DNA of 64,000 nt from Pigmentiphaga sp. NML030171 (GTDB lineage Bacteria > Pseudomonadota > Gammaproteobacteria > Burkholderiales > Burkholderiaceae_B), in the NCBI RefSeq assembly GCF_002188635.1, contig NZ_NINX01000024.1, positions 124,001 through 188,000 of the forward strand, in the 5' to 3' direction. Both the position numbers and the translations under genes were made by a program. Within the stretch, counting starts at the first letter, position 1. Every line of letters begins with the position of its first letter. Positions 1 through 64,000 of the stretch are shown in pieces. The notes under the pieces are model-generated. The model was given only the letters and a program-made list of their open reading frames with translations. It made no database searches and was not told the DNA's origin.

Positions 1-1
1 T

Positions 2-529
2 CCGCTGTTCGGCTGCGAAATCCGCATCGAAAGCGAGGGGGAAACCGCGCCGGCAGGCACCGAAGGCGAAGTGCTGATACGCGGCGCCCACGTCGCGGCG
101 GGCTACTGGCGGCAACCGGAACTGACCGCCGGGGTCTTCCGCGACGGCTGGTTCCGCACCGGGGATCTCGGCATCCTGGATGCCTCGGGCGTGCTGCGCA
201 TCACCGGCCGCCTGAAGGAAGTGATACGCAGCGGCGGCAAGTCCATTCTGCCGGACGAGGTGGAGCGCGCGCTGTGCAGCCACCCGGCCGTGGCCGAAGC
301 GGCCGCCGCCGGCCTGCCCGATCCCGAGTGGGGCGAGATCGTCGGCGCCGCCGTCGTGCTGCGCGCGGGCGCGGCGGCCACGGCCGAGGAACTGATGGAA
401 CACTGCCGCCGGTCGCTCTCGGGCTTCAAGAAGCCGCGCGTGATCCGCTTCGCTCCGGCCATCCCCAAGTCCCACTACGGCAAGGTGCAGCGGGCCAAGG
501 TACGGGCCTTGCTCGCGGAGCCGGCCTGA
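2..529 (+). CDS. AMP-dependent acyl-CoA synthetase/ligase, C-terminal part
   Basis: This is the C-terminal 175 residues of an ANL-superfamily adenylating enzyme, which joins a carboxylic acid to CoA through an acyl-AMP. The reading frame is open from the window edge, so the start lies outside. Visible family marks are the GYW block and RTGDLG (Asp contacting ribose/AMP), the hinge and start of the mobile C-terminal domain at GRLKEVIRSGGK, and a closing PKSHYGKVQR that holds the catalytic lysine of the acyl-AMP step. The substrate cannot be read from this part. It is followed within 16 bases by a convergent Bug receptor gene, so it ends its own transcription unit. Confidence 0.9.
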   Translation, partial: PLFGCEIRIESEGETAPAGTEGEVLIRGAHVAAGYWRQPELTAGVFRDGWFRTGDLGILDASGVLRITGRLKEVIRSGGKSILPDEVERALCSHPAVAEAAAAGLPDPEWGEIVGAAVVLRAGAAATAEELMEHCRRSLSGFKKPRVIRFAPAIPKSHYGKVQRAKVRALLAEPA

Positions 530-544
530 GAGCCGGACTTCCCG

Positions 545-1516
545 TCACTGCTCGGCGATGTTGGCCAGCTTCACGATCTCGCGCGACTTGGCCGTTTCCT
601 GGTCGATGAAGGCCCGGAAGCGGGCGCCCGACACGCCCGAAGGCTCGAGCCCCTGGCGCTCGAACCAGGCGCGCGTGTCGGGCTCCGCCACGAAGCGCTT
701 GACGGCGGCCTCCAGCTTGTCCACCACCGAGGCCGGCAATCCCGCCGGCCCCCACAAGCCATACCAGGTCGAGAAGTTGACCTCGGGATAGCCCGCTTCG
801 GCGAACGTCGGCACGTCGGGAGCCAGCGCGCTGCGCTTGCTCCCCGTGATGGCCAGCGCCTTGAGCTTGCCGGCCTTGACCGGCGGCAGCGACGACAGCA
901 GCGGATCGATCATGCCGCTGACCTGGCCGCCCATCAGGTCGACCAGCGCCGGCCCGGTGCCCTTGTAGAGCACGGTGGGCACGGCCAGGCCGGCCCGGTA
1001 CTTGAAGGACTCCACCGCCAGGTGGCCCGCCGCGCCGAAACCGCCTACCGCGAAGCTGAACCGGTCGGGCGTTGCCTTGACCTTGGCCACGAAATCCTGG
1101 ACCGATTCGGCCGGCGCGGACGCGGGCGTGACGAACAGCAGCGGTCCGGACGCGACCAGCGCCAGATGCGTCAGGTCCCTGGCCGGATCGAAAGGCGGCT
1201 TGTCCTTCATGATCAGCGGATTGACGACCAGGGTCGAAGCCGTGAACAGCAGCGTGTAGCCGTCGGCCGGTGCCCTGACCACCGCCTCGGCGCCGATGTT
1301 GCCCGAGGCGCCGGCGCGGTTCTCGACCACCACCTTCTGCGAGAACTGTTCGGACAGCCGGAGCGCCAGCGTACGCGCGACCGCGTCCACCGCGCCGCCG
1401 GCCGCGAAGGGCACGACCAGCCTGACCGGCCGGGAGGGATATCCATCCGCCGCGGCGGCGGAGGCCGTAGCCAGCAGGAGAAACGACGCAAACCAGGAAA
1501 CACGCAGGGACGACAT
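545..1516 (-). CDS. Bug-family periplasmic solute-binding receptor
   Basis: This is a 323-residue protein with an N-terminal signal peptide of about 22 residues ending at AAAADG. The mature part begins with the typical Bug start YPSRPVRLVVPFAAGG. Also visible are the conserved VVVENRAGASGNIGAE ligand loop and the PADGYTLLF block. The family binds carboxylates in the periplasm and normally feeds a tripartite tricarboxylate transporter (TctAB). No tctA or tctB gene is nearby, so it is an orphan receptor. It is transcribed away from the IclR gene at 1634 and may be its target, perhaps with the acyl-CoA synthetase substrate as ligand (inference). Confidence 0.93.
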   Translation of the reverse strand: MSSLRVSWFASFLLLATASAAAADGYPSRPVRLVVPFAAGGAVDAVARTLALRLSEQFSQKVVVENRAGASGNIGAEAVVRAPADGYTLLFTASTLVVNPLIMKDKPPFDPARDLTHLALVASGPLLFVTPASAPAESVQDFVAKVKATPDRFSFAVGGFGAAGHLAVESFKYRAGLAVPTVLYKGTGPALVDLMGGQVSGMIDPLLSSLPPVKAGKLKALAITGSKRSALAPDVPTFAEAGYPEVNFSTWYGLWGPAGLPASVVDKLEAAVKRFVAEPDTRAWFERQGLEPSGVSGARFRAFIDQETAKSREIVKLANIAEQ

Positions 1517-1541
1517 GGCGACAACCTCTCATGACCGTTGG

Positions 1542-1580
1542 TTATGTGCATATTACGCACATAAAGCTTGTAATACGCAC
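1542..1580. promoter_or_regulatory. candidate operator between the Bug receptor and IclR genes
   Basis: The divergent intergenic region holds a perfect 8-bp inverted repeat, TTATGTGC and GCACATAA, separated by 7 bases (1542-1564). Its right arm overlaps TATTACGCAC at 1551-1560, which is nearly repeated as TAATACGCAC at 1571-1580, exactly 20 bases downstream. Palindromes and phased repeats in a divergent promoter region are typical of IclR or similar dimeric regulators. Assigning it to the neighbouring IclR protein is inference. Confidence 0.5.
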
Positions 1581-1633
1581 TTGGAGATTAGCGATACCAT
1601 GTCGCGACGTCAACGATTCCCGCGACCTTTTCC

Positions 1634-2404
1634 ATGCCCCGCCCGTCCATCCCTTCCGCAGCTCCGCCCGGCAATCGGGTGCAGGTCATCGACCGGGCCA
1701 TGCTCCTGCTCGACGTGCTGATGCGGATGCCGCGAGGCGCGACGGCGCTCGAACTGGCACAGGCGACGGAACTGGACCGCACCACGGTCCATCGCGTGCT
1801 CCGCACCCTGGCCTTCTGGGGCATGGTGCAGGCACGGGAAGGGGTCTATGCGCTGGGACCCAAGTGCCTGGTGCTGGGAACGGCCCAGCACGACCGGCTC
1901 GGCATACGGCGCGCCGCCCTGCCGCATGCGATCGAGCTCCAGGAAAAAGGCGTGGGCAAGCGCCGCGCGATCGTCTCCATCTCCGTGCCGGCGCTGGACG
2001 AGGTGGTCATCATCGAACGCATCTGGGCTCCGTCGGTGCCGCTGAACATCATCACCGACATCGGTACCCATTTCCCGCTGGACGCCAGCGTGAGCGGGCG
2101 CGCCATCCTGGCCGCGTGGCCGCGCGAACAGGGCATCGCGCACGTGGGCGAGGAACGCTACGCGGCCGTCTCGGAACGGCTGGAAGCGATACGCGCGGCC
2201 CGGGGCCTGTCGTTCGGCCTGAGCGAGATGCGGCCGGGGGTGGGCACGCTCGCCTGCCCGGTGTTCGGCCGTGGCGGCGAAGCCGTGGCCGCGCTGATCG
2301 TGGCCGGGCTGGCGCTGGAAGAAGAACTGGATCCGGAAGCCCCGCTGGCCCAGCACGCGCTGCGCAGCGCGGCCAGCATCTCGGCCGTGCTGCGCGCGAG
2401 CTGA
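1634..2404 (+). CDS. IclR-family transcriptional regulator
   Basis: This 256-residue protein has an N-terminal winged helix at about residues 16-75, with recognition-helix sequence LDRTTVHRVLRTL. An effector-binding IclR domain follows (about 90-250). The end of that domain shows the usual small-ligand signature region around GVGTLACPVFGRGGEAVAAL. Family members sense small organic acids and control adjacent catabolic genes. The divergent Bug receptor gene at 545-1516 and the palindrome between them make local control of that receptor likely. The start ATG at 1634 was chosen because the domain begins soon after it. Confidence 0.92.
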   Translation: MPRPSIPSAAPPGNRVQVIDRAMLLLDVLMRMPRGATALELAQATELDRTTVHRVLRTLAFWGMVQAREGVYALGPKCLVLGTAQHDRLGIRRAALPHAIELQEKGVGKRRAIVSISVPALDEVVIIERIWAPSVPLNIITDIGTHFPLDASVSGRAILAAWPREQGIAHVGEERYAAVSERLEAIRAARGLSFGLSEMRPGVGTLACPVFGRGGEAVAALIVAGLALEEELDPEAPLAQHALRSAASISAVLRAS

Positions 2405-2459
2405 CCGCGCACCGTCCTGCCGGGAAAGCCCCTCCTTTTCGGGTTAGTATTTCGGGCTC

Positions 2460-3212
2460 ATGACCGTACTGACCTTTCTGCTATTCCTCGCCTGCGTGGG
2501 CCTGTCGGCCTACTGCCAGAACCTCACCGGCTTTGCCTTCGCCCTGCTGCTGCTCGGCATGGTCGGCGCCTTCGGCCTCATGCCCATTCCCGAGGCGGCC
2601 AATGTCGCCAGCGTCCTGAGCCTGGCCAACGCCTGGGCCTACTGGCGCTACAACCGGGTCACCTTCGACTGGACGCTGCTGCGGCCCATACTGACCAGCA
2701 GTCTCCTGGGCGTGCTGGGCGGCGTCGCGCTGCTGGCCTGGCTCAGCACGAATGCGGTGACGACGCTGCGGCTGCTGCTGGGGGTGGCCATCATCGGCTG
2801 TTCCGTCCTGCTGCTGGTGCAGAGCGCCCCCCGCGCCCAGCCGTCGGGCAAGCCGGCGCTGTGGTTCTTCGGCGTGCTGTCGGGCCTGCTCGGCGGGCTC
2901 TTCTCCACGTCGGGACCGCCCATGGTCTATCACCTGTACCGGCAGCCCCTGGATCGCAACCTGGTGCGCGAATGCCTGTTCATGATGTTCGCCGCCAGCG
3001 CCGCCCTGCGCCTGGTACTGGTGGCCGCCAGCGGCCATTTCGAATGGAGCTCGCTGCTGCTGGGCGTCTGCGCCGTTCCCGTCGTCGCGGGCGTGTCGTG
3101 GTGGCAGGCCCGCCATCCGCCTCCTATTTCCCGGCGCGCCATCAAATGGCTGGTCTGCGGGCTGCTCATGCTGGCGGGCGCCAGCCTGATATGGGCCAGC
3201 CTGGGCGGTTGA
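2460..3212 (+). CDS. TSUP (TauE/SafE) family inner-membrane transporter
   Basis: This 250-residue, very hydrophobic protein has about eight predicted membrane segments in two halves. The first half starts MTVLTFLLFLACVGLSAYCQ; the second contains GLLGGLFSTSGPPMVYHLY, the GG...GPP pattern seen in both repeats of TauE/SafE (TSUP) proteins. The family exports sulfite, sulfoacetate or other small anions. Nothing in the sequence fixes the substrate. It lies 55 bases after the IclR gene on the same strand and may be cotranscribed with it. Confidence 0.88.
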   Translation: MTVLTFLLFLACVGLSAYCQNLTGFAFALLLLGMVGAFGLMPIPEAANVASVLSLANAWAYWRYNRVTFDWTLLRPILTSSLLGVLGGVALLAWLSTNAVTTLRLLLGVAIIGCSVLLLVQSAPRAQPSGKPALWFFGVLSGLLGGLFSTSGPPMVYHLYRQPLDRNLVRECLFMMFAASAALRLVLVAASGHFEWSSLLLGVCAVPVVAGVSWWQARHPPPISRRAIKWLVCGLLMLAGASLIWASLGG

Positions 3213-3236
3213 AACCGCCCATTGTGCAACGCACAA
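3203..3236 (+). terminator. two adjacent hairpins, possible terminator
   Basis: GGGCGGTT (3203-3210) pairs with AACCGCCC (3213-3220) across the stop codon of the TSUP gene. TTGTGC (3222-3227) pairs with GCACAA (3231-3236) just after it. The following bases are CAAAAA rather than a T run, so this is not a canonical intrinsic terminator. It may act with Rho, or be a repeat pair of another kind. The rest of the leader up to 3364 shows no riboswitch I recognise. Confidence 0.3.
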
Positions 3237-3364
3237 CAAAAATCGGGCCTTAACCCCTTTTTCCCCTCAGTTGTAAGCAACTTCCCGTCCAGACGTGCGA
3301 ATCTGGTGTCACCGCTGCGATATCCGCAACGGCCATACCGTCCCACTCTTACAAGGAAGTCCAA

Positions 3365-4117
3365 ATGTCTTACGACAACACTCTGTCCACCCGGTCCGGC
3401 CTGCTGCTGCCGCTTTCCGAGCAAACCCCGGAGAACCTGCCCTTCACCGTCCGCATCGCGCGGGACGGCGAGGCGATGGAAAAAGCCATCACCATGCGCC
3501 AGTCGGCCTATGGCCGCCACGTGCCGGAAATCGCCCGCAACCTGGGCGAGCCGGAACTGCACGACACCGATCCCGGCTCGGTCGTGCTGCTGGCCGAATC
3601 CAAGTTCGATGGCGCGCCGCTGGGCACCATGCGCGTCCAGACCAACATGTGCGGCCCGCTGTGGCTGGAACAGTCGGTCACGCTGCCCGATTGGCTCTCG
3701 GGCTATGCGCTGGCCGAGGCCACCCGGCTGGGCGTGGCCAGCGAACGCATGGGCCGCGTGGCGAAAACCGCCCTTTTCAAGGCCTATTTCCTCTTTTGCG
3801 TGCAGGCTGGCATAGACTGGATGGTCATTGCCGGACGGTCCCCGCTCGACCGCCAGTACGAGGCGCTGATGTTCCGCGAAGTGTTCCCCGGCCAAGGTTT
3901 CATGCCGATGCGGCACGCCGGCAACATTCCCCACCGCGTGCTGGCCTTCGAGATCGCGACGGCGGAAAAGCGGTGGCGCGAGGGCAGCCATCCTTTGTAT
4001 CAGTTTGTGTTCAAGACCCATCATCCGGACATTCGCATCGATGGGAATTTGATTAACATTGACGCGCTGCGCAGCGCTTCGCGGGAACGGGAAGAACTCC
4101 TCCAACCGCAGGCCTGA
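3365..4117 (+). CDS. FeeM-like N-acyltransferase (GNAT fold)
   Basis: This is a 250-residue soluble protein without a signal peptide. Its layout matches the FeeM/N-acyl amino acid synthase branch of GNAT acyltransferases: an N-terminal region with KAITMRQSAYGRHVPE, a central strand SVVLLAESKFDGAPLGTMRV, and then ALAEATRLGVA, GIDWMVIAGRSPLDRQYEAL and the VFPGQGF region. Those enzymes move an acyl chain from acyl-ACP to an amino acid such as tyrosine. The acceptor here is unknown. A Shine-Dalgarno AAGGAAGT lies 4 bases before the ATG. It is followed after 78 bases by a c-di-GMP enzyme gene on the same strand. Confidence 0.65.
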   Translation: MSYDNTLSTRSGLLLPLSEQTPENLPFTVRIARDGEAMEKAITMRQSAYGRHVPEIARNLGEPELHDTDPGSVVLLAESKFDGAPLGTMRVQTNMCGPLWLEQSVTLPDWLSGYALAEATRLGVASERMGRVAKTALFKAYFLFCVQAGIDWMVIAGRSPLDRQYEALMFREVFPGQGFMPMRHAGNIPHRVLAFEIATAEKRWREGSHPLYQFVFKTHHPDIRIDGNLINIDALRSASREREELLQPQA

Positions 4118-4195
4118 TACGGCACGATCAGCGGCCCATCCGGGGGGGCGGGCCGCCCGCGGACCGACAAGCCCCCCCTCCTTCACAAGGCGAAC

Positions 4196-7141
4196 ATGCA
4201 GCCCCCTTCGGCGGAACCCTCTACCCGCATAGCCTGGGTTACAGCCAAGATCGACTGGTTCTTAAGCAACTTCTCGTACTACCTCGTACCGGCCGCGATC
4301 TTCGTCTTCTCGCTGGTGGCGCTCACGCTGGAACACAGCATCTACGACACCAACGACAATCGCACCCTGCCCTTCGCGGTGGTCGCCGACAAGAACGGCC
4401 AGACCCCTTCCGAAGCGCTGGCCGCCCTTGCGTCCGCGCCCGCGGTCCGGTTCCACGACACCCGCCTGGCCGAGACGCCGTTCTGGTTCCGCTTCACCGT
4501 TCCCCCTTCGAACACGCCGCAAAGCGTCGAGCTCCCCTCTCGCCATGCGCAGGAAATCTCGTGCTGGAACGCCGCCGGGCTGGCCCCCGTGGGCGCGGCC
4601 ACGCGCAGCGGCACGTCGGGCATCCTGCAATCGGTGAAGTCCGGTTTCGCGCTGGACCTGGGCGTGCACGCCCAACCCCGCGACCTGCTGTGCCGCGCCC
4701 ACTTCTCGGGCCCCGCCCGCATCACCGTCGAGGCCTGGCCGGAATCCGAGCTGGCCCTGTCGCATCTCGCCTACCACCACGCCACCGGCGTGCTCGAGGG
4801 CGGGCTGCTGACCCTGGCCGTCCTGACGCTGATGACGGCGCTGATCAACCGCGATGCGCGCTACCTCTTGTTCGCGATCTGGCTGGTCGGCAACCTGCGC
4901 CTGGGCGGCATCACCATGGGGTTCGACACCCAATGGCTGGAGCGCGCCATCCCCAACGAATGGATGGCGATGACCCGCAAGCTGACCATTGCCGCCTACT
5001 ACATCGTCACCTACACGCTGTTCGCCCAGTTCATGCGCACCGAGCTCAGCCGCGTGGGCTATGCCTGGCTGCTGCGCGCCGGCGCGCGCGCCGGCCTGGT
5101 GCTGCTGGTCCTGGCCCTCTTCCTGAGCTTCGCCGCCTTCCTCCCCGCCATGTGGGTGGTGGCCTCGTTCGGCATCTTCGTCGTCATCTTCTTCCTCGCC
5201 CGCATCGTCATCGTCACGCGTTCGCGCATCGCGCTCTGGTACGCCGCGGCGCTGGGCATTGTGCTGTTCTCCACCTTCTCCGAGGTCATCGCCGCGGCGT
5301 TCGACTTCAAGGCCCTGGTCGGCGCCCTCAACAGCGTCACCGCCGCCCTGGCGTCCAGCCTGGTGGCCGCGTTCGCGTTCGCCGAGCAGATACGCGTGGA
5401 ACGGGTCGAGCGCGAACATGCCGAGGCCGAACTGCAACGCGCCTATGAAGTCACGCCCGTGGGGCTGTTCACGCTGGAACCCGATGGACGCTTCGTGCGC
5501 GCCAATACCGCCATGCAGGAGAAGCTCGGCCTGGAAGGCCGGCCGCTGCACGAATTGCGCTGGCAGAACTACTTCGAGCCGGGCGCGCTGGCCCGGCTCA
5601 AGGAGATCGCCGACCGCGGCGGCGAGGCCGAAATCCAGGCCCAGCCCATAGGCGGCATGGAGCCGCGCTGGTACCTGGCCAAGGCCACGCTGGCCCACAC
5701 CCGCATCGAGGGCTCGCTGCAGGACATCACCGAACGGCGCAAGGCCACGGAACGGCTGCGCTTCCTGGCCAACAACGACACCCTGACCGGCGCGCTGAAC
5801 CGCCGCGGCATCGAACACATCCTCGAAACCTCGCTGAAGCACTTCGATCCGGCCCATCCCATCGCCCTGGCCTACCTGGACCTGGACCGCTTCAAGCTGA
5901 TCAACGACCTGTACGGCCACCAGACCGGCGACGAAGTCCTCAAGCAGGTCTGCCAGCGGGTCAAGTGGTCGCTGGGAGACCACCACCACATCGGGCGCAT
6001 CGGCGGGGACGAGTTCATCCTCGTACTGCGCGACACCGCCATGCTGCCGGCCACCGACCTGTGCCGCCGCATCATCAGCGACATCTGCGACATGCCCTTC
6101 CAGTTGCGCCGGCGTTCGTTCCAGGTCAAGGTATCCATCGGGCTGATCGAGATCACGCCCGAGATGCGCGTCCAGGATGCCGTCTCGGCGGCCGACCGCG
6201 CCTGCCGCGAAGCCAAGAAGGGCAAGCACGGCCACCTGGTCATCTACAAGGAAAACGCGCCGGCCTTCCAGGAACGCGCCGAAGAGCTGCGGCTGATCGA
6301 GGAACTCGGCAGCACCTTCACGCCCACCGGCCTGTCGCTGGTCATGCAGCCCATCATGTCGCTGCGCGCGCCCGAGGCCTCGCTGGATTTCGAAGTGCTG
6401 ATCCGCATGCAGGACTCGTCCGGCGCGATGGTGCCGGCCGGCAAGATCATCGCGGCGGCCGAGGCCAACGGCACCATCGGTGAACTGGACAAGTGGGTGC
6501 TGACCTCGACGCTGGTGTGGCTGACCGAGAACCTGCCGCGCCTGCCCAACACGCGCTTCGTCTGCGTCAACCTGAGCGGCGCGTCGCTGAACGACGAGGC
6601 TTTCATCGAGGACACCTTCCGCATCCTCTCGCGCTTCGGACCGGTGGTGAAGTACCTGTGCATGGAGATCACCGAAAGCGTGGCCCTGCACGACATCGCC
6701 AACTCCCGCCGCTTCATCGACCGGCTCAAGTCCTGCGGCGCCAAGATCGCGCTCGACGACTTCGGCGCGGGCTACACCTCGTTCTCGTACCTGAAGGAGT
6801 TCGCCGCCGACGCGCTCAAGATCGATGGCGGTTTCATCAAGCGCATGCACGAGCATCCGGCCAACTATGCCATCGTCGAGGCCATCGTCGAGCTGGCGCG
6901 CAACCTCGGCATGCGCAGCATCGCCGAATGGGTGGAGGACTATGCCACGGTGGAAGCGCTGGCGGAGCTGGGGGTAGACTATGTACAGGGCTGGGCCATC
7001 GCCAAGCCCATGGCGCCCGAGGACATCCTGCGCGCCAGCTCTGCCGCGAGCTTCATCACCGACGAACAGGTCCGGGCCTTCATCGCCGGCGGTTCCCAGC
7101 CGGGGCTGCCGGACGGCATGTCCGCCTGGGGCCCGCATTGA
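4196..7141 (+). CDS. membrane-bound sensor diguanylate cyclase/phosphodiesterase (7TM-PAS-GGDEF-EAL)
   Basis: This is a 981-residue inner-membrane signalling protein. One membrane segment lies near residues 25-45. A periplasmic region to about 195 resembles the 7TMR-DISM extracellular type and is followed by a seven-helix bundle to about 395. A PAS-like domain spans 410-520, GGDEF about 525-690 and EAL about 700-960. The cyclase motif RIGGDEF is intact near residue 603, but the usual RxxD inhibitory site before it is absent. The EAL signature reads EVL near residue 733. The metal and catalytic positions look kept (VNLSG, ITES, LDDFG, LKIDGGF, AEWVE), so both c-di-GMP synthesis and breakdown are possible. 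The ligand sensed is unknown. Confidence 0.93.
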   Translation: MQPPSAEPSTRIAWVTAKIDWFLSNFSYYLVPAAIFVFSLVALTLEHSIYDTNDNRTLPFAVVADKNGQTPSEALAALASAPAVRFHDTRLAETPFWFRFTVPPSNTPQSVELPSRHAQEISCWNAAGLAPVGAATRSGTSGILQSVKSGFALDLGVHAQPRDLLCRAHFSGPARITVEAWPESELALSHLAYHHATGVLEGGLLTLAVLTLMTALINRDARYLLFAIWLVGNLRLGGITMGFDTQWLERAIPNEWMAMTRKLTIAAYYIVTYTLFAQFMRTELSRVGYAWLLRAGARAGLVLLVLALFLSFAAFLPAMWVVASFGIFVVIFFLARIVIVTRSRIALWYAAALGIVLFSTFSEVIAAAFDFKALVGALNSVTAALASSLVAAFAFAEQIRVERVEREHAEAELQRAYEVTPVGLFTLEPDGRFVRANTAMQEKLGLEGRPLHELRWQNYFEPGALARLKEIADRGGEAEIQAQPIGGMEPRWYLAKATLAHTRIEGSLQDITERRKATERLRFLANNDTLTGALNRRGIEHILETSLKHFDPAHPIALAYLDLDRFKLINDLYGHQTGDEVLKQVCQRVKWSLGDHHHIGRIGGDEFILVLRDTAMLPATDLCRRIISDICDMPFQLRRRSFQVKVSIGLIEITPEMRVQDAVSAADRACREAKKGKHGHLVIYKENAPAFQERAEELRLIEELGSTFTPTGLSLVMQPIMSLRAPEASLDFEVLIRMQDSSGAMVPAGKIIAAAEANGTIGELDKWVLTSTLVWLTENLPRLPNTRFVCVNLSGASLNDEAFIEDTFRILSRFGPVVKYLCMEITESVALHDIANSRRFIDRLKSCGAKIALDDFGAGYTSFSYLKEFAADALKIDGGFIKRMHEHPANYAIVEAIVELARNLGMRSIAEWVEDYATVEALAELGVDYVQGWAIAKPMAPEDILRASSAASFITDEQVRAFIAGGSQPGLPDGMSAWGPH

Positions 7142-7158
7142 CGCGGACAGGAAACCGT

Positions 7159-7314
7159 ATGTTCCGACTCTTGCTCAACTCGACCTGGCCGCTGCTGGCG
7201 GCCTTCTGCGTGGCCTGCACGCCCGCGCCGCGATCCCCGTCCGATTCCGCCCAAGGCGGCAGCGGCATCAGCGTCTATGGCACCATAGACGCGGGCGTGG
7301 TCGTCAACCGCTAG
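7159..7314 (+). pseudogene. porin-like N-terminal remnant or 51-residue small lipoprotein
   Basis: This short open frame begins ATG at 7159, preceded by ACAGGAAA, and ends at a TAG. The first 20 residues read as a lipoprotein signal (LLAAFCVAC), and the last part, GISVYGTIDAGVVVNR, closely matches the first beta strand of OmpC-like porins of Betaproteobacteria (xVTLYGxIDAGVxxVN). It stops where a porin would continue for over 300 residues. Either it is the 5' stump of a deleted porin gene, or a tiny exported lipoprotein that resembles one. No porin continuation is found downstream; a LysR gene follows on the other strand. Confidence 0.45.
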
Positions 7315-7322
7315 AACCGTTC

Positions 7323-8253
7323 CTAGGCCCGCCGGGCCGGCGCCAGCGCGGCATCGTCGCGCCCGATGTGGTGCGCGGCCCGGTGCAGGTGGGTGATCAG
7401 GTGCCGCATCAGCGGCGAGGGCAGCGAATCGCTGCGCAGCATGGCGCCCACCGTCAGGTCGTAGCCCTTCTCTTCCACGTCGATCACCGACATGAACTGG
7501 GACGCCAGCGGCTGCATGGCGATCTGGCGCGGCATCAGGCCCACATAGTCGCCCGCCGCCAGCAAGGACAGCAGCGCCAGGGTCGAATTGGCCACCGCGG
7601 CCACCGCCGGCGGTTCCAGCCCGTGCTGCTCGAACAAGGGCCGGGCATAGCCCGATTCCCCGTCGGCACCGGTGAACACCCAGCGGGCGCCCTGCAGATC
7701 GGCCAGCGTGCGCGCCTTCAGCCACGGGCTGCCCCGGCGCGCGGTGGGTACCATGGTCGTGCGGATCAGCGGCTCGATATGGAAACTCGCCCGCCGACAG
7801 GTCTTCCGGTATCCCCCCCAGGGTCACGTCCACCTCGTGGGCCCGCAGTTTCTGCAATTGCGCGACATAGAGCTCTTCGCTCACGCGCAGCCGGATGCCG
7901 GGGAATTCCTGGCCGAAGGTCCTCAGCGCCTCGGGCACCAGCAACATGACCGCCACCGGCACCGCGCCCAGGTGCAGCTCGCCCACCATGGAGCCGGACA
8001 TCTGCCGGATCTCGTCCACCGCCAGGTTCAGTTCGCGGCGTGCCTTGACCGAGCGTTCGTACAGGACGCGGCCCTGGGCCGTGGGCACGACGCCGCGCGA
8101 GGTCCGCTGCAACAGCGTCACGCCCAGTTCGAGCTCCAGTTCCCTGACCATCTTGGTCAATGCCGGCTGCGACGTGCCCACCCGCCTCGCCGCTCCGCGC
8201 AGACTGCCTTCTTCCACCGCCGCGACCAGCGCGTTCAGGGTCGTGAGCTTCAC
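7323..8253 (-). pseudogene. LysR-family regulator, frameshifted
   Basis: The first frame gives a normal LysR helix-turn-helix (GSLRGAARRVGTSQPALTK) and half of the effector domain up to IPEDLSAGEF. The second half (HIEPLIRTT through the C terminus at 7323) is in another frame. One extra base at 7783-7785 (an A on the plus strand, giving GAGTTTCC instead of GAGTTCC) explains the break. Joined, the product would be about 310 residues, the usual LysR length. The GTG at 8253 is preceded by AGGGAG at 5 bases; a TTG one codon upstream is less likely. It is either a recent pseudogene or a sequencing error. It lies at the distal end of the minus-strand hydrolase operon. Confidence 0.8.
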
Positions 8254-8365
8254 CAAATCTCCCTATGGCGATCCGCCGTGCAGGCCACGGGACATGCAGG
8301 CGGCTTGCCGGTATTTTGCACCCGGAGGCCGCCGCCCTTCCAGTGCGCGAGCGGCCGGCTCGCCG

Positions 8366-9352
8366 CTACGGGGTCTGCCCGGGAAACAAGCTCTTCAGGA
8401 AGCGCAGTACCGGCGCGCTCAGCGACTCGTCGCCGGTGTTCACCGAATAGACCTGGCTCAGGTGGTTGTGCCCCCGCACGACATTGAGTTCCGGCGCGAA
8501 GCCGTGCCGGGTCACCAGCCGGGCGAACAGTTCGCCGGCCTGCACCTGCATCTGCATGGGGTCCATCTCGGCGTAGCTGATCAGCACCGGAAAGGGCGCC
8601 GCGTCGACCAGGTCCACGGTCGACATGGCACCCCATTGCGCGCGGTCCGGCCCGAAGTACGCCTCGTTGCGGGGATCCGGCGTCGGGATGCCGAACTGGC
8701 GCCGCGCCATTCCCTCCAGCCGTGCATCGTAGACGCCCGAGATGAACACCGCGCCGGCGATTCTGAGTCCTTCGGCGGGATGGAACCGCCGGACCAGCGT
8801 CGCAGCCGCGGCATGGGCCGCCCCCGCCGACTCCCCCATCAGCACGATGCGTTCGGGGTCGCCGCCGAGCCCGGCCGCGTGGGTCCTGGCCCAGGCCAGT
8901 ACGGACGAGATGTCCTGGGCGCCGGCCGGCCACCGGTGGGCGGGCCCGAGCCGGTAGTTGGGCACCACGACCACGTAGCCCTGGCGCGCATAGAAATAGC
9001 CCTGGTTGGCGCTGTCCGACTTGTCGCCCCGGACGAAGCCGCCGCCGTGGACGAACACCAGGACGGGCCGGCGCGAGGCGGCCTCGGCCGGCGCGTAGAC
9101 GTCCAGCCTGTGCCGCTCGTCCGGGCCGTAGGGAAGACCGGCCTCGACCTTGACCCCATCGCGCGGTTGCGCGGCCAGCAGCGGCTGGTACAGCCCCTTG
9201 GTCGCCGGCACGTCGATGACCGGCCCCATCTGCCGCAACCTGGCCTGCAATTCGGGCGGCACGCCCCCCTCCGCCGCCAGGACCGGTCCCGCGCCCAGCG
9301 GCAGCATGCCGCAAGCCACCGCGCACCACCAGCGTTGCCAGAAACGATTCAT
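8366..9352 (-). CDS. exported alpha/beta hydrolase (esterase/HSL-like)
   Basis: This 328-residue protein has a signal peptide (MNRFWQRWW... ending near VLAAEG). It shows the hormone-sensitive-lipase-like pattern: oxyanion motif HGGGF, nucleophile elbow GESAG, an acidic residue in SYAEMDPM and a catalytic His in RGHNHLSQ. It should hydrolyse an ester in the periplasm. The start ATG overlaps the stop of the amidohydrolase gene by 4 bases, so the two are translationally coupled in one minus-strand operon with two MBL-fold proteins. The substrate is unknown. Confidence 0.88.
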   Translation of the reverse strand: MNRFWQRWWCAVACGMLPLGAGPVLAAEGGVPPELQARLRQMGPVIDVPATKGLYQPLLAAQPRDGVKVEAGLPYGPDERHRLDVYAPAEAASRRPVLVFVHGGGFVRGDKSDSANQGYFYARQGYVVVVPNYRLGPAHRWPAGAQDISSVLAWARTHAAGLGGDPERIVLMGESAGAAHAAAATLVRRFHPAEGLRIAGAVFISGVYDARLEGMARRQFGIPTPDPRNEAYFGPDRAQWGAMSTVDLVDAAPFPVLISYAEMDPMQMQVQAGELFARLVTRHGFAPELNVVRGHNHLSQVYSVNTGDESLSAPVLRFLKSLFPGQTP

Positions 9353-10584
9353 TGCCGTCCCTCCGGGGATTTGTGGAACCGGCCATCCTTCATGATCGCG
9401 GACAGCCGGGACTTGTCCTGCAGGATCGCCACATCCTGGCACGGATCGCCGTCGACCAGCAACAGGTCGGCCAGGAAGCCCTTGCGCACCATCCCCAGTT
9501 CGCCGTCCAGGCCCATGATCTGCCCGCCAAGCATGGTCGCCGCCGACAACGCTTCGGCGGGGGTATAGCCCAGGTGGCGCACGAACAGCTCCAGGTCGCG
9601 CGCGTTGCGTCCATTGGGATTGAAGGGGAAACCGTAGTCGCCTCCCGGCAGCACCCGCACGCCGCGCCGCCGCAACTCCGGCACCAGCCGTCGCTGGCGC
9701 TCCAGCACGATGGCGGCATCCTCCTTCATGTGGCGCATGTCGAAATGCGGCGGCGGCACGGCATCCAGTGTCGCCTGCACGATGCCCAGCGTGGGCGCGA
9801 CGAATATCTCGTCCTTGCGCGCCTCCATCATGTCCAGCGCCTCCTCGTCCGCGTAGGTGCAGTGGTACAGCACGCGAAAGCCATGGCGCAGGCCCATCTT
9901 CACCGCCTCGGCGGCGTGCGCGTGGGCGGTCAGCCAGACGTCCGACTCGCGTGCCTGCTCGCCCGCCGCCCGCGCCTCGTCCTCGGTGTAGAGCAGCTCC
10001 ATGGAGGCGCCGGGCTTGAGCGCGCTTTCCCCCGACAACAGGAACTTGAGCGATTTCGCGCCCAGCGCCGCGCAGCCCTTCACGAAGGCACGGACCGCCT
10101 CGGGCCCTCGCCCGTGTTCGTCCACCTTGCCCGGGTCCATCATCGCCGACTCGATGGGCGGCTCGCGCTCGACCGAGGAAGGAACCAGGCGCGGCCCCGG
10201 CATGCCCCCCGCGTCGATGGCCGCCTTGAGCGTGATTTCCACGGTCCTGTCCAACGCCCCCGCCGAATAGGCGCTGGTAAAGCCATGATCGAGCAGGATG
10301 CGGGCATTGCGCGCGGTATTGAGCACGAGGTCCTGTTCCGGCAGGGACATGCCGGGCACGAAGCGCTCCACCGACGTGGGCCAGGACAGATGGGCGTGGG
10401 CCTCGACCAGGCCCGGCATCAGCACGCCGCCGCGGCCGTCGACGATGCGGGCGCCTTCGCGCGGCACCGCCGCCTCGCGCGCCACCTGGACGATGCGCTC
10501 GCCCTCGACCCGGACCTCGGCCGGGAATGGCGGCGTACCCGAGCCATCGAAGACACGGACGCCGGTGAATACGGTTGCACTCAT
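9349..10584 (-). CDS. metal-dependent amidohydrolase (imidazolonepropionase/prolidase-like)
   Basis: This 411-residue cytoplasmic enzyme belongs to the amidohydrolase superfamily. It has the first metal pair in EAHAHLSW, a possible bridging lysine in AKSLKFLLSG, later His residues in LTAHAHAAEAV and LYHCTYAD, and the late Asp in PGGDYGF. The C-terminal segment GMVRKGFLADLLLVDGDP is the usual composite-domain return. It hydrolyses a C-N or similar bond in a cyclic or peptide-like substrate; which one cannot be told. It lies between the MBL-fold gene (16 bases) and the esterase gene (4-base overlap), so it is a core step of this operon. Confidence 0.87.
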   Translation of the reverse strand: MSATVFTGVRVFDGSGTPPFPAEVRVEGERIVQVAREAAVPREGARIVDGRGGVLMPGLVEAHAHLSWPTSVERFVPGMSLPEQDLVLNTARNARILLDHGFTSAYSAGALDRTVEITLKAAIDAGGMPGPRLVPSSVEREPPIESAMMDPGKVDEHGRGPEAVRAFVKGCAALGAKSLKFLLSGESALKPGASMELLYTEDEARAAGEQARESDVWLTAHAHAAEAVKMGLRHGFRVLYHCTYADEEALDMMEARKDEIFVAPTLGIVQATLDAVPPPHFDMRHMKEDAAIVLERQRRLVPELRRRGVRVLPGGDYGFPFNPNGRNARDLELFVRHLGYTPAEALSAATMLGGQIMGLDGELGMVRKGFLADLLLVDGDPCQDVAILQDKSRLSAIMKDGRFHKSPEGRQ

Positions 10585-10600
10585 GGAGATCTCTCTTTTC

Positions 10601-11584
10601 TCAGAATCGTTGCAGGTCGCTGGCGATGCGCACCGGCCCCATGAAGGCCGGCTGAATGCCGCGGACATAGCCGGACAGGTCGCGCTCCCCATCCTCGCCC
10701 GGGGCCAGGTGCGTGAGCACGACTTCCTTGACCCCCGCCGCCGTGGCCAGCTTGCCGATCTCGACGGGCGTCAGGTGGTTCTGCTCCATGTGCCTGATCA
10801 TGGAAGGCAGCATCGCCGGTTTCAGGTCCGGGGCGCGCTTGAGAATTCCGACCATGCTGTCCAGGTTGATCACTTCGCTCACCAGTACGTCTGCCCCCCG
10901 CGCCAGGCGCTCCACGTTCTTGGACGGGCCGGTATCGCCCGTGAAGACATAGACCCGTCCGGGCGTCTCGATGCGGAAGGCATACGACCGCGAGAACGCC
11001 GCCTGCGGACTGCCTGGCGGGAAGTGATAGTGCGTGTTCGTCACGGCCAGCACGCGGAGGTTGGCGTCGCGATAGATCTCGGCCGGCTCGTCCATCTCGG
11101 CGTCCAGGTCCGCCGCCTTGACCGTCGAAGCCAGCGGCGGCTTGCCGCCGGGGCCGCCGCCTATGGGCGCCAGTTCCACCGTACGGGCGGCGGCGACCAG
11201 GTCGGCCACCATGCGCGCGGTGCCCGGCGGCCCGATCACCGGCAACGGCTGGTAGCTGTTGAACATCCAGCGGCTGGCGAGGATCTGGCCCAGGTCGGCG
11301 TTGTGATCGATATGGTGGTGGGAAACGAAAACGGCCTTGACCTTGTGCATGGACAGCCCCGCCGCCACCATCTGGCGCTCGGTGCCCGCCCCCACGTCGA
11401 ACAGATAGACGCTGTCGCCCACCACCACCGCATTCGCCGGTTCCGCGCGTTCACGCCGGATGACCGGACCTCCGCCCGTCCCCAGCGTCACGAATGCAGC
11501 CGCCGGCGCGACATCCGCGGCCAGGACGGCGGGAGGCACGGCCGCGGTCACCATCGCGGCGGCCATCATCCAGAGAATCTTCAT
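10601..11584 (-). CDS. exported metallo-beta-lactamase-fold hydrolase, copy 1
   Basis: This 327-residue protein has a classic signal peptide (MKILWMMAAAMVTAAVPPAVLA). The start at 11584 is preferred over an ATG four codons earlier because GGAG sits about 6 bases before it. Metal ligands of the MBL fold are visible: SHHHIDH, then His in TNTHYHF, Asp in FTGDTG and His in LTHLAPG. The layout (GDTG, late His) is closer to tRNase Z/PhnP-like lactone or ester hydrolases than to true beta-lactamases. It is a tandem paralogue of the gene at 11599-12570, from which it is separated by 14 bases. Confidence 0.88.
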   Translation of the reverse strand: MKILWMMAAAMVTAAVPPAVLAADVAPAAAFVTLGTGGGPVIRRERAEPANAVVVGDSVYLFDVGAGTERQMVAAGLSMHKVKAVFVSHHHIDHNADLGQILASRWMFNSYQPLPVIGPPGTARMVADLVAAARTVELAPIGGGPGGKPPLASTVKAADLDAEMDEPAEIYRDANLRVLAVTNTHYHFPPGSPQAAFSRSYAFRIETPGRVYVFTGDTGPSKNVERLARGADVLVSEVINLDSMVGILKRAPDLKPAMLPSMIRHMEQNHLTPVEIGKLATAAGVKEVVLTHLAPGEDGERDLSGYVRGIQPAFMGPVRIASDLQRF

Positions 11585-11598
11585 CCCTTTCTCCATGT

Positions 11599-12570
11599 TC
11601 AGAAACGATCCAGATCGCGCGCCACGAAGACGTCGCCGCCGAAGGTCGTCCGGGCACCGGCCGCCAGCGCCGGCGCGGACTGCTGGAACGCCGCGGCGAT
11701 GCCCAGGTGCGTGAAGACCAGGCGCCGCGCGCCCGCCTCGGCCGCGATGGCGCCGGCCTGCGCCGGTGTCAGGTGATGCTTCTTCAGGTGGTCGATCAAG
11801 GCGGGCCGCACCTGCGGCGGCATGGGCGAAGCCGGGCCGTTGAGGTTGGCGACGATGCCGTCCAGGTCGATGACCTCGCTCACCATCAGCTCTACCCCCT
11901 TGAACAGCCGAGCGACCGCGGCGCTCTCGCCGGTATCCCCCGTGTAGCCGATGCCCTGCCCATCCAGGTCGAAGCGCAGCGACAGCGACTCGGTGCCTAT
12001 CCTGGCCACCGGGCCGTCGAAATGGGAATTGCGCGCCGCGCGCACGCCCTCCACGTCCACGTCACTGCCGTCCTTCAGAATCACCACCCTGACGGTATCG
12101 GCCGGCGTACGCGCGCCCCGGCCGCCGCCCACATCCTCGGCGCTGACGAGGTGGGACGGCTGCAAGGAGCGCAGGATGCCGTCGACCACTTCATCCGTGC
12201 CCGGCGGACCGTAGATGGTCAGCGTTCCCGGCGCCACCTGCATCCAGCGCAGGCCGATCACGCCTTGCAGGCCGCCGACGTGGTCCTGATGCAGATGGCT
12301 GATGAATACCGCCCCCACCCGGGAGGGCTGGTAGCCCGCGGCGGCCAGGCGCTCCAGCGCGCCATCTCCGCAATCGACCAGCCAGACCCGCTGGCCGGCG
12401 GTCAGCAGATTGGCGGGCTGCGAACGGTCGGCGTGGATGATGGGGCCGCCCGCCGTGCCCAGGGTCGTCCAGGCCATGGGCCGCTCCGCCCGCGCATCGG
12501 CGGCAGCCGCCCATTGCGGCGCGCCGCTGGCCAATGCGGCGGCCAGCAAGAACACAAAGGGAAATTTCAT
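11599..12570 (-). CDS. exported metallo-beta-lactamase-fold hydrolase, copy 2
   Basis: This 323-residue protein has a signal peptide ending at WAAAAD and the metal motif SHLHQDH. Later ligands are His in RNSHFDG, Asp in YTGDTG and His in FTHLGIA. It shares with copy 1 the segments TLGTxGGPxI, GPPGT, LMVSEVIDLD-like and a final ARDLDRF/ASDLQRF, so the pair arose by tandem duplication. Periplasmic hydrolysis of a cyclic ester or thioester is a reasonable guess for the family. It is the second gene of the minus-strand operon, after the porin-MFS chimera. Confidence 0.88.
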   Translation of the reverse strand: MKFPFVFLLAAALASGAPQWAAAADARAERPMAWTTLGTAGGPIIHADRSQPANLLTAGQRVWLVDCGDGALERLAAAGYQPSRVGAVFISHLHQDHVGGLQGVIGLRWMQVAPGTLTIYGPPGTDEVVDGILRSLQPSHLVSAEDVGGGRGARTPADTVRVVILKDGSDVDVEGVRAARNSHFDGPVARIGTESLSLRFDLDGQGIGYTGDTGESAAVARLFKGVELMVSEVIDLDGIVANLNGPASPMPPQVRPALIDHLKKHHLTPAQAGAIAAEAGARRLVFTHLGIAAAFQQSAPALAAGARTTFGGDVFVARDLDRF

Positions 12571-12591
12571 GGGTGTCTCCGTAGGAAATGT

Positions 12592-13761
12592 TCAGGTGCG
12601 CGCCAGCGTGCGCGCGGAAGGCAGGCGGCGGCAGGCCAGGTGGAAGGCGAGCACCGCCGCGCCGGCGATGCCCACCGCCGCCCAGCCCAGCGCGCCATAG
12701 CCGGCGGACTTGACCAGCGTGCCGCCCAGGAAAGGCCCGATGGCCGAACCGGTCATCAGCATGGCGGGGGTGGCGGCCACCAGCCGGCCGCTCGGTTCCA
12801 GCCGGGCCAGCACGCCGAAGGCAAAGGTATGGGTGAAGATCATCGCCGCCGAGAAGAACAGGGCTCCGGCCGCGTAGGGCGGGAACGCCGTGCCCTGCGC
12901 GATCAGCAACGCCAGCGACGCCTGGACCAGCGGCCCCCAGCACAGCACAGCCCGGGCCGGCCAACGCTGCTCCAGCACCGCGGCCAGCGGAGCGGGAAAC
13001 AGGTTCACGATGCCCAGCGCGATCAACACGGCGGTCACCGCGCCGGCGCCGAATCCCCGGTCCATGCCCATGCGCTCCAGGAAGCTGAAGACCATGGCTT
13101 GCACCAGGGCCATGGCGGCCACGCCCGCCGACAGGCCGGCGCGGCGATAGGTCAGCAGGGCCGCCCGGGTATGCCTGGCGGTACCGGGACCGACGACTTG
13201 CGGCGCGCCGGGATTGGGGGCCACCGGGGCGTTCTCGCCCGATGCGAACGCCAGGGCCAGCGCGAAGCCGCCCACCGTCGGCGACCAGTAGCTGGCCACG
13301 TTGTCCAGCGATGTCTGGCTGAGATCCGATAGTTGCATCGCCAGCGCCGGCGAATACGGCGAGAAATGATCGGGGTCGTAGGGCGCCAGCGCCCCCTGCA
13401 TCAGGGACAGCTGGCGCCCCAGCCGCACTTCCCCCCATTGCCGCGAGCCCAGGCCCACATAGGCGGAGCGTCCGAACATGCGGCCACCCTGCAGCAGGCT
13501 GCCGCTGTCCAGGCCCAGGCCGCTTTCCAGTTCGAAACGCGCCTGCATGCCGTTGCCGAGGTCTTCCCTGCCGCGCAACCCCACCCGCGACGGCACGTGG
13601 CCGGTCTGCTTCATCAGCGACGCGTGCTGTCCCGTGCTGGAACGCAGGTGCTCCACGGCGGTATCCAGCACGCCATAGATCTCCACCGCCGACCGTGCCG
13701 GCGCCGCTCCGACCGCGCCACCCAGCCCGATCATGGCGGCAGCCAATGTCGTCATCTTCAT
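12592..13761 (-). pseudogene. chimeric gene: porin N-terminal half fused in frame to MFS transporter C-terminal half
   Basis: One open frame of 389 codons encodes two unrelated half-proteins. Residues 1 to about 212 are an OmpC-like porin with a signal peptide, first strand VEIYGVLDTAVEHL, the SRVGLRGREDLGNG turn and NVASYWSPTVGGF. From about residue 215 the sequence becomes the last six membrane helices of a major facilitator (VQAMVFSFLERMG, LFPAPLAAVLEQRW, FGVLARLEPSGRL, GPFLGGTL). The switch lies near 13110-13120. The simplest cause is a deletion removing the 3' half of a porin gene and the 5' half of the next gene. A product with a porin signal and plugless barrel joined to inner-membrane helices is unlikely to work. 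The ATG at 13761 has AGGAG 13 bases upstream. Confidence 0.85.
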
Positions 13762-14057
13762 GTTCTTCGTTCGTCTCCTCGTATGGACGCCGGCTTCTCC
13801 CGCGCATCGCGTCGCCCCCATGCACGGTTGAACGCATCCCGCGCCGCGCCTGGCACAGGCACACGCATGAAACACATGGGGAAGGAATACCCGCCGCTCA
13901 GGCGGGAAGCGCGGGGCGGGCCCTCAGGGGCTCGCTGGGTGCGAAGGGCAGGCTGGCATCCGGGTCTCCTGCGAGCCGGCTTTCTTTTGCGAGACGCAGT
14001 TTATGATCGGGTTCTCCATTTCTCCAGATTATTCAGCCAATACACTGCATCCAAAAA
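13762..14057. other. divergent intergenic region with one GC-rich hairpin
   Basis: These 296 bases separate the minus-strand operon from the LysR gene at 14058. I find no gene here. A perfect hairpin CCCGCC-GCTCA-GGCGGG sits at 13890-13906 without a T run. The last 60 bases before the LysR start are AT-rich and likely hold its promoter and the autoregulatory binding site. Confidence 0.5.
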
Positions 14058-14969
14058 ATGGATTGGAAAGCCATAGACCTGAATCTGCTGGTCGTATTCC
14101 AGGCCATCCTGGACCAGCGCGGCGTGACGCGTGCCGGCGAGAAGCTGGGATTGAGCCAGCCCGCCATGAGCGCGGCGCTGGCGAGGCTGAGGGACCTGTT
14201 CGGCGACCCGCTGTTCGTGCGATCCGGCCTGGAGATGAGGCCGACGCCGCGCGCGCTGGAGCTGGCCGGGCCGGTCGGAAGCGTGCTGGCCTCGATCGCG
14301 ACGGACGTCCTCCAGCGCGCCGGCTTCGATCCGGCCACGACCCGGAAGACGTTCACCATCGTCACGCCCGACGTGGGCGAAGTGCATTTTCTTCCGCCGC
14401 TCCTGGCCAGGATGTCGCGCGACGCTCCCCACGCCAGCCTGCGCACGATCGCCCGGCCCGCCGTAGAGACCGCGTCGGCGCTGATATCCGGCGAAGCCGA
14501 CCTGGCGCTGGGCTATTTCCCCGACCTGCACAAGGCCGGTTTCTTCCAGCAGAAGCTGCTGGAGATCCCCGTCGTCTGCCTGGTCCGCAAGAACCATCCC
14601 ACCATCGGCCAGCGCATGACGCTGAAGGAATACCTGTCCGCGCCGCATGCGCTGGTCCGGCCGGACGGACGCGGCGAGGAACTCGATCGCATGTTCGCGC
14701 CGCGGCATACGCCGCGCCGGGTGGTGGTGGAGGTCTACCACGTCATGAGCCTGCTGCCCATACTCGAGTCCTCGGACCTGATCGCGGTCGTGCCCCGCGA
14801 TGTGGCGCACACCTGTGCGCGCTATGCGAACCTGCGCATCGTGGAGTTGCCTTTCGCCGGCCCTTCCATCACGGTGCACCAGTTCTGGCACGAGCGCTTC
14901 CACAAGGATCCCGCCAATTGCTGGCTGCGCAGCGCGATCCACGAGATGTGCGCGGCGCTACGCGACTGA
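14058..14969 (+). CDS. LysR-family regulator, NodD/NahR-like
   Basis: This 303-residue protein starts MDWKAIDLNLLVVFQAI, typical of the NodD/NahR/LinR branch. Its helix-turn-helix is GVTRAGEKLGLSQPAMSAAL, followed by the conserved LRDLFGDPLFVR. The effector domain runs to the C terminus. This branch usually responds to aromatic or related inducers and activates a divergent operon. That operon here is the minus-strand porin/MFS-hydrolase set starting at 13761, so it is the likely dedicated activator. The gene ends 6 bases from the convergent prpR-like gene. Confidence 0.92.
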   Translation: MDWKAIDLNLLVVFQAILDQRGVTRAGEKLGLSQPAMSAALARLRDLFGDPLFVRSGLEMRPTPRALELAGPVGSVLASIATDVLQRAGFDPATTRKTFTIVTPDVGEVHFLPPLLARMSRDAPHASLRTIARPAVETASALISGEADLALGYFPDLHKAGFFQQKLLEIPVVCLVRKNHPTIGQRMTLKEYLSAPHALVRPDGRGEELDRMFAPRHTPRRVVVEVYHVMSLLPILESSDLIAVVPRDVAHTCARYANLRIVELPFAGPSITVHQFWHERFHKDPANCWLRSAIHEMCAALRD

Positions 14970-14975
14970 CCGGCC

Positions 14976-16904
14976 CTATTCCCGCGCGGCCTTGATCTTG
15001 CGCCACAGCGTGGTACGGCTGATGCCCAGCCGCCGCGCGGCTTCCTGGTGGTTGCCCTCGCACTCGGCCAGCACGGCGCGGGCATGGGCGGCCTCCTGGC
15101 TGGCGCGCACCGCCGACAGGCTGCGCGCCGCGGGCGCCTGGCGCCGGGCCGGCGCGTCGGCCAGCATGGCCCGCACCTCGCGGCGCGACAGCGGCCGGCC
15201 CTCGGTCAGGCAGGCCATGGTCAGGCGCTCCGAGACGTTTTCCAGTTCCCGGACGTTGCCACGCCATGCGCCTTCCTTGAGCACCGGCAACGCCGCCTCC
15301 AGCATGGGGGCCACGGCCTCCTGCAAGCCCGCGCGCCCCAGCGCCGCCGGCAGCAGCCGCCGCGCCAGCGCCTCGATGTCCTCGGGCCGGTCGCGCAGCG
15401 GCGGCACCACCACCTGCAGGATGTTCAGGCGGTAGTACAAGTCCTCGCGGAAGGCGCCCGCCCTGACCATCGCCAGCAGGTCGCGATGGGTGGCGGCCAC
15501 GATGCGCACGTCCACCGGAATGGTATCGACGCTGCCCACGCGCGTGATTTCCTTCTCCTGCAAGGCGCGCAGCAGCCGGGTCTGCAGCGGCAGCGGCATC
15601 TCGCCGATCTCGTCCAGGAACAGCGTGCCTTCGTTCGCCGACTCGAACAGGCCCGGCTTGCCCTGCCTGCGCGCGCCGGTGAAGGCGCCCTCGTCATAGC
15701 CGAACAGCTCGCTCTCCAGCAGCGTCTCGGTAAAGGCGCCGCAGTTGATGGCGATGAAGGGATGCCGGCGCCGCCGGCTCGCGTTGTGCAGGCCCTGGGC
15801 CAGCAGTTCCTTGCCGGTGCCGCTTTCGCCGTGGATCAGCACGGCCGCGTCGCTGTGCTCGGCGAATACCCGGCACTGCGCGATCACCTGGCGCATGGCG
15901 GCGGACTCGGCCACCACGTCGTCCAGCCGGTACCGGGCCACGCGCGAGCGCCGGTGCGTATGCGCCCGCAGCTTGCTGACGGCGCGCTCCAGCTCGCTGG
16001 ATGCATGCAGCGTGAAGATGGCGCCGGTCTGCATGCCTTCGTCCAGCAGCGGGACGCGATCGACCACGACCGACTTGCCGCCCATCTCCTGTACCGTCCC
16101 GATCTCGCCCGCTCCGCGCGTCATGACCTGCCCCGGCTCGAGGTCGGGCAGCACCTGGCGCAGCGGCTGGCCCAGGGCCTCGCGCACGCGGCGTCCGGTC
16201 AGCTTGTCCACCGACGGATTGGCGGCGACGATGCGGCCGGCCATGTCCACCGCGATGACGCCGTCGTTCAGGTGATACAGCACCGAATCGAGCTGGGTGC
16301 GGCGCGATTTCTCGGCCTTCTGCGCGGCTGCGATCTCGATCGCGTCGTCGAAGGCGGCGCGCACCGAATCCAGCGAATAGACCAGGATGCCCGTCAATCC
16401 GGCCTCGTCGGCCAGGTTGGCGATCAGGCCCGGACCGACCACCACCTCGATGCCGGCCGCGGCCAGTTCCTGGATGCAGTGCCGGGCGTCCTCGGCGGTC
16501 TGGTAGGCACGGATCTGCATGGGCAGCGAGAACAGCGTCGCGAAGCGGTTCAGCGCGGGCGGCACGCGCCGGTGCATGACCATGGCGATACGGTCCGAGA
16601 ACTGCCGCGCCTTGCAGATCGCCGCCATCAGGTCGAAGCCCCCCACCTTGACGAAGGCCACGGGAATGCCGACGTTCTGGCGCAGATAGGCGCCATGGGC
16701 GCCCGCCGCGACGATGACGTCGCAGGCCCGCTTTTCGCTGCGCCGGGCGATCTCGGCGATGGCGTCGTCGAAGCCTTTGTCGATGATCTCGATGGCGGCG
16801 CGGTCGGCCAGCTCGGGGCTGACGGTGCGGAAGACCTCGGTCAGCCGGTGGGCGCTGATGGCCCAGATCAGGGGCCGGCGGTCATCGGATGCGGCGATGC
16901 TCAT
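14976..16904 (-). CDS. prpR: PrpR-type sigma-54-dependent activator
   Basis: This 642-residue regulator starts with a PrpR sensor domain (about 10-190; GIPVAFVKVGGFDLMAAI). A PAS-like segment follows (about 205-310), then an AAA+ domain (about 325-560) with Walker A GESGTGKE and the sigma-54 contact loop GAFTGA, and a Fis-type helix-turn-helix at the end (NHQEAARRLGISRTTLWRKI). The ATG at 16904 has AGGAG 5 bases before it; a GTG two codons upstream overlaps that site and was rejected. Family members sense 2-methylcitrate-type acids. It faces two sigma-54 promoters (17003, 18328) controlling PrpF-family genes. The methylcitrate-cycle genes prpBCD are not beside it, so its ligand may differ. 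Confidence 0.9.
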   Translation of the reverse strand: MSIAASDDRRPLIWAISAHRLTEVFRTVSPELADRAAIEIIDKGFDDAIAEIARRSEKRACDVIVAAGAHGAYLRQNVGIPVAFVKVGGFDLMAAICKARQFSDRIAMVMHRRVPPALNRFATLFSLPMQIRAYQTAEDARHCIQELAAAGIEVVVGPGLIANLADEAGLTGILVYSLDSVRAAFDDAIEIAAAQKAEKSRRTQLDSVLYHLNDGVIAVDMAGRIVAANPSVDKLTGRRVREALGQPLRQVLPDLEPGQVMTRGAGEIGTVQEMGGKSVVVDRVPLLDEGMQTGAIFTLHASSELERAVSKLRAHTHRRSRVARYRLDDVVAESAAMRQVIAQCRVFAEHSDAAVLIHGESGTGKELLAQGLHNASRRRRHPFIAINCGAFTETLLESELFGYDEGAFTGARRQGKPGLFESANEGTLFLDEIGEMPLPLQTRLLRALQEKEITRVGSVDTIPVDVRIVAATHRDLLAMVRAGAFREDLYYRLNILQVVVPPLRDRPEDIEALARRLLPAALGRAGLQEAVAPMLEAALPVLKEGAWRGNVRELENVSERLTMACLTEGRPLSRREVRAMLADAPARRQAPAARSLSAVRASQEAAHARAVLAECEGNHQEAARRLGISRTTLWRKIKAARE

Positions 16905-16914
16905 GTTCACTCCT

Positions 16915-16930
16915 TTTCAATATTGAAACA
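16915..16930. promoter_or_regulatory. palindromic upstream site, candidate PrpR binding site
   Basis: A perfect 14-bp palindrome, TTTCAATATTGAAA, lies at 16915-16928 in the divergent region, about 75-90 bases upstream of the -24/-12 promoter at 17003. The 9-mer ATTGAAACA on its right side (16922-16930) recurs at 18221-18229 before the second sigma-54 promoter. Such placement fits an enhancer for the PrpR-type activator. It also sits over the likely prpR promoter, so autoregulation is probable (inference). Confidence 0.6.
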
Positions 16931-17002
16931 TGAACACGCACCAGGTGAAACACACGCCTCCCATCGCCTTGCGGCGCCGCGGCCCCCATCGATCGCGCCC
17001 GC

Positions 17003-17018
17003 TGGCATGCGCCTTGCA
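17003..17018 (+). promoter_or_regulatory. sigma-54 promoter (-24/-12) of the prpF-like gene
   Basis: TGGCATG, 4 bases, TTGCA (17003-17018) matches the sigma-54 consensus TGGCACG-N4-TTGCA with one mismatch. It lies 30 bases before the ATG of the prpF-like gene and faces it. The divergent neighbour is a sigma-54 activator, which strongly supports the call. Confidence 0.85.
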
Positions 17019-17047
17019 AGAAGCGGCCATTCCACTCGGAGACTTCG

Positions 17048-18193
17048 ATGCCTCAAGCAGCCTATCCTGCCGTCTACATGCGCGGCGGCACCAGCCGCGC
17101 CCTGGTCTTCCACGACCGCGACCTGCCCGCCGGCCGCGACGCCCGCGACCGCATCTTCCTCGCCACGCTGGGCAGCCCCGATCCCGGCAAGCGGCAACTG
17201 GACGGGCTGGGCGGCGGCATCTCGTCGCTGTCGAAGATCGCCGTGGTGGGCGCGCCTTCGCGCGCCGATGCCGACGTGGACTACACCTTCGGCCAGGTCG
17301 CGATCGACGCGCCGCTGGTCCAGTACCGGGGCAATTGCGGCAACATCTCGGCGGCCATCGGCCCCTACGCGGTGGACGAAGGGCTGGTGCGGGCATCGGG
17401 CGACCACGCATCGGTCCGCATCCACAACACCAATACCGGCAAGATCATCGTAGCCGACTTCGCCCTCAGCGACGGCCGCGCCGCGGTCGCCGGCGATTTC
17501 GCGCTGCCCGGCGTGGCCGGCACCGGCTCGCCCATCCGGCTGTCCTTCCTGGACCCGGGCGGCGCCACGACGGGCAAGCTGTTCCCCACCGGCGCCGCCC
17601 GCGACACCGTGACGATCCCGGACGTCGGCACGATCGAGATCTCGTGCGTCGACGTCTCCAACCCGACCGTCTTCGCGCGCGCCGCGGACTTCGGCCTGTC
17701 CGGCACGGAGTCGGCGGCGCAGATCGACGCCCGGCCGGACGTGGTCCGGCAATGCGAGGAGCTGCGCGTCGCGGCCGCCGTCCTGATGGGGCTCGCCACC
17801 GAGGACGAAGCGCGCACCCGCCTGCGCAACCTGCCGCTGGTCTGCTTGCTGTCGCCGCCCGCGGACGTGGCGTTTGCGTCGGGCGCCTCGTTGCGGGCCC
17901 AGGACGTGGACATCACCGCCCGCATGTTCTCGGCGGGCCAGCCGCACCGGGCAACGCCGCTGACGGGCGCGATGTGCCTGGCCGCCTGCGTGCGCCTGCC
18001 CGGCACCCTGGGCGCCGAACTGGGCCGCGTCCCCACGGACGGCCGCGACATCGTCATCGGCCATGCCTCGGGCTCGCTGCCCGTGGGCGCCGCCGTCGGC
18101 GGCGGGCAGCAGCCGCGCGTGGAAAGCGCCACCGTCACGCGCACCGCGCGCCGGCTGATGCGCGGCGAGGTCTATGCCCCCACCGGACGGTGA
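17048..18193 (+). CDS. prpF: PrpF-family isomerase (2-methylaconitate isomerase-like)
   Basis: This 381-residue protein has the PrpF hallmarks: MRGGTSRALVFHDRDLP at the start, LDGLGGGISSLSKIAVV, the NCGNISAAIGPYAV loop with the conserved Cys, and LFPTG followed by the second active-site region ISCVDVSNP. PrpF isomerises 2-methylaconitate in the methylcitrate route; relatives act on other unsaturated di- and tricarboxylates. It is controlled by the sigma-54 promoter at 17003 and the PrpR-type activator opposite. A second family member lies at 19396, so the two may act on different isomers. The symbol reflects the family; the exact substrate is not shown. Confidence 0.85.
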   Translation: MPQAAYPAVYMRGGTSRALVFHDRDLPAGRDARDRIFLATLGSPDPGKRQLDGLGGGISSLSKIAVVGAPSRADADVDYTFGQVAIDAPLVQYRGNCGNISAAIGPYAVDEGLVRASGDHASVRIHNTNTGKIIVADFALSDGRAAVAGDFALPGVAGTGSPIRLSFLDPGGATTGKLFPTGAARDTVTIPDVGTIEISCVDVSNPTVFARAADFGLSGTESAAQIDARPDVVRQCEELRVAAAVLMGLATEDEARTRLRNLPLVCLLSPPADVAFASGASLRAQDVDITARMFSAGQPHRATPLTGAMCLAACVRLPGTLGAELGRVPTDGRDIVIGHASGSLPVGAAVGGGQQPRVESATVTRTARRLMRGEVYAPTGR

Positions 18194-18197
18194 CGCC

Positions 18198-18230
18198 GTT
18201 TCGTAGAAACGCGTTACATTATTGAAACAC
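18198..18230. promoter_or_regulatory. second candidate PrpR site
   Basis: GTTTC-GTA-GAAAC (18198-18210) is a perfect inverted repeat. ATTGAAACA (18221-18229) follows and is identical to 9 bases of the palindrome at 16915. Together they lie about 100-130 bases upstream of the sigma-54 promoter at 18328, a normal enhancer distance. This suggests that one activator controls both units. Confidence 0.5.
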
Positions 18231-18327
18231 CACCAGTGTTCCGACGCGCGGCCGCCCGACGGTCGCGCCTGGAAATCCTCATACGAATCAATGGCTTGGA
18301 TCGGGATCCGCGATAGCACCCGCCGCA

Positions 18328-18343
18328 TGGCACGCACCTTGCT
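18328..18343 (+). promoter_or_regulatory. sigma-54 promoter of the Bug receptor-isomerase operon
   Basis: TGGCACG, 4 bases, TTGCT (18328-18343) is a near-perfect -24/-12 element, 45 bases before the ATG of the Bug receptor gene at 18389. It shows that this receptor and the following isomerase form a separate unit from the prpF-like gene but belong to the same sigma-54 regulon. Confidence 0.88.
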
Positions 18344-18388
18344 CGACAGTCCTCCATTCAGACACAAGAACCGTCCCCGGAGACCCCC

Positions 18389-19399
18389 ATGACGTACCCC
18401 CTTACGCCTCGCGCCGGCTCGGCGTTCAAGGCCTTCCGCCGCACCCTCCTGTCCGCGATCGTGGGCACGCTGGCCGCCGCTTCCTGGCAGGCCGCGCAGG
18501 CGTCCGACTATCCGACCAAGCCCATCAAGCTGATCGTGCCCTTCGCCCCCGGCGGCGGCAACGACGCCATCGCCCGCACCCTGGGCCGGCGCCTGGGCGA
18601 CGCGCTGGGCCAGCCGGTGGTGATCGAGAACCGCGCCGGAGCCGGCGGCAAGCTGGGCGTGGAAGCCGGCGTGAAGGCCGACCCCGACGGCTACACGCTC
18701 ACCCTCATTTCCAACAGCTATTCGGTCAACCCCAGCCTCTATCCCATCAAGTTCGACCCGATCAAGGACATCACGCCCATCGGCATGATCGCGCGCGGCC
18801 CGCTCCTGATCTCCGTGCCGACCACGCTGCCGGTCAACAACCTGGCCGACCTGATCCAGCTCGCCAAGACCAGGAAAGGCGGGCTGACCTACGCGTCGTC
18901 CGGCCAGGGCGGCATCTCCCACCTGGCCACGGAACTGTTCCAGCGCACCGCCGGCATCGAGATGACCCACGTGCCCTATCGCGGCACGGCTCCAGCCCTG
19001 ACCGACACCGTCGCGGGCCAGACCGACGTCTTCTTCAGCACGGCCGGCGCCGCCTTTCCCTACATGAAGAGCGGCCGGCTGAAGGTCGTGGCCGAGACGC
19101 TGCCCAAGCGCATCCAGGCCGAGCCGTCCATCCCCACCGTGGCCGAGGCCGGCGTGCCCGGCTATGAAGTGATCGTCTGGTACGGGCTGATTGCCCCCAA
19201 GGGCCTGCCCGCCGACATCCAGCAACGGCTGAACAAGGAAATGAACATCGCGCTGGCCCTGCCTGAAACCGTGGAGCAGTTGAAGGCCAACGGCGAGGAG
19301 CCCGCCGTCGGCAAGCCCGAACAGTTGATGGCGCAGATCCAGAAGGAGTTGACCCTCTGGAAACGCGTCGTGACCGATGCCAAGATCCAGGTGGAATGA
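18389..19399 (+). CDS. Bug-family periplasmic solute-binding receptor
   Basis: This 336-residue protein has a long signal region ending near AAQASD and the Bug core: YPTKPIKLIVPFAPGGGNDA, VVIENRAGAGGKLGVEAG and DPDGYTLTLIS. Bug proteins bind carboxylates such as citrate or succinate derivatives. Its own sigma-54 promoter and the overlapping isomerase gene (ATGA, 4 bases) tie it to uptake of an unsaturated or oxo-tricarboxylate handled by the PrpF/GalD enzymes (inference). No TctA or TctB permease gene is adjacent. Confidence 0.93.
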   Translation: MTYPLTPRAGSAFKAFRRTLLSAIVGTLAAASWQAAQASDYPTKPIKLIVPFAPGGGNDAIARTLGRRLGDALGQPVVIENRAGAGGKLGVEAGVKADPDGYTLTLISNSYSVNPSLYPIKFDPIKDITPIGMIARGPLLISVPTTLPVNNLADLIQLAKTRKGGLTYASSGQGGISHLATELFQRTAGIEMTHVPYRGTAPALTDTVAGQTDVFFSTAGAAFPYMKSGRLKVVAETLPKRIQAEPSIPTVAEAGVPGYEVIVWYGLIAPKGLPADIQQRLNKEMNIALALPETVEQLKANGEEPAVGKPEQLMAQIQKELTLWKRVVTDAKIQVE

Positions 19400-20493
19400 C
19401 CATGCAGACGAAAATACCGTGCGTCATGATGCGAGGCGGGACCTCGCGCGGACCGTTCTTTCTTGCCTCCGACCTTCCGGCCGATCCGGCGCGGCGCGAC
19501 GAGGTGCTGCTGGCCGCCATGGGGTCGCCGCATTCCTACCAGGTGGACGGCATCGGCGGCGCCACGCCGTTCACCAGCAAGGTCGCCATCATCAGCCCCT
19601 CGCGGCGTCCGGGCATAGACGTCGACTATCTGTTCGCCCAGGTCCTGGTGAACGAACGCATGGTCGACACGCGCCCGAACTGCGGCAACATCCTGGGCGC
19701 GGTCGGCCCGTTCGCCATCGACGCCGGACTGGTGCCGGCGCAGGGCGACGAGACGACGGTGCGCATCTTCAACGTCAACACCCAGGCCGAAGTCCACGCC
19801 ATCGTACAGACGCCGGGCGGCTCGGTGACCTACTCCGGCGACGCGGCGATCGACGGCGTGCCCGGCACCGCCGCCCCGGTCAAGCTGAATTTCCGCAGCG
19901 CCATCGGTTCCATCACGGGCAAGCTGCTGCCCACCGGCCGGCCGCTGGACGTGATCGACGGCATCGAGGTCAGCTGCGTGGACGTCGCCATGCCCATGGT
20001 GCTGTTCTCGGCGACGCAACTGGGCAAGACCGGCCATGAAAGCGCCGAGGAGCTCGATGCCGACACCGCCCTGATCGCCAGGATGGAAGCCATCCGGCGC
20101 AAGGCGGGCGAATTGATGGGCCTGGGCGACGTCAGCGGATCGGTCGTGCCCAAGATCGGGCTGCTGGCCGAACCGCAGCACGGCGGCACGATATCGTCGC
20201 GTTACTTCGTGCCCTATTCCTGCCACCGCGCGCACGCCGTCACCGGCGCCTTGTGCGTGGCCTCGGCCTGCGCCGTGCCGGGCACCATCGCGTCCCGGCT
20301 CTCGGGCCTGGACAGCGCACCGCCGCAAGGCGTGGTGCGCATCGAGCATCCGTCCGGCACGATCTCCATCGACCTCGACGTGGACCTGGTCAGCGCCACG
20401 CCGGTCATCCGCCGCGCCGCGGTGATACGCACCGCCCGCCGGCTGTTCGAGGGCAGCGTGCTGATTCCGTCCGAGGTCTGGCAGGACGGTTGA
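19396..20493 (+). CDS. PrpF/GalD-family isomerase (4-oxalomesaconate tautomerase-like)
   Basis: This 365-residue protein has the PrpF fold, but its blocks are closer to GalD, the 4-oxalomesaconate tautomerase of gallate breakdown. These are IPCVMMRGGTSRGPFFLASD, VDGIGGATPFTSKVAII, VDYLFAQVLV, RPNCGNILGAVGPFAIDAGL with the active Cys, and CHRAHAVTGALCVASAC. Its start overlaps the receptor stop (ATGA at 19396); ATG at 19402 is an alternative with a better-spaced AGGTGG. Coupling to a Bug receptor suggests it converts the imported acid. No other gallate-pathway gene is present in the window, so GalD function is not proven. Confidence 0.83.
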   Translation: MTMQTKIPCVMMRGGTSRGPFFLASDLPADPARRDEVLLAAMGSPHSYQVDGIGGATPFTSKVAIISPSRRPGIDVDYLFAQVLVNERMVDTRPNCGNILGAVGPFAIDAGLVPAQGDETTVRIFNVNTQAEVHAIVQTPGGSVTYSGDAAIDGVPGTAAPVKLNFRSAIGSITGKLLPTGRPLDVIDGIEVSCVDVAMPMVLFSATQLGKTGHESAEELDADTALIARMEAIRRKAGELMGLGDVSGSVVPKIGLLAEPQHGGTISSRYFVPYSCHRAHAVTGALCVASACAVPGTIASRLSGLDSAPPQGVVRIEHPSGTISIDLDVDLVSATPVIRRAAVIRTARRLFEGSVLIPSEVWQDG

Positions 20494-20511
20494 CCGCGCG
20501 CGTCCGCGCGC

Positions 20512-20560
20512 ACGGCCCCGCCTGAAGGTCCCCACGGGGCCCTGCCGGCGGGGCCGTTTT
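20512..20560 (+). terminator. intrinsic terminator after the isomerase operon
   Basis: ACGGCCCCGCC (20512-20522) pairs perfectly with GGCGGGGCCGT (20547-20557), with the T run TTTT at 20557-20560. A shorter CCCC/GGGG pairing lies in the loop. It ends the unit started at the 18328 promoter. Confidence 0.85.
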
Positions 20561-20651
20561 CATTTCGTGGTGGTACAGTCCACATATCTGCAACATCGTG
20601 TTACCGCCCGTGCCCCGGCGCGCAGTCCGGGGCACGCCGCGCCGCTTCACC

Positions 20652-21314
20652 ATGACCGATCTTCCCCTTTCCGCACCGGTCCTCGTCGTCGAAGACGAGC
20701 CCTCGATGCGACAGCGGATCCTGCGTCTCCTGACCGGGCTCGGCTACCCCTCCGGCACGCTGGTCTCGTGCGCTTCGCTGGCAGAGACCCGCTTCCACCT
20801 CGACAGCGACGTCCGCTTCGCGCTCGCGCTGATCGACCTCGGCCTGCCCGACGGCAACGGCCTGGACCTGATCGAGGCGCTGCACGCGCGCGGCCATGGG
20901 ACCGCGATCCTGGTGATCTCGGCCTGCTCCACCGAAGACATGATCCTGGCCGCACTGAAGCTGGGCGCCACCGGCTACGTCCTCAAGGAACGCGACGACC
21001 AGGAAATCGCGATGTCCCTGCGCAGCGCGCTGCGGGGCGGCGCGCCCATCGACCCGTTCATCGCCCGGCGCCTGCTGGCGCTGCTGCCTGCCCCCGCGTC
21101 GCCGCCCCGGGCCCAGGCCGAGGCGACGCTCAGCAAGCGCGAGCTGGAAATCCTCGAACTGGTCGCCCAGGGCCACACCAATCGAGAGATCGCCGAGCAG
21201 TTGTTCGTCTCCCCCCACACCGCCGCATGCCACATCAAGAACATCTACCGGAAACTGGCGGTCACGTCCCGCACGCGCGCGATCCACGAAGCACGTTCGC
21301 TTGGCTTGCTGTAG
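20652..21314 (+). CDS. NarL/FixJ-family response regulator
   Basis: This 220-residue regulator has a receiver domain with the acidic pocket VVEDEPS, the phospho-acceptor Asp in LIDLGLPDGNG and the conserved Lys in YVLKERD. A LuxR-type helix-turn-helix follows at about 150-210 (LSKRELEILELVAQGHTNREIAEQLF). ATG 20652 was chosen because the receiver starts directly after it. The partner kinase gene overlaps its 3' end. The target genes are not evident; the neighbouring ankyrin gene or other loci are possible. Confidence 0.92.
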   Translation: MTDLPLSAPVLVVEDEPSMRQRILRLLTGLGYPSGTLVSCASLAETRFHLDSDVRFALALIDLGLPDGNGLDLIEALHARGHGTAILVISACSTEDMILAALKLGATGYVLKERDDQEIAMSLRSALRGGAPIDPFIARRLLALLPAPASPPRAQAEATLSKRELEILELVAQGHTNREIAEQLFVSPHTAACHIKNIYRKLAVTSRTRAIHEARSLGLL

Positions 21315-23134
21315 TCCTGGCGCTCTGGCTGTGCCTGCCGGAGACGGCCCGCGCGGACGCATGCCGCCCGGCGATTTCCTCCATCAGCGCCGCCCGCGCG
21401 AACGAGTCCCCGGACACGCCGCCCGCCACGGGCTGGGAGGCCGTCGCCCTGCCCGACATCTGGTCGACGCGCTGGCCCGGCCACGACGGCACGGTCTGGT
21501 ACCGCGTCGAATGGACGCATTGCCCCGGCCAGCCCGTGGCGCTGTTCCTCGAATATCTTTCGATGGCGGGCGCGGGACGGCTCAACGACGACCCGCTCTG
21601 GGCAGACGCCAGCCTGGTCGAACCCCTGACGCGCAGCTGGAACCTGCCGCGCTATTCCCTGCTGCCGCCCTCGGCGCTGCGCGCCGGCATCAACACCTTG
21701 TGGATCAGGGTGGCGGGCTACGACCTCTACAGTTCCGGGCTGGGCGGGGTGCACATCGGCCCGCCCGACGAGGTCCGTCCGCGCTACGAACGAGAATGGC
21801 TGCTGCGGCGCGTCCTGCCGCAGGCCAACCTGATCATTTCGATCACGCTGGGCTGCTTCTTCCTGATGGTCTGGCTCCTGCGGCGCAACGAGCAGGCCTA
21901 CGGATGGTATGCGCTGACGTCGCTGGCCTGGCTGCTGTTCGGCCTGAACTCGGCCGTCACCTCCCCCTGGCCGTTCGCCACCACGCACGGCTGGTCCACG
22001 TGGATCACCCTGGTCTTCACCATCTATTGCAGCGCCTTCTCGATGTTCGCCTGGCGGTTCGGCGGCCAGCGCTTCCCCCGCCTGGAAAAGGCGCTGTGGA
22101 CCGTCACGGGAGCGGTGTGCGCGGCGCTGCTGGCACTGGGGCCGGCCCAGCCCAAGGCCGTGTTCTACCTGGTGGCGGTGGGCTATGCCGCCGTGTTCGT
22201 CGGAACCTGCGTGCAATTCCAGTTCCGCGCCGCGCGCACGCGCCAGCCCGAGCACCTGTTCCTGGCGGCCTGCATGCTGGGTTTCCTGGTGGCTGCCATC
22301 CACGACATCCTGGCCTTCCTGCGCATCATCGACGACGTGCACGGCTACACGGCCGCCACCGCGCCGCTGATCATGATAGGCATGGCCCTGGTCCTGGCCT
22401 GGAGCTTCACCTCCACCCTCGGGCGCGTGGAGCGGTTCAATCGTGAACTGGCCGACCATGTCGAGGAAGCCCGGCGGGAACTCGCCCATACGCTGGGCCG
22501 GCAACACGAGCTGGAAGTGGCCAACGCCCGGCTGAGCGAACGGCTGCGGATTTCCCACGACCTCCACGACGGCCTGGGCAGTTCGCTGGTACGGTCCATC
22601 GTCATGGCGGAAAAGGGCGACGCCACGCTGCCGCCGCAGCACTACGTGTCGGTCCTGAAAAGCCTGCGGGACGACCTGCGACAGGTCCTGGACCACAGCT
22701 TCGCGGCGGTCGCGGCGACGGCGGCCTCGCCCGCCGACTGGATCGCGCCGTTGCGCCGCCGCTTCGGCGACCTCTTCGACGATCAGGGCGTCCGGTGCGT
22801 CTGGCGAGTCGCCCCGGAATGGCCCGCGGAACCGGATACGGCCCGCCTGCTCGCGCTGGCCCGCTTCCTGGAGGAAGCCTTGACCAACGTGATCAAGCAC
22901 AGCCGCGCGAATACGGTCGCCGTGACCCTGGCCGATGCCGGCAACGGAGCCCTGGAACTGAGCGTCGAAGACGACGGCGCGGGATTCGACGTCGAGCTGG
23001 CGGACCGGTCGATGGCCGGCATCGGGCTGCGCAGCATGCGGGCGCGCATCGCGCGCATCGGTGGGCGTCTGGCGGTCGAATCGGGCATGGGCGGCACCCG
23101 CCTGCGAGCCCACCTGCCTGCGGCGGCTCCATAG
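21227..23134 (+). CDS. membrane histidine kinase (7TMR-DISM / HisKA_3 type)
   Basis: A signal-like hydrophobic stretch (AWLAVVLALWLCLPETARA) leads into a periplasmic sensory domain of the 7TMR-DISM kind (to about residue 190). Seven membrane helices follow (about 205-405), then a short coiled coil and a NarX-type dimerisation domain with phospho-His in SHDLHDGLGSS. An ATPase domain carries N-box EEALTNVIKHS and G-box DDGAGFD. The only in-frame ATG before the hydrophobic segment is 21227, which overlaps the regulator gene by 88 bases and has no clear Shine-Dalgarno. The true start is therefore uncertain and might be a rare CTG near 21316. It pairs with the preceding regulator. Confidence 0.85.
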   Translation: MPHQEHLPETGGHVPHARDPRSTFAWLAVVLALWLCLPETARADACRPAISSISAARANESPDTPPATGWEAVALPDIWSTRWPGHDGTVWYRVEWTHCPGQPVALFLEYLSMAGAGRLNDDPLWADASLVEPLTRSWNLPRYSLLPPSALRAGINTLWIRVAGYDLYSSGLGGVHIGPPDEVRPRYEREWLLRRVLPQANLIISITLGCFFLMVWLLRRNEQAYGWYALTSLAWLLFGLNSAVTSPWPFATTHGWSTWITLVFTIYCSAFSMFAWRFGGQRFPRLEKALWTVTGAVCAALLALGPAQPKAVFYLVAVGYAAVFVGTCVQFQFRAARTRQPEHLFLAACMLGFLVAAIHDILAFLRIIDDVHGYTAATAPLIMIGMALVLAWSFTSTLGRVERFNRELADHVEEARRELAHTLGRQHELEVANARLSERLRISHDLHDGLGSSLVRSIVMAEKGDATLPPQHYVSVLKSLRDDLRQVLDHSFAAVAATAASPADWIAPLRRRFGDLFDDQGVRCVWRVAPEWPAEPDTARLLALARFLEEALTNVIKHSRANTVAVTLADAGNGALELSVEDDGAGFDVELADRSMAGIGLRSMRARIARIGGRLAVESGMGGTRLRAHLPAAAP

Positions 23135-23227
23135 CTTTTTCCACTGCGCCCCATTCACATATACGATTTTCCAAACCCCGGCGGCGCTCTTAACATCACG
23201 TCTGCAACAGTCCAAGGAGACCCGCGC

Positions 23228-23902
23228 ATGTTGTGGAAGCGCCTATCCATCCATCTCGGGGTCGCGGCGGCCCTGCTGGCCTGGCTCTCGTCGCCGGCGA
23301 ACGGCGCCAGCCTGGATGCCCGGCTGCGCGCCGCCGCCGAACGCGGAACCGCCGCCGAGATCCGGGCCCTGATCAGCCAGGGAGCGGACATCGAAGCGCG
23401 CGATGCCGCGGGCGCCACACCCCTGCTCGCCGCCACCCACCGCAACAACGTGGACGCTGCCCGCGCTCTGATCGAAGCGGGCGCCGACGTCAACGCCAAG
23501 GACAAGATCAACGACAGCCCCTATCTGTATGCGGGCGCGCGGGGACACGACGAGATCCTGCGAATGACGCTGGCGCACGGTGCCGACCTGAAAAGCACCA
23601 ACCGCTACGGCGGCACGGCGCTGATCCCCGCCGCCGAGCGCGGCCACGTCGAGACGGTCCGCACGCTGATCGAGGCGGGCGTGGACGTGAACCACGTCAA
23701 CAACCTGCACTGGACCGCGCTGCTCGAAGCCATCATCCTGGGCACGGGCGGCGCCCGCCACACGGACATCGTGCGCCTGCTGGTGGATGCGCATGCCGAC
23801 GTGAACCTGGCCGACGGCAACGGCGTCACCCCGCTGCAGCATGCCCGCCAGCGCGGGTTCACCGCCATCGAACGCATCCTGCTGCAGGCCGGCGCGCGCT
23901 AG
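23228..23902 (+). CDS. exported ankyrin-repeat protein
   Basis: This 224-residue protein has a signal peptide (LGVAAALLAWLSSPANGA). It then has about five ankyrin repeats with the usual AAERGxxxxIRxLIxxGADIxARDxxGxTPLL pattern and ends without another domain. Periplasmic ankyrin proteins often act as protein-binding or anti-stress partners; no function can be read here. AAGGAG precedes the ATG by 8 bases. It lies 93 bases after the kinase gene and may be read from it. Confidence 0.9.
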   Translation: MLWKRLSIHLGVAAALLAWLSSPANGASLDARLRAAAERGTAAEIRALISQGADIEARDAAGATPLLAATHRNNVDAARALIEAGADVNAKDKINDSPYLYAGARGHDEILRMTLAHGADLKSTNRYGGTALIPAAERGHVETVRTLIEAGVDVNHVNNLHWTALLEAIILGTGGARHTDIVRLLVDAHADVNLADGNGVTPLQHARQRGFTAIERILLQAGAR

Positions 23903-23911
23903 CCGCGCCGG

Positions 23912-24910
23912 TCAGAACTCGGTCTGCCGGCCCGGATCCGGCACGTCCCGGCGCATGCCGGCGCTGGCCTGGCGCACCGCCGCCAGGAAGCGCCCATGCG
24001 TGTCGTTCTCGCCGCTGTCCTCGCGCACGATGGCCGCGATGGGCGGCAGGCTCCAGGCGATGGAATACGGAACGATGGCCACGCCCGCCACGTGCACCAG
24101 TTCCTCAGCGATGTCGGCGGGCAGCAGCGAGACCGCGCGCTCGGAAGCGGCGATGATCTCGCCGATGAGCTTGGCGGAATAGCCCTCGGTGACAGGCACG
24201 GGTGGCGTCACGCCCGCCTGGATGAACAGGCCGGCGACCTGCTCGCGCAGCGCGGTGCGGGGCTCTCCCAGGACCCAGTCGAGTTCGGCCAGCCGCGGCC
24301 ATGATAGCGGCGCCCGGCCCAGTTGCGCCGCCAGGCGCCGGTTGCTGATCAGCCGGGCCTGCTGGCGGTACAACGGCTCGAACACCAGGCCTTGCAGGTC
24401 CAGCGTGGGGCTCGCCCGCGCGATGACCACGTCCAGCGCATGATCGCGCAGTTCCCGCAGCAGGCTTTCGCTCGTGCCGTCGTGGATACGCACGGCCAGC
24501 CGCCTCGGCCCCGCCTGGACGGCGGATACGGCTTCGGCCACCAGCCGCCCGGAGACGAAGGGCGTCACCCCCACGTGCAGGCGGGCGGCCAGGCCCGCGC
24601 CGGACGCTTCCATGTCGCGCACCAGATGCCCCAGGTCCTGCAACATGGCCCGCGCCCGCCCCGCCACGACCCGCCCGATGTCGGTGGGCGCCATGCCCCG
24701 CGCCGTGCGGACGAACAGCGGCACGCCGAACATGGACTCCAGTTCCGACAAGGCGTTGGTCACCGCCGGCTGGCTGGTCGCCATCAGTTCGGCCACCCGC
24801 GTCAGGGAGCCGAGCCGGTGGACCTGCACGATCAGCTGCAGGTGGCGCATCTTCAGCCGCGAAACCAGCCGGCGGACGACGTCATCGGAGGGAAATGCGG
24901 AATCCGGCAT
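23912..24910 (-). CDS. LysR-family regulator
   Basis: This is a 332-residue LysR protein whose helix-turn-helix begins LKMRHLQLIVQVHRLGSLTR and continues AELMATSQPAVTNALSELE. A type-2 periplasmic-binding-like effector domain fills the rest. The long N-terminal lead before the helix and the RHLQL start resemble the GbpR/PcaQ branch. ATG 24910 is preferred; a TTG at 24925 would add five residues, and neither has a good ribosome site. It is divergent from the malic enzyme gene. An ATATCT/AGATAT inverted pair lies over its start and could be an autoregulatory site. Confidence 0.88.
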   Translation of the reverse strand: MPDSAFPSDDVVRRLVSRLKMRHLQLIVQVHRLGSLTRVAELMATSQPAVTNALSELESMFGVPLFVRTARGMAPTDIGRVVAGRARAMLQDLGHLVRDMEASGAGLAARLHVGVTPFVSGRLVAEAVSAVQAGPRRLAVRIHDGTSESLLRELRDHALDVVIARASPTLDLQGLVFEPLYRQQARLISNRRLAAQLGRAPLSWPRLAELDWVLGEPRTALREQVAGLFIQAGVTPPVPVTEGYSAKLIGEIIAASERAVSLLPADIAEELVHVAGVAIVPYSIAWSLPPIAAIVREDSGENDTHGRFLAAVRQASAGMRRDVPDPGRQTEF

Positions 24911-25042
24911 ATCTGCGGCAGCCAAGATATCAGCTAAACATTATGGATACATCGTCAATCAGAATATTTCAATGATAACCGCCGCCTAGAATGCCTGGAT
25001 CTTGACGCAACCCTGTGCCCGCTGGCACGGAAGGACAGGAAG

Positions 25043-27334
<2,292 letters not shown>

Positions 27335-27358
27335 CGTACCGGCCGCGGGCCTGGAGCC

Positions 27359-27820
27359 TTATCGGGCCAGGGGCGCGGCGGCCAGTACCGGCCGCCGCCA
27401 GAACCCCCTGAACACCACCAGCGCCGCCCCCAGCAGCAGCATCGCGCTGGCCGCAAAGACGCCGTGCGCGCCTCCCGCGTCGAACACCACGCCGCCTGCG
27501 GCCGCGCCTACGGTGATGGCCAGTTGCACGGCCGCCACGATCAGCCCGCCGCCGCTCTCGGCCTCGTCGGGCACGACCCGCGTCAACCAGGTGGACCAGG
27601 CCACCGGTACCGCGCCGAAGGCCATGCCCCACAGCGCGACCAGCACGGCCGCGATCCAGGGCAGCGTCCCCGTGGCGGCCAGAACCAGGCCGATGCCGCC
27701 CATCGCCAGCGGCATCAGCAGCAGCGTCATGCGCAGGCTGCGCTGCAGCAGCAGGCCCGACAGCGACGTGCCGACGAAATTGGCCACGCCGAATCCCAGC
27801 AGCATGGCCGACAGGCCGTT
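27359..27820 (-). pseudogene. MFS transporter, C-terminal remnant
   Basis: About 154 residues of a major facilitator (the last four to five helices) read clearly from GLSAMLLGFGVANFVG to the C terminus (WSTWLTRVVPDEAESGGG, FDAGGAHGVFAASA). Upstream of about 27820 the frame stays open only as antisense of the acylase and shows no membrane helices. The N-terminal 200 or more residues, including the start, are missing. The gene was divergent from the acylase, and one deletion removed both 5' ends and the promoter region between them. Confidence 0.8.
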
Positions 27821-29561
27821 GGGCGGACAGGCCCGCGACACGCTGGCCAAGGCCTTGTCGGGTCCCGGGGAGGCGCCCGCCGCCAGCAGCGCGGCCGAAG
27901 GCATGGCCCGGGCCAACGCGCGCCGCATCACCCGCTACGAAAGCAACAACTGGACGATCTCGGGCGCGCGCACCGCGTCGGGCAAGCCCATCCTGTCCAA
28001 CGATCCGCACCGGGCCCTGTCCATGCCCTCGCTGCGCTACATGGTGCACCTGAACTCGCCGGGCTGGAACGTCATCGGCGCGGGCGAGCCGGCGCTGCCC
28101 GGCGTGTCCATCGGCCATAACGAACGCATCGCCTTCGGCCTGACCATCTTTTCCTTCGGCGACGAGGAAGACCTGTACGTCTACGAGACCAACCCCGCCA
28201 ACCGCGACGAATACCGCTATCAAGGCAAGTGGGAAAAAATGCGCCTGGTCGAGGAGACGATCAAGGTGCGGGGCCAGGCCGACGTGAAGGCGACGATCAA
28301 GTTCACTCGCCACGGCCCCGTGCTGCACGAGGACGCCGCCCGGGGCAAGGCCTACGCCATGCGCGCGGCCTACCTGGAGTTTCCCGGCACCGCCGCCTAC
28401 CTGGCCAGCCTGCGCCTGAACCAGGCGCGCAACTGGGACGAGTTCACCGCCGGCATGGCCCGCCACTACACCCCCGGCGAGAACATGGTGTATGCCGACG
28501 TGGACGGCAACATCGGCTGGTTCGGCGGCGCGCTCGCCCCCATCCGGCCCAAGGCCGGATGGTCGGGACTCCTGCCCGTCCCGGGCGACGGCAGCTACGA
28601 ATGGGACGGCATCCTGCCGGGCGCCTCGCTGCCGCGCGTGCTGAACCCGGCCAAGGGGTTCTACGCCACGGCCAACGAGTACAACGTGCCGGACGACTAT
28701 GCGCGCAAGGACATGTCGGCACGCGAATGGTCCGATCCCAACCGGGTCCAGCGTATCGGCGAAGTCCTGGGCGGCGCGCGCGGCCTGACCGTGCAGGACA
28801 CCGTCAAGCTGCAATACGACGACCTGTCCATCCCCGCGCGCGACCTGATGGGCCTGGCCGCATCGTTGTCCTCGCCCGAGGCCGAGGTGGCCGACGCGCT
28901 GCAGCGGCTCAAGGCCTGGAACCATCGCATGTCGGCCGATTCGGTGGCCGCCACCATCTATGAGTTCTGGCAGTACGTCATCGTCGCCAAGGTCTCGGAC
29001 CTGTACGTGCCGGCCGCCAGCCGGGCCACGTTCGGCGACCTGGACAAGCGGCTGGTGATGAACAAGCTACGGGCACCGGACGCGGCCTTCGGCGCCGAAC
29101 CGGTAAAGGGCCGCGACACGCTGCTGCTCGATGCGCTCAAGGAAGGACTGGCCAATCTGAAGGAGATCCTGGGCAACGATCCCGCCGGGTGGAAGTGGGG
29201 CGACCTGTTCCACATCAAGTTCGACCACCAGCTGGCGGCGCTGCTGCCGGCCGACCAGCGCGCCGCGCTGGCGACCGAGCGGTATCCGATGAGCGGCAAC
29301 ATCGAGACCGTCTACCTGGGCGCCTATGGCGCCGACTTCCGCAAGATCCACGGCGCGTCCTACCGGCAAGCCATAGACGTGGGCAACTGGGACAACTCGC
29401 TGGCCATGAACGTGCCGGGCCAGTCGTCGGATCCCTCCAGCCCCTACTACAAGAACCTGCTGCCGCTGTGGGTCAAGGGGGAGCTCTTCCCCATGGCATT
29501 CAGCCGGCAAAAGGTCGAGAGCCTGAAGGCGGAGAGCGTCACGCTGCAGCCGGCGCGTTGA
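27821..29561 (+). pseudogene. penicillin-acylase-family N-terminal-nucleophile hydrolase lacking its alpha subunit
   Basis: The beta subunit is complete and starts at the nucleophile Ser of SNNW (codon at 27942). It has SGARTASGKPILSNDPHRAL, GVSIGHNERIAFGLT and a full C-terminal region, about 540 residues in all. In this family a signal peptide, an alpha subunit of about 200 residues and a spacer precede the beta subunit and are needed for self-cleavage and substrate binding. They are absent: acylase-like sequence begins near 27822 (GGQARDTLAKAL), directly at the MFS remnant. An internal ATG at 27903 is in frame, but no functional enzyme is expected. Such enzymes normally cleave amide side chains of beta-lactams or acyl-homoserine lactones. 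Confidence 0.82.
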
Positions 29562-29569
29562 GCGGCACG

Positions 29570-29594
29570 GGGCGCGGCCGCCACGGCCGCGCCC
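29570..29594. terminator. GC-rich hairpin between convergent genes
   Basis: GGGCGCGGCC (29570-29579) and GGCCGCGCCC (29585-29594) form a perfect 10-bp stem with a 5-base loop, 8 bases after the acylase stop and before the convergent MFS stop. There is only a short T stretch (CTTTCC) nearby, so it is at best a weak or bidirectional terminator. Confidence 0.5.
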
Positions 29595-29641
29595 GCGGGG
29601 CTTTCCTCGTCGCCAGGAACCGGACTCCTCGGCACATCCCA

Positions 29642-31246
29642 TCAGGAGGCCGTGCGGCTGTGAACCGCCAGCAGGTGGCGCACCGAGGGCCGCTCCGGTC
29701 CCCGGTGAAAGCGCAGGGCTTCCTCCTGGACATCGGCATCGGCCTTCGAAACCCGCTTGTGCTGGCGCAGATGCTCGGCCCATGACTCCACCTGGAACCA
29801 TTCCAGCATGAGCCCCGGCCGGGCCGCATCCTCGGTCACGCCCCAGGCATAGGCGCCATCGCGCCGCCGTTCGGCCGACAGCCGCTCCAGCGCGCGCAGG
29901 AAAGCCGCCCGGTCCGCGGGATCGATCCGGTATTCGACCAGGATCAGCACCGGCCCCCTGTCGTTCTCCACCGGTGCGGCCGTCAAGGGCTCGGGCCAAT
30001 GGTTCGAGGGCACGAGGTCGGCCTCGCCCTTGGGCAGCTTGAGCAGATGCGACACCACGCCCACGATCACCAGTCCCGCGGCGCCCGCCAGCAGGGCGGC
30101 GGGCACGCCCACCCATTCCGCCACGGCGCCCCAGGCCAGGCTGCCCGCGGTCATCGCGCCGTTGAACACGGTCAGGTAGACGGCCAGCGAACGGCCGCGC
30201 ACCCAGTTCGGCAGGATGGCCTGCGCCGTGCCGTTCAACGTGGTCAGCGCGGTGATCCACGCCGCCCCCAGCACCAGCAGTCCGACCACCGCCAGCCACT
30301 GCGGCGGCGCGAAGGACAGGCCCGCCATGACGGCCGCCGTCACCAGCGCCGCGGCCAGCAGCAGGCCATCGGCGTCCAGCCTGTCGCGCAGCATGGGCAT
30401 GACCACGGCGCCGCCTATCGCGCCCAGGCCCACGGCCCCCAGCAGGATGCCGTAGAACCCCGCCCCGCCGCCCAGCAGCCCGCGCGCCACCAGCGGCAGC
30501 AAGGCCCATACCGAACTGGCCAATGCGAAGAAGCAGAACGCGCGCACCAGCACGACGTGCAGTTCGCGGCTGGCCCGCGCATAGCGCAATCCCGCCCGGA
30601 ACGCGCCCAGGAACTGCTCCGACAGTTCGTCGCGCGGCGTGGGTGGCCGGCGCCACCACAGCAGCGCGGCGATCACGAAGGCATAGCTGATGACGTCCAC
30701 GCCATAGGTCACCGCGCCGCCCAGGCTCGCCAGGATCAGGCCGCCCAGCGCGGGACCGATGGCGCGCGCGATGTTGATGCCGAGCGAGTTCAGCGCCACG
30801 CCGTTCTTGATGTCCTTCTTGTCCACCAGCTCGGGCACGATGGCCTGCCACGTGGGCCCCATCAGCGCCGCGCCGATGCCGCCGAGGAAGGTCAGCGCGA
30901 CCAGCGAGCCGATCGTCTGCATGCCCCAGGCCGTCAGCAGCATCAGGCCGACACTGACGCAGGCCAGCAGAACCTGGATCGCGATCAGGAATTTGCGCCG
31001 GTCCAGGATGTCGGACAGCACGCCGGCCGGGATCGCCAGAAGGAAGATGGGCAGCGTGGCGGCGGCCTGCACCATGGCGACCGCCGTGGGCGAGGTCGAC
31101 AGGTCCGTCATCAGCCAGGCACTGGCCACGTCACGAATGAAGCTGCCGGTGTTGCCGATGATCGTCGCGCCCCACAACACGGCGAACAGCTTCTGCTTCA
31201 GGGGCCCGAAGCCGCCCCGGGAAGTGCTCTTGACCGCTTCGCTCAC
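29642..31246 (-). CDS. MFS exporter (EntS-like) with C-terminal ABM/EthD-like domain
   Basis: This 534-residue protein has a 12-helix MFS_3 part (1 to about 410): FAVLWGATIIGNTGSFIRDVAS at the start, GVLSDILDRRKFL in the helix 2-3 loop, and LPNWVRGRSLAVYL later. A soluble C-terminal domain (about 430-534) follows; VLILVEYRIDPADRAAFLRA and WGVTEDAARPGLMLEWFQVES look like a dimeric alpha/beta-barrel (ABM-like) fold. MFS_3 members export siderophores, drugs or metabolites; the extra domain suggests ligand sensing (inference). The start is GTG at 31246 with GGAGGA 6 bases before it. It sits 12 bases after the amidohydrolase gene. Confidence 0.88.
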   Translation of the reverse strand: MSEAVKSTSRGGFGPLKQKLFAVLWGATIIGNTGSFIRDVASAWLMTDLSTSPTAVAMVQAAATLPIFLLAIPAGVLSDILDRRKFLIAIQVLLACVSVGLMLLTAWGMQTIGSLVALTFLGGIGAALMGPTWQAIVPELVDKKDIKNGVALNSLGINIARAIGPALGGLILASLGGAVTYGVDVISYAFVIAALLWWRRPPTPRDELSEQFLGAFRAGLRYARASRELHVVLVRAFCFFALASSVWALLPLVARGLLGGGAGFYGILLGAVGLGAIGGAVVMPMLRDRLDADGLLLAAALVTAAVMAGLSFAPPQWLAVVGLLVLGAAWITALTTLNGTAQAILPNWVRGRSLAVYLTVFNGAMTAGSLAWGAVAEWVGVPAALLAGAAGLVIVGVVSHLLKLPKGEADLVPSNHWPEPLTAAPVENDRGPVLILVEYRIDPADRAAFLRALERLSAERRRDGAYAWGVTEDAARPGLMLEWFQVESWAEHLRQHKRVSKADADVQEEALRFHRGPERPSVRHLLAVHSRTAS

Positions 31247-31258
31247 GTCGCGTCCTCC

Positions 31259-33145
31259 TCAGACCGCCCAGCAGGAACAGCCCAGCGCTCCGAAGAAGCC
31301 CCGGGCATCGGACACGGGCAGCTTCGATGCCCAGGCCCTGGCATGCTCGTGCCCATGCAGGCCGCAGGCTTGCGCGCAGCCGCACGCGGCCACCCGGCGG
31401 TAGCCCAGCGAATGGCGGCCGGCGCCCTCGGGCTCGGCCCAGGCGGCATAGCCGCCGAACAGGCGAGTGGGAGACCAGTCCGGCATCGGCGGCGGCAGGG
31501 GATTGTCGTCCAGGCCGGCGAATCCGCCCGCGCCGTACACGACACGGCCGCCCACCATGGTCAGCTCCGAGGTCAGGAAGGAAATCTCGTCCTCGGCGCA
31601 GGCGAAGAAATCCTTGTCGAGCACGATCAGGTCTGCCAACTGCCCTGGGGCGATGCGGCCCCGCCGCCCTTCCTCGTTCGAGAACCAGGCCACCTTCTCG
31701 GTCCACATGCGCAGCGCCGTCTCGCGATCCAGGCAATTGCGCCGGGGATACAGCGACAGCCCACCCACCGTCTTGCCGGTGATCATCCAGGCCAGCGACA
31801 CCCAGGGGTTGTAGGACGCCACGCGCGTGGCGTCGGTGCCCGCCGACACCTTCACCCCCTTTTCCAGCATGCGGGCGATGGGCGGCGTGGCCTCGGCCGC
31901 CGCGGCGCCGTAGCGTTCGACGAAATACTCGCCCTGGTAGGCCATGCGATGCTGCACGGCGATCCCGCCGCCCAGCGCGGCGATGCGGTCGATGGACCGG
32001 TCCGAGATGGTCTCGGCGTGATCGAAGAACCAGTTCAATCCCTTCAGCGGGATCTCGCGGTCGACCTTCTCGAACACGTCCAGCGCGCGCGAGATGGTCT
32101 CGTCGTAGGTCGCATGCAGGCGCCAGGGCCAGCGATTCTGCGCCAGGATGCGCACCACCTCCTCCAGGTCGCCTTCCATCTGCGGCGGCATCTCGGGACG
32201 ATGCTGGCGGAAATCCTCGAAGTCGGCGGCCGAGAACACCAGCATCTCGCCCGCGCCGTTGTGGCGGAAATAGTCGTCGCCCTGCTTGTACTGCACGCTG
32301 GAGGTCCAGTTCAGGAAATCCTCCTTTTCGTGCTTCGGCTTCTGCGTGAACAGGTTGTAGGCCAGGCGCACCGTCAACTCGCCGTCGTCGGCCAGCTTCC
32401 GGACCACCGCGTAGTCGTCGGGGTAGTTCTGGAAACCACCGCCGGCGTCGATCACGCCCGTCACCCCCAGGCGGTTCAGCTCGCGCATGAAATGCCGCGT
32501 GGAATTCACCTGGTAGTCGAACGGCAGCGTCGGGCCCTTGGCCAGCGTGGCATACAGGATCTGCGCGTTCGGCTTGGCCAGCAGCAGCCCCGTCGGATTG
32601 CCCTGGGCGTCGCGGGTGATTTCTCCCCCCGGGGGCTCGGGCGTATCCTTGGTATAGCCCACCGCGCGCAGCGCCGCGGCGTTCAGCAGCGCGCGGTCAT
32701 ACAGGTGCAGCAGGAACACCGGTGTGTCGGGCGCCGCCGCGTTGATCTCGGCGATGGTCGGCAGGCGCTTCTCGGCGAACTGGTGCTCGGTGAAGCCGCC
32801 CACCACGCGCACCCACTGCGGGGGCGGCGTGATCGCGACCTGCCGACGCAGCATGTCCATCGCGTCGGCCAGCGAACGCACGCCGTCCCAGCGCAGTTCC
32901 ATGTTGAAGTTCAGTCCGCCGCGTATCACGTGGGTATGGTTGTCGATCAACCCGGGCAGCACGCTCCGGCCGCCCAGGTCGATGATGCGGGTCGCCGGCC
33001 CGGCCAGGGCCATGACTTCCCGATCGTCGCCCACGGCCAGGAAGCGCCCGTCCTTGACCGCGACGGCGGTAGCCGACGGATTGGCCCGGTCCAGCGTGGT
33101 GATGCGGCCATGCCGCAGGATGACATCGGCGGTGGTGGCGCTCAT
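31259..33145 (-). CDS. YtcJ-like amidohydrolase with a Cys/His-rich C-terminal tail
   Basis: This 628-residue amidohydrolase_3 family enzyme has metal-binding NHTHV after GLIDN, a carboxylate/His set including LHATYDETI, FDHAETI and the late Asp in SAGTDATRV, and the composite-domain end GRIAPGQLADLIVLDKDF. Substrates of this group are amides or N-formyl compounds; they are mostly unassigned. After the usual end (about residue 580) there is a 45-residue tail with CGCAQACGLHGHEHA and GCSCW, which could bind a metal. It is probably the first gene of an operon with the MFS gene at 29642. Confidence 0.88.
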   Translation of the reverse strand: MSATTADVILRHGRITTLDRANPSATAVAVKDGRFLAVGDDREVMALAGPATRIIDLGGRSVLPGLIDNHTHVIRGGLNFNMELRWDGVRSLADAMDMLRRQVAITPPPQWVRVVGGFTEHQFAEKRLPTIAEINAAAPDTPVFLLHLYDRALLNAAALRAVGYTKDTPEPPGGEITRDAQGNPTGLLLAKPNAQILYATLAKGPTLPFDYQVNSTRHFMRELNRLGVTGVIDAGGGFQNYPDDYAVVRKLADDGELTVRLAYNLFTQKPKHEKEDFLNWTSSVQYKQGDDYFRHNGAGEMLVFSAADFEDFRQHRPEMPPQMEGDLEEVVRILAQNRWPWRLHATYDETISRALDVFEKVDREIPLKGLNWFFDHAETISDRSIDRIAALGGGIAVQHRMAYQGEYFVERYGAAAAEATPPIARMLEKGVKVSAGTDATRVASYNPWVSLAWMITGKTVGGLSLYPRRNCLDRETALRMWTEKVAWFSNEEGRRGRIAPGQLADLIVLDKDFFACAEDEISFLTSELTMVGGRVVYGAGGFAGLDDNPLPPPMPDWSPTRLFGGYAAWAEPEGAGRHSLGYRRVAACGCAQACGLHGHEHARAWASKLPVSDARGFFGALGCSCWAV

Positions 33146-33213
33146 GATTGCTCCTCGGTGGTGGACCTGGGTGACCGCCGTGCGCGGCCGGGAGCCGGCA
33201 CACGCGCGGAGGT

Positions 33214-33894
33214 TTACCTGGCCGGGTTGGGACCGATCCGCTCGCCGTGCTGGACGCGCTCCGCGCCATTGTGCACGTGGGTGATGGCATAGTCGATGCC
33301 CATGCCGTAGGCGCCCGAATGTTCCTTCACGATGCCGGTCACGGCGTCATAGGTCTCCTTGCGGGCCCAGTCGCGCTGCCATTCCAGCATGACCTGCTGC
33401 CAGGTCACCGGCACCGCACCCGCCTGCACCATGCGGTCCATCGCGTACTTGTGCGCATCCAGCGACGTACCGCCCGAGGCATCGGCCACCATGTAGATCT
33501 CATAGCCGCCCTCCTTCATCGCGCACAGCGCGAAGGTGGTGTTGCAGACCTCCGTCCAGAGCCCCGACACGACGATCTTCTTGCGCCCGCTGGCGGCCAG
33601 CGCGTCGCGCACGTTCTGATCGTCCCAGGAGTTCATCGAGGTGCGTTCGAGAATCTTGTTCTGCGGAAACACCGCCAGCAGCTCGGGATAGGTGTTGCCC
33701 GAGAAGCTGTCGGTTTCCACCGTGGTGATGGTGGTGGGGATATCGAAAACCCTGGCCGCCTTGGCCAGCGCCACGACGTTGTTCTTCAGGACCTGGCGGT
33801 CGATCGACTGCACGCCGAAGGCCATCTGCGGCTGCTGGTCGATGAAGATGATCTGGCTGTTCTGCGGGGTCAGGACGTCTAGATAATGAGACAT
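33214..33894 (-). CDS. isochorismatase-family cysteine hydrolase (YcaC-like)
   Basis: This 226-residue protein has the cysteine-hydrolase triad region: Asp in IIFIDQQ and Cys in VSGLWTEVCNTTFAL, with the conserved cis-peptide segment before it. The layout follows YcaC-type and nicotinamidase-like members, which hydrolyse small amides. The closing 40 residues are a short extension. It is flanked on the same strand by pirin (36 bases upstream) and the amidohydrolase, so the three may be cotranscribed; the substrate is unknown. Confidence 0.9.
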   Translation of the reverse strand: MSHYLDVLTPQNSQIIFIDQQPQMAFGVQSIDRQVLKNNVVALAKAARVFDIPTTITTVETDSFSGNTYPELLAVFPQNKILERTSMNSWDDQNVRDALAASGRKKIVVSGLWTEVCNTTFALCAMKEGGYEIYMVADASGGTSLDAHKYAMDRMVQAGAVPVTWQQVMLEWQRDWARKETYDAVTGIVKEHSGAYGMGIDYAITHVHNGAERVQHGERIGPNPAR

Positions 33895-33930
33895 GGCGGT
33901 TCTCCGTTGGGGAAACGATCAGGAAATGTG

Positions 33931-34632
33931 TCAGCCGGCCACGTCCACGAGGACGAGTTCGGTATCTTCGATGGCGGTCAGGCGTATCACGTCCTCGTCC
34001 CGGATCGCGGCGCCGTCCCGCGCCCGCAACTCCACGCCGTTGACGTCCACGCGGCCCGTGGCCGGCACCAGGTAGCCGTAGCGGCCGGCTCCCAAGCGGT
34101 ACTCCGCGGTCTCGCCCGCCTTCAGCGTGGCGCCGGAAACCCGCGCATCGGCACGAATGGGCAGGGCATCCTCGTCCCCCTGCATACCGCTGGCCAGGGC
34201 GACGAACTGACCCGAACGGTCGCCCTTGGGAAACGGCTTGGCACCCCAAGACGGCTGGCCGCCACGGCTGTCCGGAAAGATCCAGATCTGGAAGATGCGG
34301 GTCACGCCGGGCTCCAGGTTGTATTCCGAGTGCCGGATGCCCGAGCCCGCGCTCATGACCTGGACGTCGCCCGCCTCGGTACGGCCGCGGCTGCCCAGGC
34401 TGTCCTGGTGGGTGATGGCGCCTTCCCGGACATAGGTGATGATTTCCATGTCGGCATGCGGATGCGGCGGGAAGCCGGTGCCCGGGGCGATGGTGTCATC
34501 GTTCCAGACGCGCAGCGCGCCCCAGTTCATGCGGGCCGGGTCGGCATAGCCGGCGAACGAGAAGTGGTGCTTGGCATCGAGCCATCCGTGGTTGGCACCA
34601 CCCAGGCTCTCGTAGGGACGACGTTCGATCAT
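33931..34632 (-). CDS. pirin-family cupin protein
   Basis: This 233-residue pirin-like protein (YhhW type) has the metal-binding cupin motif in PPHPHADMEIITYV, a His in GAITHQDSLG, then SAGSGIRHSEYN and a second cupin half at the end. Bacterial pirins bind iron and can act as quercetinases. The start at 34632 follows GGAG by 6 bases. The gene is divergent from a LysR regulator at 34763; the 130-base region between them is AT-rich and should hold both promoters. This pirin/LysR arrangement is common in Proteobacteria. Confidence 0.92.
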   Translation of the reverse strand: MIERRPYESLGGANHGWLDAKHHFSFAGYADPARMNWGALRVWNDDTIAPGTGFPPHPHADMEIITYVREGAITHQDSLGSRGRTEAGDVQVMSAGSGIRHSEYNLEPGVTRIFQIWIFPDSRGGQPSWGAKPFPKGDRSGQFVALASGMQGDEDALPIRADARVSGATLKAGETAEYRLGAGRYGYLVPATGRVDVNGVELRARDGAAIRDEDVIRLTAIEDTELVLVDVAG

Positions 34633-34762
34633 GATGTTCTCCGCTTTCGTTGCTTCGATGAAGAGAACTATAGAAACTTGCCGACATGATTGAAATAGAA
34701 TTAATTGAAAACCATACTTTCCATTTTTTAGGTCAACATATCCACACGCCGGAAACGCATCC

Positions 34763-35683
34763 ATGAGCCGACTCCCCGACCTGGAAGCCTGGGCCATCTT
34801 CGCCAAGGTGGCCGAAACCGGTTCGTTCGCCCGGGCCGCGGCCGAACTGTCGCTGTCGCAGGCCACCGTCTCCAAGGCCGTCTCGCGCCTGGAAGGGCGG
34901 ATGAAGACCGTGCTGTTCCATCGCACCTCGCGTCGCATCTCGCTGACGGAAAGCGGACTGGCCGCCCTGGAACGCGCCTCGCGCATTCTGGAAGAAGGCG
35001 AGGCCGTCGAATCCGAAGTGACCGAGCAGTCCAGCAGCCCGCGCGGACCGATACGGATGACGGCCCCCATGTCCTTCGGCATCTCGCACGTGGCGCCGGT
35101 GCTGCCGGCGTTCATGGCGCGCTATCCCGAGGTCACCCTGGACGTGCACTTCAGCGACGAACAGGTCGACCTGATCGAGAAGCGCTTCGACCTGGCGCTG
35201 CGCATCTCCACGCTGGCCGACTCCAGCCTGCTGGTGCGCCGGCTGTGCACCGTGCGCATCCTGCTGGTCGGCTCCCCCGCCTACTTCGAGCAGCACGGCC
35301 GGCCCCGGCACCCGCGCGAACTCGCCGGGCACCGCGCCCTGCAGTACGCCTACGCGCGCGGCGGATCGAGCTGGCGCTTCCGCCATGCCCGTCATGGCGA
35401 ATTCACCCAGGCCATGCCCACGCCGCTGCGGGTGAACAATGCCGAGGCGCTGGCGCCCGCCTTGCGCGCGGGCGCCGGCCTGGCCCTGCAGCCGGAATTC
35501 CTGGCCTGGCAGGACCTGCAGTCGGGCGCGCTGGAAACGGCCATGGACGACTGGCAGGTGGACCCCATCGCGCTGCACCTGGTCACGCCGCCCGGACGCG
35601 GCAGGCCGGCACGCGTGCAGGCGCTGATGGAGTACCTGACGGCGCACTTCGTCGGCGAACCGTGGGCACGGGCCATCGACTGA
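34763..35683 (+). CDS. LysR-family regulator
   Basis: This 306-residue protein has helix-turn-helix GSFARAAAELSLSQATVSKAV and RTSRRISLTESG after it. It belongs to the CrgA-like branch, with the effector domain starting RGPIRMTAPMSFG. It is divergent from pirin at 34632, which it probably controls together with the isochorismatase-family and amidohydrolase genes downstream of pirin (inference from context). Confidence 0.92.
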   Translation: MSRLPDLEAWAIFAKVAETGSFARAAAELSLSQATVSKAVSRLEGRMKTVLFHRTSRRISLTESGLAALERASRILEEGEAVESEVTEQSSSPRGPIRMTAPMSFGISHVAPVLPAFMARYPEVTLDVHFSDEQVDLIEKRFDLALRISTLADSSLLVRRLCTVRILLVGSPAYFEQHGRPRHPRELAGHRALQYAYARGGSSWRFRHARHGEFTQAMPTPLRVNNAEALAPALRAGAGLALQPEFLAWQDLQSGALETAMDDWQVDPIALHLVTPPGRGRPARVQALMEYLTAHFVGEPWARAID

Positions 35684-35783
35684 CCCGGCCCGCCGCGTCA
35701 TCGGCCCAGGCGGCCGACACATGCCTGACACACGCGCCGACGATCATTCCCGCGGGCGCGAGGTCCATACAAAGGAGAAAACC

Positions 35784-36680
35784 ATGGCATGGCTGAAGAT
35801 CGCGGCGCTGGGCGCGGCGTGGGCGGTGGTCGGAGCGGCGCAGGCCGACGTCCCGACATCGCGGGAATACAAGGTGTTGCTCAAGCCCGCATTGTTCGCG
35901 GACCACCCCAAGAACGCATCCAACGCGTACCTGGCCGACCTGAAGGCCGCGCTGGCCTCCGCCGGCTTCGACCGCAGCATCGACGGCAGCTTCGCCAAGG
36001 ACAAGGAGCGCACCGTGCGCTTCTACGACTCGCCGGGCAGCTGCCAGCTGCGTGCGCAGTCCTATTCCTTCCGCGAACGCGTCAGCGACAAGCGCGAATC
36101 CACGCTGAAGTTCCGCTCGACCTCCCAGTCCGCGGCCGCGGGCGTCACCATCACCGGCAGCGAATCCGGCGCCGACTCCAAGTTCGAGATGGACAAGACC
36201 GCCTCGGCCACGGCCTATTCCCGCTCGACCAAGCAGAACTTCTCGAGCGGCAAGAACCTGAACAAGATGAAGGACGTCACCGACCTCTACCCCGTCGCGA
36301 CCGGCCTGGACATCGTGCGGGACGACCCGCTCGTCGTCGTGGGTGGCCTGTCGATCTGGGAAAAGACCTACGACGGCCCGGACAGCGACCTCGGCCAGCA
36401 AGGGGCCGATTTCACCGTCTCGCTCTGGTACCTCAACGAGAGCGACACCACGCCCGTCGTGGCCGAAGCCTCGTTCACGGTCGAGGCCAGCGGCGGCGAC
36501 TTCACCAACAAGGTCACCCAGCGCTCCGAGCTCATCTTCAACACCATGACCCAGATGAGTTCCTGGACGGCGCCCACCGCCATTCCGAAGACGAACTGGG
36601 TCTATCAGTACAACCCGTCGTTCTGCTCGAGCGGCCAGGGCGCGGAAATCGAAGCGTCGGCCACGGCGCAGCCGTTCTGA
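35784..36680 (+). CDS. exported protein of unknown function, possible CYTH-like fold
   Basis: This 298-residue protein has a signal peptide (IAALGAAWAVVGAAQA). AAAGGAGAAAACC gives a strong ribosome site before ATG 35784. I do not recognise the family with certainty. The order EYKVLL, RTVRFYDSPGSCQLRAQSYSFRER and ESTLKFRS resembles the first strands of CYTH/triphosphate-tunnel proteins (ExExK-like, then YFDT and RLR), but a periplasmic location would be unusual. The second half has alternating strand-like segments and one C-terminal Cys pairing with an earlier Cys at most. It stands alone, with a hairpin after its stop. Confidence 0.65.
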   Translation: MAWLKIAALGAAWAVVGAAQADVPTSREYKVLLKPALFADHPKNASNAYLADLKAALASAGFDRSIDGSFAKDKERTVRFYDSPGSCQLRAQSYSFRERVSDKRESTLKFRSTSQSAAAGVTITGSESGADSKFEMDKTASATAYSRSTKQNFSSGKNLNKMKDVTDLYPVATGLDIVRDDPLVVVGGLSIWEKTYDGPDSDLGQQGADFTVSLWYLNESDTTPVVAEASFTVEASGGDFTNKVTQRSELIFNTMTQMSSWTAPTAIPKTNWVYQYNPSFCSSGQGAEIEASATAQPF

Positions 36681-36688
36681 TTGCCGGC

Positions 36689-36708
36689 GCCCCGGCACGA
36701 ACCGGGGC
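36689..36708. terminator. hairpin after the exported protein gene
   Basis: GCCCCGG (36689-36695) and CCGGGGC (36702-36708) form a perfect 7-bp stem between two convergent genes. No T run follows, so the terminator call is weak. Confidence 0.35.
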
Positions 36709-36811
36709 GTCCGAGCTCGCGCGCAACGATGTACCGGCCGCGGCGGCTCCGGCTGCGGCAAGCTCGGCCGGCCAGCCCGAGGGGAGACGCTGACCGGCCA
36801 CGGATCGGCGC

Positions 36812-37531
36812 TCAGCGCCCGCGCGGACAGGTCATCGACGCCCGGTTGTCGCCGTTGAACACCAGGTCCAGTTGCGGCACGCCGGTCTGCTTCACCGCAT
36901 AGCGTCCGCTCGCGTTGGACAGCGGCCCGGTGAAGCTGACGCGTCCGTCCTTCAACTGATAACTGCCGCCCTTGGCACCCACCGCGTACTGGCCGCTCTT
37001 CTGCACCACGACGTCGGTATACGCGTAGTTCAGCTGACCGGCATCGAAGGTGTAGCAGGTGTACTTGCCGGGGGCGATGTCGGCGGCCTGCGCGGGAGGA
37101 GGCGCGCTCTGCGCCGGGGCCTGGACCGGGGCGGGCCGCCAGCCACGGCGCATGTCGTCCAGCGACTTGACGATGACCGGCGCCTGCTTGTCCAGCGTAT
37201 CGAGCGTCGCCGCCGGGCAGGCCCCCTGGGAAAAACCTTTCTGGTTCGCGATGCCGGCGATGCGGGCCGATTCGTCGCGCATCGCCTGTTCGTAAGCGCG
37301 CCGCAGTTTGTCACGCTGCGACGAGGACAGGCCGGCCGCCCCTATCAATCCGTCCAGTGCCCGGACGACCGGGCCCGCATCCCGCTTGCAGAAGTCCAAC
37401 GCCGCCTGGACCTGCGCGGTCTGCGTATTGGCGCTTTCGAGCATGCCCAATGGGTCGGGATCCGCCGCCAGGCTGGCTCCGGCCATGGCCAGGCCACAGA
37501 CTAGCGGGATGATGCGAGGAAAAACGTTCAC
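36812..37531 (-). CDS. exported protein of unknown function
   Basis: This 239-residue protein starts at GTG 37531 with GGAG 7 bases upstream, followed by a signal peptide (IIPLVCGLAMAGASLA). A helical part (about 25-130) has two Cys (FCKRDAG, QGACPAAT). A Pro/Ala-rich linker follows (PAPVQAPAQSAPPPAQ), then a small beta-rich domain (GKYTCYTF to SMTCPRGR) with two more Cys. I do not recognise a named family. The final domain resembles lipocalin-like or lysozyme-inhibitor-like small beta folds only in general shape. Confidence 0.7.
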   Translation of the reverse strand: MNVFPRIIPLVCGLAMAGASLAADPDPLGMLESANTQTAQVQAALDFCKRDAGPVVRALDGLIGAAGLSSSQRDKLRRAYEQAMRDESARIAGIANQKGFSQGACPAATLDTLDKQAPVIVKSLDDMRRGWRPAPVQAPAQSAPPPAQAADIAPGKYTCYTFDAGQLNYAYTDVVVQKSGQYAVGAKGGSYQLKDGRVSFTGPLSNASGRYAVKQTGVPQLDLVFNGDNRASMTCPRGR

Positions 37532-37715
37532 GGGAAGTCTCCGCAGTTCTTGTTGGCATATGGCCGGCAAGTCCGTGCATCGATCTTCCATGCTCCCCCG
37601 CACGGTCGGACTCCGGCCGCGGGCAAGCGTACCATCACCGTGCCGGGAACCGAAGCGCGCAACCGCCAGGGACTGGTAGACTCCCTCATCCTCCGGTCTT
37701 CCCAGGAGCCGTTCC

Positions 37716-38021
37716 ATGCGCCAGGCCATCTTCGGCGGGGTGCTCGTCCTCATCGTGCTTGCCGCCTGGGCCAGGCAGCAAGGCTGGATCGCGCTGCCCG
37801 ACAGTCTCATGCAGGCCCTCCTGCTATGCCTGCCGCTGGCGTTTCTTCCTCTGTACCTGCAAGGGCTGCGCGAGGGGGAACTCGTCATTCCGCCGCGCAC
37901 CATCCGGCGCCGGGAAACGCCCCTGCTGTTCTGGTTCGTGGCTGTGTTCCAGGCCGTCCTCGTGCTGACACTGCTGGCGTACCTGGCCGTCCAGTTGCTG
38001 GACAGCCTGGCGGCTGGATGA
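37716..38021 (+). CDS. small inner-membrane protein, unknown
   Basis: This 101-residue protein is nearly all hydrophobic, with three likely membrane segments (IFGGVLVLIVLAAWA, LMQALLLCLPLAFLPLYL, LLFWFVAVFQAVLVLTLLAY) and a short charged loop (REGELVIPPRTIRRRE). I do not recognise the family. It stands alone between two minus-strand genes. Confidence 0.65.
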   Translation: MRQAIFGGVLVLIVLAAWARQQGWIALPDSLMQALLLCLPLAFLPLYLQGLREGELVIPPRTIRRRETPLLFWFVAVFQAVLVLTLLAYLAVQLLDSLAAG

Positions 38022-38056
38022 GCCGGCGGGATGCCGGCTCGGACCTTCCTTCTGTC

Positions 38057-38743
38057 CTACTCTCGCGGCACCGTGGCGGCCGGTATCCGGACCTCCACAG
38101 GCTGGGCCTGCCCCGACCCATTCGGGACCTGCAGCGTCACCGTACCGCCGGCCGGCCGCATCCGCCGCGCCCGCTCCACCAGATCGGGACTCGATGACTT
38201 CTGGGCCAGCCCAGCCAACCGGGGCATCGGCGAGGCCACCGCTTCGACGAAGGTCACTTCGCCGTCGTAGCTCTTGAGGCCCGGTGGAATGGCCGTCGCA
38301 TCCGGCATCAGGATCTCGGTCGCCTTGGCCGTGAGCGTGGTCGTGGCCCGCGCCGGGCCCAGCACCTTGAAGCGGATGTTGCCCAGCGGCACGGTTCCGA
38401 TGGGCTGCGTGAGCGACGTGCCGTTGACCATCACGATGTGCAGGACGTTGCCGTCCTTGCGCCATTGAACCGCCGGCGTGACGCGGCCGGCCGCGACGGG
38501 ATCGATGGCCAGGATCTCCAGCGCCGCCGGATCGTAGGTAACCGTGGCATGGGCCGCCCCTACCGCGTGGGTGCCGGAGAACACGGCCACTTGTATGGCG
38601 CCTTCGGCGCCGGTCACGGCCGTCACCGAAGGATCGACGAAGAAGGCATCGCCGACGAACTGGGCATGCGCGGTGCCACTCATGGCTGCCGCCAGCGGCA
38701 GACCGGCCAACAGGGACCGGAGGATGAACGAACGAATACGCAT
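38057..38743 (-). CDS. exported cohesin-domain-like protein
   Basis: This 228-residue protein has a signal peptide (SLLAGLPLAAAMSGTAHA). Residues 35-165 have the layout of a cohesin fold: VTGAEGAIQVAVFSG, a strand with HATVTYDPAALEILAI, then VLHIVMVNG, GTVPLGNIRFKVLG and TTTLTAKATEI. Cohesins bind dockerin domains. The gene upstream, with only one base between its stop and this start, encodes a lipoprotein with a dockerin-like repeat. A direct partnership on the cell surface is therefore plausible (inference). The C-terminal 60 residues are Pro/Arg-rich and do not look like an anchor. Confidence 0.7.
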   Translation of the reverse strand: MRIRSFILRSLLAGLPLAAAMSGTAHAQFVGDAFFVDPSVTAVTGAEGAIQVAVFSGTHAVGAAHATVTYDPAALEILAIDPVAAGRVTPAVQWRKDGNVLHIVMVNGTSLTQPIGTVPLGNIRFKVLGPARATTTLTAKATEILMPDATAIPPGLKSYDGEVTFVEAVASPMPRLAGLAQKSSSPDLVERARRMRPAGGTVTLQVPNGSGQAQPVEVRIPAATVPRE

Positions 38744-38744
38744 G

Positions 38745-41063
38745 TCATTGCACCTCGATGATGAATCGCTTGGTCACGCCCGGGGTCAGGTCGCTGCCGG
38801 ACAGGGAATCCCCGCCCACCACCCTCGCATTACTGCTGAAGGTGATGAAATAGGTGCCGACTCCGTCCGGCGCGGCCAGGCCGCGCATCAGCACTTCGGT
38901 CTGCCCCCCCGGGATCGGCACCGAAGCGGAAACGCTGCGCACCGGCGCACTGCTGGTCAGTACCGTCTGGCCGGCGACGATGACCTCGAAGATGTCGTCC
39001 AGCGCTGAACCGTTGTCTCCCATGGTGATCAGGACGTCCGACGTGCTGCACCCGACGATCTCGGTCGCCTTGCCCAATCCGTCGCACATCGGCCACGACG
39101 CCTCCAGCGTGGCCGTGCTGACCGACGTGGGCGACGCGCTCGGGCAGTTGTAGTTCGCCGTCCCGTCCGAGTTGAAGCTGTAGCTGCCCTTGTCCGCGCT
39201 CAACGGCATCAGGACGCGATTCGCCGGCATCGTGGCCCGGCCCGCCGGCACCACCGCGCAGCGGTTGGTCACGAAACTCTCGATTGCGCCCATTACGCCG
39301 GCGGCGTCCAGCGCATTGCCGGCGGCATCGGCCAGGCCATCCAGCAGCTTCACGTAGAGATCCTCCGCATATTTCGCGAAGAAATCCGCCAGCGTGCGAG
39401 CCGCCGTATTGCTGCGCAGGATGCCCGCGACCACGCGCTTGCCGATGATCTGCTTGACCAGGTACCCCGCCCCCTGGCTGGCACCCATGCCGCACAGATG
39501 CTGCAGTCCGATGAAAGCCACTTCCGGCTTGACCAGCGCCGACTCGCCCGGCTTCAGGCTGAGCGGACTCACGGTCAGGTACAGCTTGGGATCGATGGGC
39601 TTGACGATCTCGCCCAAGGTGGACGCCACCGACAGCGTCGCGCTGATCGGCACGCAGAACTTCACGAACGCCGCCACGGCGCCGATCTCGATGGCGGGAC
39701 CGTCGGCGGGGATCACCGCGCCCGCGATGAAGATGGTGGCGGTGACCGCGCTGCAAGCCGCGCTGGCGATCGACGAGGCCTCGCCCAGCATGTCGGCGGT
39801 CTTCTTCAGCCGGCAAAGCTCGGGCAGCACGAAGTCGCAGATCTGGTCCGGCGAGATGGCGGCCGCCATGGGGCCGGCCGCGGCGTTCGCGGACACCTTG
39901 CCCAGCACCTCCTGGCTCTGGGCCTGGAACTCGCGCATGCCGTTGGCCAGCAGCGCTTTCTGGAACACCTTGGCCAGCGTGTCGCCATTGGGCCCGGCCA
40001 GCACGCGCTCGAGCTCCAGCCTGGCGTTGCCGAAGGCGCTGCGGCCGGCGGCCGCGACCTTGCGCAGCTGCTCGGCGTCCTGCGCGCTCAGGCCGCTCGG
40101 CTCGGCCACGATGGCATCGTGCTGCGCCTGCATCAGGCGATCGATCCGATCGAAGAAAGCGCGAACGTCCTGGGCCGCAGGCACCGCCGGCTGGAGCGGC
40201 GCCAGCAAGTCCAGCGCCAGGGTCTCGCTGGCCGCGCCGTTGACCGACACGACGACCTGCGCCTGCGCGTTGCGTGCCAGGCCGGCCGGAACGAGGAACG
40301 ACGCGTAGCCCGGCAGCATGCGGAATACCTGGGGCGAGGCGACGCCGTCCACCTTGATGGCCACCTGGGCTTCCGGATCCAACAGCGCCGGCGACACCAT
40401 CGCCACCACGGCTCCCGGATAGGCCTGGGGATTCAGCAGGGCCGACGGCAGTTCCTGGCCGGCGGCGGCCGCCTGCATGGCCAGCGCGACATCGGCGTCG
40501 TCGACCTTGCCGTCCAGATTGATGTCGGCACGCGCGACCTGGATCTCGTCCAGCGTGTTCAGGCCCCCGACGTACTGGCCCAGGCGCATGGCGTCGACCA
40601 GGCCGGGCTTCGCATTGCCGGCGATGTTGCCGATCTTCGAGGGAATGCCGAATTCGGCATACGGCGAGTTACCGGCATCCATCACCACGACTGCGGCGCT
40701 GGCCTCGGCCACGGACTGACCGCCCGAGATGGCCTGCACGGTGGCCGTTACCGGGCCCGCCTTGCCGAAGGACGCCGAGACGCGCTGCCCCGTGGCTCGC
40801 TGTCCATCGCTGAACGTCCAGCGGTATTGGTCGATCTTCGTGCCGTCCGTCACGGCGGCGACACTGAAGCCTACCGGCTTGCCCACCGACACATTGCTGC
40901 GATCGGCTTGAACTTCGATCACGGCCTTGCTGCTTGATGCCGGAGGCGGCTCCTCGCCGCCCGGCTTGGCGCCGTCGCCGCCGCAGGCGGCCAGCGTCAG
41001 CACGATACTACCCGCCAGCGTCCACCATAGACGGCGAACGCCGGTGCTCATCGATCCCTTCAT
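38745..41063 (-). CDS. large lipoprotein with PKD-like and dockerin-like domains
   Basis: This 772-residue protein has a lipobox LTLAAC at about residues 22-27, so it is membrane-anchored. After a short GGDGAKPGGEEPPPAS linker, residues 45-130 look like a PKD domain (YRWTFSDGQRATGQRVS). Residues 145-195 look like a dockerin: a degenerate first half GLVDAMRLGQYVGG and a clear calcium-loop second half ADINLDGKVDDADVALAMQ. The remaining 570 residues are not assigned; they include a long helical part and Ala-rich hydrophobic stretches (ATIFIAGAVIPADGP). A start at 41051 is also possible. Its stop and the ATG of the cohesin-like gene are one base apart. Confidence 0.72.
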   Translation of the reverse strand: MKGSMSTGVRRLWWTLAGSIVLTLAACGGDGAKPGGEEPPPASSSKAVIEVQADRSNVSVGKPVGFSVAAVTDGTKIDQYRWTFSDGQRATGQRVSASFGKAGPVTATVQAISGGQSVAEASAAVVVMDAGNSPYAEFGIPSKIGNIAGNAKPGLVDAMRLGQYVGGLNTLDEIQVARADINLDGKVDDADVALAMQAAAAGQELPSALLNPQAYPGAVVAMVSPALLDPEAQVAIKVDGVASPQVFRMLPGYASFLVPAGLARNAQAQVVVSVNGAASETLALDLLAPLQPAVPAAQDVRAFFDRIDRLMQAQHDAIVAEPSGLSAQDAEQLRKVAAAGRSAFGNARLELERVLAGPNGDTLAKVFQKALLANGMREFQAQSQEVLGKVSANAAAGPMAAAISPDQICDFVLPELCRLKKTADMLGEASSIASAACSAVTATIFIAGAVIPADGPAIEIGAVAAFVKFCVPISATLSVASTLGEIVKPIDPKLYLTVSPLSLKPGESALVKPEVAFIGLQHLCGMGASQGAGYLVKQIIGKRVVAGILRSNTAARTLADFFAKYAEDLYVKLLDGLADAAGNALDAAGVMGAIESFVTNRCAVVPAGRATMPANRVLMPLSADKGSYSFNSDGTANYNCPSASPTSVSTATLEASWPMCDGLGKATEIVGCSTSDVLITMGDNGSALDDIFEVIVAGQTVLTSSAPVRSVSASVPIPGGQTEVLMRGLAAPDGVGTYFITFSSNARVVGGDSLSGSDLTPGVTKRFIIEVQ

Positions 41064-41227
41064 AGGATCCCCCCGGTATGTGTTGCGGTTTGTTTTCGGT
41101 GTTCTGGCAATACCCCTGCCATCGCACGTAAAAGTACCCGCTTTCTCGTAACTCTTTGAATTTAGATGCTACAAGAGGTAGCAAGCGCTAACACGCATGA
41201 ATGAAGTAGGATCGAGGAGACTTTCTC

Positions 41228-41887
41228 TCACGCGCCCCCGGCCAGCCCTCGCTTGGCAGCCGCCTGCGCCGTGGGATTCGGCGTGGGCTCGCCGATCTTG
41301 CGCAGCGTGTTCCGGTCGGTATGGTGGAACGGCTCCGCCTGGCCGGGGATGACCAGTATCGTGTCCTGCTCGTAGGACCAGGTGCCGTCGTCGTTGATCG
41401 TGACCGTGATGGTGTAGCTCTCGGTCTTGAATGCGTATTCCAGGAACGGATTCGACACGATCCCGTTCGTCAGCGAACCCCGCACGGCATGGAGCGTGAA
41501 GCGCCGCGCGTCGGGTGAGGCCTGGCCCACCGCCATCGCCGTCTGCCCTCGCGGGATCGACAGCGTCTGCATCACCGCCCCCGTCGCGGGCTCCCACAGC
41601 CAATAGCCCACCTGGTCGTGGAAAGTTTCGACGTCATCCGGCTTGACGATGCGGGTGTGATAGCGCAACCCGTAGAACAATTGCGGACCGTTGGTCTGCG
41701 CATCGATGGGCTGGAGCTCCATGTGCTCGATGAACGCCTGCTTCTCGGGGCCGTCCGCCTTGGGGTTGATGTCCAGCCCGCGCGCGCCCGTCCAGATGCC
41801 GGCCATGCCGGTCAGCGGCCCGAGGTTGGCCAGCGTGTGAACATCCGGTTCCGGCTCGGTATAGATGTCCTTGGGATAGTTTTCCAT
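41228..41887 (-). CDS. nitrobindin-like heme-binding beta-barrel protein
   Basis: This 219-residue cytoplasmic protein of the THAP4/nitrobindin (FABP-like) family has the hallmark GIWTGARG after the start. Later come DQVGYWLWEPATGAVMQ, WSYEQDT and a C-terminal His in FHHTDRNTLR, a candidate heme ligand. Family members bind heme and react with NO or peroxynitrite. The length is slightly above the usual 160-200 because of the N-terminal 30 residues. It lies 30 bases from the bestrophin gene on the same strand. Confidence 0.85.
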   Translation of the reverse strand: MENYPKDIYTEPEPDVHTLANLGPLTGMAGIWTGARGLDINPKADGPEKQAFIEHMELQPIDAQTNGPQLFYGLRYHTRIVKPDDVETFHDQVGYWLWEPATGAVMQTLSIPRGQTAMAVGQASPDARRFTLHAVRGSLTNGIVSNPFLEYAFKTESYTITVTINDDGTWSYEQDTILVIPGQAEPFHHTDRNTLRKIGEPTPNPTAQAAAKRGLAGGA

Positions 41888-41917
41888 GGTGGGTCCAGGG
41901 GGTGGGGATGAAAGATA

Positions 41918-42829
41918 TCAGCTCAGCACGATGGTGTCCGACCGGTCGGCTTCGGGCGGCAGCTTCTCGCCCAGCATCTCGCGCAGGGTCGATTCGATCA
42001 TGCCGGACATCGCGTCCAGGGCGAGGTCGTTCGGCTCCAGGCCGAAAGGCTCTTCGATCTCGGCCGCCAGGGCTTCCAACGCGAAGAACGTATAGGCGAT
42101 GAAGGCCACGATCACCGGCGTCATGGCGCCGATGGCATCGATCAGGCCGAACGGCAGCAGCAGGCAATACAGATAGATGGTGCGATGGATCAGCACCGCG
42201 TAGGTGAAAGGGATGGGCGTCGACGCGATCCGCTCGCAGCCGCCCAGCGCCTCGCTCAGCTTGCGCAGCGACGCTTCCATCGGTGGCACGAGCACGGGGT
42301 CCAGGGAGCCGTCGCGGCGCCGTTCACCCACCCAGCGTCCGGCCTGTAGCAACAGCATGGCGGGCTTGTAGCGAGCCTGGCCGATGAAGGCCGCGCCCTC
42401 GTCGCCCAGCAGGCGCCGCAAATCGCCGCCGGCATCGCTGTTCCGCAATTGATGACGCAAGGCGTGCACAAAGGCCGCCAGGCACATGGCGAACTCGCGC
42501 GCCTTGTCCGGCGCGTCGGCCAGGGTCAGGGCCTGCCGGACCAGCGAGCGCGTCTCGTTCAGCAGCGTGCCCCACAGGCTGCGGGCCTCCCAATAACGCG
42601 CGTAGCTGGTGCTGTTGCGAAAGCCGAGAAAAATGGCCAGCGTCAACCCGATCAGCGAGAACGGCACGAAATTGAGCTGCACCTTCCATTCGAAGACCTG
42701 GCCGTGCAGCACGGTGACCAGGACGGCGAACAGCGTCGCCGCTGCCAGTTGCGGCAGGATGCCGGGCAGCACCGAGCCGCGCACGATGAACAGCATGCGC
42801 AGCCAGTGCGGGCGGGGCCGGATGATCAT
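41918..42829 (-). CDS. bestrophin-family anion channel protein
   Basis: This 303-residue membrane protein matches bacterial bestrophins (YneE type): RMLFIVRGSVLPGILPQL near the start, FVPFSLIGLTLAIFLGFRNSTSYARYWEAR with its selectivity-region Phe residues, a central TPIPFTYAVLIHRTIYLYCLLLPFG and an acidic C-terminal PFGLEPNDLALDAM. Bestrophins form pentameric chloride or cation channels. It is followed by the nitrobindin-like gene, perhaps cotranscribed. Confidence 0.92.
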   Translation of the reverse strand: MIIRPRPHWLRMLFIVRGSVLPGILPQLAAATLFAVLVTVLHGQVFEWKVQLNFVPFSLIGLTLAIFLGFRNSTSYARYWEARSLWGTLLNETRSLVRQALTLADAPDKAREFAMCLAAFVHALRHQLRNSDAGGDLRRLLGDEGAAFIGQARYKPAMLLLQAGRWVGERRRDGSLDPVLVPPMEASLRKLSEALGGCERIASTPIPFTYAVLIHRTIYLYCLLLPFGLIDAIGAMTPVIVAFIAYTFFALEALAAEIEEPFGLEPNDLALDAMSGMIESTLREMLGEKLPPEADRSDTIVLS

Positions 42830-42982
42830 GCGTGCTCGCCGTCGAAGATCAACAGAACAGAATGGGCGGATTATACGTAGGTCGGAAGACCCGCCCGTAC
42901 ATGGGCCGTCCCCAGGCGCCCGTTGCCGTGTCGATCTGCCGCTCTTGCTACCCCCGCAGCTGGCGGCCGGTCCCCCTCCCCG

Positions 42983-43963
42983 TCACTGCTGCTCGATGCC
43001 CGCCGCCTTGACGAGCTTCGTCCATCGGGCGATTTCGACTTTCTGGAACTCCGCCAGCTCCTGGCGGGTTCCCGCAATCGGCTTCCATGCGTTGTCGCCG
43101 AAGTACCGGGCGGCCTCCTGCGATCGCATGATGGGAACGATGAGCGCGTTGAGCTTGTCGGCGACGTCGTCCGGGGTACCCTTGGGCGCGAACACCGCCA
43201 GCCAGCCGCTGGCCTCGTAGCCGGGAACGCCCTGCTCGGCTATCGTCGGAATGTCCTCATAGCCGGGCATGCGCGTGGGCGTGGACACGCCCAGGGCCTT
43301 GAGCTTGCCCGCGCGCACGTGCGGCATCACCGCCGGCGCGTCGCCGAACACGATGTCGATCTGCCCCCCCATCACGTCCGTGACGGCCAACGGCAGCGTC
43401 TTGTACGGCACATGCAGGATGTCGATGCCGGCAAGCTCCTTGAGCACTTCGCCGCCGGCCCTGGACGAGGAATTGCCGGAGCCGAACGTCAGCTTGCCGG
43501 GATTCTTCCGGGCCGCGGCGATCAGCTCCTGCACGTTCTGGTAAGGCGCGCCGGGCGCGACCGTCAGTACCACGCCACCCACGATCATCGCGGTGATGGG
43601 CACGAAATCCGCCACGGGGTCGTACGGAAGCTTCTTGAAGAGCGCGAGGTTCGCGGCATGCGTCGTATTCGTCCCGACGACGATGGTGTATCCGTCCGCG
43701 GGCTGGCGCAGGACGTGTTGCAAGGCGATGAATCCGCTGGCGCCGGGCTTGTTGTCGACGATCACCGGCTGCTTGGTGATCTCGGTGATGTGCTTGCCGA
43801 GGAAGCGGGCAGCCAGGTCCGTCGTCGTGCCGGCGCCGAACGGCACGACGATGGTGATGGGCTTGCTGGGGAAGTTCCCGGCCTGGGCCTGCGCCTGCGG
43901 CGAGGCGGCCAGGGCCAGCGGCCCCGCCAGCACGAGCGCCTGCAATTTCTGGATCGTTCTCAT
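42983..43963 (-). CDS. Bug-family periplasmic solute-binding receptor
   Basis: This 326-residue receptor has a signal peptide (ALVLAGPLALAASPQAQA) and the Bug core NFPSKPITIVVPFGAGT, VIVDNKPGASGFIA and PADGYTIVVG. It is the last gene of a minus-strand operon after a MaoC-type hydratase and an acyl-CoA dehydrogenase, so its ligand is probably a carboxylic acid that is then activated and beta-oxidised (inference). TctA/TctB partners are absent. Confidence 0.93.
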   Translation of the reverse strand: MRTIQKLQALVLAGPLALAASPQAQAQAGNFPSKPITIVVPFGAGTTTDLAARFLGKHITEITKQPVIVDNKPGASGFIALQHVLRQPADGYTIVVGTNTTHAANLALFKKLPYDPVADFVPITAMIVGGVVLTVAPGAPYQNVQELIAAARKNPGKLTFGSGNSSSRAGGEVLKELAGIDILHVPYKTLPLAVTDVMGGQIDIVFGDAPAVMPHVRAGKLKALGVSTPTRMPGYEDIPTIAEQGVPGYEASGWLAVFAPKGTPDDVADKLNALIVPIMRSQEAARYFGDNAWKPIAGTRQELAEFQKVEIARWTKLVKAAGIEQQ

Positions 43964-44030
43964 GTCGTGTCTCCTTTGGTGTCCGTCCGTGCACGTCCGG
44001 CGGGTGACCGCCCGGACCGCATCCCGGCAG

Positions 44031-45170
44031 TCACATGCGCATCGCCTTGGCGATGATGCTGCGCTGGATCTGGGAAGTTCCCCCGCCTATGGTCGATTGC
44101 ATGCCCTCGCGGAAATAGCGCTCCATGTCGGACTCGGGCAGCATGCTGTGTCCGCCCAGGATCTGCATGCCCTGGCGCGTCACCGTCTGCAGGGTCTCGG
44201 ACGCCATCAGCTTGGCCATGCTGACTTCCCGCGAGCAAGGCAAGCCCCGCGAGGCCATGTCGGCGGCGCGATACACCATCAGGCGCGACGCGTCGACCGC
44301 GGTCTGCATGTCGGCCAGCATGTGGCGGATCACCTGGAAGTCGTATATCGGCTGGTCGAACTGGATGCGCTCGTGCGCATAACGCAGGGCATCGCTGACG
44401 GCCTGCTGCGCGTTGCCGACGTAGGCGGCCGACACGGCTATCCGCTCGAGCTCCAGATGATCGGTGATGATGCGCCAGCCGTCCCCCGGCTCGCCCAACA
44501 TGTTGGCATCGGGCACCCATGCGTCGTCCACGAATATCTCGGTGGTACCGGTGGCGCGGCGCGCCATCGTCGGCAGGCGCCGGATATCCAGCCCCTTCGT
44601 GTCGTTGGGCACCAGCAGCACCGACAGGCCCTTGTGCTTCTTCGCTTCCTTGTCTGTGCGCACCAGCATCGCGATCACCACGTTCCTTGCCGCCGCGCCG
44701 GAACACCACAGCTTCTGGCCCCGGATCACCCAGCCCTGGTCGCGCGGCTCGGCCCGCGTGCGCGTCGACGCCGCGTCGGAGCCGGCCTGGGGCTCGGAGA
44801 TCGAGATCGAGAAACGCAGGTCTCCCCGCATGAACGCGGGAAGATAGCGCTCTTTCTGCTCCGGGGTGCCGAACTTGACGATGTTCATGCCGGTGAACGT
44901 CGCGACCATGAAAGCCGTCGCGAAGTCGAAGCCATAGCGCGCCAGTCCCTCGCACATCAATGCGTAGTCGAAGATCGTGCCGCCGTCGCCGCCCTGCTCC
45001 TCGGGTATCAGCAGGCGCAGCCAGCCCAGCTTGGCCACCTTTTCATAGGCTTCGTAGGGATAGGCGCGGTCGATGTCGCACTTGCGCACATACTCGCGGC
45101 CGATCTCCTGCTCCATCACGCGCGCGACGGTGTCGCGCCACAAGACCTGCTCTTCGTTCAGGAAATCCAT
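44031..45170 (-). CDS. acyl-CoA dehydrogenase
   Basis: This 379-residue FAD enzyme has the usual three-part fold. The N-terminal helical part starts MDFLNEEQVLWRDTVA. The middle beta part has FSISISEPQAGSDAAS, the FAD/substrate signature. The C-terminal part includes DFQVIRHMLADMQTAVDASRL, the catalytic-base region and QILGGHSMLPESDMERYFRE. The start is placed at 45170, where the family begins, rather than 27 bases upstream. It oxidises an acyl-CoA to the enoyl-CoA; the adjacent MaoC hydratase would add water next. The chain is probably short. Confidence 0.93.
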   Translation of the reverse strand: MDFLNEEQVLWRDTVARVMEQEIGREYVRKCDIDRAYPYEAYEKVAKLGWLRLLIPEEQGGDGGTIFDYALMCEGLARYGFDFATAFMVATFTGMNIVKFGTPEQKERYLPAFMRGDLRFSISISEPQAGSDAASTRTRAEPRDQGWVIRGQKLWCSGAAARNVVIAMLVRTDKEAKKHKGLSVLLVPNDTKGLDIRRLPTMARRATGTTEIFVDDAWVPDANMLGEPGDGWRIITDHLELERIAVSAAYVGNAQQAVSDALRYAHERIQFDQPIYDFQVIRHMLADMQTAVDASRLMVYRAADMASRGLPCSREVSMAKLMASETLQTVTRQGMQILGGHSMLPESDMERYFREGMQSTIGGGTSQIQRSIIAKAMRM

Positions 45171-45200
45171 GTCGTTCTCTCGATGGAAAGATGGCAATGA

Positions 45201-45647
45201 TCATTGGGCCGGCAGGCGCTGGCGCCGCACGAGCAGGCTGAACTCGCAACTCAGCACGGTTTCGTCGCGCTGGTTGACCGCGACGAGCTTCGTCGTCGCG
45301 ATGCCGTGCCTCTCGCCTTTGTCGCGCAGGTTGATGATTTCGCTCTCGGCATGCAGGGTGTCGCCGATGAACGTAGGCTTGAGGAAACGCAGCTTGTCCA
45401 CGCCGTAGAAGGCTTCGACGACGCTCGAATCGAAACCGAGCAACGCATTCACGACCACGAACACCAGGCCGCCCTGTACGACGCGCTGGCCGTAAAGAGA
45501 TCGCTTGGAAAACTCCGCGTCCGCATGGATGGCCAGCCAGTTGCCGGTCAGGCCGCAGAAATTGACGACGTCCGTCTCGGTCATGGTGCGGCCACCGGAG
45601 CGGCGGCGCTGGCCCAGGGACAGTTCGTCGAAAGGCTGGGTAATCAT
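45201..45647 (-). CDS. MaoC-family hot-dog dehydratase/hydratase
   Basis: This 148-residue single hot-dog protein has the (R)-hydratase dyad region (NFCGLTGNWLAIHADAEF, with Asn/Asp and His) and VVQGGLVFVVVNALL after it. MaoC-type enzymes hydrate enoyl-CoA or remove water from 3-hydroxyacyl-CoA. It is the first gene of the minus-strand operon with the acyl-CoA dehydrogenase (30 bases after) and the Bug receptor. The 466-base divergent region upstream carries its promoter. Confidence 0.9.
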   Translation of the reverse strand: MITQPFDELSLGQRRRSGGRTMTETDVVNFCGLTGNWLAIHADAEFSKRSLYGQRVVQGGLVFVVVNALLGFDSSVVEAFYGVDKLRFLKPTFIGDTLHAESEIINLRDKGERHGIATTKLVAVNQRDETVLSCEFSLLVRRQRLPAQ

Positions 45648-46113
45648 CGAATCCGGGCCTCCATTCGAGCGGATGGCCGAATTCTAGATTCTTATTTCGT
45701 TTTTAAAAGTCTAATTTCATTTTAATTATTTGATCGGCAGGTGAAAAAGCGTCCGGAGCAAGCCAATTCCGGCCAGACATGAGGCGTGTCATCGATACCA
45801 AACCATTGATATTTCTGGGAAATTCTCCGGAGCATCTCGCTTCCGCCGCGTCGAATCCCGCTTCGCGAGCGACACGCTAGGACTTTCCCTAGGTCATGGG
45901 CATGACGATGTCCCTGTCCGTGAACCCGCGCCGTTGGACGCCCCCTTGTATCGCCGCCCCGGACGCGCCCGGGCACTTCTTCATGAGTTTTTCGCGCTTG
46001 ACCCTGGTCTAAGCAGACAATTAATATTTTAGAACGGTCGGTCCAATATTTGGAATTTACGCGATGCCGGGCCGGCGGGCGCACTCGGTACACATGACAA
46101 GGACCACCCCACC
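45648..46113. promoter_or_regulatory. long AT-rich divergent control region
   Basis: This region has no gene I can support. The part next to the MaoC start (about 45680-45740) is very AT-rich. Near the other end, 46014-46060 holds AACGGTCGGTCC followed by the short palindrome CCAATATTTGG, which looks like a TetR- or IclR-type operator. It separates two divergent operons that share a Bug-receptor theme, so a common regulator (perhaps the IclR gene at 49791) is likely. Confidence 0.45.
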
Positions 46114-46521
46114 ATGACTCAACCCCTGCTTGGCAAGCTCCGCCACATCTCCCTTTCGGTGAAGGACATCGAAGAAACCGCACGCTTCTACGAACAGGCA
46201 TTCGGCATGTTCCGCGTGCGCCAGTCCAACGTCGCCGTCATGATGTCCGACGGCGTGGTCAGCCTGGCCATCATCAGCTCGACCAAGAATCCCAACGCGG
46301 AAGAACGCGAGGGCCTTCATCACATGGGCTTCCTGATCGACGAGATGGAAAACGCCGCGGACCGGGTACTGGGCGCCGGCGCCCAGTACCACGGCCAGAT
46401 CAACGGCGTGGGCAAGGGCCCGGCCACCGAGCGCAAGTACCGCGACCCGAACGGCATCGTGTTCGACATTGTCACGCGCGAGCACGCCGAGCGCGTCTGG
46501 TGCCTGCCGCAGATCGTGTAA
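46114..46521 (+). CDS. VOC-superfamily (glyoxalase/dioxygenase-fold) protein
   Basis: This 135-residue protein has two beta-alpha-beta-beta-beta modules. Possible metal ligands are His in LRHISLSVKD, His in LHHMGFLID and the late Glu in ATERKYRDPNG or VFDIVTRE. The DPNGIVFDI pattern is typical of the family. Functions range from glyoxalases to ring-cleavage enzymes and epimerases and cannot be narrowed here. It is the first gene of a plus-strand operon with the cupin (9 bases) and rhodanese genes. Confidence 0.88.
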   Translation: MTQPLLGKLRHISLSVKDIEETARFYEQAFGMFRVRQSNVAVMMSDGVVSLAIISSTKNPNAEEREGLHHMGFLIDEMENAADRVLGAGAQYHGQINGVGKGPATERKYRDPNGIVFDIVTREHAERVWCLPQIV

Positions 46522-46530
46522 GGAGAACCC

Positions 46531-47082
46531 ATGCCGAATCATCCCTACACGCTCGAACAGTTCTGCGAGAACACCCGCGCGACCCTGCGCCAGGATCCCG
46601 GCCGCGCCGGCCAGGAGCGCGTCTGCGCCGATTTCGAACGGCTGCTGCAATCGCCGGCCTTCGTCGACAAGTACTGCGCGCCGGAGCTCGAACGCAAGCT
46701 GTACCGCGTCCATACCGACCCCGAACTCGGTTTCGAGGTCCTGGTCCACCTGAACAAGGCGGCGCGTAAGTCCCCGCCCCACGACCATGGCGAATCCTGG
46801 GCGATCTATGGCCAGGTCACCCGGTGGGTGGATATCACCAACTACCGGCGCGTCGACGACGGCCGGCAGCCCGGCCGCGCCGACCTGACGCCGACCGAGT
46901 CCTTCCGGCTGGAACCCGGGCAGGCCCGGCTGTTCCCGCAAGGCGCCATCCACGCGATCGACTACCCCGACCAGGCCGTGTTCGCGCGCGTCACCGGACG
47001 CGACCTGGACGCCTTCCATCGCGACATGTTCGATCTCGAGACGGGAACGGTCACCCGCATGACTCCGCAGCGGGCGAGCTGA
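46531..47082 (+). CDS. cysteine-dioxygenase-like thiol dioxygenase (cupin)
   Basis: This 183-residue cupin has the iron-binding HxH in SPPHDHGESWAIYG and the third His in PQGAIHAIDYP, the pattern of Cdo/3-mercaptopropionate dioxygenase-type enzymes, which oxidise a thiol to a sulfinate with O2. The usual Glu of cupin motif 1 is replaced, as in thiol dioxygenases. The preceding AAGGAGAACCC gives a strong start. Its place between a VOC protein and a rhodanese supports a role with sulfur compounds. The substrate (Cys, mercaptopropionate or another thiol acid) is not fixed by the sequence. Confidence 0.75.
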   Translation: MPNHPYTLEQFCENTRATLRQDPGRAGQERVCADFERLLQSPAFVDKYCAPELERKLYRVHTDPELGFEVLVHLNKAARKSPPHDHGESWAIYGQVTRWVDITNYRRVDDGRQPGRADLTPTESFRLEPGQARLFPQGAIHAIDYPDQAVFARVTGRDLDAFHRDMFDLETGTVTRMTPQRAS

Positions 47083-47112
47083 CGTGGCGCCCCGCACCAT
47101 GGAACAACCGAC

Positions 47113-48726
47113 ATGAACATGCCAGGACAGGAACGGATCGTGACCCCCGCCGAATTGCGGGCGCGCCTGCGGCGCGACGGGGAACTCGCCCTGGTCGACG
47201 TTCGCGAAGAACTTCCCTTCTCCCGCGGACACCTGCTGCAAGCGCGCTGCATCGCGCTGTCCCGGCTGGAGGTGCTGATGCCGCAGCGCATACCCCGCCG
47301 ATCGACGCCCATCGTGCTGTGCGCCGACGCGGCGCTGAACCAACGGGCGCGCGGGCGGCTGGCCAGCCTCGGCTATACGGACGTCTCCGCCCTGGAAGGC
47401 GGGATCGAGGGCTGGGCCCGGGCCAGCCTGCCGGTCTTCAGCGGCGTCAACGTACCCAGCAAGGCCTTCGGCGAATTCGTCGAGCATGCCTATCGCACGC
47501 CCTCGATAGACGCGAAGGAACTGCAGCGCCTGCTCGACGCCCGTGCCGACGTGAAGGTATTCGACTCGCGTCCCTATGACGACTACACCGCCGAGACCAT
47601 CCCCACATCCACCAGCGCGCCGGGCGCGGAACTGGCATTCCGCGTTCCCGCAGCCATCGTGAACGACGACACGCTGGTGGTAGTCAACTGCGCCGGCCGC
47701 ACCCGCAGCATCCTGGGGGCGCAATCCATCATCAACGCCGGCCTGCCGCAACGCGTCGTTGCCTTGCGCAACGGCACCATGGGGTGGCGCCTGGCGGGGC
47801 TGGCGGTGGAAACCGGCGCGGAACGCCGCCTGGCCGCGCCCTCGCCTCAAGCCGCGCAGGCCTCGCGCATGGCCGCGCAGCGCTTTGCCGACGCCGCCGG
47901 CGTACGCGAGGCCGACCTGCCCATGCTCCACCAATGGCTGGACGAGCGCGAGGCGCGCACGCTCTATGCGCTGGACGTACGCACGCCCGATGAAGCCGCG
48001 CGGGATCCGCTGCCCGGCACGCTGTCCGCCCCCGGCGGTCAACTGGTACAGGCAACCGATCTCTATGTCGGCACCCTGCAATCGCGCATTGTCCTGCTCG
48101 ATCCGGAGCACACGCGGGCGCTGATGACGGGAGCCTGGCTGCGGTGCATGGGATGGCGCGACGTCTACGTGGCACCGCCGCACCGGGTCCGCGACATGGC
48201 CGCCCTGCTCGCGACGCGGCCGGCTCCGCTGCCGACGCCGGCCAGCCCGGGATTGGACGCCGCCGAGGCCCAGGCCTACATGCAGGCCATGGACGTGACG
48301 GTGCTGGACCTGTCCTGGAGCCGCCACTACAAGCGGCGCCACGTGCCGGGCGCCGTGTTCGCCTCGCGCAGCCACCTGGATGCGGCCCTGAATGCCCATG
48401 CCGGCAGCGCGGGCTACCTGCTGACCTGCGAGGACGGCCGCGTCTCGGGTTTCGCCCTGGCCGAGGCACAGGCCCTTACCAGAAAGCCTGTCCACTACCT
48501 GGCGGGCGGGATCGCGGCCTGGTCCGCGGCCGGCCTGCCGTTGACCAGCGACGAACAACACTGGTCGGTGGAACCCGAAGACGTCTGGCTGCGCCCCTTC
48601 GAAAGGTCGACCCAGACCCGCCAAGCCATGGACGAATACCTGTCGTGGGAAGTCGACCTGCTGGAACAGGCCCGCCTGGACGGCAGCCTGAACTTCCAGG
48701 CCTATGCGCCGCAGCGGCCCACCTGA
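47113..48726 (+). CDS. four-domain rhodanese (sulfurtransferase)
   Basis: This 537-residue protein is built of four rhodanese-like domains (about 8-105, 135-235, 265-370, 385-480) plus a 50-residue C-terminal extension. Domain 2 carries a full active loop CAGRTRS. Domain 1 has Cys in LCADAALNQR and domain 4 has Cys in LLTCEDGRVSG. Domain 3 has LLDPEHTRAL with no Cys and is probably inactive. Rhodaneses move sulfane sulfur to acceptors. It is encoded between the thiol-dioxygenase-like gene and a Bug receptor gene, so it likely handles sulfur released from an imported substrate (inference). Confidence 0.88.
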   Translation: MNMPGQERIVTPAELRARLRRDGELALVDVREELPFSRGHLLQARCIALSRLEVLMPQRIPRRSTPIVLCADAALNQRARGRLASLGYTDVSALEGGIEGWARASLPVFSGVNVPSKAFGEFVEHAYRTPSIDAKELQRLLDARADVKVFDSRPYDDYTAETIPTSTSAPGAELAFRVPAAIVNDDTLVVVNCAGRTRSILGAQSIINAGLPQRVVALRNGTMGWRLAGLAVETGAERRLAAPSPQAAQASRMAAQRFADAAGVREADLPMLHQWLDEREARTLYALDVRTPDEAARDPLPGTLSAPGGQLVQATDLYVGTLQSRIVLLDPEHTRALMTGAWLRCMGWRDVYVAPPHRVRDMAALLATRPAPLPTPASPGLDAAEAQAYMQAMDVTVLDLSWSRHYKRRHVPGAVFASRSHLDAALNAHAGSAGYLLTCEDGRVSGFALAEAQALTRKPVHYLAGGIAAWSAAGLPLTSDEQHWSVEPEDVWLRPFERSTQTRQAMDEYLSWEVDLLEQARLDGSLNFQAYAPQRPT

Positions 48727-48770
48727 GGCCGCGCGCCGTTCGCAAACGATAAGAAAACCGGAGACATCTC

Positions 48771-49766
48771 ATGACACAGCAAAGACTCGGCAAGCCCGTC
48801 CTTGGCCTCGCGGCGCTCGCACTGTCCTGCGCCGGCGGCCTGCCCACCACCCTGGCCGCGGACGCCACGTGGAAACCGGCCAAGCCCATCAAACTCATCG
48901 TCGCCTACCCCGCGGGCGGTCCGGTCGACCAGATGGCGCGCGCCTTCTCGAACGAAATGGCGAACGAACTCGGCCAGCCCGTCATCGTCGACAACCGCGG
49001 CGGCGCCAGCGGCTCGCTGGGCGCCAACTTCGTCCGCCGGGCGGAGCCCGACGGCTACACCATCAGCCTGATCATGGACGCCCACACCATCGTGCCAAGT
49101 CTGATGAAGGATGCCGGCTATCGCCCGCTGGAAGACTTCACCCCCATCGGCCTGGTCACGCGCGCGCCCATGGCCATCGGCGTCAACGCGCAGCGGCCCT
49201 ACCAGACCTTCCGCGACGTCGCCGAAGCCGCCAGGGCCAAGCCCCGAAGCGCCAGCTATGGCGTCTCGCAGGGTACGCTGGGCAGCCTGGTCATGCTCCA
49301 GCTCCAGCGCCTGGGCAATTTCGAACTGCTCAACGTGCCCTACAAAGGCGCCGCGCCCGCGCTGCAGGATGCGCTGGGCGGACAGATAGACATGGTGGTC
49401 GGCTTTCCCAGCAAGGTCATGCCCTACATCCAGAGCAAACAGATGCGCGTACTGGCCGTCACCTCGAAAGAACGCTCGAAAGACCTTCCCGACATTCCCA
49501 CACTGGGCGAGCAAGGCTTCGGCGAGATCGACTGGTCGGGCTGGATGGGACTGGCGGGGCCCGCCGGCATGCCGCCGGCCATCGTCCAGCGCTACAGCAG
49601 CGTCTTGAAGAAGGTACTGTCGGAACCCGCCGTGATCGAACGCTTCAATGCCGCGGGCATGCCGGTGGACTTCAGCGATCCGCCCACCTTCGCGAAATTC
49701 ATGGCGTCCGAAACCGCCTACTGGAACAAGGTCATCGTGGATGGCAAGCTCGCCGCGTCCAACTGA
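48771..49766 (+). CDS. Bug-family periplasmic solute-binding receptor
   Basis: This 331-residue receptor has a signal peptide (VLGLAALALSCAGGLPTTLA) and Bug features: KPIKLIVAYPAGGPVDQMA, VIVDNRGGASGSLGANF and EPDGYTISLI. It ends the VOC-cupin-rhodanese operon and is expected to bind the carboxylate that the operon breaks down. It converges with the IclR gene at 49791. GGAAAG/CTTTCC near 49770-49788 could be a weak terminator between them. Confidence 0.93.
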   Translation: MTQQRLGKPVLGLAALALSCAGGLPTTLAADATWKPAKPIKLIVAYPAGGPVDQMARAFSNEMANELGQPVIVDNRGGASGSLGANFVRRAEPDGYTISLIMDAHTIVPSLMKDAGYRPLEDFTPIGLVTRAPMAIGVNAQRPYQTFRDVAEAARAKPRSASYGVSQGTLGSLVMLQLQRLGNFELLNVPYKGAAPALQDALGGQIDMVVGFPSKVMPYIQSKQMRVLAVTSKERSKDLPDIPTLGEQGFGEIDWSGWMGLAGPAGMPPAIVQRYSSVLKKVLSEPAVIERFNAAGMPVDFSDPPTFAKFMASETAYWNKVIVDGKLAASN

Positions 49767-49790
49767 CCCGGAAAGAAAAGGCTTTCCCGT

Positions 49791-50534
49791 TCAGCCGGAA
49801 AAGCCCAGCGTCGCCGATATCGCCCGCGCGTGCTCCTGCAGCAACGCGATGATCCGCTTGGGCGGCGCCTTGGCCAACCGCACGGCCAGGCCCGTCACCC
49901 CTATCGCCGCCACGCACTCGCCCCCGGCATCGCGAATCGGCACGGAAATACCCATCACCCCCTCGGCCCACTCTTCGTTGTTGACCGCGTAGCCGTCGCG
50001 CCGGACCTTCGCCATGATCTTCTCCAGCTCGGCCCGCGTGGTCGGCGTGTTGGGACCGAAGCGGGGATACGGCTCGGCCAGCGAATCCAGCACGGATCCG
50101 GACGAAAACGCCAGCAACACCTTGCCCGAAGCCGTCGCATGCATGGGCGCCTGCCCACCCGTCTTCGCATTCACCCGGATGCGATGCGTACCCTCGACCA
50201 CGTCCAGATACACGATGCTGTCCCGGTCCAGGGCGGCCAGATACGAGGTCTCGCCCAACTCGTCGCGCAGGGCCACCAGGGCCGGCCGGGCCAGCGATGC
50301 CACGTTGTAGCGTTCCCGCACGCTGTTACCCAGAGTCCAGGTCTTGAGCGTGGGCATGTAGCTCGCATCCGGTGCCTGGCAGACATAGCCCAGGTGCATC
50401 AGCGTGTTGAGCAGGCGGTGGACGTTGCTTTTCTGAAGCCCGGTCTCGCGGGTCAGCTCGGACAGGCTCACCGGCCCGTCGTGCTGGCACAGGCGCTCGA
50501 ACACCTGGAAGGCTTTGATGACTGTCTTATCCAT
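49791..50534 (-). CDS. IclR-family transcriptional regulator
   Basis: This 247-residue protein has an N-terminal winged helix (VSLSELTRETGLQKSNVHRLLN) and an IclR effector domain (about 75-245) with ATASGKVLLAF and the ligand-region GVMGISVPIRDAGGECVAAIGV. It sits at the end of the sulfur-related operon on the opposite strand and is the best local candidate to regulate it and the divergent MaoC operon. No other regulator lies between 42 and 50 kb. Confidence 0.92.
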   Translation of the reverse strand: MDKTVIKAFQVFERLCQHDGPVSLSELTRETGLQKSNVHRLLNTLMHLGYVCQAPDASYMPTLKTWTLGNSVRERYNVASLARPALVALRDELGETSYLAALDRDSIVYLDVVEGTHRIRVNAKTGGQAPMHATASGKVLLAFSSGSVLDSLAEPYPRFGPNTPTTRAELEKIMAKVRRDGYAVNNEEWAEGVMGISVPIRDAGGECVAAIGVTGLAVRLAKAPPKRIIALLQEHARAISATLGFSG

Positions 50535-50576
50535 TCGCGGTCTAGATTTTCGTGGGTACCGGCCTTGCGCGGCTGA

Positions 50577-51500
50577 TCATAGCAAAGACACTCCGCTCGA
50601 CCGCCGGCAGTGCGACAGGAAGTTGGCCACGGCGGCCGATGCTCCGCTACGCGGATGGACGACGTCGATACGCGTTTCCAGCAGCCGGCTGTTCCCCGCG
50701 ATCGGCACCCGGACCACGCCGCGATGCCCGCTCGCCGCCGCCGACCCCGGAATCAGCGCGACGCCCAGGCGTCCGGCGACCAGCGCCATGATCGTGTAGA
50801 TGTGCGCCGCCTCCTGGACGATGTTGGGCTGGAAGCCCGCTTCGATGCAGGCCCCGACGATCCGTTGATGGAAAGCGGGGACCCGGTCGGCGGAATAGGA
50901 GACGAACCGCTCGCGCGCCAGCGCCGATAACGGAATCGAACGCCGCGACGCGAGGGGATGGTCATCGGGCAGCACGGCGCACAGCCGGTCGACCAGGACG
51001 GTTTCGCCGTCCACCCCCGCGGCCAGCTCCACCGGCGGACTCAGCAGGCCGACGTCGGCGCGGCCGCTCGATACCAGGCCGGCCACGTCCACCGACACCC
51101 CCTCGACCAGGCGCAACCGGACGTCCGGATACTCCTCGGAAAAGCGGCCCAGCACCTCGGGCAGGAAACTCACCATCGCCGAGGTGATGAAGGCGACCCG
51201 TACCTCGCCCAGTTCGCCGCGGGCCGTCGCCTGGGTCAACTCGACGGACCGCCGCGCCTGGGCCAGCAGCAACGTTGCCTCCTTGAGCAGGACCGCTCCC
51301 GCCTCCGTCAAGCTGATCCCGACGGGAGAACGCTCGAACAACCGCACGTCCAGCTGGGCCTCCAGCTTGTGCATCGCCACGCTCAGAGGCGGCTGCGACA
51401 TGTGGAGCATGTCGGCGGCACGCCGGAAGCTTCCGGACTCCGCCACCGCCACGAACTGGCGTAGCACCCGCAGATCGGGCAAGCCCGAGGGTATATCCAT
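50577..51500 (-). CDS. LysR-family regulator
   Basis: This 307-residue protein has helix-turn-helix GSFRRAADMLHMSQPPLSVAM and LEAQLDVRLFERSPVGISLTEAG after it, of the CbbR/CatR-like branch (PPLS). The effector domain follows. It is divergent from the Bug receptor-SDR-RraA-enolase operon at 51602 and is its likely activator. The 100-base region between them should hold both promoters. Confidence 0.92.
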   Translation of the reverse strand: MDIPSGLPDLRVLRQFVAVAESGSFRRAADMLHMSQPPLSVAMHKLEAQLDVRLFERSPVGISLTEAGAVLLKEATLLLAQARRSVELTQATARGELGEVRVAFITSAMVSFLPEVLGRFSEEYPDVRLRLVEGVSVDVAGLVSSGRADVGLLSPPVELAAGVDGETVLVDRLCAVLPDDHPLASRRSIPLSALARERFVSYSADRVPAFHQRIVGACIEAGFQPNIVQEAAHIYTIMALVAGRLGVALIPGSAAASGHRGVVRVPIAGNSRLLETRIDVVHPRSGASAAVANFLSHCRRSSGVSLL

Positions 51501-51601
51501 CGTGTATCACCATGCAGCTCAAAGATATTGGACGCATTACCCCCGGCATCTTACAGTCAACCCCACGTCACCGCCGTGCAACGAACCCGCCTGGAGAATT
51601 C

Positions 51602-52582
51602 ATGGGCTCCCGATCTCTGCCCCCGGCATGGGGCCTGCTCTTGCTGAGCGCCCTTCCCTGCGCCGCCTCCGCGCAGACCTATCCCGACCGGCCCATCCGC
51701 CTGGTCGTCGCCACGCCTCCCGGCTCGACGCCGGACATCGGCGCGCGCCTGCTGGGACATTTCCTGGCGGAAGACCTCAAGCAGCCCGTGGTGGTCGAGA
51801 ACAAACCCGGCGTGAACGGCATCCTGGCCGCGCGGGAAGTACTCAAGGCGCAGGCCGACGGCTACACCTTCCTGATCGCCCCGCAAAGCACCATGTCGGT
51901 CAGCCCGCACGTCTATCCCAGGCAGGCCGGCGCGTTTCCGACGTCGTTCGTCGCGGTGGGCCAGATCTATAGAACCGACTTCAGCCTGATCGTCAGCAAC
52001 GCCTCGGGCCTGCGTTCGGTCAGCGACGTCATCGCCGCGGCCAGAAAGGCGCCCGGCAAGCTGACGGCGGCCTACGCCGCTCCCGGCAGCGCCTCCCATG
52101 TGTCGGCCGAACGCTTCAAGCAAGCCGCCGGCGTCGACATCTATACGGTCTCCTTCAACGGCAGCCCCGCCGCCGCACTGGCGGTAGCCTCCGGCGACGC
52201 GGACATGCTGTTCGAAACCATTCCATCCACCGAGTCGGTGGTTGCCACGGGCAGGGCGCGCCGAATCGCCATGACGGGACCCGCCAGGTTCGAACTCGCG
52301 CCGAACGTCCCCACGGTGGCCGAGTCCGGCCTTCCTGGATTCGTGGTGACGACCTGGGCCGGCCTCTTCGCCGCCAGGGACCTGCCCGCGGACAGGCTGG
52401 ACCGGATCGCCGCGGCGGTGGCCAAGGCGCTGAAGAACCCCGAACTGGTGCGGAAGATCGCCGCCGCCGGCTTTTTGCCCGGCGAGGCATTGCCCGTGGA
52501 GTTCCAGAAATTGTGGATGGCCGAATCGGCCATGTGGAAAAAGACGGTGGATCACGCACCGGCATTGCAATTGGAGCGTTGA
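51602..52582 (+). CDS. Bug-family periplasmic solute-binding receptor
   Basis: This 326-residue receptor starts at ATG 51602 (GGAGAATTC before it) with signal [15 protein letters not shown]. It then has [34 protein letters not shown] and [10 protein letters not shown]. The Pro-Pro in the first loop differs from the usual PFAAGG, so the ligand may be atypical. It is the first gene of a four-gene operon with an SDR (2 bases), an RraA-like protein and an enolase-superfamily protein. Confidence 0.92.
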
Positions 52583-52584
52583 GC

Positions 52585-53370
52585 ATGGATCTTGGAATCG
52601 CGGACAAAGTCGCTTTGGTCCTGGGTGGCGGAGGCGGCCTGGGAGGCGCCATCGCGCAGGCCTTGAGCCGCGAAGGCTGCCGCGTGGCGGTGGCCGATCT
52701 CAATCTGGAGGCGGCGCAGGCGGTGGCATCCGGCATCGCCGAACGAGGTGGAGAAGCCGTCGCGCTGCAATGGGATCTCGGCCGGCTCGACCAGCACGAC
52801 GAGAAGCTCGCAAGGCTGGAATCGGCCCTCGGTCCCGTCGACATCCTGGTCAACAACTCCGGAGGGCCGAAGCCCTCCTCGACCCTGGAGGTTCCCGACG
52901 ACGACTGGCGCCGCCATTTCGACGCCATGGTGCTGGCGCTGATGTCGCTGTCCCGGCGCATCGTGCCGGGCATGCGCGAACGCGGATGGGGCCGGGTCAT
53001 TACCTCCACGTCGTCGGGCGTGGTCGCTCCCATCGCCAATCTGGCCGTCTCGAACGCGCTGCGCCTGAGCCTGGTCGGCTGGTCCAAGTCGCTGGCCAAC
53101 GAAGTCGCTCGCGACGGCGTGACGGTCAACGTAACCGTCCCCGGACGCATCGCCACTTCTCGCGTGGCCGCTCTCGACCAGGCCCGGGCCGCCGCCTCGG
53201 GCCTCTCGACGGACCAGGTGTCGGCGGCCAGCCTCGCCAGCATCCCCGCCGGCCGCTATGGCGACCCTGGCGAATACGCGGACGCGGTCGCCTTCCTGGC
53301 CAGCGCGCGGGCCAGCTACATCACCGGCAGCGTCCTGCGCGTGGACGGCGGCCTGATTCCCAGCATCTAG
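52585..53370 (+). CDS. short-chain dehydrogenase/reductase-like protein lacking the YxxxK pair
   Basis: This 261-residue protein has a Rossmann start ([15 protein letters not shown]), NNSGGP and the Ser strand STSSGVV. In the place of the catalytic YxxxK it reads VSNALRL, so neither Tyr nor Lys is kept. A subgroup of SDRs with NLAxSNxLR here is known to me as a recurrent variant, which suggests selection rather than decay. It may use another mechanism or bind NAD(P) without ordinary reduction. It ends [11 protein letters not shown] like other SDRs. The operon partners (RraA, enolase) suggest hydroxy- or oxo-acid metabolism. Confidence 0.85.
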
Positions 53371-53386
53371 ACCAAGGAGCAGATTC

Positions 53387-54064
53387 ATGACCATGACGAA
53401 AGAGCAACGCCGCACCCTGCGCGAGCGCTATGCCAAGGTCGACACGGCCAACGTGGCGGACGTGCTCGACGAACTGGGCCTGTTCGATCAGGGCCTGGCG
53501 CCGGAATTCCGCCAACTGAGCGGCACCGGCAAGCTGGCCGGCTGGGCCTTCACCATCCGCGGCCAGATGGTGCCCGGCCCCCAGGGGGGCGACGCGCAGA
53601 AAATGCGGGCGTGCCAGGAAATCTCGGACGACGAGGTCAGCGTCTGGAGCGGAGACGGCCGCGGCATCTGCTATTTCGGCGAACTCATCGCCATAGGCAT
53701 GAAGGAACGCGGCTGCGTCGGCGCCCTGATCGACGGCGGCATCCGGGACCTGCACTGGCTCAACGCCATGCAATTCCCCATCTTCGCCACCTACCGCACG
53801 CCGGTCCAGTCCATCGGCCGCTGGCGCGTCACAGGCTGGCAGGAGAAGGTCTACCTGGCCGGGGCCACGGGCAACCTGGTCGCCGTGTCCCCCGGCGACT
53901 TCATCCTGGCCGATGCCGACGGCGCCATCGTCATCCCCGCGGCCCACGCCGAGAAGGTGCTGGTCGAGGCCGAGCGCCTGACCGAACAGGAGGCCCGCAT
54001 CCGGCAGGAACTCGCCAACGGCCTGTCGCTGTCCGCCGCCCTGGAGAAGTATGGACACGTCTAG
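53387..54064 (+). CDS. RraA-like aldolase/dimethylmenaquinone methyltransferase-family protein
   Basis: This 225-residue protein of the RraA/HMG aldolase fold has TANVADVLDELG at the start and the active-site segment GALIDGGIRDLHWL. The Arg-Asp there and the preceding acidic SGDGRG region are those used by 4-hydroxy-4-methyl-2-oxoglutarate/oxalocitramalate-type aldolases. The late GDFILADADGAIVIP is also typical. It probably cleaves a hydroxy-oxo acid to pyruvate or oxaloacetate, which fits a catabolic operon. AAGGAG lies 7 bases before the ATG. It overlaps the next gene by 14 bases. Confidence 0.88.
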   Translation: MTMTKEQRRTLRERYAKVDTANVADVLDELGLFDQGLAPEFRQLSGTGKLAGWAFTIRGQMVPGPQGGDAQKMRACQEISDDEVSVWSGDGRGICYFGELIAIGMKERGCVGALIDGGIRDLHWLNAMQFPIFATYRTPVQSIGRWRVTGWQEKVYLAGATGNLVAVSPGDFILADADGAIVIPAAHAEKVLVEAERLTEQEARIRQELANGLSLSAALEKYGHV

Positions 54065-55253
54065 CGCGGACGAGGGCCGCATCCTGCCGGCGGACCGGCA
54101 AGCGCCCTTCGCGTTCCGGGTAAAGAAGATCTCCGCCTACGCCTGCCTCGCCCCCACGCCCGCCGTCGTCTCGTCTTTCGGCGCTCGCCGGGAGCGAGGC
54201 GCCCTGCTGGTCGCGCTCGAAGACGAGACCGGCCACGTCGGGTGGGGAGAAATCTGGTGCGGGATGCCGGCGGCCGGCGCCCTGCACCGCCTCGCGCTGC
54301 TGCGCGAATTCGTCGCCCCCTTTCTGGCGGGGCAGCTCGTGCGCGACATTCCGGCCTGCGTGCGGACACTGGCGACGCGGCTGGCACCCGTGGAGATCCT
54401 GGCGGGCGAACGCGGTCCCGTCTCGCAGGTCCTGGCCGGACTGGACAGCGCGCTCTGGGACTTGCGCGCAAGGGTGGCGGGCCTTCCGCTCCATGCGCTG
54501 CTGGGGACCGGCAGCCCCACCCTGCGCTGCTACGCCAGCGGCATCGCGCCCGACGCCTCCGAGGCGGTCCTGGACCGCCTGAGGTCCCAGGGGCACCGCG
54601 CCTTCAAATTCAAGGCGGGTTTCGACGATGCCCGTACCCTGCCCCTGCTGGCGGACCAGCGTTGCCGGCTCATGCCGTCCGAGCGCATGATGATCGACGC
54701 GAACTGCGGCTGGACCCCGCGGTCCGCCCTTGCCGCCGTGCGCGAACTCCGGGAGGTCGAACTGGAATGGATAGAAGAGCCAATCCGGCCAGACTGCGCC
54801 GACGACGACTGGATGCGGCTGCGCGAGGTTGCCGCGACAGCGCTGGCGGGCGGCGAGAACCTGTTCAGCGCAGCGGAGTTCTCGCGCGCGTCCGCCTGGC
54901 TCGGCGTGGTCCAGCCCGACGTGGCGAAGTGGGGCGGCGTCTCGCAGGCATTACGCCTCGGGCGGGAGGTGGAACGCCGCGGCGGCCTGTTCTGCCCCCA
55001 TTCGTTCGGGACCCACATCGCCGCGATGACATCCGCCCACGTATTGGCCGCCGTGGGCGGACGGGGCTACCTGGAACTCGATGTGAACGACAACCCCTTG
55101 CGAGCCAGCGCCAGCTACGCGGGCTGGATCGCCCGGGGATCGATCACGCTGCCGGACGCGCCCGGCATAGGCGTCGGCCTGGACGTCGCCGGCATTTCCG
55201 CCCATGTCCGGGACAGCTTCAGCATCGCGGCAGCGGGTGTAGCGTTCACCTGA
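54051..55253 (+). CDS. mandelate racemase/muconate lactonizing enzyme family protein
   Basis: This 400-residue enolase-superfamily enzyme has a capping domain at about 20-150 and a barrel with base-bearing KxK (AFKFKAGF). Metal ligands are Asp in MIDANCGW, Glu in WIEEPI and Glu in AGGENLF, with a late PHSFGTHIAA containing His as second base. It abstracts a proton alpha to a carboxylate, as in sugar-acid dehydratases or racemases. Overlap with the RraA gene, and GGAG 4 bases before its ATG, show tight coupling. A likely path is acid uptake (Bug), oxidation or reduction (SDR), dehydration and aldol cleavage. Confidence 0.9.
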   Translation: MDTSSADEGRILPADRQAPFAFRVKKISAYACLAPTPAVVSSFGARRERGALLVALEDETGHVGWGEIWCGMPAAGALHRLALLREFVAPFLAGQLVRDIPACVRTLATRLAPVEILAGERGPVSQVLAGLDSALWDLRARVAGLPLHALLGTGSPTLRCYASGIAPDASEAVLDRLRSQGHRAFKFKAGFDDARTLPLLADQRCRLMPSERMMIDANCGWTPRSALAAVRELREVELEWIEEPIRPDCADDDWMRLREVAATALAGGENLFSAAEFSRASAWLGVVQPDVAKWGGVSQALRLGREVERRGGLFCPHSFGTHIAAMTSAHVLAAVGGRGYLELDVNDNPLRASASYAGWIARGSITLPDAPGIGVGLDVAGISAHVRDSFSIAAAGVAFT

Positions 55254-55268
55254 AGCGGTATCGGCCGA

Positions 55269-55500
55269 TCAGGCCGCCTGCACCCGTTGCAGGAACCCCC
55301 GTATCAGCGCGACCACTTCGTCCAGATGCGTTTCCAGCAACCAATGGCCGCCGTCCAGCAGGTGGAGTTCGGCATCCGGCAAGTCGCGCAGATAGGCACG
55401 GGCGGAGGCTTCAGGCATGTAGTGGTCCTGCGGCCCCAAGACAATCAATGTGGGCGGCTGGTGGTCCGCCAGGTATTGCCGGGCGCCGAACCGATCCCAA
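55269..55500 (-). pseudogene. alpha/beta hydrolase, C-terminal remnant
   Basis: About 75 residues of the C-terminal part of an epoxide-hydrolase/haloalkane-type alpha/beta hydrolase remain: HQPPTLIVLGPQDHYMP with the acid residue and HLLDGGHWLLETHLDEV with the catalytic His. The N-terminal two thirds, with nucleophile and start, are missing; the sequence passes directly into hipA-like coding on the other strand near 55490-55510. This marks the left edge of the defence/toxin region. Confidence 0.75.
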
Positions 55501-56030
55501 ATTGGCTGCATTGACGGAGTTGGACTATCTATTGGCGGTCGATGACTTCAGTCGCATCGGCGCGCTGCGCCTGCACGGCCCGGACGGGGCCTGGCATCGA
55601 ACAGTGCCCGAAGGCCGACGCACTACCCCACCGTTGATCGAGCTCGAACACATCTATCAAGCCAGCCGCGCTGTCGAGCGCGGGCAGGAGACGGCCGAAG
55701 ACTTGCGATCGTGACGGCGCCGATGGCCGTATTCCATACCAGTCAGCCGCATCGTTGTTGCAGGCTTCGCGTGAGGAAGATCGCAGCTACACGGAAATCG
55801 CGGATGCCATCCGTTCCCACGGTCATGAACCTGCCCGGGATTTGCGCCAGCTATGGCGTCGCCTTGTATTCAACTTGTTGATTACGAACGTAGACGACCA
55901 CTTGCAGAACCATGGTTTCCTTCATGTAGCGCATGGACTGTGGCGTCTTGCGCCCGCCTTCGACGTCAACCCTTTTCCGGACAAGGAACGGGAATCCAAG
56001 ACCTGGCTGTCTGAAACAGATGGATGCTAC
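55499..56030 (+). pseudogene. hipA: HipA-family kinase toxin, decayed (internal and 3' deletions)
   Basis: Two hipA pieces lie in different frames. Piece one (55499-55714) is an N-terminal HipA part: KLAALTELDYLLAVDD, IGALRLHG, LIELEHIYQASRAVE. Piece two (about 55713-56020) is the C-terminal catalytic half: GRIPYQSAASLLQASREED, RRLVFNLLITNVDDHLQNHG with the catalytic Asp/Asn, and WRLAPAFDVNPFPDK. The roughly 150 residues normally between them, including the ATP-binding loop, are gone; the join is near 55706-55712. After KTWLSETDG the sequence stops matching HipA, so the last 60-80 residues are also lost. No hipB antitoxin gene is present. The remnant cannot make an active Ser/Thr kinase. Confidence 0.82.
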
Positions 56031-56167
56031 GGCTGCGCTGCTGGGGCATTGAAAAGGGAGATTCCTATGTCCTCGGTGCCGCATTGCAATTGCAGGACGA
56101 TCCGATCCGCATCGACGTGCCCCGTGATCGGAAGGGCAGTGACGGCCTGAAAGACTGGAGCGGGTGA
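56024..56167 (+). other. 47-codon open frame after the hipA remnant, unidentified
   Basis: From ATG 56024 an open frame reads MLRLRCWGIEKGDSYVLG and ends GSDGLKDWSG. It is hydrophilic, in a frame different from both hipA pieces, and matches no family I recognise. It may be the tail of another deleted gene joined to hipA, or only chance. The next 230 bases to 56396 are less GC-rich and hold no gene; the last 50 carry the promoter and start region of the AbiEi-type gene. Confidence 0.3.
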
Positions 56168-56396
56168 AGGGAACATCACGCCGCACTCAAATCATTGATT
56201 GATAACGGGTTTATTCCGTTGGCGCTACGGAACTAGGCCAGATTATGTACCGGACGTACCGCGTCGGCAACCAGATCCTATCCGCATTTGTCTGCTGACA
56301 TTCACGGTCAGTCATCAACGCGCGCTCCAGGCAGACGTGTTTCATTCTATCGTTTGATGTATAAGATCAACGAAATCAAGGAACATCTTTGGGGCA

Positions 56397-57008
56397 ATGG
56401 AAAGATCCTCACATGCCCAGCGCGCTCTTGCCCTGCTCCACAAGCAGGGCTTTCTGCGCACCAGCGACTTGGACACCATCGGCGCGCCGCGGGTGGTGCT
56501 GACACGTCTGTCCACTTCCGGGCAGTTGGAGCGTGTCGGGCGCGGCCTCTACCGTTTGCCAGGCAACCCCATGTCCGAGCAGGAGGACCTCGCCACGATT
56601 GCAGTCAAGGTTCCCAAAGCCGTGTTCTGCTTGCTGACGGCACTCCAGTTCCACGAACTGACCACGCAACTGCCTCGCCAAGTTTGGATTGCCATGCCTC
56701 GTGGCAGCCACACCCCACGTATCGAGCACCCGCCGATCAAGATGGTGCAGATGGCGGGTGATGCCTATGCCTTGGGCATTGATGAGCACGAACGCGATGG
56801 CGCCAGACTGCGGATCTACAGTGCCGCCAAAACCGTGGCGGACTGCTTCAAGCACCGCAACCAGATCGGCCTGGACGTGGCCATTGAGGCGCTGAAGGCT
56901 GCCTGGAAGACACGCAAGGCTTCAGCCGATGACCTATGGCGCCATGCCAAGGTCTGCCGGGTCGCAAATGTCATGCGTCCTTACCTGGAGGCGGTTTCGC
57001 ATGAGTGA
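56397..57008 (+). CDS. AbiEi-type antitoxin/transcriptional regulator (type IV TA)
   Basis: This 203-residue protein has an N-terminal winged helix (ALALLHKQGFLRTSDLDTIGAP and LSTSGQLERVGRGLYRLPG). A C-terminal domain follows with IAMPRGSHTPRIEHPPIK and AKTVADCFKHRNQIGLDVAIEAL, the pattern of AbiEi/PaaX-like antitoxins. In AbiE systems it represses the operon and opposes the nucleotidyltransferase toxin AbiEii, whose gene overlaps its end. Here the gene overlaps (ATGAGTGA) a frame of only 30 codons, so the toxin is missing. The gene may be kept as a regulator of the Wadjet operon 96 bases downstream (inference). Confidence 0.82.
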   Translation: MERSSHAQRALALLHKQGFLRTSDLDTIGAPRVVLTRLSTSGQLERVGRGLYRLPGNPMSEQEDLATIAVKVPKAVFCLLTALQFHELTTQLPRQVWIAMPRGSHTPRIEHPPIKMVQMAGDAYALGIDEHERDGARLRIYSAAKTVADCFKHRNQIGLDVAIEALKAAWKTRKASADDLWRHAKVCRVANVMRPYLEAVSHE

Positions 57009-57093
57009 CCACGCCGCCTTGATTCGCGCTTTCCGGGCAAGCCGATCCGTGCATTCGGATCGAGACGTCGTTGTCAACGAACGGCTCGGATAA
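57001..57093 (+). pseudogene. 30-codon stump where the AbiEii toxin gene should be
   Basis: ATG 57001 overlaps the AbiEi stop in the way toxin genes usually do. The frame starts MSDHAALIRAFR but ends at TAA after 30 codons, 11 bases before jetA. No nucleotidyltransferase motif is present. It is probably the 5' end of a deleted abiEii joined to jetA upstream DNA. Confidence 0.45.
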
Positions 57094-57104
57094 GGCAGCC
57101 CATC

Positions 57105-58577
57105 ATGGCACTCGACCACCTCACACTCACCACATACCGCGATCGGCATCCTGCATGGCGATTGCTGGCCTCGCCACATGCGCCATTGGTAGCAAGCTTC
57201 CTATACCGGGTGTTCGTTGCACCGAACGTGCGGCTGACGAGCGAAGCGGATCTGGCCGAAATGCTGGAAGATGAGCTGTTTGCCCTGCGCGAACAGCTCG
57301 GTGCAGAGGTGTATCCGAAAGCCGCAACTGAATACCTGAATGACTGGTGCGCGCCGGACAAGGGCTGGCTGCGCAAGTTCTACAAGCCCGGCACCGACGA
57401 AGCCCAGTTCGATCTCACCCCCGCCACCGAAAAAGCCATCGCCTGGCTGGTATCGCTGACCGAACGGCCTTTCGTCGGCACTGAATCTCGCCTGCTGACC
57501 TTGTTCGCGCTGCTGGAGCAGATCAGCACCGGAAGCGAGGCCGATCCAGCCAGGCGCCTGGAGGAACTGCGCCGCAAGCGCGACGAGATCGACGCCGAGA
57601 TCGGCCGCGTCCTGTCCGGCGACGTGCCGCTCATGGATGACACGGCCATCAAGGATCGCTTCCTGCAATTCCAGCAGTTGGCGCGCGAACTGCTGAGCGA
57701 CTTCCGCCAGGTGGAACACAACTTCCGCCAACTCGACCGCAGCGTCCGCGAGAAGATCGCGTTGTGGGACGGCAGCAAGGGGGCACTGCTCGACGAGGTC
57801 ATGGGCGAGCGCGACGCCATCGGGGATTCCGACCAGGGCCGCAGCTTCCGTGCATTCTGGGATTTCCTGATGTCCAGCCGTCGCCAGGAAGAACTGTCCG
57901 CACGGCTCGACCAGATCCTCGGCTTGCCCGCCGTGGCTGCGCTCAAGCCGGAGCCGCGCACCCGCCGGGTGCACCACGATTGGCTGGAAGCGGGCGAACA
58001 TACCCAGCGCACGGTAGCGCAGTTGTCGCAACAACTGCGCCGCTTCCTGGATGACCGGGCCTTCCAGGAAAACCGCCGCATCCTCGAACTCTTGCACGGC
58101 ATCGAGACCCAGGCGCTGGCCTTGCGCGACATGCCGCCGGCCGGCGACGTGATGCGCCTCGACGAGATGGGCGCGGACATCGCCTTGCCGCAGGAACGCC
58201 CCCTGTTTGCGCTCCATGCCAAACCACGCCTGGCGGAACTGGTCCTTGAGGACGGTGACGACGACATCGACACCGCACGCCTGTTCGACCAGCACGTCGT
58301 GGACAAGACCCGCCTGCGTGAGGCCCTGCGGCAGGCATTGCGGCAGCAGTCGCAGATCAGCTTGCGCGCGTTGCTGGAGACCCAGCCGCTGCAACAGGGA
58401 TTGGCCGAACTGGTCACCTGGCTGGAACTGGCCCACGCGGGCAGCCGCTGGCTGGATGGCCTCAGGGCCACGGTGGATGACGATGTGCAGGAGATCATCG
58501 AATGGGCCATGCAGGACAGCGATGGCTCCACGGTACGACGGCGGGCGCGAATGCCACGCGTGATTTTTGCGCGTTGA
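57105..58577 (+). CDS. jetA: Wadjet defence protein JetA (DUF3375)
   Basis: This 490-residue protein fits JetA of type I Wadjet, the kleisin-like subunit of an SMC-type complex that recognises and causes cleavage of small circular DNA. It starts with a helical N-terminal domain (HPAWRLLASPHAPLVASFLYR) and has YLNDWCAPDKGWLRKFY and FDLTPATEKAIAWLVSL. Long coiled segments in the middle (RRLEELRRKRDEIDAEIGRVL) and the FRAFWDFLMSSRRQEEL block typical of DUF3375 follow. It is the first gene of the jetABCD operon, and its order and spacing to jetB (30 bases) match known systems. Codon use is a little less GC-biased than in the chromosomal genes to the left. Confidence 0.92.
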   Translation: MALDHLTLTTYRDRHPAWRLLASPHAPLVASFLYRVFVAPNVRLTSEADLAEMLEDELFALREQLGAEVYPKAATEYLNDWCAPDKGWLRKFYKPGTDEAQFDLTPATEKAIAWLVSLTERPFVGTESRLLTLFALLEQISTGSEADPARRLEELRRKRDEIDAEIGRVLSGDVPLMDDTAIKDRFLQFQQLARELLSDFRQVEHNFRQLDRSVREKIALWDGSKGALLDEVMGERDAIGDSDQGRSFRAFWDFLMSSRRQEELSARLDQILGLPAVAALKPEPRTRRVHHDWLEAGEHTQRTVAQLSQQLRRFLDDRAFQENRRILELLHGIETQALALRDMPPAGDVMRLDEMGADIALPQERPLFALHAKPRLAELVLEDGDDDIDTARLFDQHVVDKTRLREALRQALRQQSQISLRALLETQPLQQGLAELVTWLELAHAGSRWLDGLRATVDDDVQEIIEWAMQDSDGSTVRRRARMPRVIFAR

Positions 58578-58607
58578 TGCAAACTGCGACGGATAAAGCG
58601 AAGACCC

Positions 58608-59282
58608 ATGAACGATATGCATCAGGATGATCCAGAAGGCAGTACCGAGTCGCTCCCGCCCGTTGTAGCGGAACTCTCGCAACTGATGGTGCATTTGCTC
58701 AAAGGCGTGTTGTACCGCCAGGACGACGAGCGCCTATGGGCCAGTCTGCTGAGCCTGCAGGCGCGTGTACGGGAGCAGGCGGCGGTGTTGTTGCTGGATC
58801 TGGTGCTGGACGAAGCCGAGGGCTACGCCTTCCTCAAAAGCCAGCCGGAGCCGGAGGATGTGGACGCCACACCCCGTCCGCCGCGCCTGATCGCGCGACG
58901 GCCGCTGTCCTACCCGGTCAGCCTGATGTTGGCCTTGCTGCGCAAGCGCCTGGCCGAATCCGACGCCAGCGGCGGCGATACCCGGCTGGTGCTGTCGCGC
59001 GAGGATATCGCCGAATTGATGCGCGTGTTCCTGCCGGACGGCACCAACGAGGCGCGCCTCGTCGACCAAGTGGATTCGACCATCACCAAGGTGGTGGAAC
59101 TGGGGTATCTGCGCAAGCTCAAGCCCGTTGCCGGCGCAGCTCAGCAGGCACCTCGCTACGAGGTGCGGCGCATCCTCAAGGCGTTCGTCGATGCACAGTG
59201 GCTGGCCGACTTCGATGCGCGCCTGGAGGGCTATCGCACCGCATTATCAGGTGCCGATCGCGACAAGGAAGCTGGCCGATGA
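58608..59282 (+). CDS. jetB: Wadjet defence protein JetB (DUF4194)
   Basis: This 224-residue protein of DUF4194, the MukE-like winged-helix subunit of Wadjet, binds JetA and the SMC dimer. Visible are LSQLMVHLLKGVLYRQDDERLW at the start, ARVREQAAVLLLDLVLDEAEGYAFL, RRPLSYPVSLMLALLRKRLAE, and a winged-helix end TKVVELGYLRKLKP with RYEVRRILKAFVDAQWL. Its stop overlaps the jetC start (ATGA at 59279). Confidence 0.92.
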   Translation: MNDMHQDDPEGSTESLPPVVAELSQLMVHLLKGVLYRQDDERLWASLLSLQARVREQAAVLLLDLVLDEAEGYAFLKSQPEPEDVDATPRPPRLIARRPLSYPVSLMLALLRKRLAESDASGGDTRLVLSREDIAELMRVFLPDGTNEARLVDQVDSTITKVVELGYLRKLKPVAGAAQQAPRYEVRRILKAFVDAQWLADFDARLEGYRTALSGADRDKEAGR

Positions 59283-62200
59283 ACGATTTTTCGCCACAGG
59301 AGCTCGATTTCGTGGCCGACGACAGCCGCGTCGGCTTTCGCCTGCAGCGGCTGGAAGTTCTGAACTGGGGCACATTCGACCGGCGCGTCTGGCGCTATGA
59401 ACTCGATGGGCGTAACGGCCTGCTCACTGGCGACATCGGTTCGGGCAAATCCACCCTGGTCGATGCCGTCACCACGCTGCTGGTGCCAGCGCAACGCATC
59501 GCCTACAACAAGGCCGCAGGCGCCGAGACGCGTGAGCGATCACTGCGGTCCTACGTGCTGGGCCATTACAAGAGCGAGCGCAACGAAACCACCGGCAGCG
59601 CCCGCCCGGTGGCGTTACGCGACACCACTAGCTACAGCGTGATCCTGGGTGTCTTCCGTAACGAAGGCTACGGCCAGGCGGTCACGTTGGCGCAAGTCTT
59701 CTGGTTTCGCGAACCACAGGGCCAGCCCGCGCGCTTGTTCGTGACTGTAGAGCGGGAACTGTCCATCACCGAGCACTTTTCCGGATTCGGCAGCGACATT
59801 AACGGCCTGCGCAAGAAGCTGCGCGCGATGGGCTGCGAACTGAATGACAGCTTCCCGCCCTACGGCGCCTGGTTCCGCCGCCGCTTCGGCATCGAGCACG
59901 AGCAGGCGCTGGAGCTGTTCCATCAGACGGTTTCCATGAAATCGGTTGGCAATCTGACCGATTTCGTGCGCAGCCATATGCTCGAACCGTTCGACGTGGG
60001 GGGGCGCATCGAGGCACTGCTCGGCCATTTCGATGACCTCGACCGCGCCCACCAGTCGGTACTCAAGGCCAAGCGGCAGATCGAGTTGTTGACGCCGCTG
60101 GTGGAGGATGGCCTTCGCCACGGGCAAATCGCCGCCGAGATCCAGGCGCTGCGCGAAGGACGCGATGCATTACGCCCGTACTTCGCCGGCTTGAAGGCAG
60201 CACTGCTGGAGAGGCGCCTGGAATTGTTGACTCAGGATGCGACGCGCTGGGACGCCCGCATCAAGCAACTGGGAGAGCAACGAGACAACGCCCGAATCGA
60301 GCAGGGGAAGCTCGAAGGCGCACTGCGCGAGAACGGCGGCGACCGGCTGCAACAACTCGCTGCCGCCATTCAGCAGCAGGAGGCAGAGAAACAGCAACGG
60401 CAGGAGAAAGCGGACGCCTACACCACGCTATTGACGCGCATTGGAGAAGCAGCGCCGGGAGACGAAGCTGCTTTCATGACACAAAGATCCACCATCGGAG
60501 AACACGCCGAAGCGCTGCGCACAAGCATTGCGGACCACGATACGCAGATCAATGAAGACGGATATGCGCTGCGGCGGGGTCAGGAAGAACACAAAGCGCT
60601 CAGCGACGAGATCGACAGCCTTGCGCGTCGAAAAAGCAATATCGATGCGGCCCAGGTACGCATCCGCGACGCATTGTGCGCCGCCTTGTCCATCGCCGAG
60701 GAAGACCTGCCCTTTGCCGGTGAACTGATCCAGGTGCGCGAGGACGAACGCGACTGGGAGGGCGCGGCCGAACGCCTGCTGCATGGCTTCGGCCTGTCCC
60801 TGCTGGTGCCGGATGCGCACTACAAGGACGTGGCCGATTGGGTGGAACGCCAGCACCTGGGCACGCGGCTGGTGTACTTCCACGTGCGTGCGCGCAAGCC
60901 TACTCAGGCCATTAGCCTGCACCCCCAATCGCTGGTGCGCAAGCTGCTCATCAAGCCCGACACGCCGTACTACGACTGGCTTGAACGCGAACTGCACCAC
61001 CGCTTCGACCTGGCCTGCTGCGACAACACCGAGCAGTTCCGCCGCGAGACCCGAGCCATCACCCGCGCCGGACAGATCAAGGACCCGAGCGGACGCCACG
61101 AAAAGGACGACCGCCGCCGCATCGACGACCGCAGTCGCTACGTGCTGGGCTGGAGCAACGCCGACAAGCTGCGGACCTTGCGTGACGAACGTGAAGGCCT
61201 GGAACAGCGACTGGGCGACATCGGTCTGCGCATTGCCAACACACAGCGATTGCGCGGGCAATGCCAGGCGCAACTGGAGGCCTTGGCCAAGCTCGAAGTC
61301 TTCACCCGCTACAGCGAGATCGACTGGCAGGCACCGGCACGCGAGATTGCCCGGCTGACCGAGGAACGCGACCGCCTCAAGGCGGCCTCCGATACCCTGC
61401 GGGAACTGGAAAGCCAACTGGCGCAGGTCGTTGATCGCCTGAAGGAGATCGAAGGCGATCTTGGCGAGGCACAAGGCAAACGCGGAGAAATTCGCAGCAA
61501 ACACGAAACTGCCCAGGCACAGCATGCGCAGGCTCTCGAAATCCAGACGCAAGCCGCACTCGACGACATGTTGCTGCAATCTCTTGAGGGCTGGCGCGCC
61601 GAAGTCCTGGGCGACCACCAGCTCACGGTGGAATCCTGCGACAACCGCGAACAGGACGTGCGCAATGGCTTGCAGGCGCGCATCGATGCCGAAGACAAGC
61701 GTCTCTCACGCCTGACCGAACGCATCATCAACGCCATGCGCGGTTTTAAGGAGGCCTTCAAGGCAGAGACCGCCGAGATCGACATCAGCCTGGCCGCGCT
61801 GCCCGAGTTCGAGCGCTTGATGAAGGATTTGCAGCACGACGACCTGCCGCGCTTCGAAGCGCGTTTCAAGGAACTGCTCAACGTCAATACCATCAACGAG
61901 ATCGCCAATTTCAACGCCCAGCTCGCGCGCGAGCGTGAAACGATCAAGGAGCGGGTCGATGTCATCAACCAATCCTTGCAGGTGATCGACTACAACCCCG
62001 GACGCTACATCCGGTTGCTGGCGCAACCCAGCCCCGATGCGGAGATCCGCGACTTCCTGCAGGATCTGCGTGCCTGCACCGAAGGAGCGCTGAGCGGCTC
62101 GGAAGACGAACAGTATTCCGAGACCAAATTTCTGCAGGTCAAAGCCATCATCGACCGCTTCCGGGGGCGCGAGGGACTGGCCGAGATCGACCGGCGCTGG

Positions 62201-62656
62201 ATGCAGAAGGTGACCGACGTGCGCAACGGCTTCCTGTTTTCCGCCAGCGAGCGCTGGCGCGAGGACGATGCCGAGCACGAACACTACTCCGACTCCGGCG
62301 GCAAATCCGGCGGGCAGAAGGAGAAGCTGGCCTATACCGTGCTGGCCGCCAGCCTGGCCTACCAGTTCGGCCTGGAATGGGGGGCGGTGCGCTCGCGCTC
62401 GTTCCGTTTTGTCGTGATCGACGAAGCCTTCGGGCGCGGCTCGGATGAATCGGCCCAGTATGGGCTGGAACTGTTCCGCCAGCTCAACCTGCAACTGCTG
62501 ATCATTACGCCGCTGCAAAAGATCCACATCATCGAGCCCTACGTGTCCAGCGTCGGCTTCGTGCACAACGAAGGCGGCCGCGAGTCGCGGCTGCGCAACC
62601 TGAGCATTGAAGAGTATCGTGCGCAGAAGGCTGCTGCCACGGGAGCCGCCCCATGA
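59279..62656 (+). CDS. jetC: Wadjet SMC-like ATPase JetC
   Basis: This 1125-residue MukB/SbcC-like ATPase has Walker A GDIGSGKST at about residues 51-59. Long coiled-coil arms (about 250-480 and 640-900) flank a hinge. Near the C terminus are the ABC signature SGGKSGGQKEK (about 1005) and Walker B VVIDEAFGRGSDE (about 1042). In Wadjet this dimer extrudes DNA loops and senses small plasmid circles. The start at 59279 overlaps the jetB stop by 4 bases; the frame remains open upstream, but that part reads through jetB. All ATPase motifs are intact, so the protein should be active. Confidence 0.94.
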   Translation: MNDFSPQELDFVADDSRVGFRLQRLEVLNWGTFDRRVWRYELDGRNGLLTGDIGSGKSTLVDAVTTLLVPAQRIAYNKAAGAETRERSLRSYVLGHYKSERNETTGSARPVALRDTTSYSVILGVFRNEGYGQAVTLAQVFWFREPQGQPARLFVTVERELSITEHFSGFGSDINGLRKKLRAMGCELNDSFPPYGAWFRRRFGIEHEQALELFHQTVSMKSVGNLTDFVRSHMLEPFDVGGRIEALLGHFDDLDRAHQSVLKAKRQIELLTPLVEDGLRHGQIAAEIQALREGRDALRPYFAGLKAALLERRLELLTQDATRWDARIKQLGEQRDNARIEQGKLEGALRENGGDRLQQLAAAIQQQEAEKQQRQEKADAYTTLLTRIGEAAPGDEAAFMTQRSTIGEHAEALRTSIADHDTQINEDGYALRRGQEEHKALSDEIDSLARRKSNIDAAQVRIRDALCAALSIAEEDLPFAGELIQVREDERDWEGAAERLLHGFGLSLLVPDAHYKDVADWVERQHLGTRLVYFHVRARKPTQAISLHPQSLVRKLLIKPDTPYYDWLERELHHRFDLACCDNTEQFRRETRAITRAGQIKDPSGRHEKDDRRRIDDRSRYVLGWSNADKLRTLRDEREGLEQRLGDIGLRIANTQRLRGQCQAQLEALAKLEVFTRYSEIDWQAPAREIARLTEERDRLKAASDTLRELESQLAQVVDRLKEIEGDLGEAQGKRGEIRSKHETAQAQHAQALEIQTQAALDDMLLQSLEGWRAEVLGDHQLTVESCDNREQDVRNGLQARIDAEDKRLSRLTERIINAMRGFKEAFKAETAEIDISLAALPEFERLMKDLQHDDLPRFEARFKELLNVNTINEIANFNAQLARERETIKERVDVINQSLQVIDYNPGRYIRLLAQPSPDAEIRDFLQDLRACTEGALSGSEDEQYSETKFLQVKAIIDRFRGREGLAEIDRRWMQKVTDVRNGFLFSASERWREDDAEHEHYSDSGGKSGGQKEKLAYTVLAASLAYQFGLEWGAVRSRSFRFVVIDEAFGRGSDESAQYGLELFRQLNLQLLIITPLQKIHIIEPYVSSVGFVHNEGGRESRLRNLSIEEYRAQKAAATGAAP

Positions 62657-63858
62657 CCTGGAGCCAGCCCACCGATCTGCGCACGCAGGTCGAACGGCTG
62701 TGGCAGCGCGGCGAACTGCTGCGTACCGTGGTCGGCGGTGACACACTGAATTGGCCATTGCGGCTGTCGCTGAAGTCGCCGTCCGCCGCCGATCTCAGCA
62801 ACCGTTTCGATGCCGTGCGCGGCTGGGTGCGGGAGATCAGCGCCATGCCGCGCGTGCGCATCGAATGGCGCGAGTGGATGCACCGGGTGCAGGGCCGGCA
62901 GCGCCTGCCGGACACGCTGTGGATCGATACGTTGGACGATGCACTGGCGATGATCGGCAAGACCGGCGATGCCCGCCGGTTCCAGGCGCTCTGGCAGCAA
63001 ACTGCCGAAGCGCAACCCACACTGCTGGCATGGCTGCAAAGATCGCCGTTGCAGACTTTGGCGCTGGCCGAACACTGGCCACGCCTGCTGGCCGTGGTGG
63101 CCTGGGTGCAAGCCCATCCGCGCCCAGGCGTCTATCTTCGGCAGGTTGACGCGCCGGGCGTGGACAGCAAATTCATCGAAGCCCATCGCGGTACGCTGGC
63201 TCAGTGGCTGGATCTGGCTTTGCCGACGGAAGCCATCGACCACGCTGCTACCGGGATGGCCGGGTTTGCCCGTCGCTACGGTTTTCTGGAGAAGCCCGTT
63301 CGCATCCGCCTGCGCTTGCTCGATCCGCAACTGCCCCAGCTTCCCGGCTGCACCGGACTGACCGACATCACCCTGGATGAGGATAGCTTCGCCACGCTCA
63401 CCTTGCCTGCGCAGCGTGTGTTCATCACCGAAAACGAGGTGAACTTCCTAGCGTTCCCACCGGTCTCCAGTGCCATCGTCGTGTTCGGTGCCGGCTATGG
63501 CTGGGGAGCGCTCGCCCGAGCCAACTGGCTGCATCGCGCCTCTCTGCACTACTGGGGAGACATCGATACCCATGGCTTTGCCATTCTGGACAGCCTGCGC
63601 AAGTATTTCCCGCTAGCCGCTTCGTTCCTCATGGACCGCTCCACCCTGATGGCCCACGCACTTCAATGGGGTGACGAGCCCCTCGACAAACGCCATACGT
63701 TGCCCTTGTCCCGACTGGTCGATGAGGAGGCCGCTCTCTACGACGACTTGCGTCATGACCGAATCCGGCCACAGCTGCGGCTGGAACAGGAACGCATCAG
63801 CTATCGCTGGCTATGCGCGGCGTTGGCGACAACAGTCCAGGACGATTCTCGGCCGTAG
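62653..63858 (+). CDS. jetD: Wadjet nuclease JetD (DUF3322/DUF2220, Toprim-like)
   Basis: This 401-residue protein has an N-terminal DUF3322 part (to about 185; WGDTLNW-like start, EWMHRVQGRQRLPDTLWID). Its DUF2220 Toprim-like part has Glu in FITENEVNFLAFP (about residue 259) and the acidic pair in YWGDIDTHGFAIL (about 300). These are the metal-binding residues used to cleave plasmid DNA, related to topoisomerase VI A/Spo11. Its start overlaps the jetC stop by 4 bases. With jetA-C complete and in order, the type I Wadjet operon appears functional. Confidence 0.94.
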   Translation: MTWSQPTDLRTQVERLWQRGELLRTVVGGDTLNWPLRLSLKSPSAADLSNRFDAVRGWVREISAMPRVRIEWREWMHRVQGRQRLPDTLWIDTLDDALAMIGKTGDARRFQALWQQTAEAQPTLLAWLQRSPLQTLALAEHWPRLLAVVAWVQAHPRPGVYLRQVDAPGVDSKFIEAHRGTLAQWLDLALPTEAIDHAATGMAGFARRYGFLEKPVRIRLRLLDPQLPQLPGCTGLTDITLDEDSFATLTLPAQRVFITENEVNFLAFPPVSSAIVVFGAGYGWGALARANWLHRASLHYWGDIDTHGFAILDSLRKYFPLAASFLMDRSTLMAHALQWGDEPLDKRHTLPLSRLVDEEAALYDDLRHDRIRPQLRLEQERISYRWLCAALATTVQDDSRP

Positions 63859-63879
63859 CGGTATGTCCTGCCGATGTCG

Positions 63880-64000
63880 TCAGGGCGTGGTCGATTCGAC
63901 GAACGCCGGCTCGAAATCCAGCAGGTCGGTACCGCGCATGCCCAATCCCCGGGCCACTGCACGCCAGCCCGCCACGGCCTGGGCCACTTCGTTCCAGATC
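63880..64000 (-). CDS. hipA: HipA-family toxin, C-terminal end (gene continues past the window)
   Basis: The last 39 codons of a minus-strand gene enter from the right edge: EVAQAVAGWRAVARGLGM and DLLDFEPAF near the stop. This is the usual end of HipA kinases of the same subgroup as the decayed copy at 55499 (AVAGWR...DDFAPAF pattern). It converges with jetD, with only 21 bases between the stops. Whether the full gene is intact cannot be seen. Confidence 0.65.
   Translation of the reverse strand, partial: IWNEVAQAVAGWRAVARGLGMRGTDLLDFEPAFVESTTP

Follow-up and report, generated by a model that had tools for sequence, protein, structure and literature searches.

Two adjoining genes of Pigmentiphaga sp. 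NML030171 encode a putative non-cellulosomal dockerin/cohesin pair

Do two adjoining genes of Pigmentiphaga sp. NML030171 encode a dockerin and a cohesin that act together outside a cellulosome? The window, i.e., the whole stretch of 64,000 nucleotides that was analysed, carries on its minus strand gene A (38745..41063; 772 amino acids [aa]), encoding a lipoprotein with a PKD domain, a dockerin-like domain, a middle part, and a C-terminal beta domain (sequence, Pfam, and model), and gene B (38057..38743; 228 aa), encoding an exported protein with a cohesin domain (sequence and Pfam). The gene pair is real, and the sequence confirmed the coordinates, the strand, the order A then B, and the one-base gap reported in the first-pass annotation, a single base (38744) separating the TGA of A from the ATG of B. 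At the locus, a promoter scan returned no and a terminator scan two candidates (0.4 and 1.8 in shuffled sequences), and an NCBIfam search at an E value of 1 gave no match.

Protein B starts with a signal peptide recognised by eye (residues 1-27, cleaved between AHA and QF; 38663..38743), followed by the cohesin domain (residues 40-149; 38297..38626; Pfam, model, and Foldseek), which reaches 29.5 bits with the Pfam family Cohesin (PF00963) and lies above the cut-off of 24.1. The AlphaFold2 prediction has a mean pLDDT of 66 and a pTM of 0.54, the five models ranging from 66 to 34. In a Foldseek comparison of the model with the PDB, the top 23 rows are titled cohesin, cohesin-dockerin, or scaffoldin (TM by target length of 0.35-0.71), followed by an adhesin domain and integrins; 2xdh is the best-ranked match (E value of 1.4e-6), and 3ul4 has the highest TM by target length (0.71). 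A PDB search by sequence retrieved cohesins at an E value of 0.8 only, outranked by an unrelated chain at 0.16. With medium confidence, B is predicted to adopt the cohesin beta-sandwich fold; the first-pass annotation, which had proposed structure prediction of the single proteins, had described B as an exported cohesin-fold protein, and this description holds at that level. The C-terminal tail of B (residues 167-228; 38060..38245) consists of a variable part and a better conserved predicted hairpin (sequence, Pfam, model, and orthologue identity). Compared with the most distant orthologue, the predicted strand 100-108 is identical and tail residues 167-195 are only 34% identical. Pfam found no PEP-CTERM motif on B at an E value of 10, the protein ending in IPAATVPRE.

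Protein A was correctly annotated as a lipoprotein with a PKD domain. Its lipobox L24-A-A-C27 (40983..40994), identified by eye, is invariant in 5/5 rows of the alignment, and the PKD domain (residues 49-123; 40695..40919) matches PKD_4 with an E value of 3.5e-9; its best PDB match by sequence is a collagenase PKD chain (E value of 0.0009). According to the Lol rule, a glycine at position +2 of a lipoprotein leads to outer-membrane sorting, which would therefore be expected for A, since glycine follows the lipobox cysteine. The AlphaFold2 model of A is of low confidence (mean pLDDT of 33 overall and about 20-36 in the dockerin region) and largely helical in the middle part. The C-terminal beta domain (residues 676-772; 38748..39038) recurs in a Photobacterium lipoprotein (lipobox by eye; 46% identity across 94 aa; hhalign probability of 98.5%) that also contains PKD-like and TIG domains. 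Full-length relatives of A outside the genus were absent from 268 genomes of the family, 300 of the order, and 349 of the phylum, the partial matches covering either the PKD domain alone (G699, G978, and G1088) or the C-terminal domain (G1114), and a search of 300 genomes of the order with the last 152 residues of A matched the own genome alone. A spread via plasmids was dismissed, as the plasmid collection contained a single Photobacterium record with the C-terminal domain of A only and none with B.

The dockerin-like domain of A (residues 144-200; 40464..40634; Pfam Dockerin_1 and hhalign with shuffles) scores 21.4 bits with Dockerin_1 in the protein scan, just under the cut-off of 22.9, but exceeds it with 27.0 bits in the genome search; there, the four orthologues reach 24.7, 24.7, 24.4, and 21.6 bits, the last being below the cut-off. 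Four of the five A rows (L044 omitted) were aligned by hhalign with 14 chosen dockerins, comprising 10 of 13 peptides from 18 loci (the incomplete L070, the second strand of L149, and the near-copy L155 were dropped), three others, and one sulfatase tail. This alignment has a probability of 73% and a score of 27.7 (maximum of 13.1 over 20 column shuffles), and it spans both F-hand halves with the expected spacing. In the low-confidence model (pLDDT of <40), helices are placed at residues 156-163, 172-177, and 189-201. The first F-hand loop (residues 146-157; 40593..40628; NIAGNAKPGLVD) is degenerate according to the alignments, and the second (residues 180-191; 40491..40526; DINLDGKVDDAD) is canonical by sequence and alignment and kept in 5/5 rows, one of them having S instead of G at loop position 6. 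Type I dockerins (PF00404) are defined by two canonical loops, and A has two repeats of which the second loop alone is canonical. The dockerin-like calcium loop claimed at first pass is present as ADINLDGKVDDAD at residues 179-191 and backed by sequence homology, but it is the only canonical one. Altogether, the comparisons support the assignment of A as the carrier of a probable dockerin homologue that is atypical in having one degenerate loop. The degenerate first loop would also fit a calcium-stabilised structural spacer that packs on neighbouring domains of A, leaving B as a free cohesin-fold module with another partner. This alternative, which we regard as unlikely, gains from the Photobacterium lipoprotein, which shares the C-terminal domain and has calcium-type D-x-D-x-DG repeats (by eye) in place of the dockerin; that A and B always adjoin and always occur together speaks against it.

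A survey of co-occurrence, as proposed at first pass, found A and B jointly in 5/11 genomes of the genus, the remaining 6/11 lacking the pair; wherever A is present (5/5 genomes), it adjoins B with a gap of 0 or 1 base. The cohesin exceeds the Pfam cut-off in 5/5 genus genomes that have one, including the own genome (2/14 control genomes match at the same E value of 0.05, one over the cut-off). The own genome has one cohesin match at an E value of 0.05, and A is its only Dockerin_1 match at 0.01. In G197, the one of the six pair-less genomes that was inspected, 82 bases replace the segment 37640..41255, which comprises A, B, and a 101-aa open reading frame (37716-38021, plus strand; locus comparison), and the rest of the locus matches. 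The composition of the segment is not foreign: the 3 kb with the pair have a GC content of 67.6-70.1%, inside the range of 58.9-70.5% of positions 33000-45999. Both genes are under purifying selection, with Ka/Ks values versus four orthologues of 0.08-0.18 for A and 0.15-0.29 for B. The patchy presence in the genus and the degenerate loop would be in line with a dockerin/cohesin relic that has lost its binding and whose genes are retained because the PKD, middle, and beta domains serve other, unrelated purposes. We consider such a relic very improbable, because purifying selection acts not only on the two genes as a whole but also within the dockerin region (Ka/Ks of 0.10; 91% identical in the most distant orthologue).

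The first-pass annotation was right that neither A nor B contains a carbohydrase domain (Pfam). The wider genome does hold enzymes with dockerin-like tails, namely two sulfatase-type lipoproteins on contig C22 whose C-terminal tails have two clean loops in a double F-hand motif. Sulfatase-type proteins with such motifs in relatives remain below the Dockerin_1 cut-off (17.2 bits in one search; 19.2, 19.9, and 20.1 bits in the genome search). It is conceivable, if quite unlikely, that B is a small shared socket for several dockerin clients, with A as one and the two sulfatase-type lipoproteins among the others, given that such C-terminal motifs occur in the own genome and in relatives. The two distributions differ: a full-length sulfatase occurs without any cohesin match in G190, G197, and G198, and G195 has A and B and no full-length sulfatase match. 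Moreover, the sulfatases look like lipoproteins themselves and would need no anchor, and Dockerin_1 does not report the tails of the own genome at an E value of 0.01.

Proteobacterial dockerins are found near cohesins more often than by chance. In the class sample, 8/12 Pfam dockerin matches lie within 5 kb of a cohesin match (0.05 expected), and in the Burkholderiales sample 13/47 do so (0.39 expected), the expectations assuming 4-Mb genomes and uniform placement and the E value thresholds differing between class and order (0.001 and 0.01 for cohesins; 0.01 and 0.05 for dockerins); in the controls, cohesin matches occurred in 1/14 genomes and dockerin matches in 2/14 and 3/14. Separate genes account for six of these cases in the class and two in Burkholderiales, and the remainder lie within one frame; long Burkholderiales frames have the dockerin and then the cohesin on one chain, the same order as A then B. 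That the two domains are also neighbours outside this genus is a further argument against the structural spacer. In its favour, none of the 37 cohesin matches in mid-sized Burkholderiales frames (400-1000 aa, frame size being a proxy for cohesin class) has a dockerin within 5 kb, and the four inspected are all secretins; a cohesin domain alone is therefore no predictor of a dockerin.

Small cohesins with PEP-CTERM-like tails often adjoin a larger, exported-looking protein with calcium-loop motifs on the same strand, both patterns being ad hoc. The calcium-loop pattern matched four times in 220,765 bases of 11 control sequences that include Pigmentiphaga loci, always in A or its orthologues. 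Among the 27 small cohesin frames, five reach beyond the sequence analysed, with unseen tails (G289, G342, G473, and G665 twice), and the genomes are counted non-independently (G665, G343, G348, and G464 twice each). In Pfam, 4 of 12 PEP-CTERM-like tails exceed the cut-off of 20.7 bits, six fall below it (14.0-20.2), and two have no match, while 6/12 of the corresponding cohesin domains pass the hmmscan cut-off. Of the nine calcium-loop neighbours, one (L120) passes the Dockerin_1 cut-off, three (L124, L060, and L130) stay below it at an E value of 0.01, L133 gives a very weak match (E value of 2.9), and four (L056, L058, L059, and L167) have no Dockerin_1 match and only weak EF-hand ones. Of these neighbours, L120 is a reprolysin-type protease, L130 a sugar dehydrogenase, and L060 a multicopper oxidase, and L124 and L056 carry Ig or RHS repeats. 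A widespread proteobacterial module for envelope coupling unrelated to the degradation of plant fibre, in which an exported dockerin or dockerin-like calcium-loop protein and a small cohesin are adjacent or fused and the anchor is interchangeable (often PEP-CTERM-like on the cohesin; in Pigmentiphaga, a lipid carried by the dockerin protein), is a tentative and rather doubtful generalisation, its probability having been lowered after the Pfam check of tails and neighbours.

For A and B themselves, we lean towards a two-gene, non-cellulosomal dockerin/cohesin pair in which the dockerin of A binds the cohesin of B 1:1 in the envelope. A would be exported, lipidated, and held in the outer membrane, and B, which has no recognisable anchor, would be exported via its own signal peptide. 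The dockerin, with its one intact calcium loop, may bind the cohesin domain in a calcium-dependent manner, and the complex might fix B to the envelope or complete A, its PKD and beta domains presumably exposed to the periplasm or to the exterior. With a single dockerin on A and a single cohesin on B, the expected arrangement is a 1:1 pair and not an array. The pair is supported by the cohesin score, the dockerin homology, the model of B, joint presence, strict adjacency, the conservation of strand 100-108, and the neighbourhoods elsewhere. Against it count the degenerate first loop, the Dockerin_1 scores under the cut-off in the protein scan and in one orthologue, the low pLDDT of A, the spread of the B models, the weak PDB sequence matches of B, the mid-sized frames, the sulfatase tails, and the genomes without the pair.

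The modules of the clostridial cellulosome are homologous to those of A and B, which lack a repeated-cohesin scaffoldin, a carbohydrate-binding module, and a glycosidase (Pfam); a cellulosome was ruled out by the single cohesin and the absence of a scaffoldin in the own genome (E value of 0.05). As in non-cellulosomal pairs, both modules occur in one genome without a scaffoldin and their genes are linked, the dockerin half being atypical. Archaeoglobus fulgidus has a cohesin and a dockerin outside a cellulosome (structure 2XDH), reportedly described by Voronov-Goldman in 2011. This cohesin is the best structural match of B; in contrast, the pair is archaeal and its binding demonstrated, whereas the Pigmentiphaga pair is putative, its dockerin being part of a lipoprotein and having a degenerate first loop. 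Cohesin/dockerin pairs are used in engineering, and a free cohesin combined with a lipoprotein-borne dockerin in a Gram-negative bacterium would be a minimal natural version of this coupling. Cohesin/dockerin pairs in general rank among the strongest protein-protein couplings, with a Kd of 10^-9 to 10^-11 according to PMC9705933, where the A. fulgidus pair is put to use. The suggestion that such a device had not been described was too strong, given the similar neighbourhoods in other proteobacteria, the use in PMC9705933, and the non-cellulosomal modules of ANME archaea in section 32 of PMC9012536. The latter likewise serve outside cellulose degradation, with envelope proteins among the dockerin partners, but that section reports some proteins with up to five cohesins, unlike the single dockerin and cohesin of A and B. 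The PEP-CTERM cohesin neighbourhoods resemble A and B in their two adjoining same-strand genes for a small cohesin and a larger exported-looking protein, but their anchor is on the cohesin instead of the dockerin protein. They represent candidates for new specificities and connect PEP-CTERM anchoring with cohesins in a way that can be tested.

The gene for a 772-amino-acid lipoprotein (gene A, 38745-41063, minus strand) and that for a 228-amino-acid exported cohesin-domain protein (gene B, 38057-38743, minus strand) lie side by side, with B starting one base past the stop codon of A, as the first-pass annotation had described. The product of A has a LAAC lipobox and that of B a signal peptide, both recognized by eye; Pfam places a PKD_4 domain in A (E = 3.5e-9) and a cohesin domain in B (29.5 bits versus a cut-off of 24.1). 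The dockerin-like calcium loop claimed for A holds for its second F-hand, DINLDGKVDDAD, which is canonical, whereas the first, NIAGNAKPGLVD, is degenerate, and the Dockerin_1 score lies on either side of the 22.9-bit cut-off (21.4 bits in the Pfam scan of the protein, 27.0 bits in the genome search). Four orthologues of A scored 24.7, 24.7, 24.4, and 21.6 bits in the genome search. When A was compared with dockerins by hhalign, both halves aligned with the correct spacing (probability, 73%; score, 27.7), and 20 column shuffles of this comparison scored at most 13.1.

The structure predicted for B from four sequences is consistent with the proposed cohesin fold at a mean pLDDT of 66 and a pTM of 0.54 (114 residues at 70 to 90, 11 above 90; five models, pLDDT from 66 down to 34). 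The first 23 Foldseek rows all carry titles of the cohesin, cohesin-dockerin, or scaffoldin kind, and they are followed by the adhesin domain CLIPPER and then integrins. The best PDB match was 2xdh (E = 1.4e-6; TM-score by target length, 0.58), and the highest TM-score by target length in these 23 rows was 0.71 (3ul4). A PDB sequence search with B was weak, with cohesins at an E value of 0.8 and an unrelated chain ahead at 0.16. The model of A (mean pLDDT of 33, with 60 reached only by blocks within residues 61 to 120) is unusable, and the dockerin assignment is therefore based on sequence.

Of 268 genomes in the family, 5 carry A, and these belong to a single genus, which we infer to be Pigmentiphaga. 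The same five of the 11 genus genomes contain a cohesin, and the two genes are neighbors in all five, separated by 0 or 1 base. Ka/Ks values relative to the window were 0.08 to 0.18 for A and 0.15 to 0.29 for B. In another genome of the genus (G197), the flanks are kept, but about 3.6 kb (about 37640 to 41255) is absent and replaced by 82 bases. A 101-amino-acid open reading frame (ORF) convergent with B (37716-38021, plus strand), with hydrophobic segments by eye, is likewise absent from G197. Relatives of the whole of A were not seen outside the genus in the samples searched. A Photobacterium lipoprotein with PKD-like and TIG domains of its own contains a counterpart of the final 97 residues of A, 91 of which were also matched in genome G1114.

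A 1:1 anchoring pair, in which lipidated A would bind exported B via its one-loop dockerin, is the most likely mechanism in view of the adjacency of the two genes, their joint presence, and the neighborhoods found by Pfam in other genera. The degenerate loop, the poor model of A, the existence of dockerin-free cohesins, and other dockerin-like proteins lower the certainty of this reading. Since A has a single dockerin and B a single cohesin, a chain or array would not be expected.

Other candidate partners of B are two sulfatase-type lipoproteins on another contig of the same genome (C22, 58187-60523 and 61667-63820), with lipoboxes by eye and C-terminal F-hand motifs, the second including one clean loop. 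Loci of this type with dockerin-like C termini are L138 and L146 (C22) and L126 to L128, all in Pigmentiphaga. Sulfatase was a Pfam match in the one scanned relative, whose tail reached 17.2 bits for Dockerin_1, below the cut-off; the tails of three relatives scored 19.2 to 20.1 bits in the genome search, and at E = 0.01 the search of the source genome reported A and not the sulfatase tails. The full-length protein occurs in 7 of the 11 genomes of the genus, including three without a cohesin, and is absent from G195, which has both A and B. These mismatched distributions argue against obligate partnership, and the sulfatase-type enzymes are possible, non-obligate partners of B alongside the preferred 1:1 pair with A.

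The proposal that the pair could be an undescribed device goes too far, because non-cellulosomal cohesin/dockerin modules are already in print. PMC9012536 reports such modules from a variety of bacteria and archaea that are not believed to break down cellulose and states that the archaeal versions bind; the A. fulgidus pair was put to use in PMC9705933, and a non-cellulosomal cohesin of A. fulgidus is the closest PDB fold to B (2xdh). We therefore file A and B as a variant of these modules. Passages of a review (PMC12484212) offered nothing further on proteobacteria. In the open-access library searched, we found no paper linking PEP-CTERM to dockerin, with or without cohesin, none on a secretin with a cohesin domain in type II secretion, and nothing relevant by title on a dockerin/cohesin lipoprotein in betaproteobacteria.

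Cohesin-positive genomes, the source genome counted, numbered 22 of 369 in the class sample (E = 0.001) and 50 of 300 in the Burkholderiales sample (E = 0.01), and Dockerin_1 was searched in these genomes. Outside the genus, a cohesin hit lay no more than 5 kb away from 8 of 12 dockerin hits in the class sample (0.05 expected) and from 13 of 47 in Burkholderiales (0.39 expected). The dockerin was in a frame distinct from that of the cohesin in six of the 8 and two of the 13 cases, and in the same frame, as judged by equal frame length, in two and 11. Cohesin hits with a dockerin within 5 kb were distributed over frames of up to 400, 400 to 1,000, and more than 1,000 amino acids as 2/11, 0/37, and 14/33 in Burkholderiales and as 6/16, 3/9, and 2/4 in the class sample. 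All four of the 400- to 1,000-amino-acid Burkholderiales frames checked (L090, L091, L108, and L112) encode secretins that resemble those of type II secretion and carry a cohesin domain at the C terminus. Three long Burkholderiales frames (L159, L160, and L161; 2,508 to 8,702 amino acids) combine the modules in a single chain, two as cohesin-dockerin-cohesin and one as dockerin-cohesin; their first dockerin loop is, by eye, imperfect too. L121 (identical to L102), L122, and L123 encode proteins of 345 to 382 amino acids with a hydrophobic N-terminal segment and a C-terminal cohesin. The genes of L122 and L123 adjoin a pseudopilin-like frame (by eye), and proteins of the L121 to L123 type are therefore probably parts of secretion systems.

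The 27 small frames from both samples were read individually, using ad hoc patterns for PEP-CTERM-like tails and calcium loops. Such a tail ends 12 of them, of which, by Pfam, four were above the cut-off, six were below it, and two had no match. Nine of the 12 have a same-strand calcium-loop ORF within 1.5 kb, eight within 130 bases (L120, L124, L056, L058, L060, L130, L133, and L167, from other proteobacteria) and one at a gap of 779 (L059), compared with 4 of the 15 other small cohesins, five of which run off the available sequence. In the control, the motif gave 4 hits in 220,765 bases, all being A or its orthologues. The neighborhood of cohesin and calcium-loop protein is thus real, and it is a more novel lead than the A/B pair itself. 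A dockerin label for all partners is not yet justified: one of the nine, next to L120, exceeded the Dockerin_1 cut-off, three fell below it at E = 0.01, and five left a trace at most, while two loops 28 to 31 residues apart were present in four. Three further cohesin proteins with calcium-type repeats (L057, L131, and L171) share the tail KLIPxxIxIINSxLLx, possibly a sorting signal of a new type.
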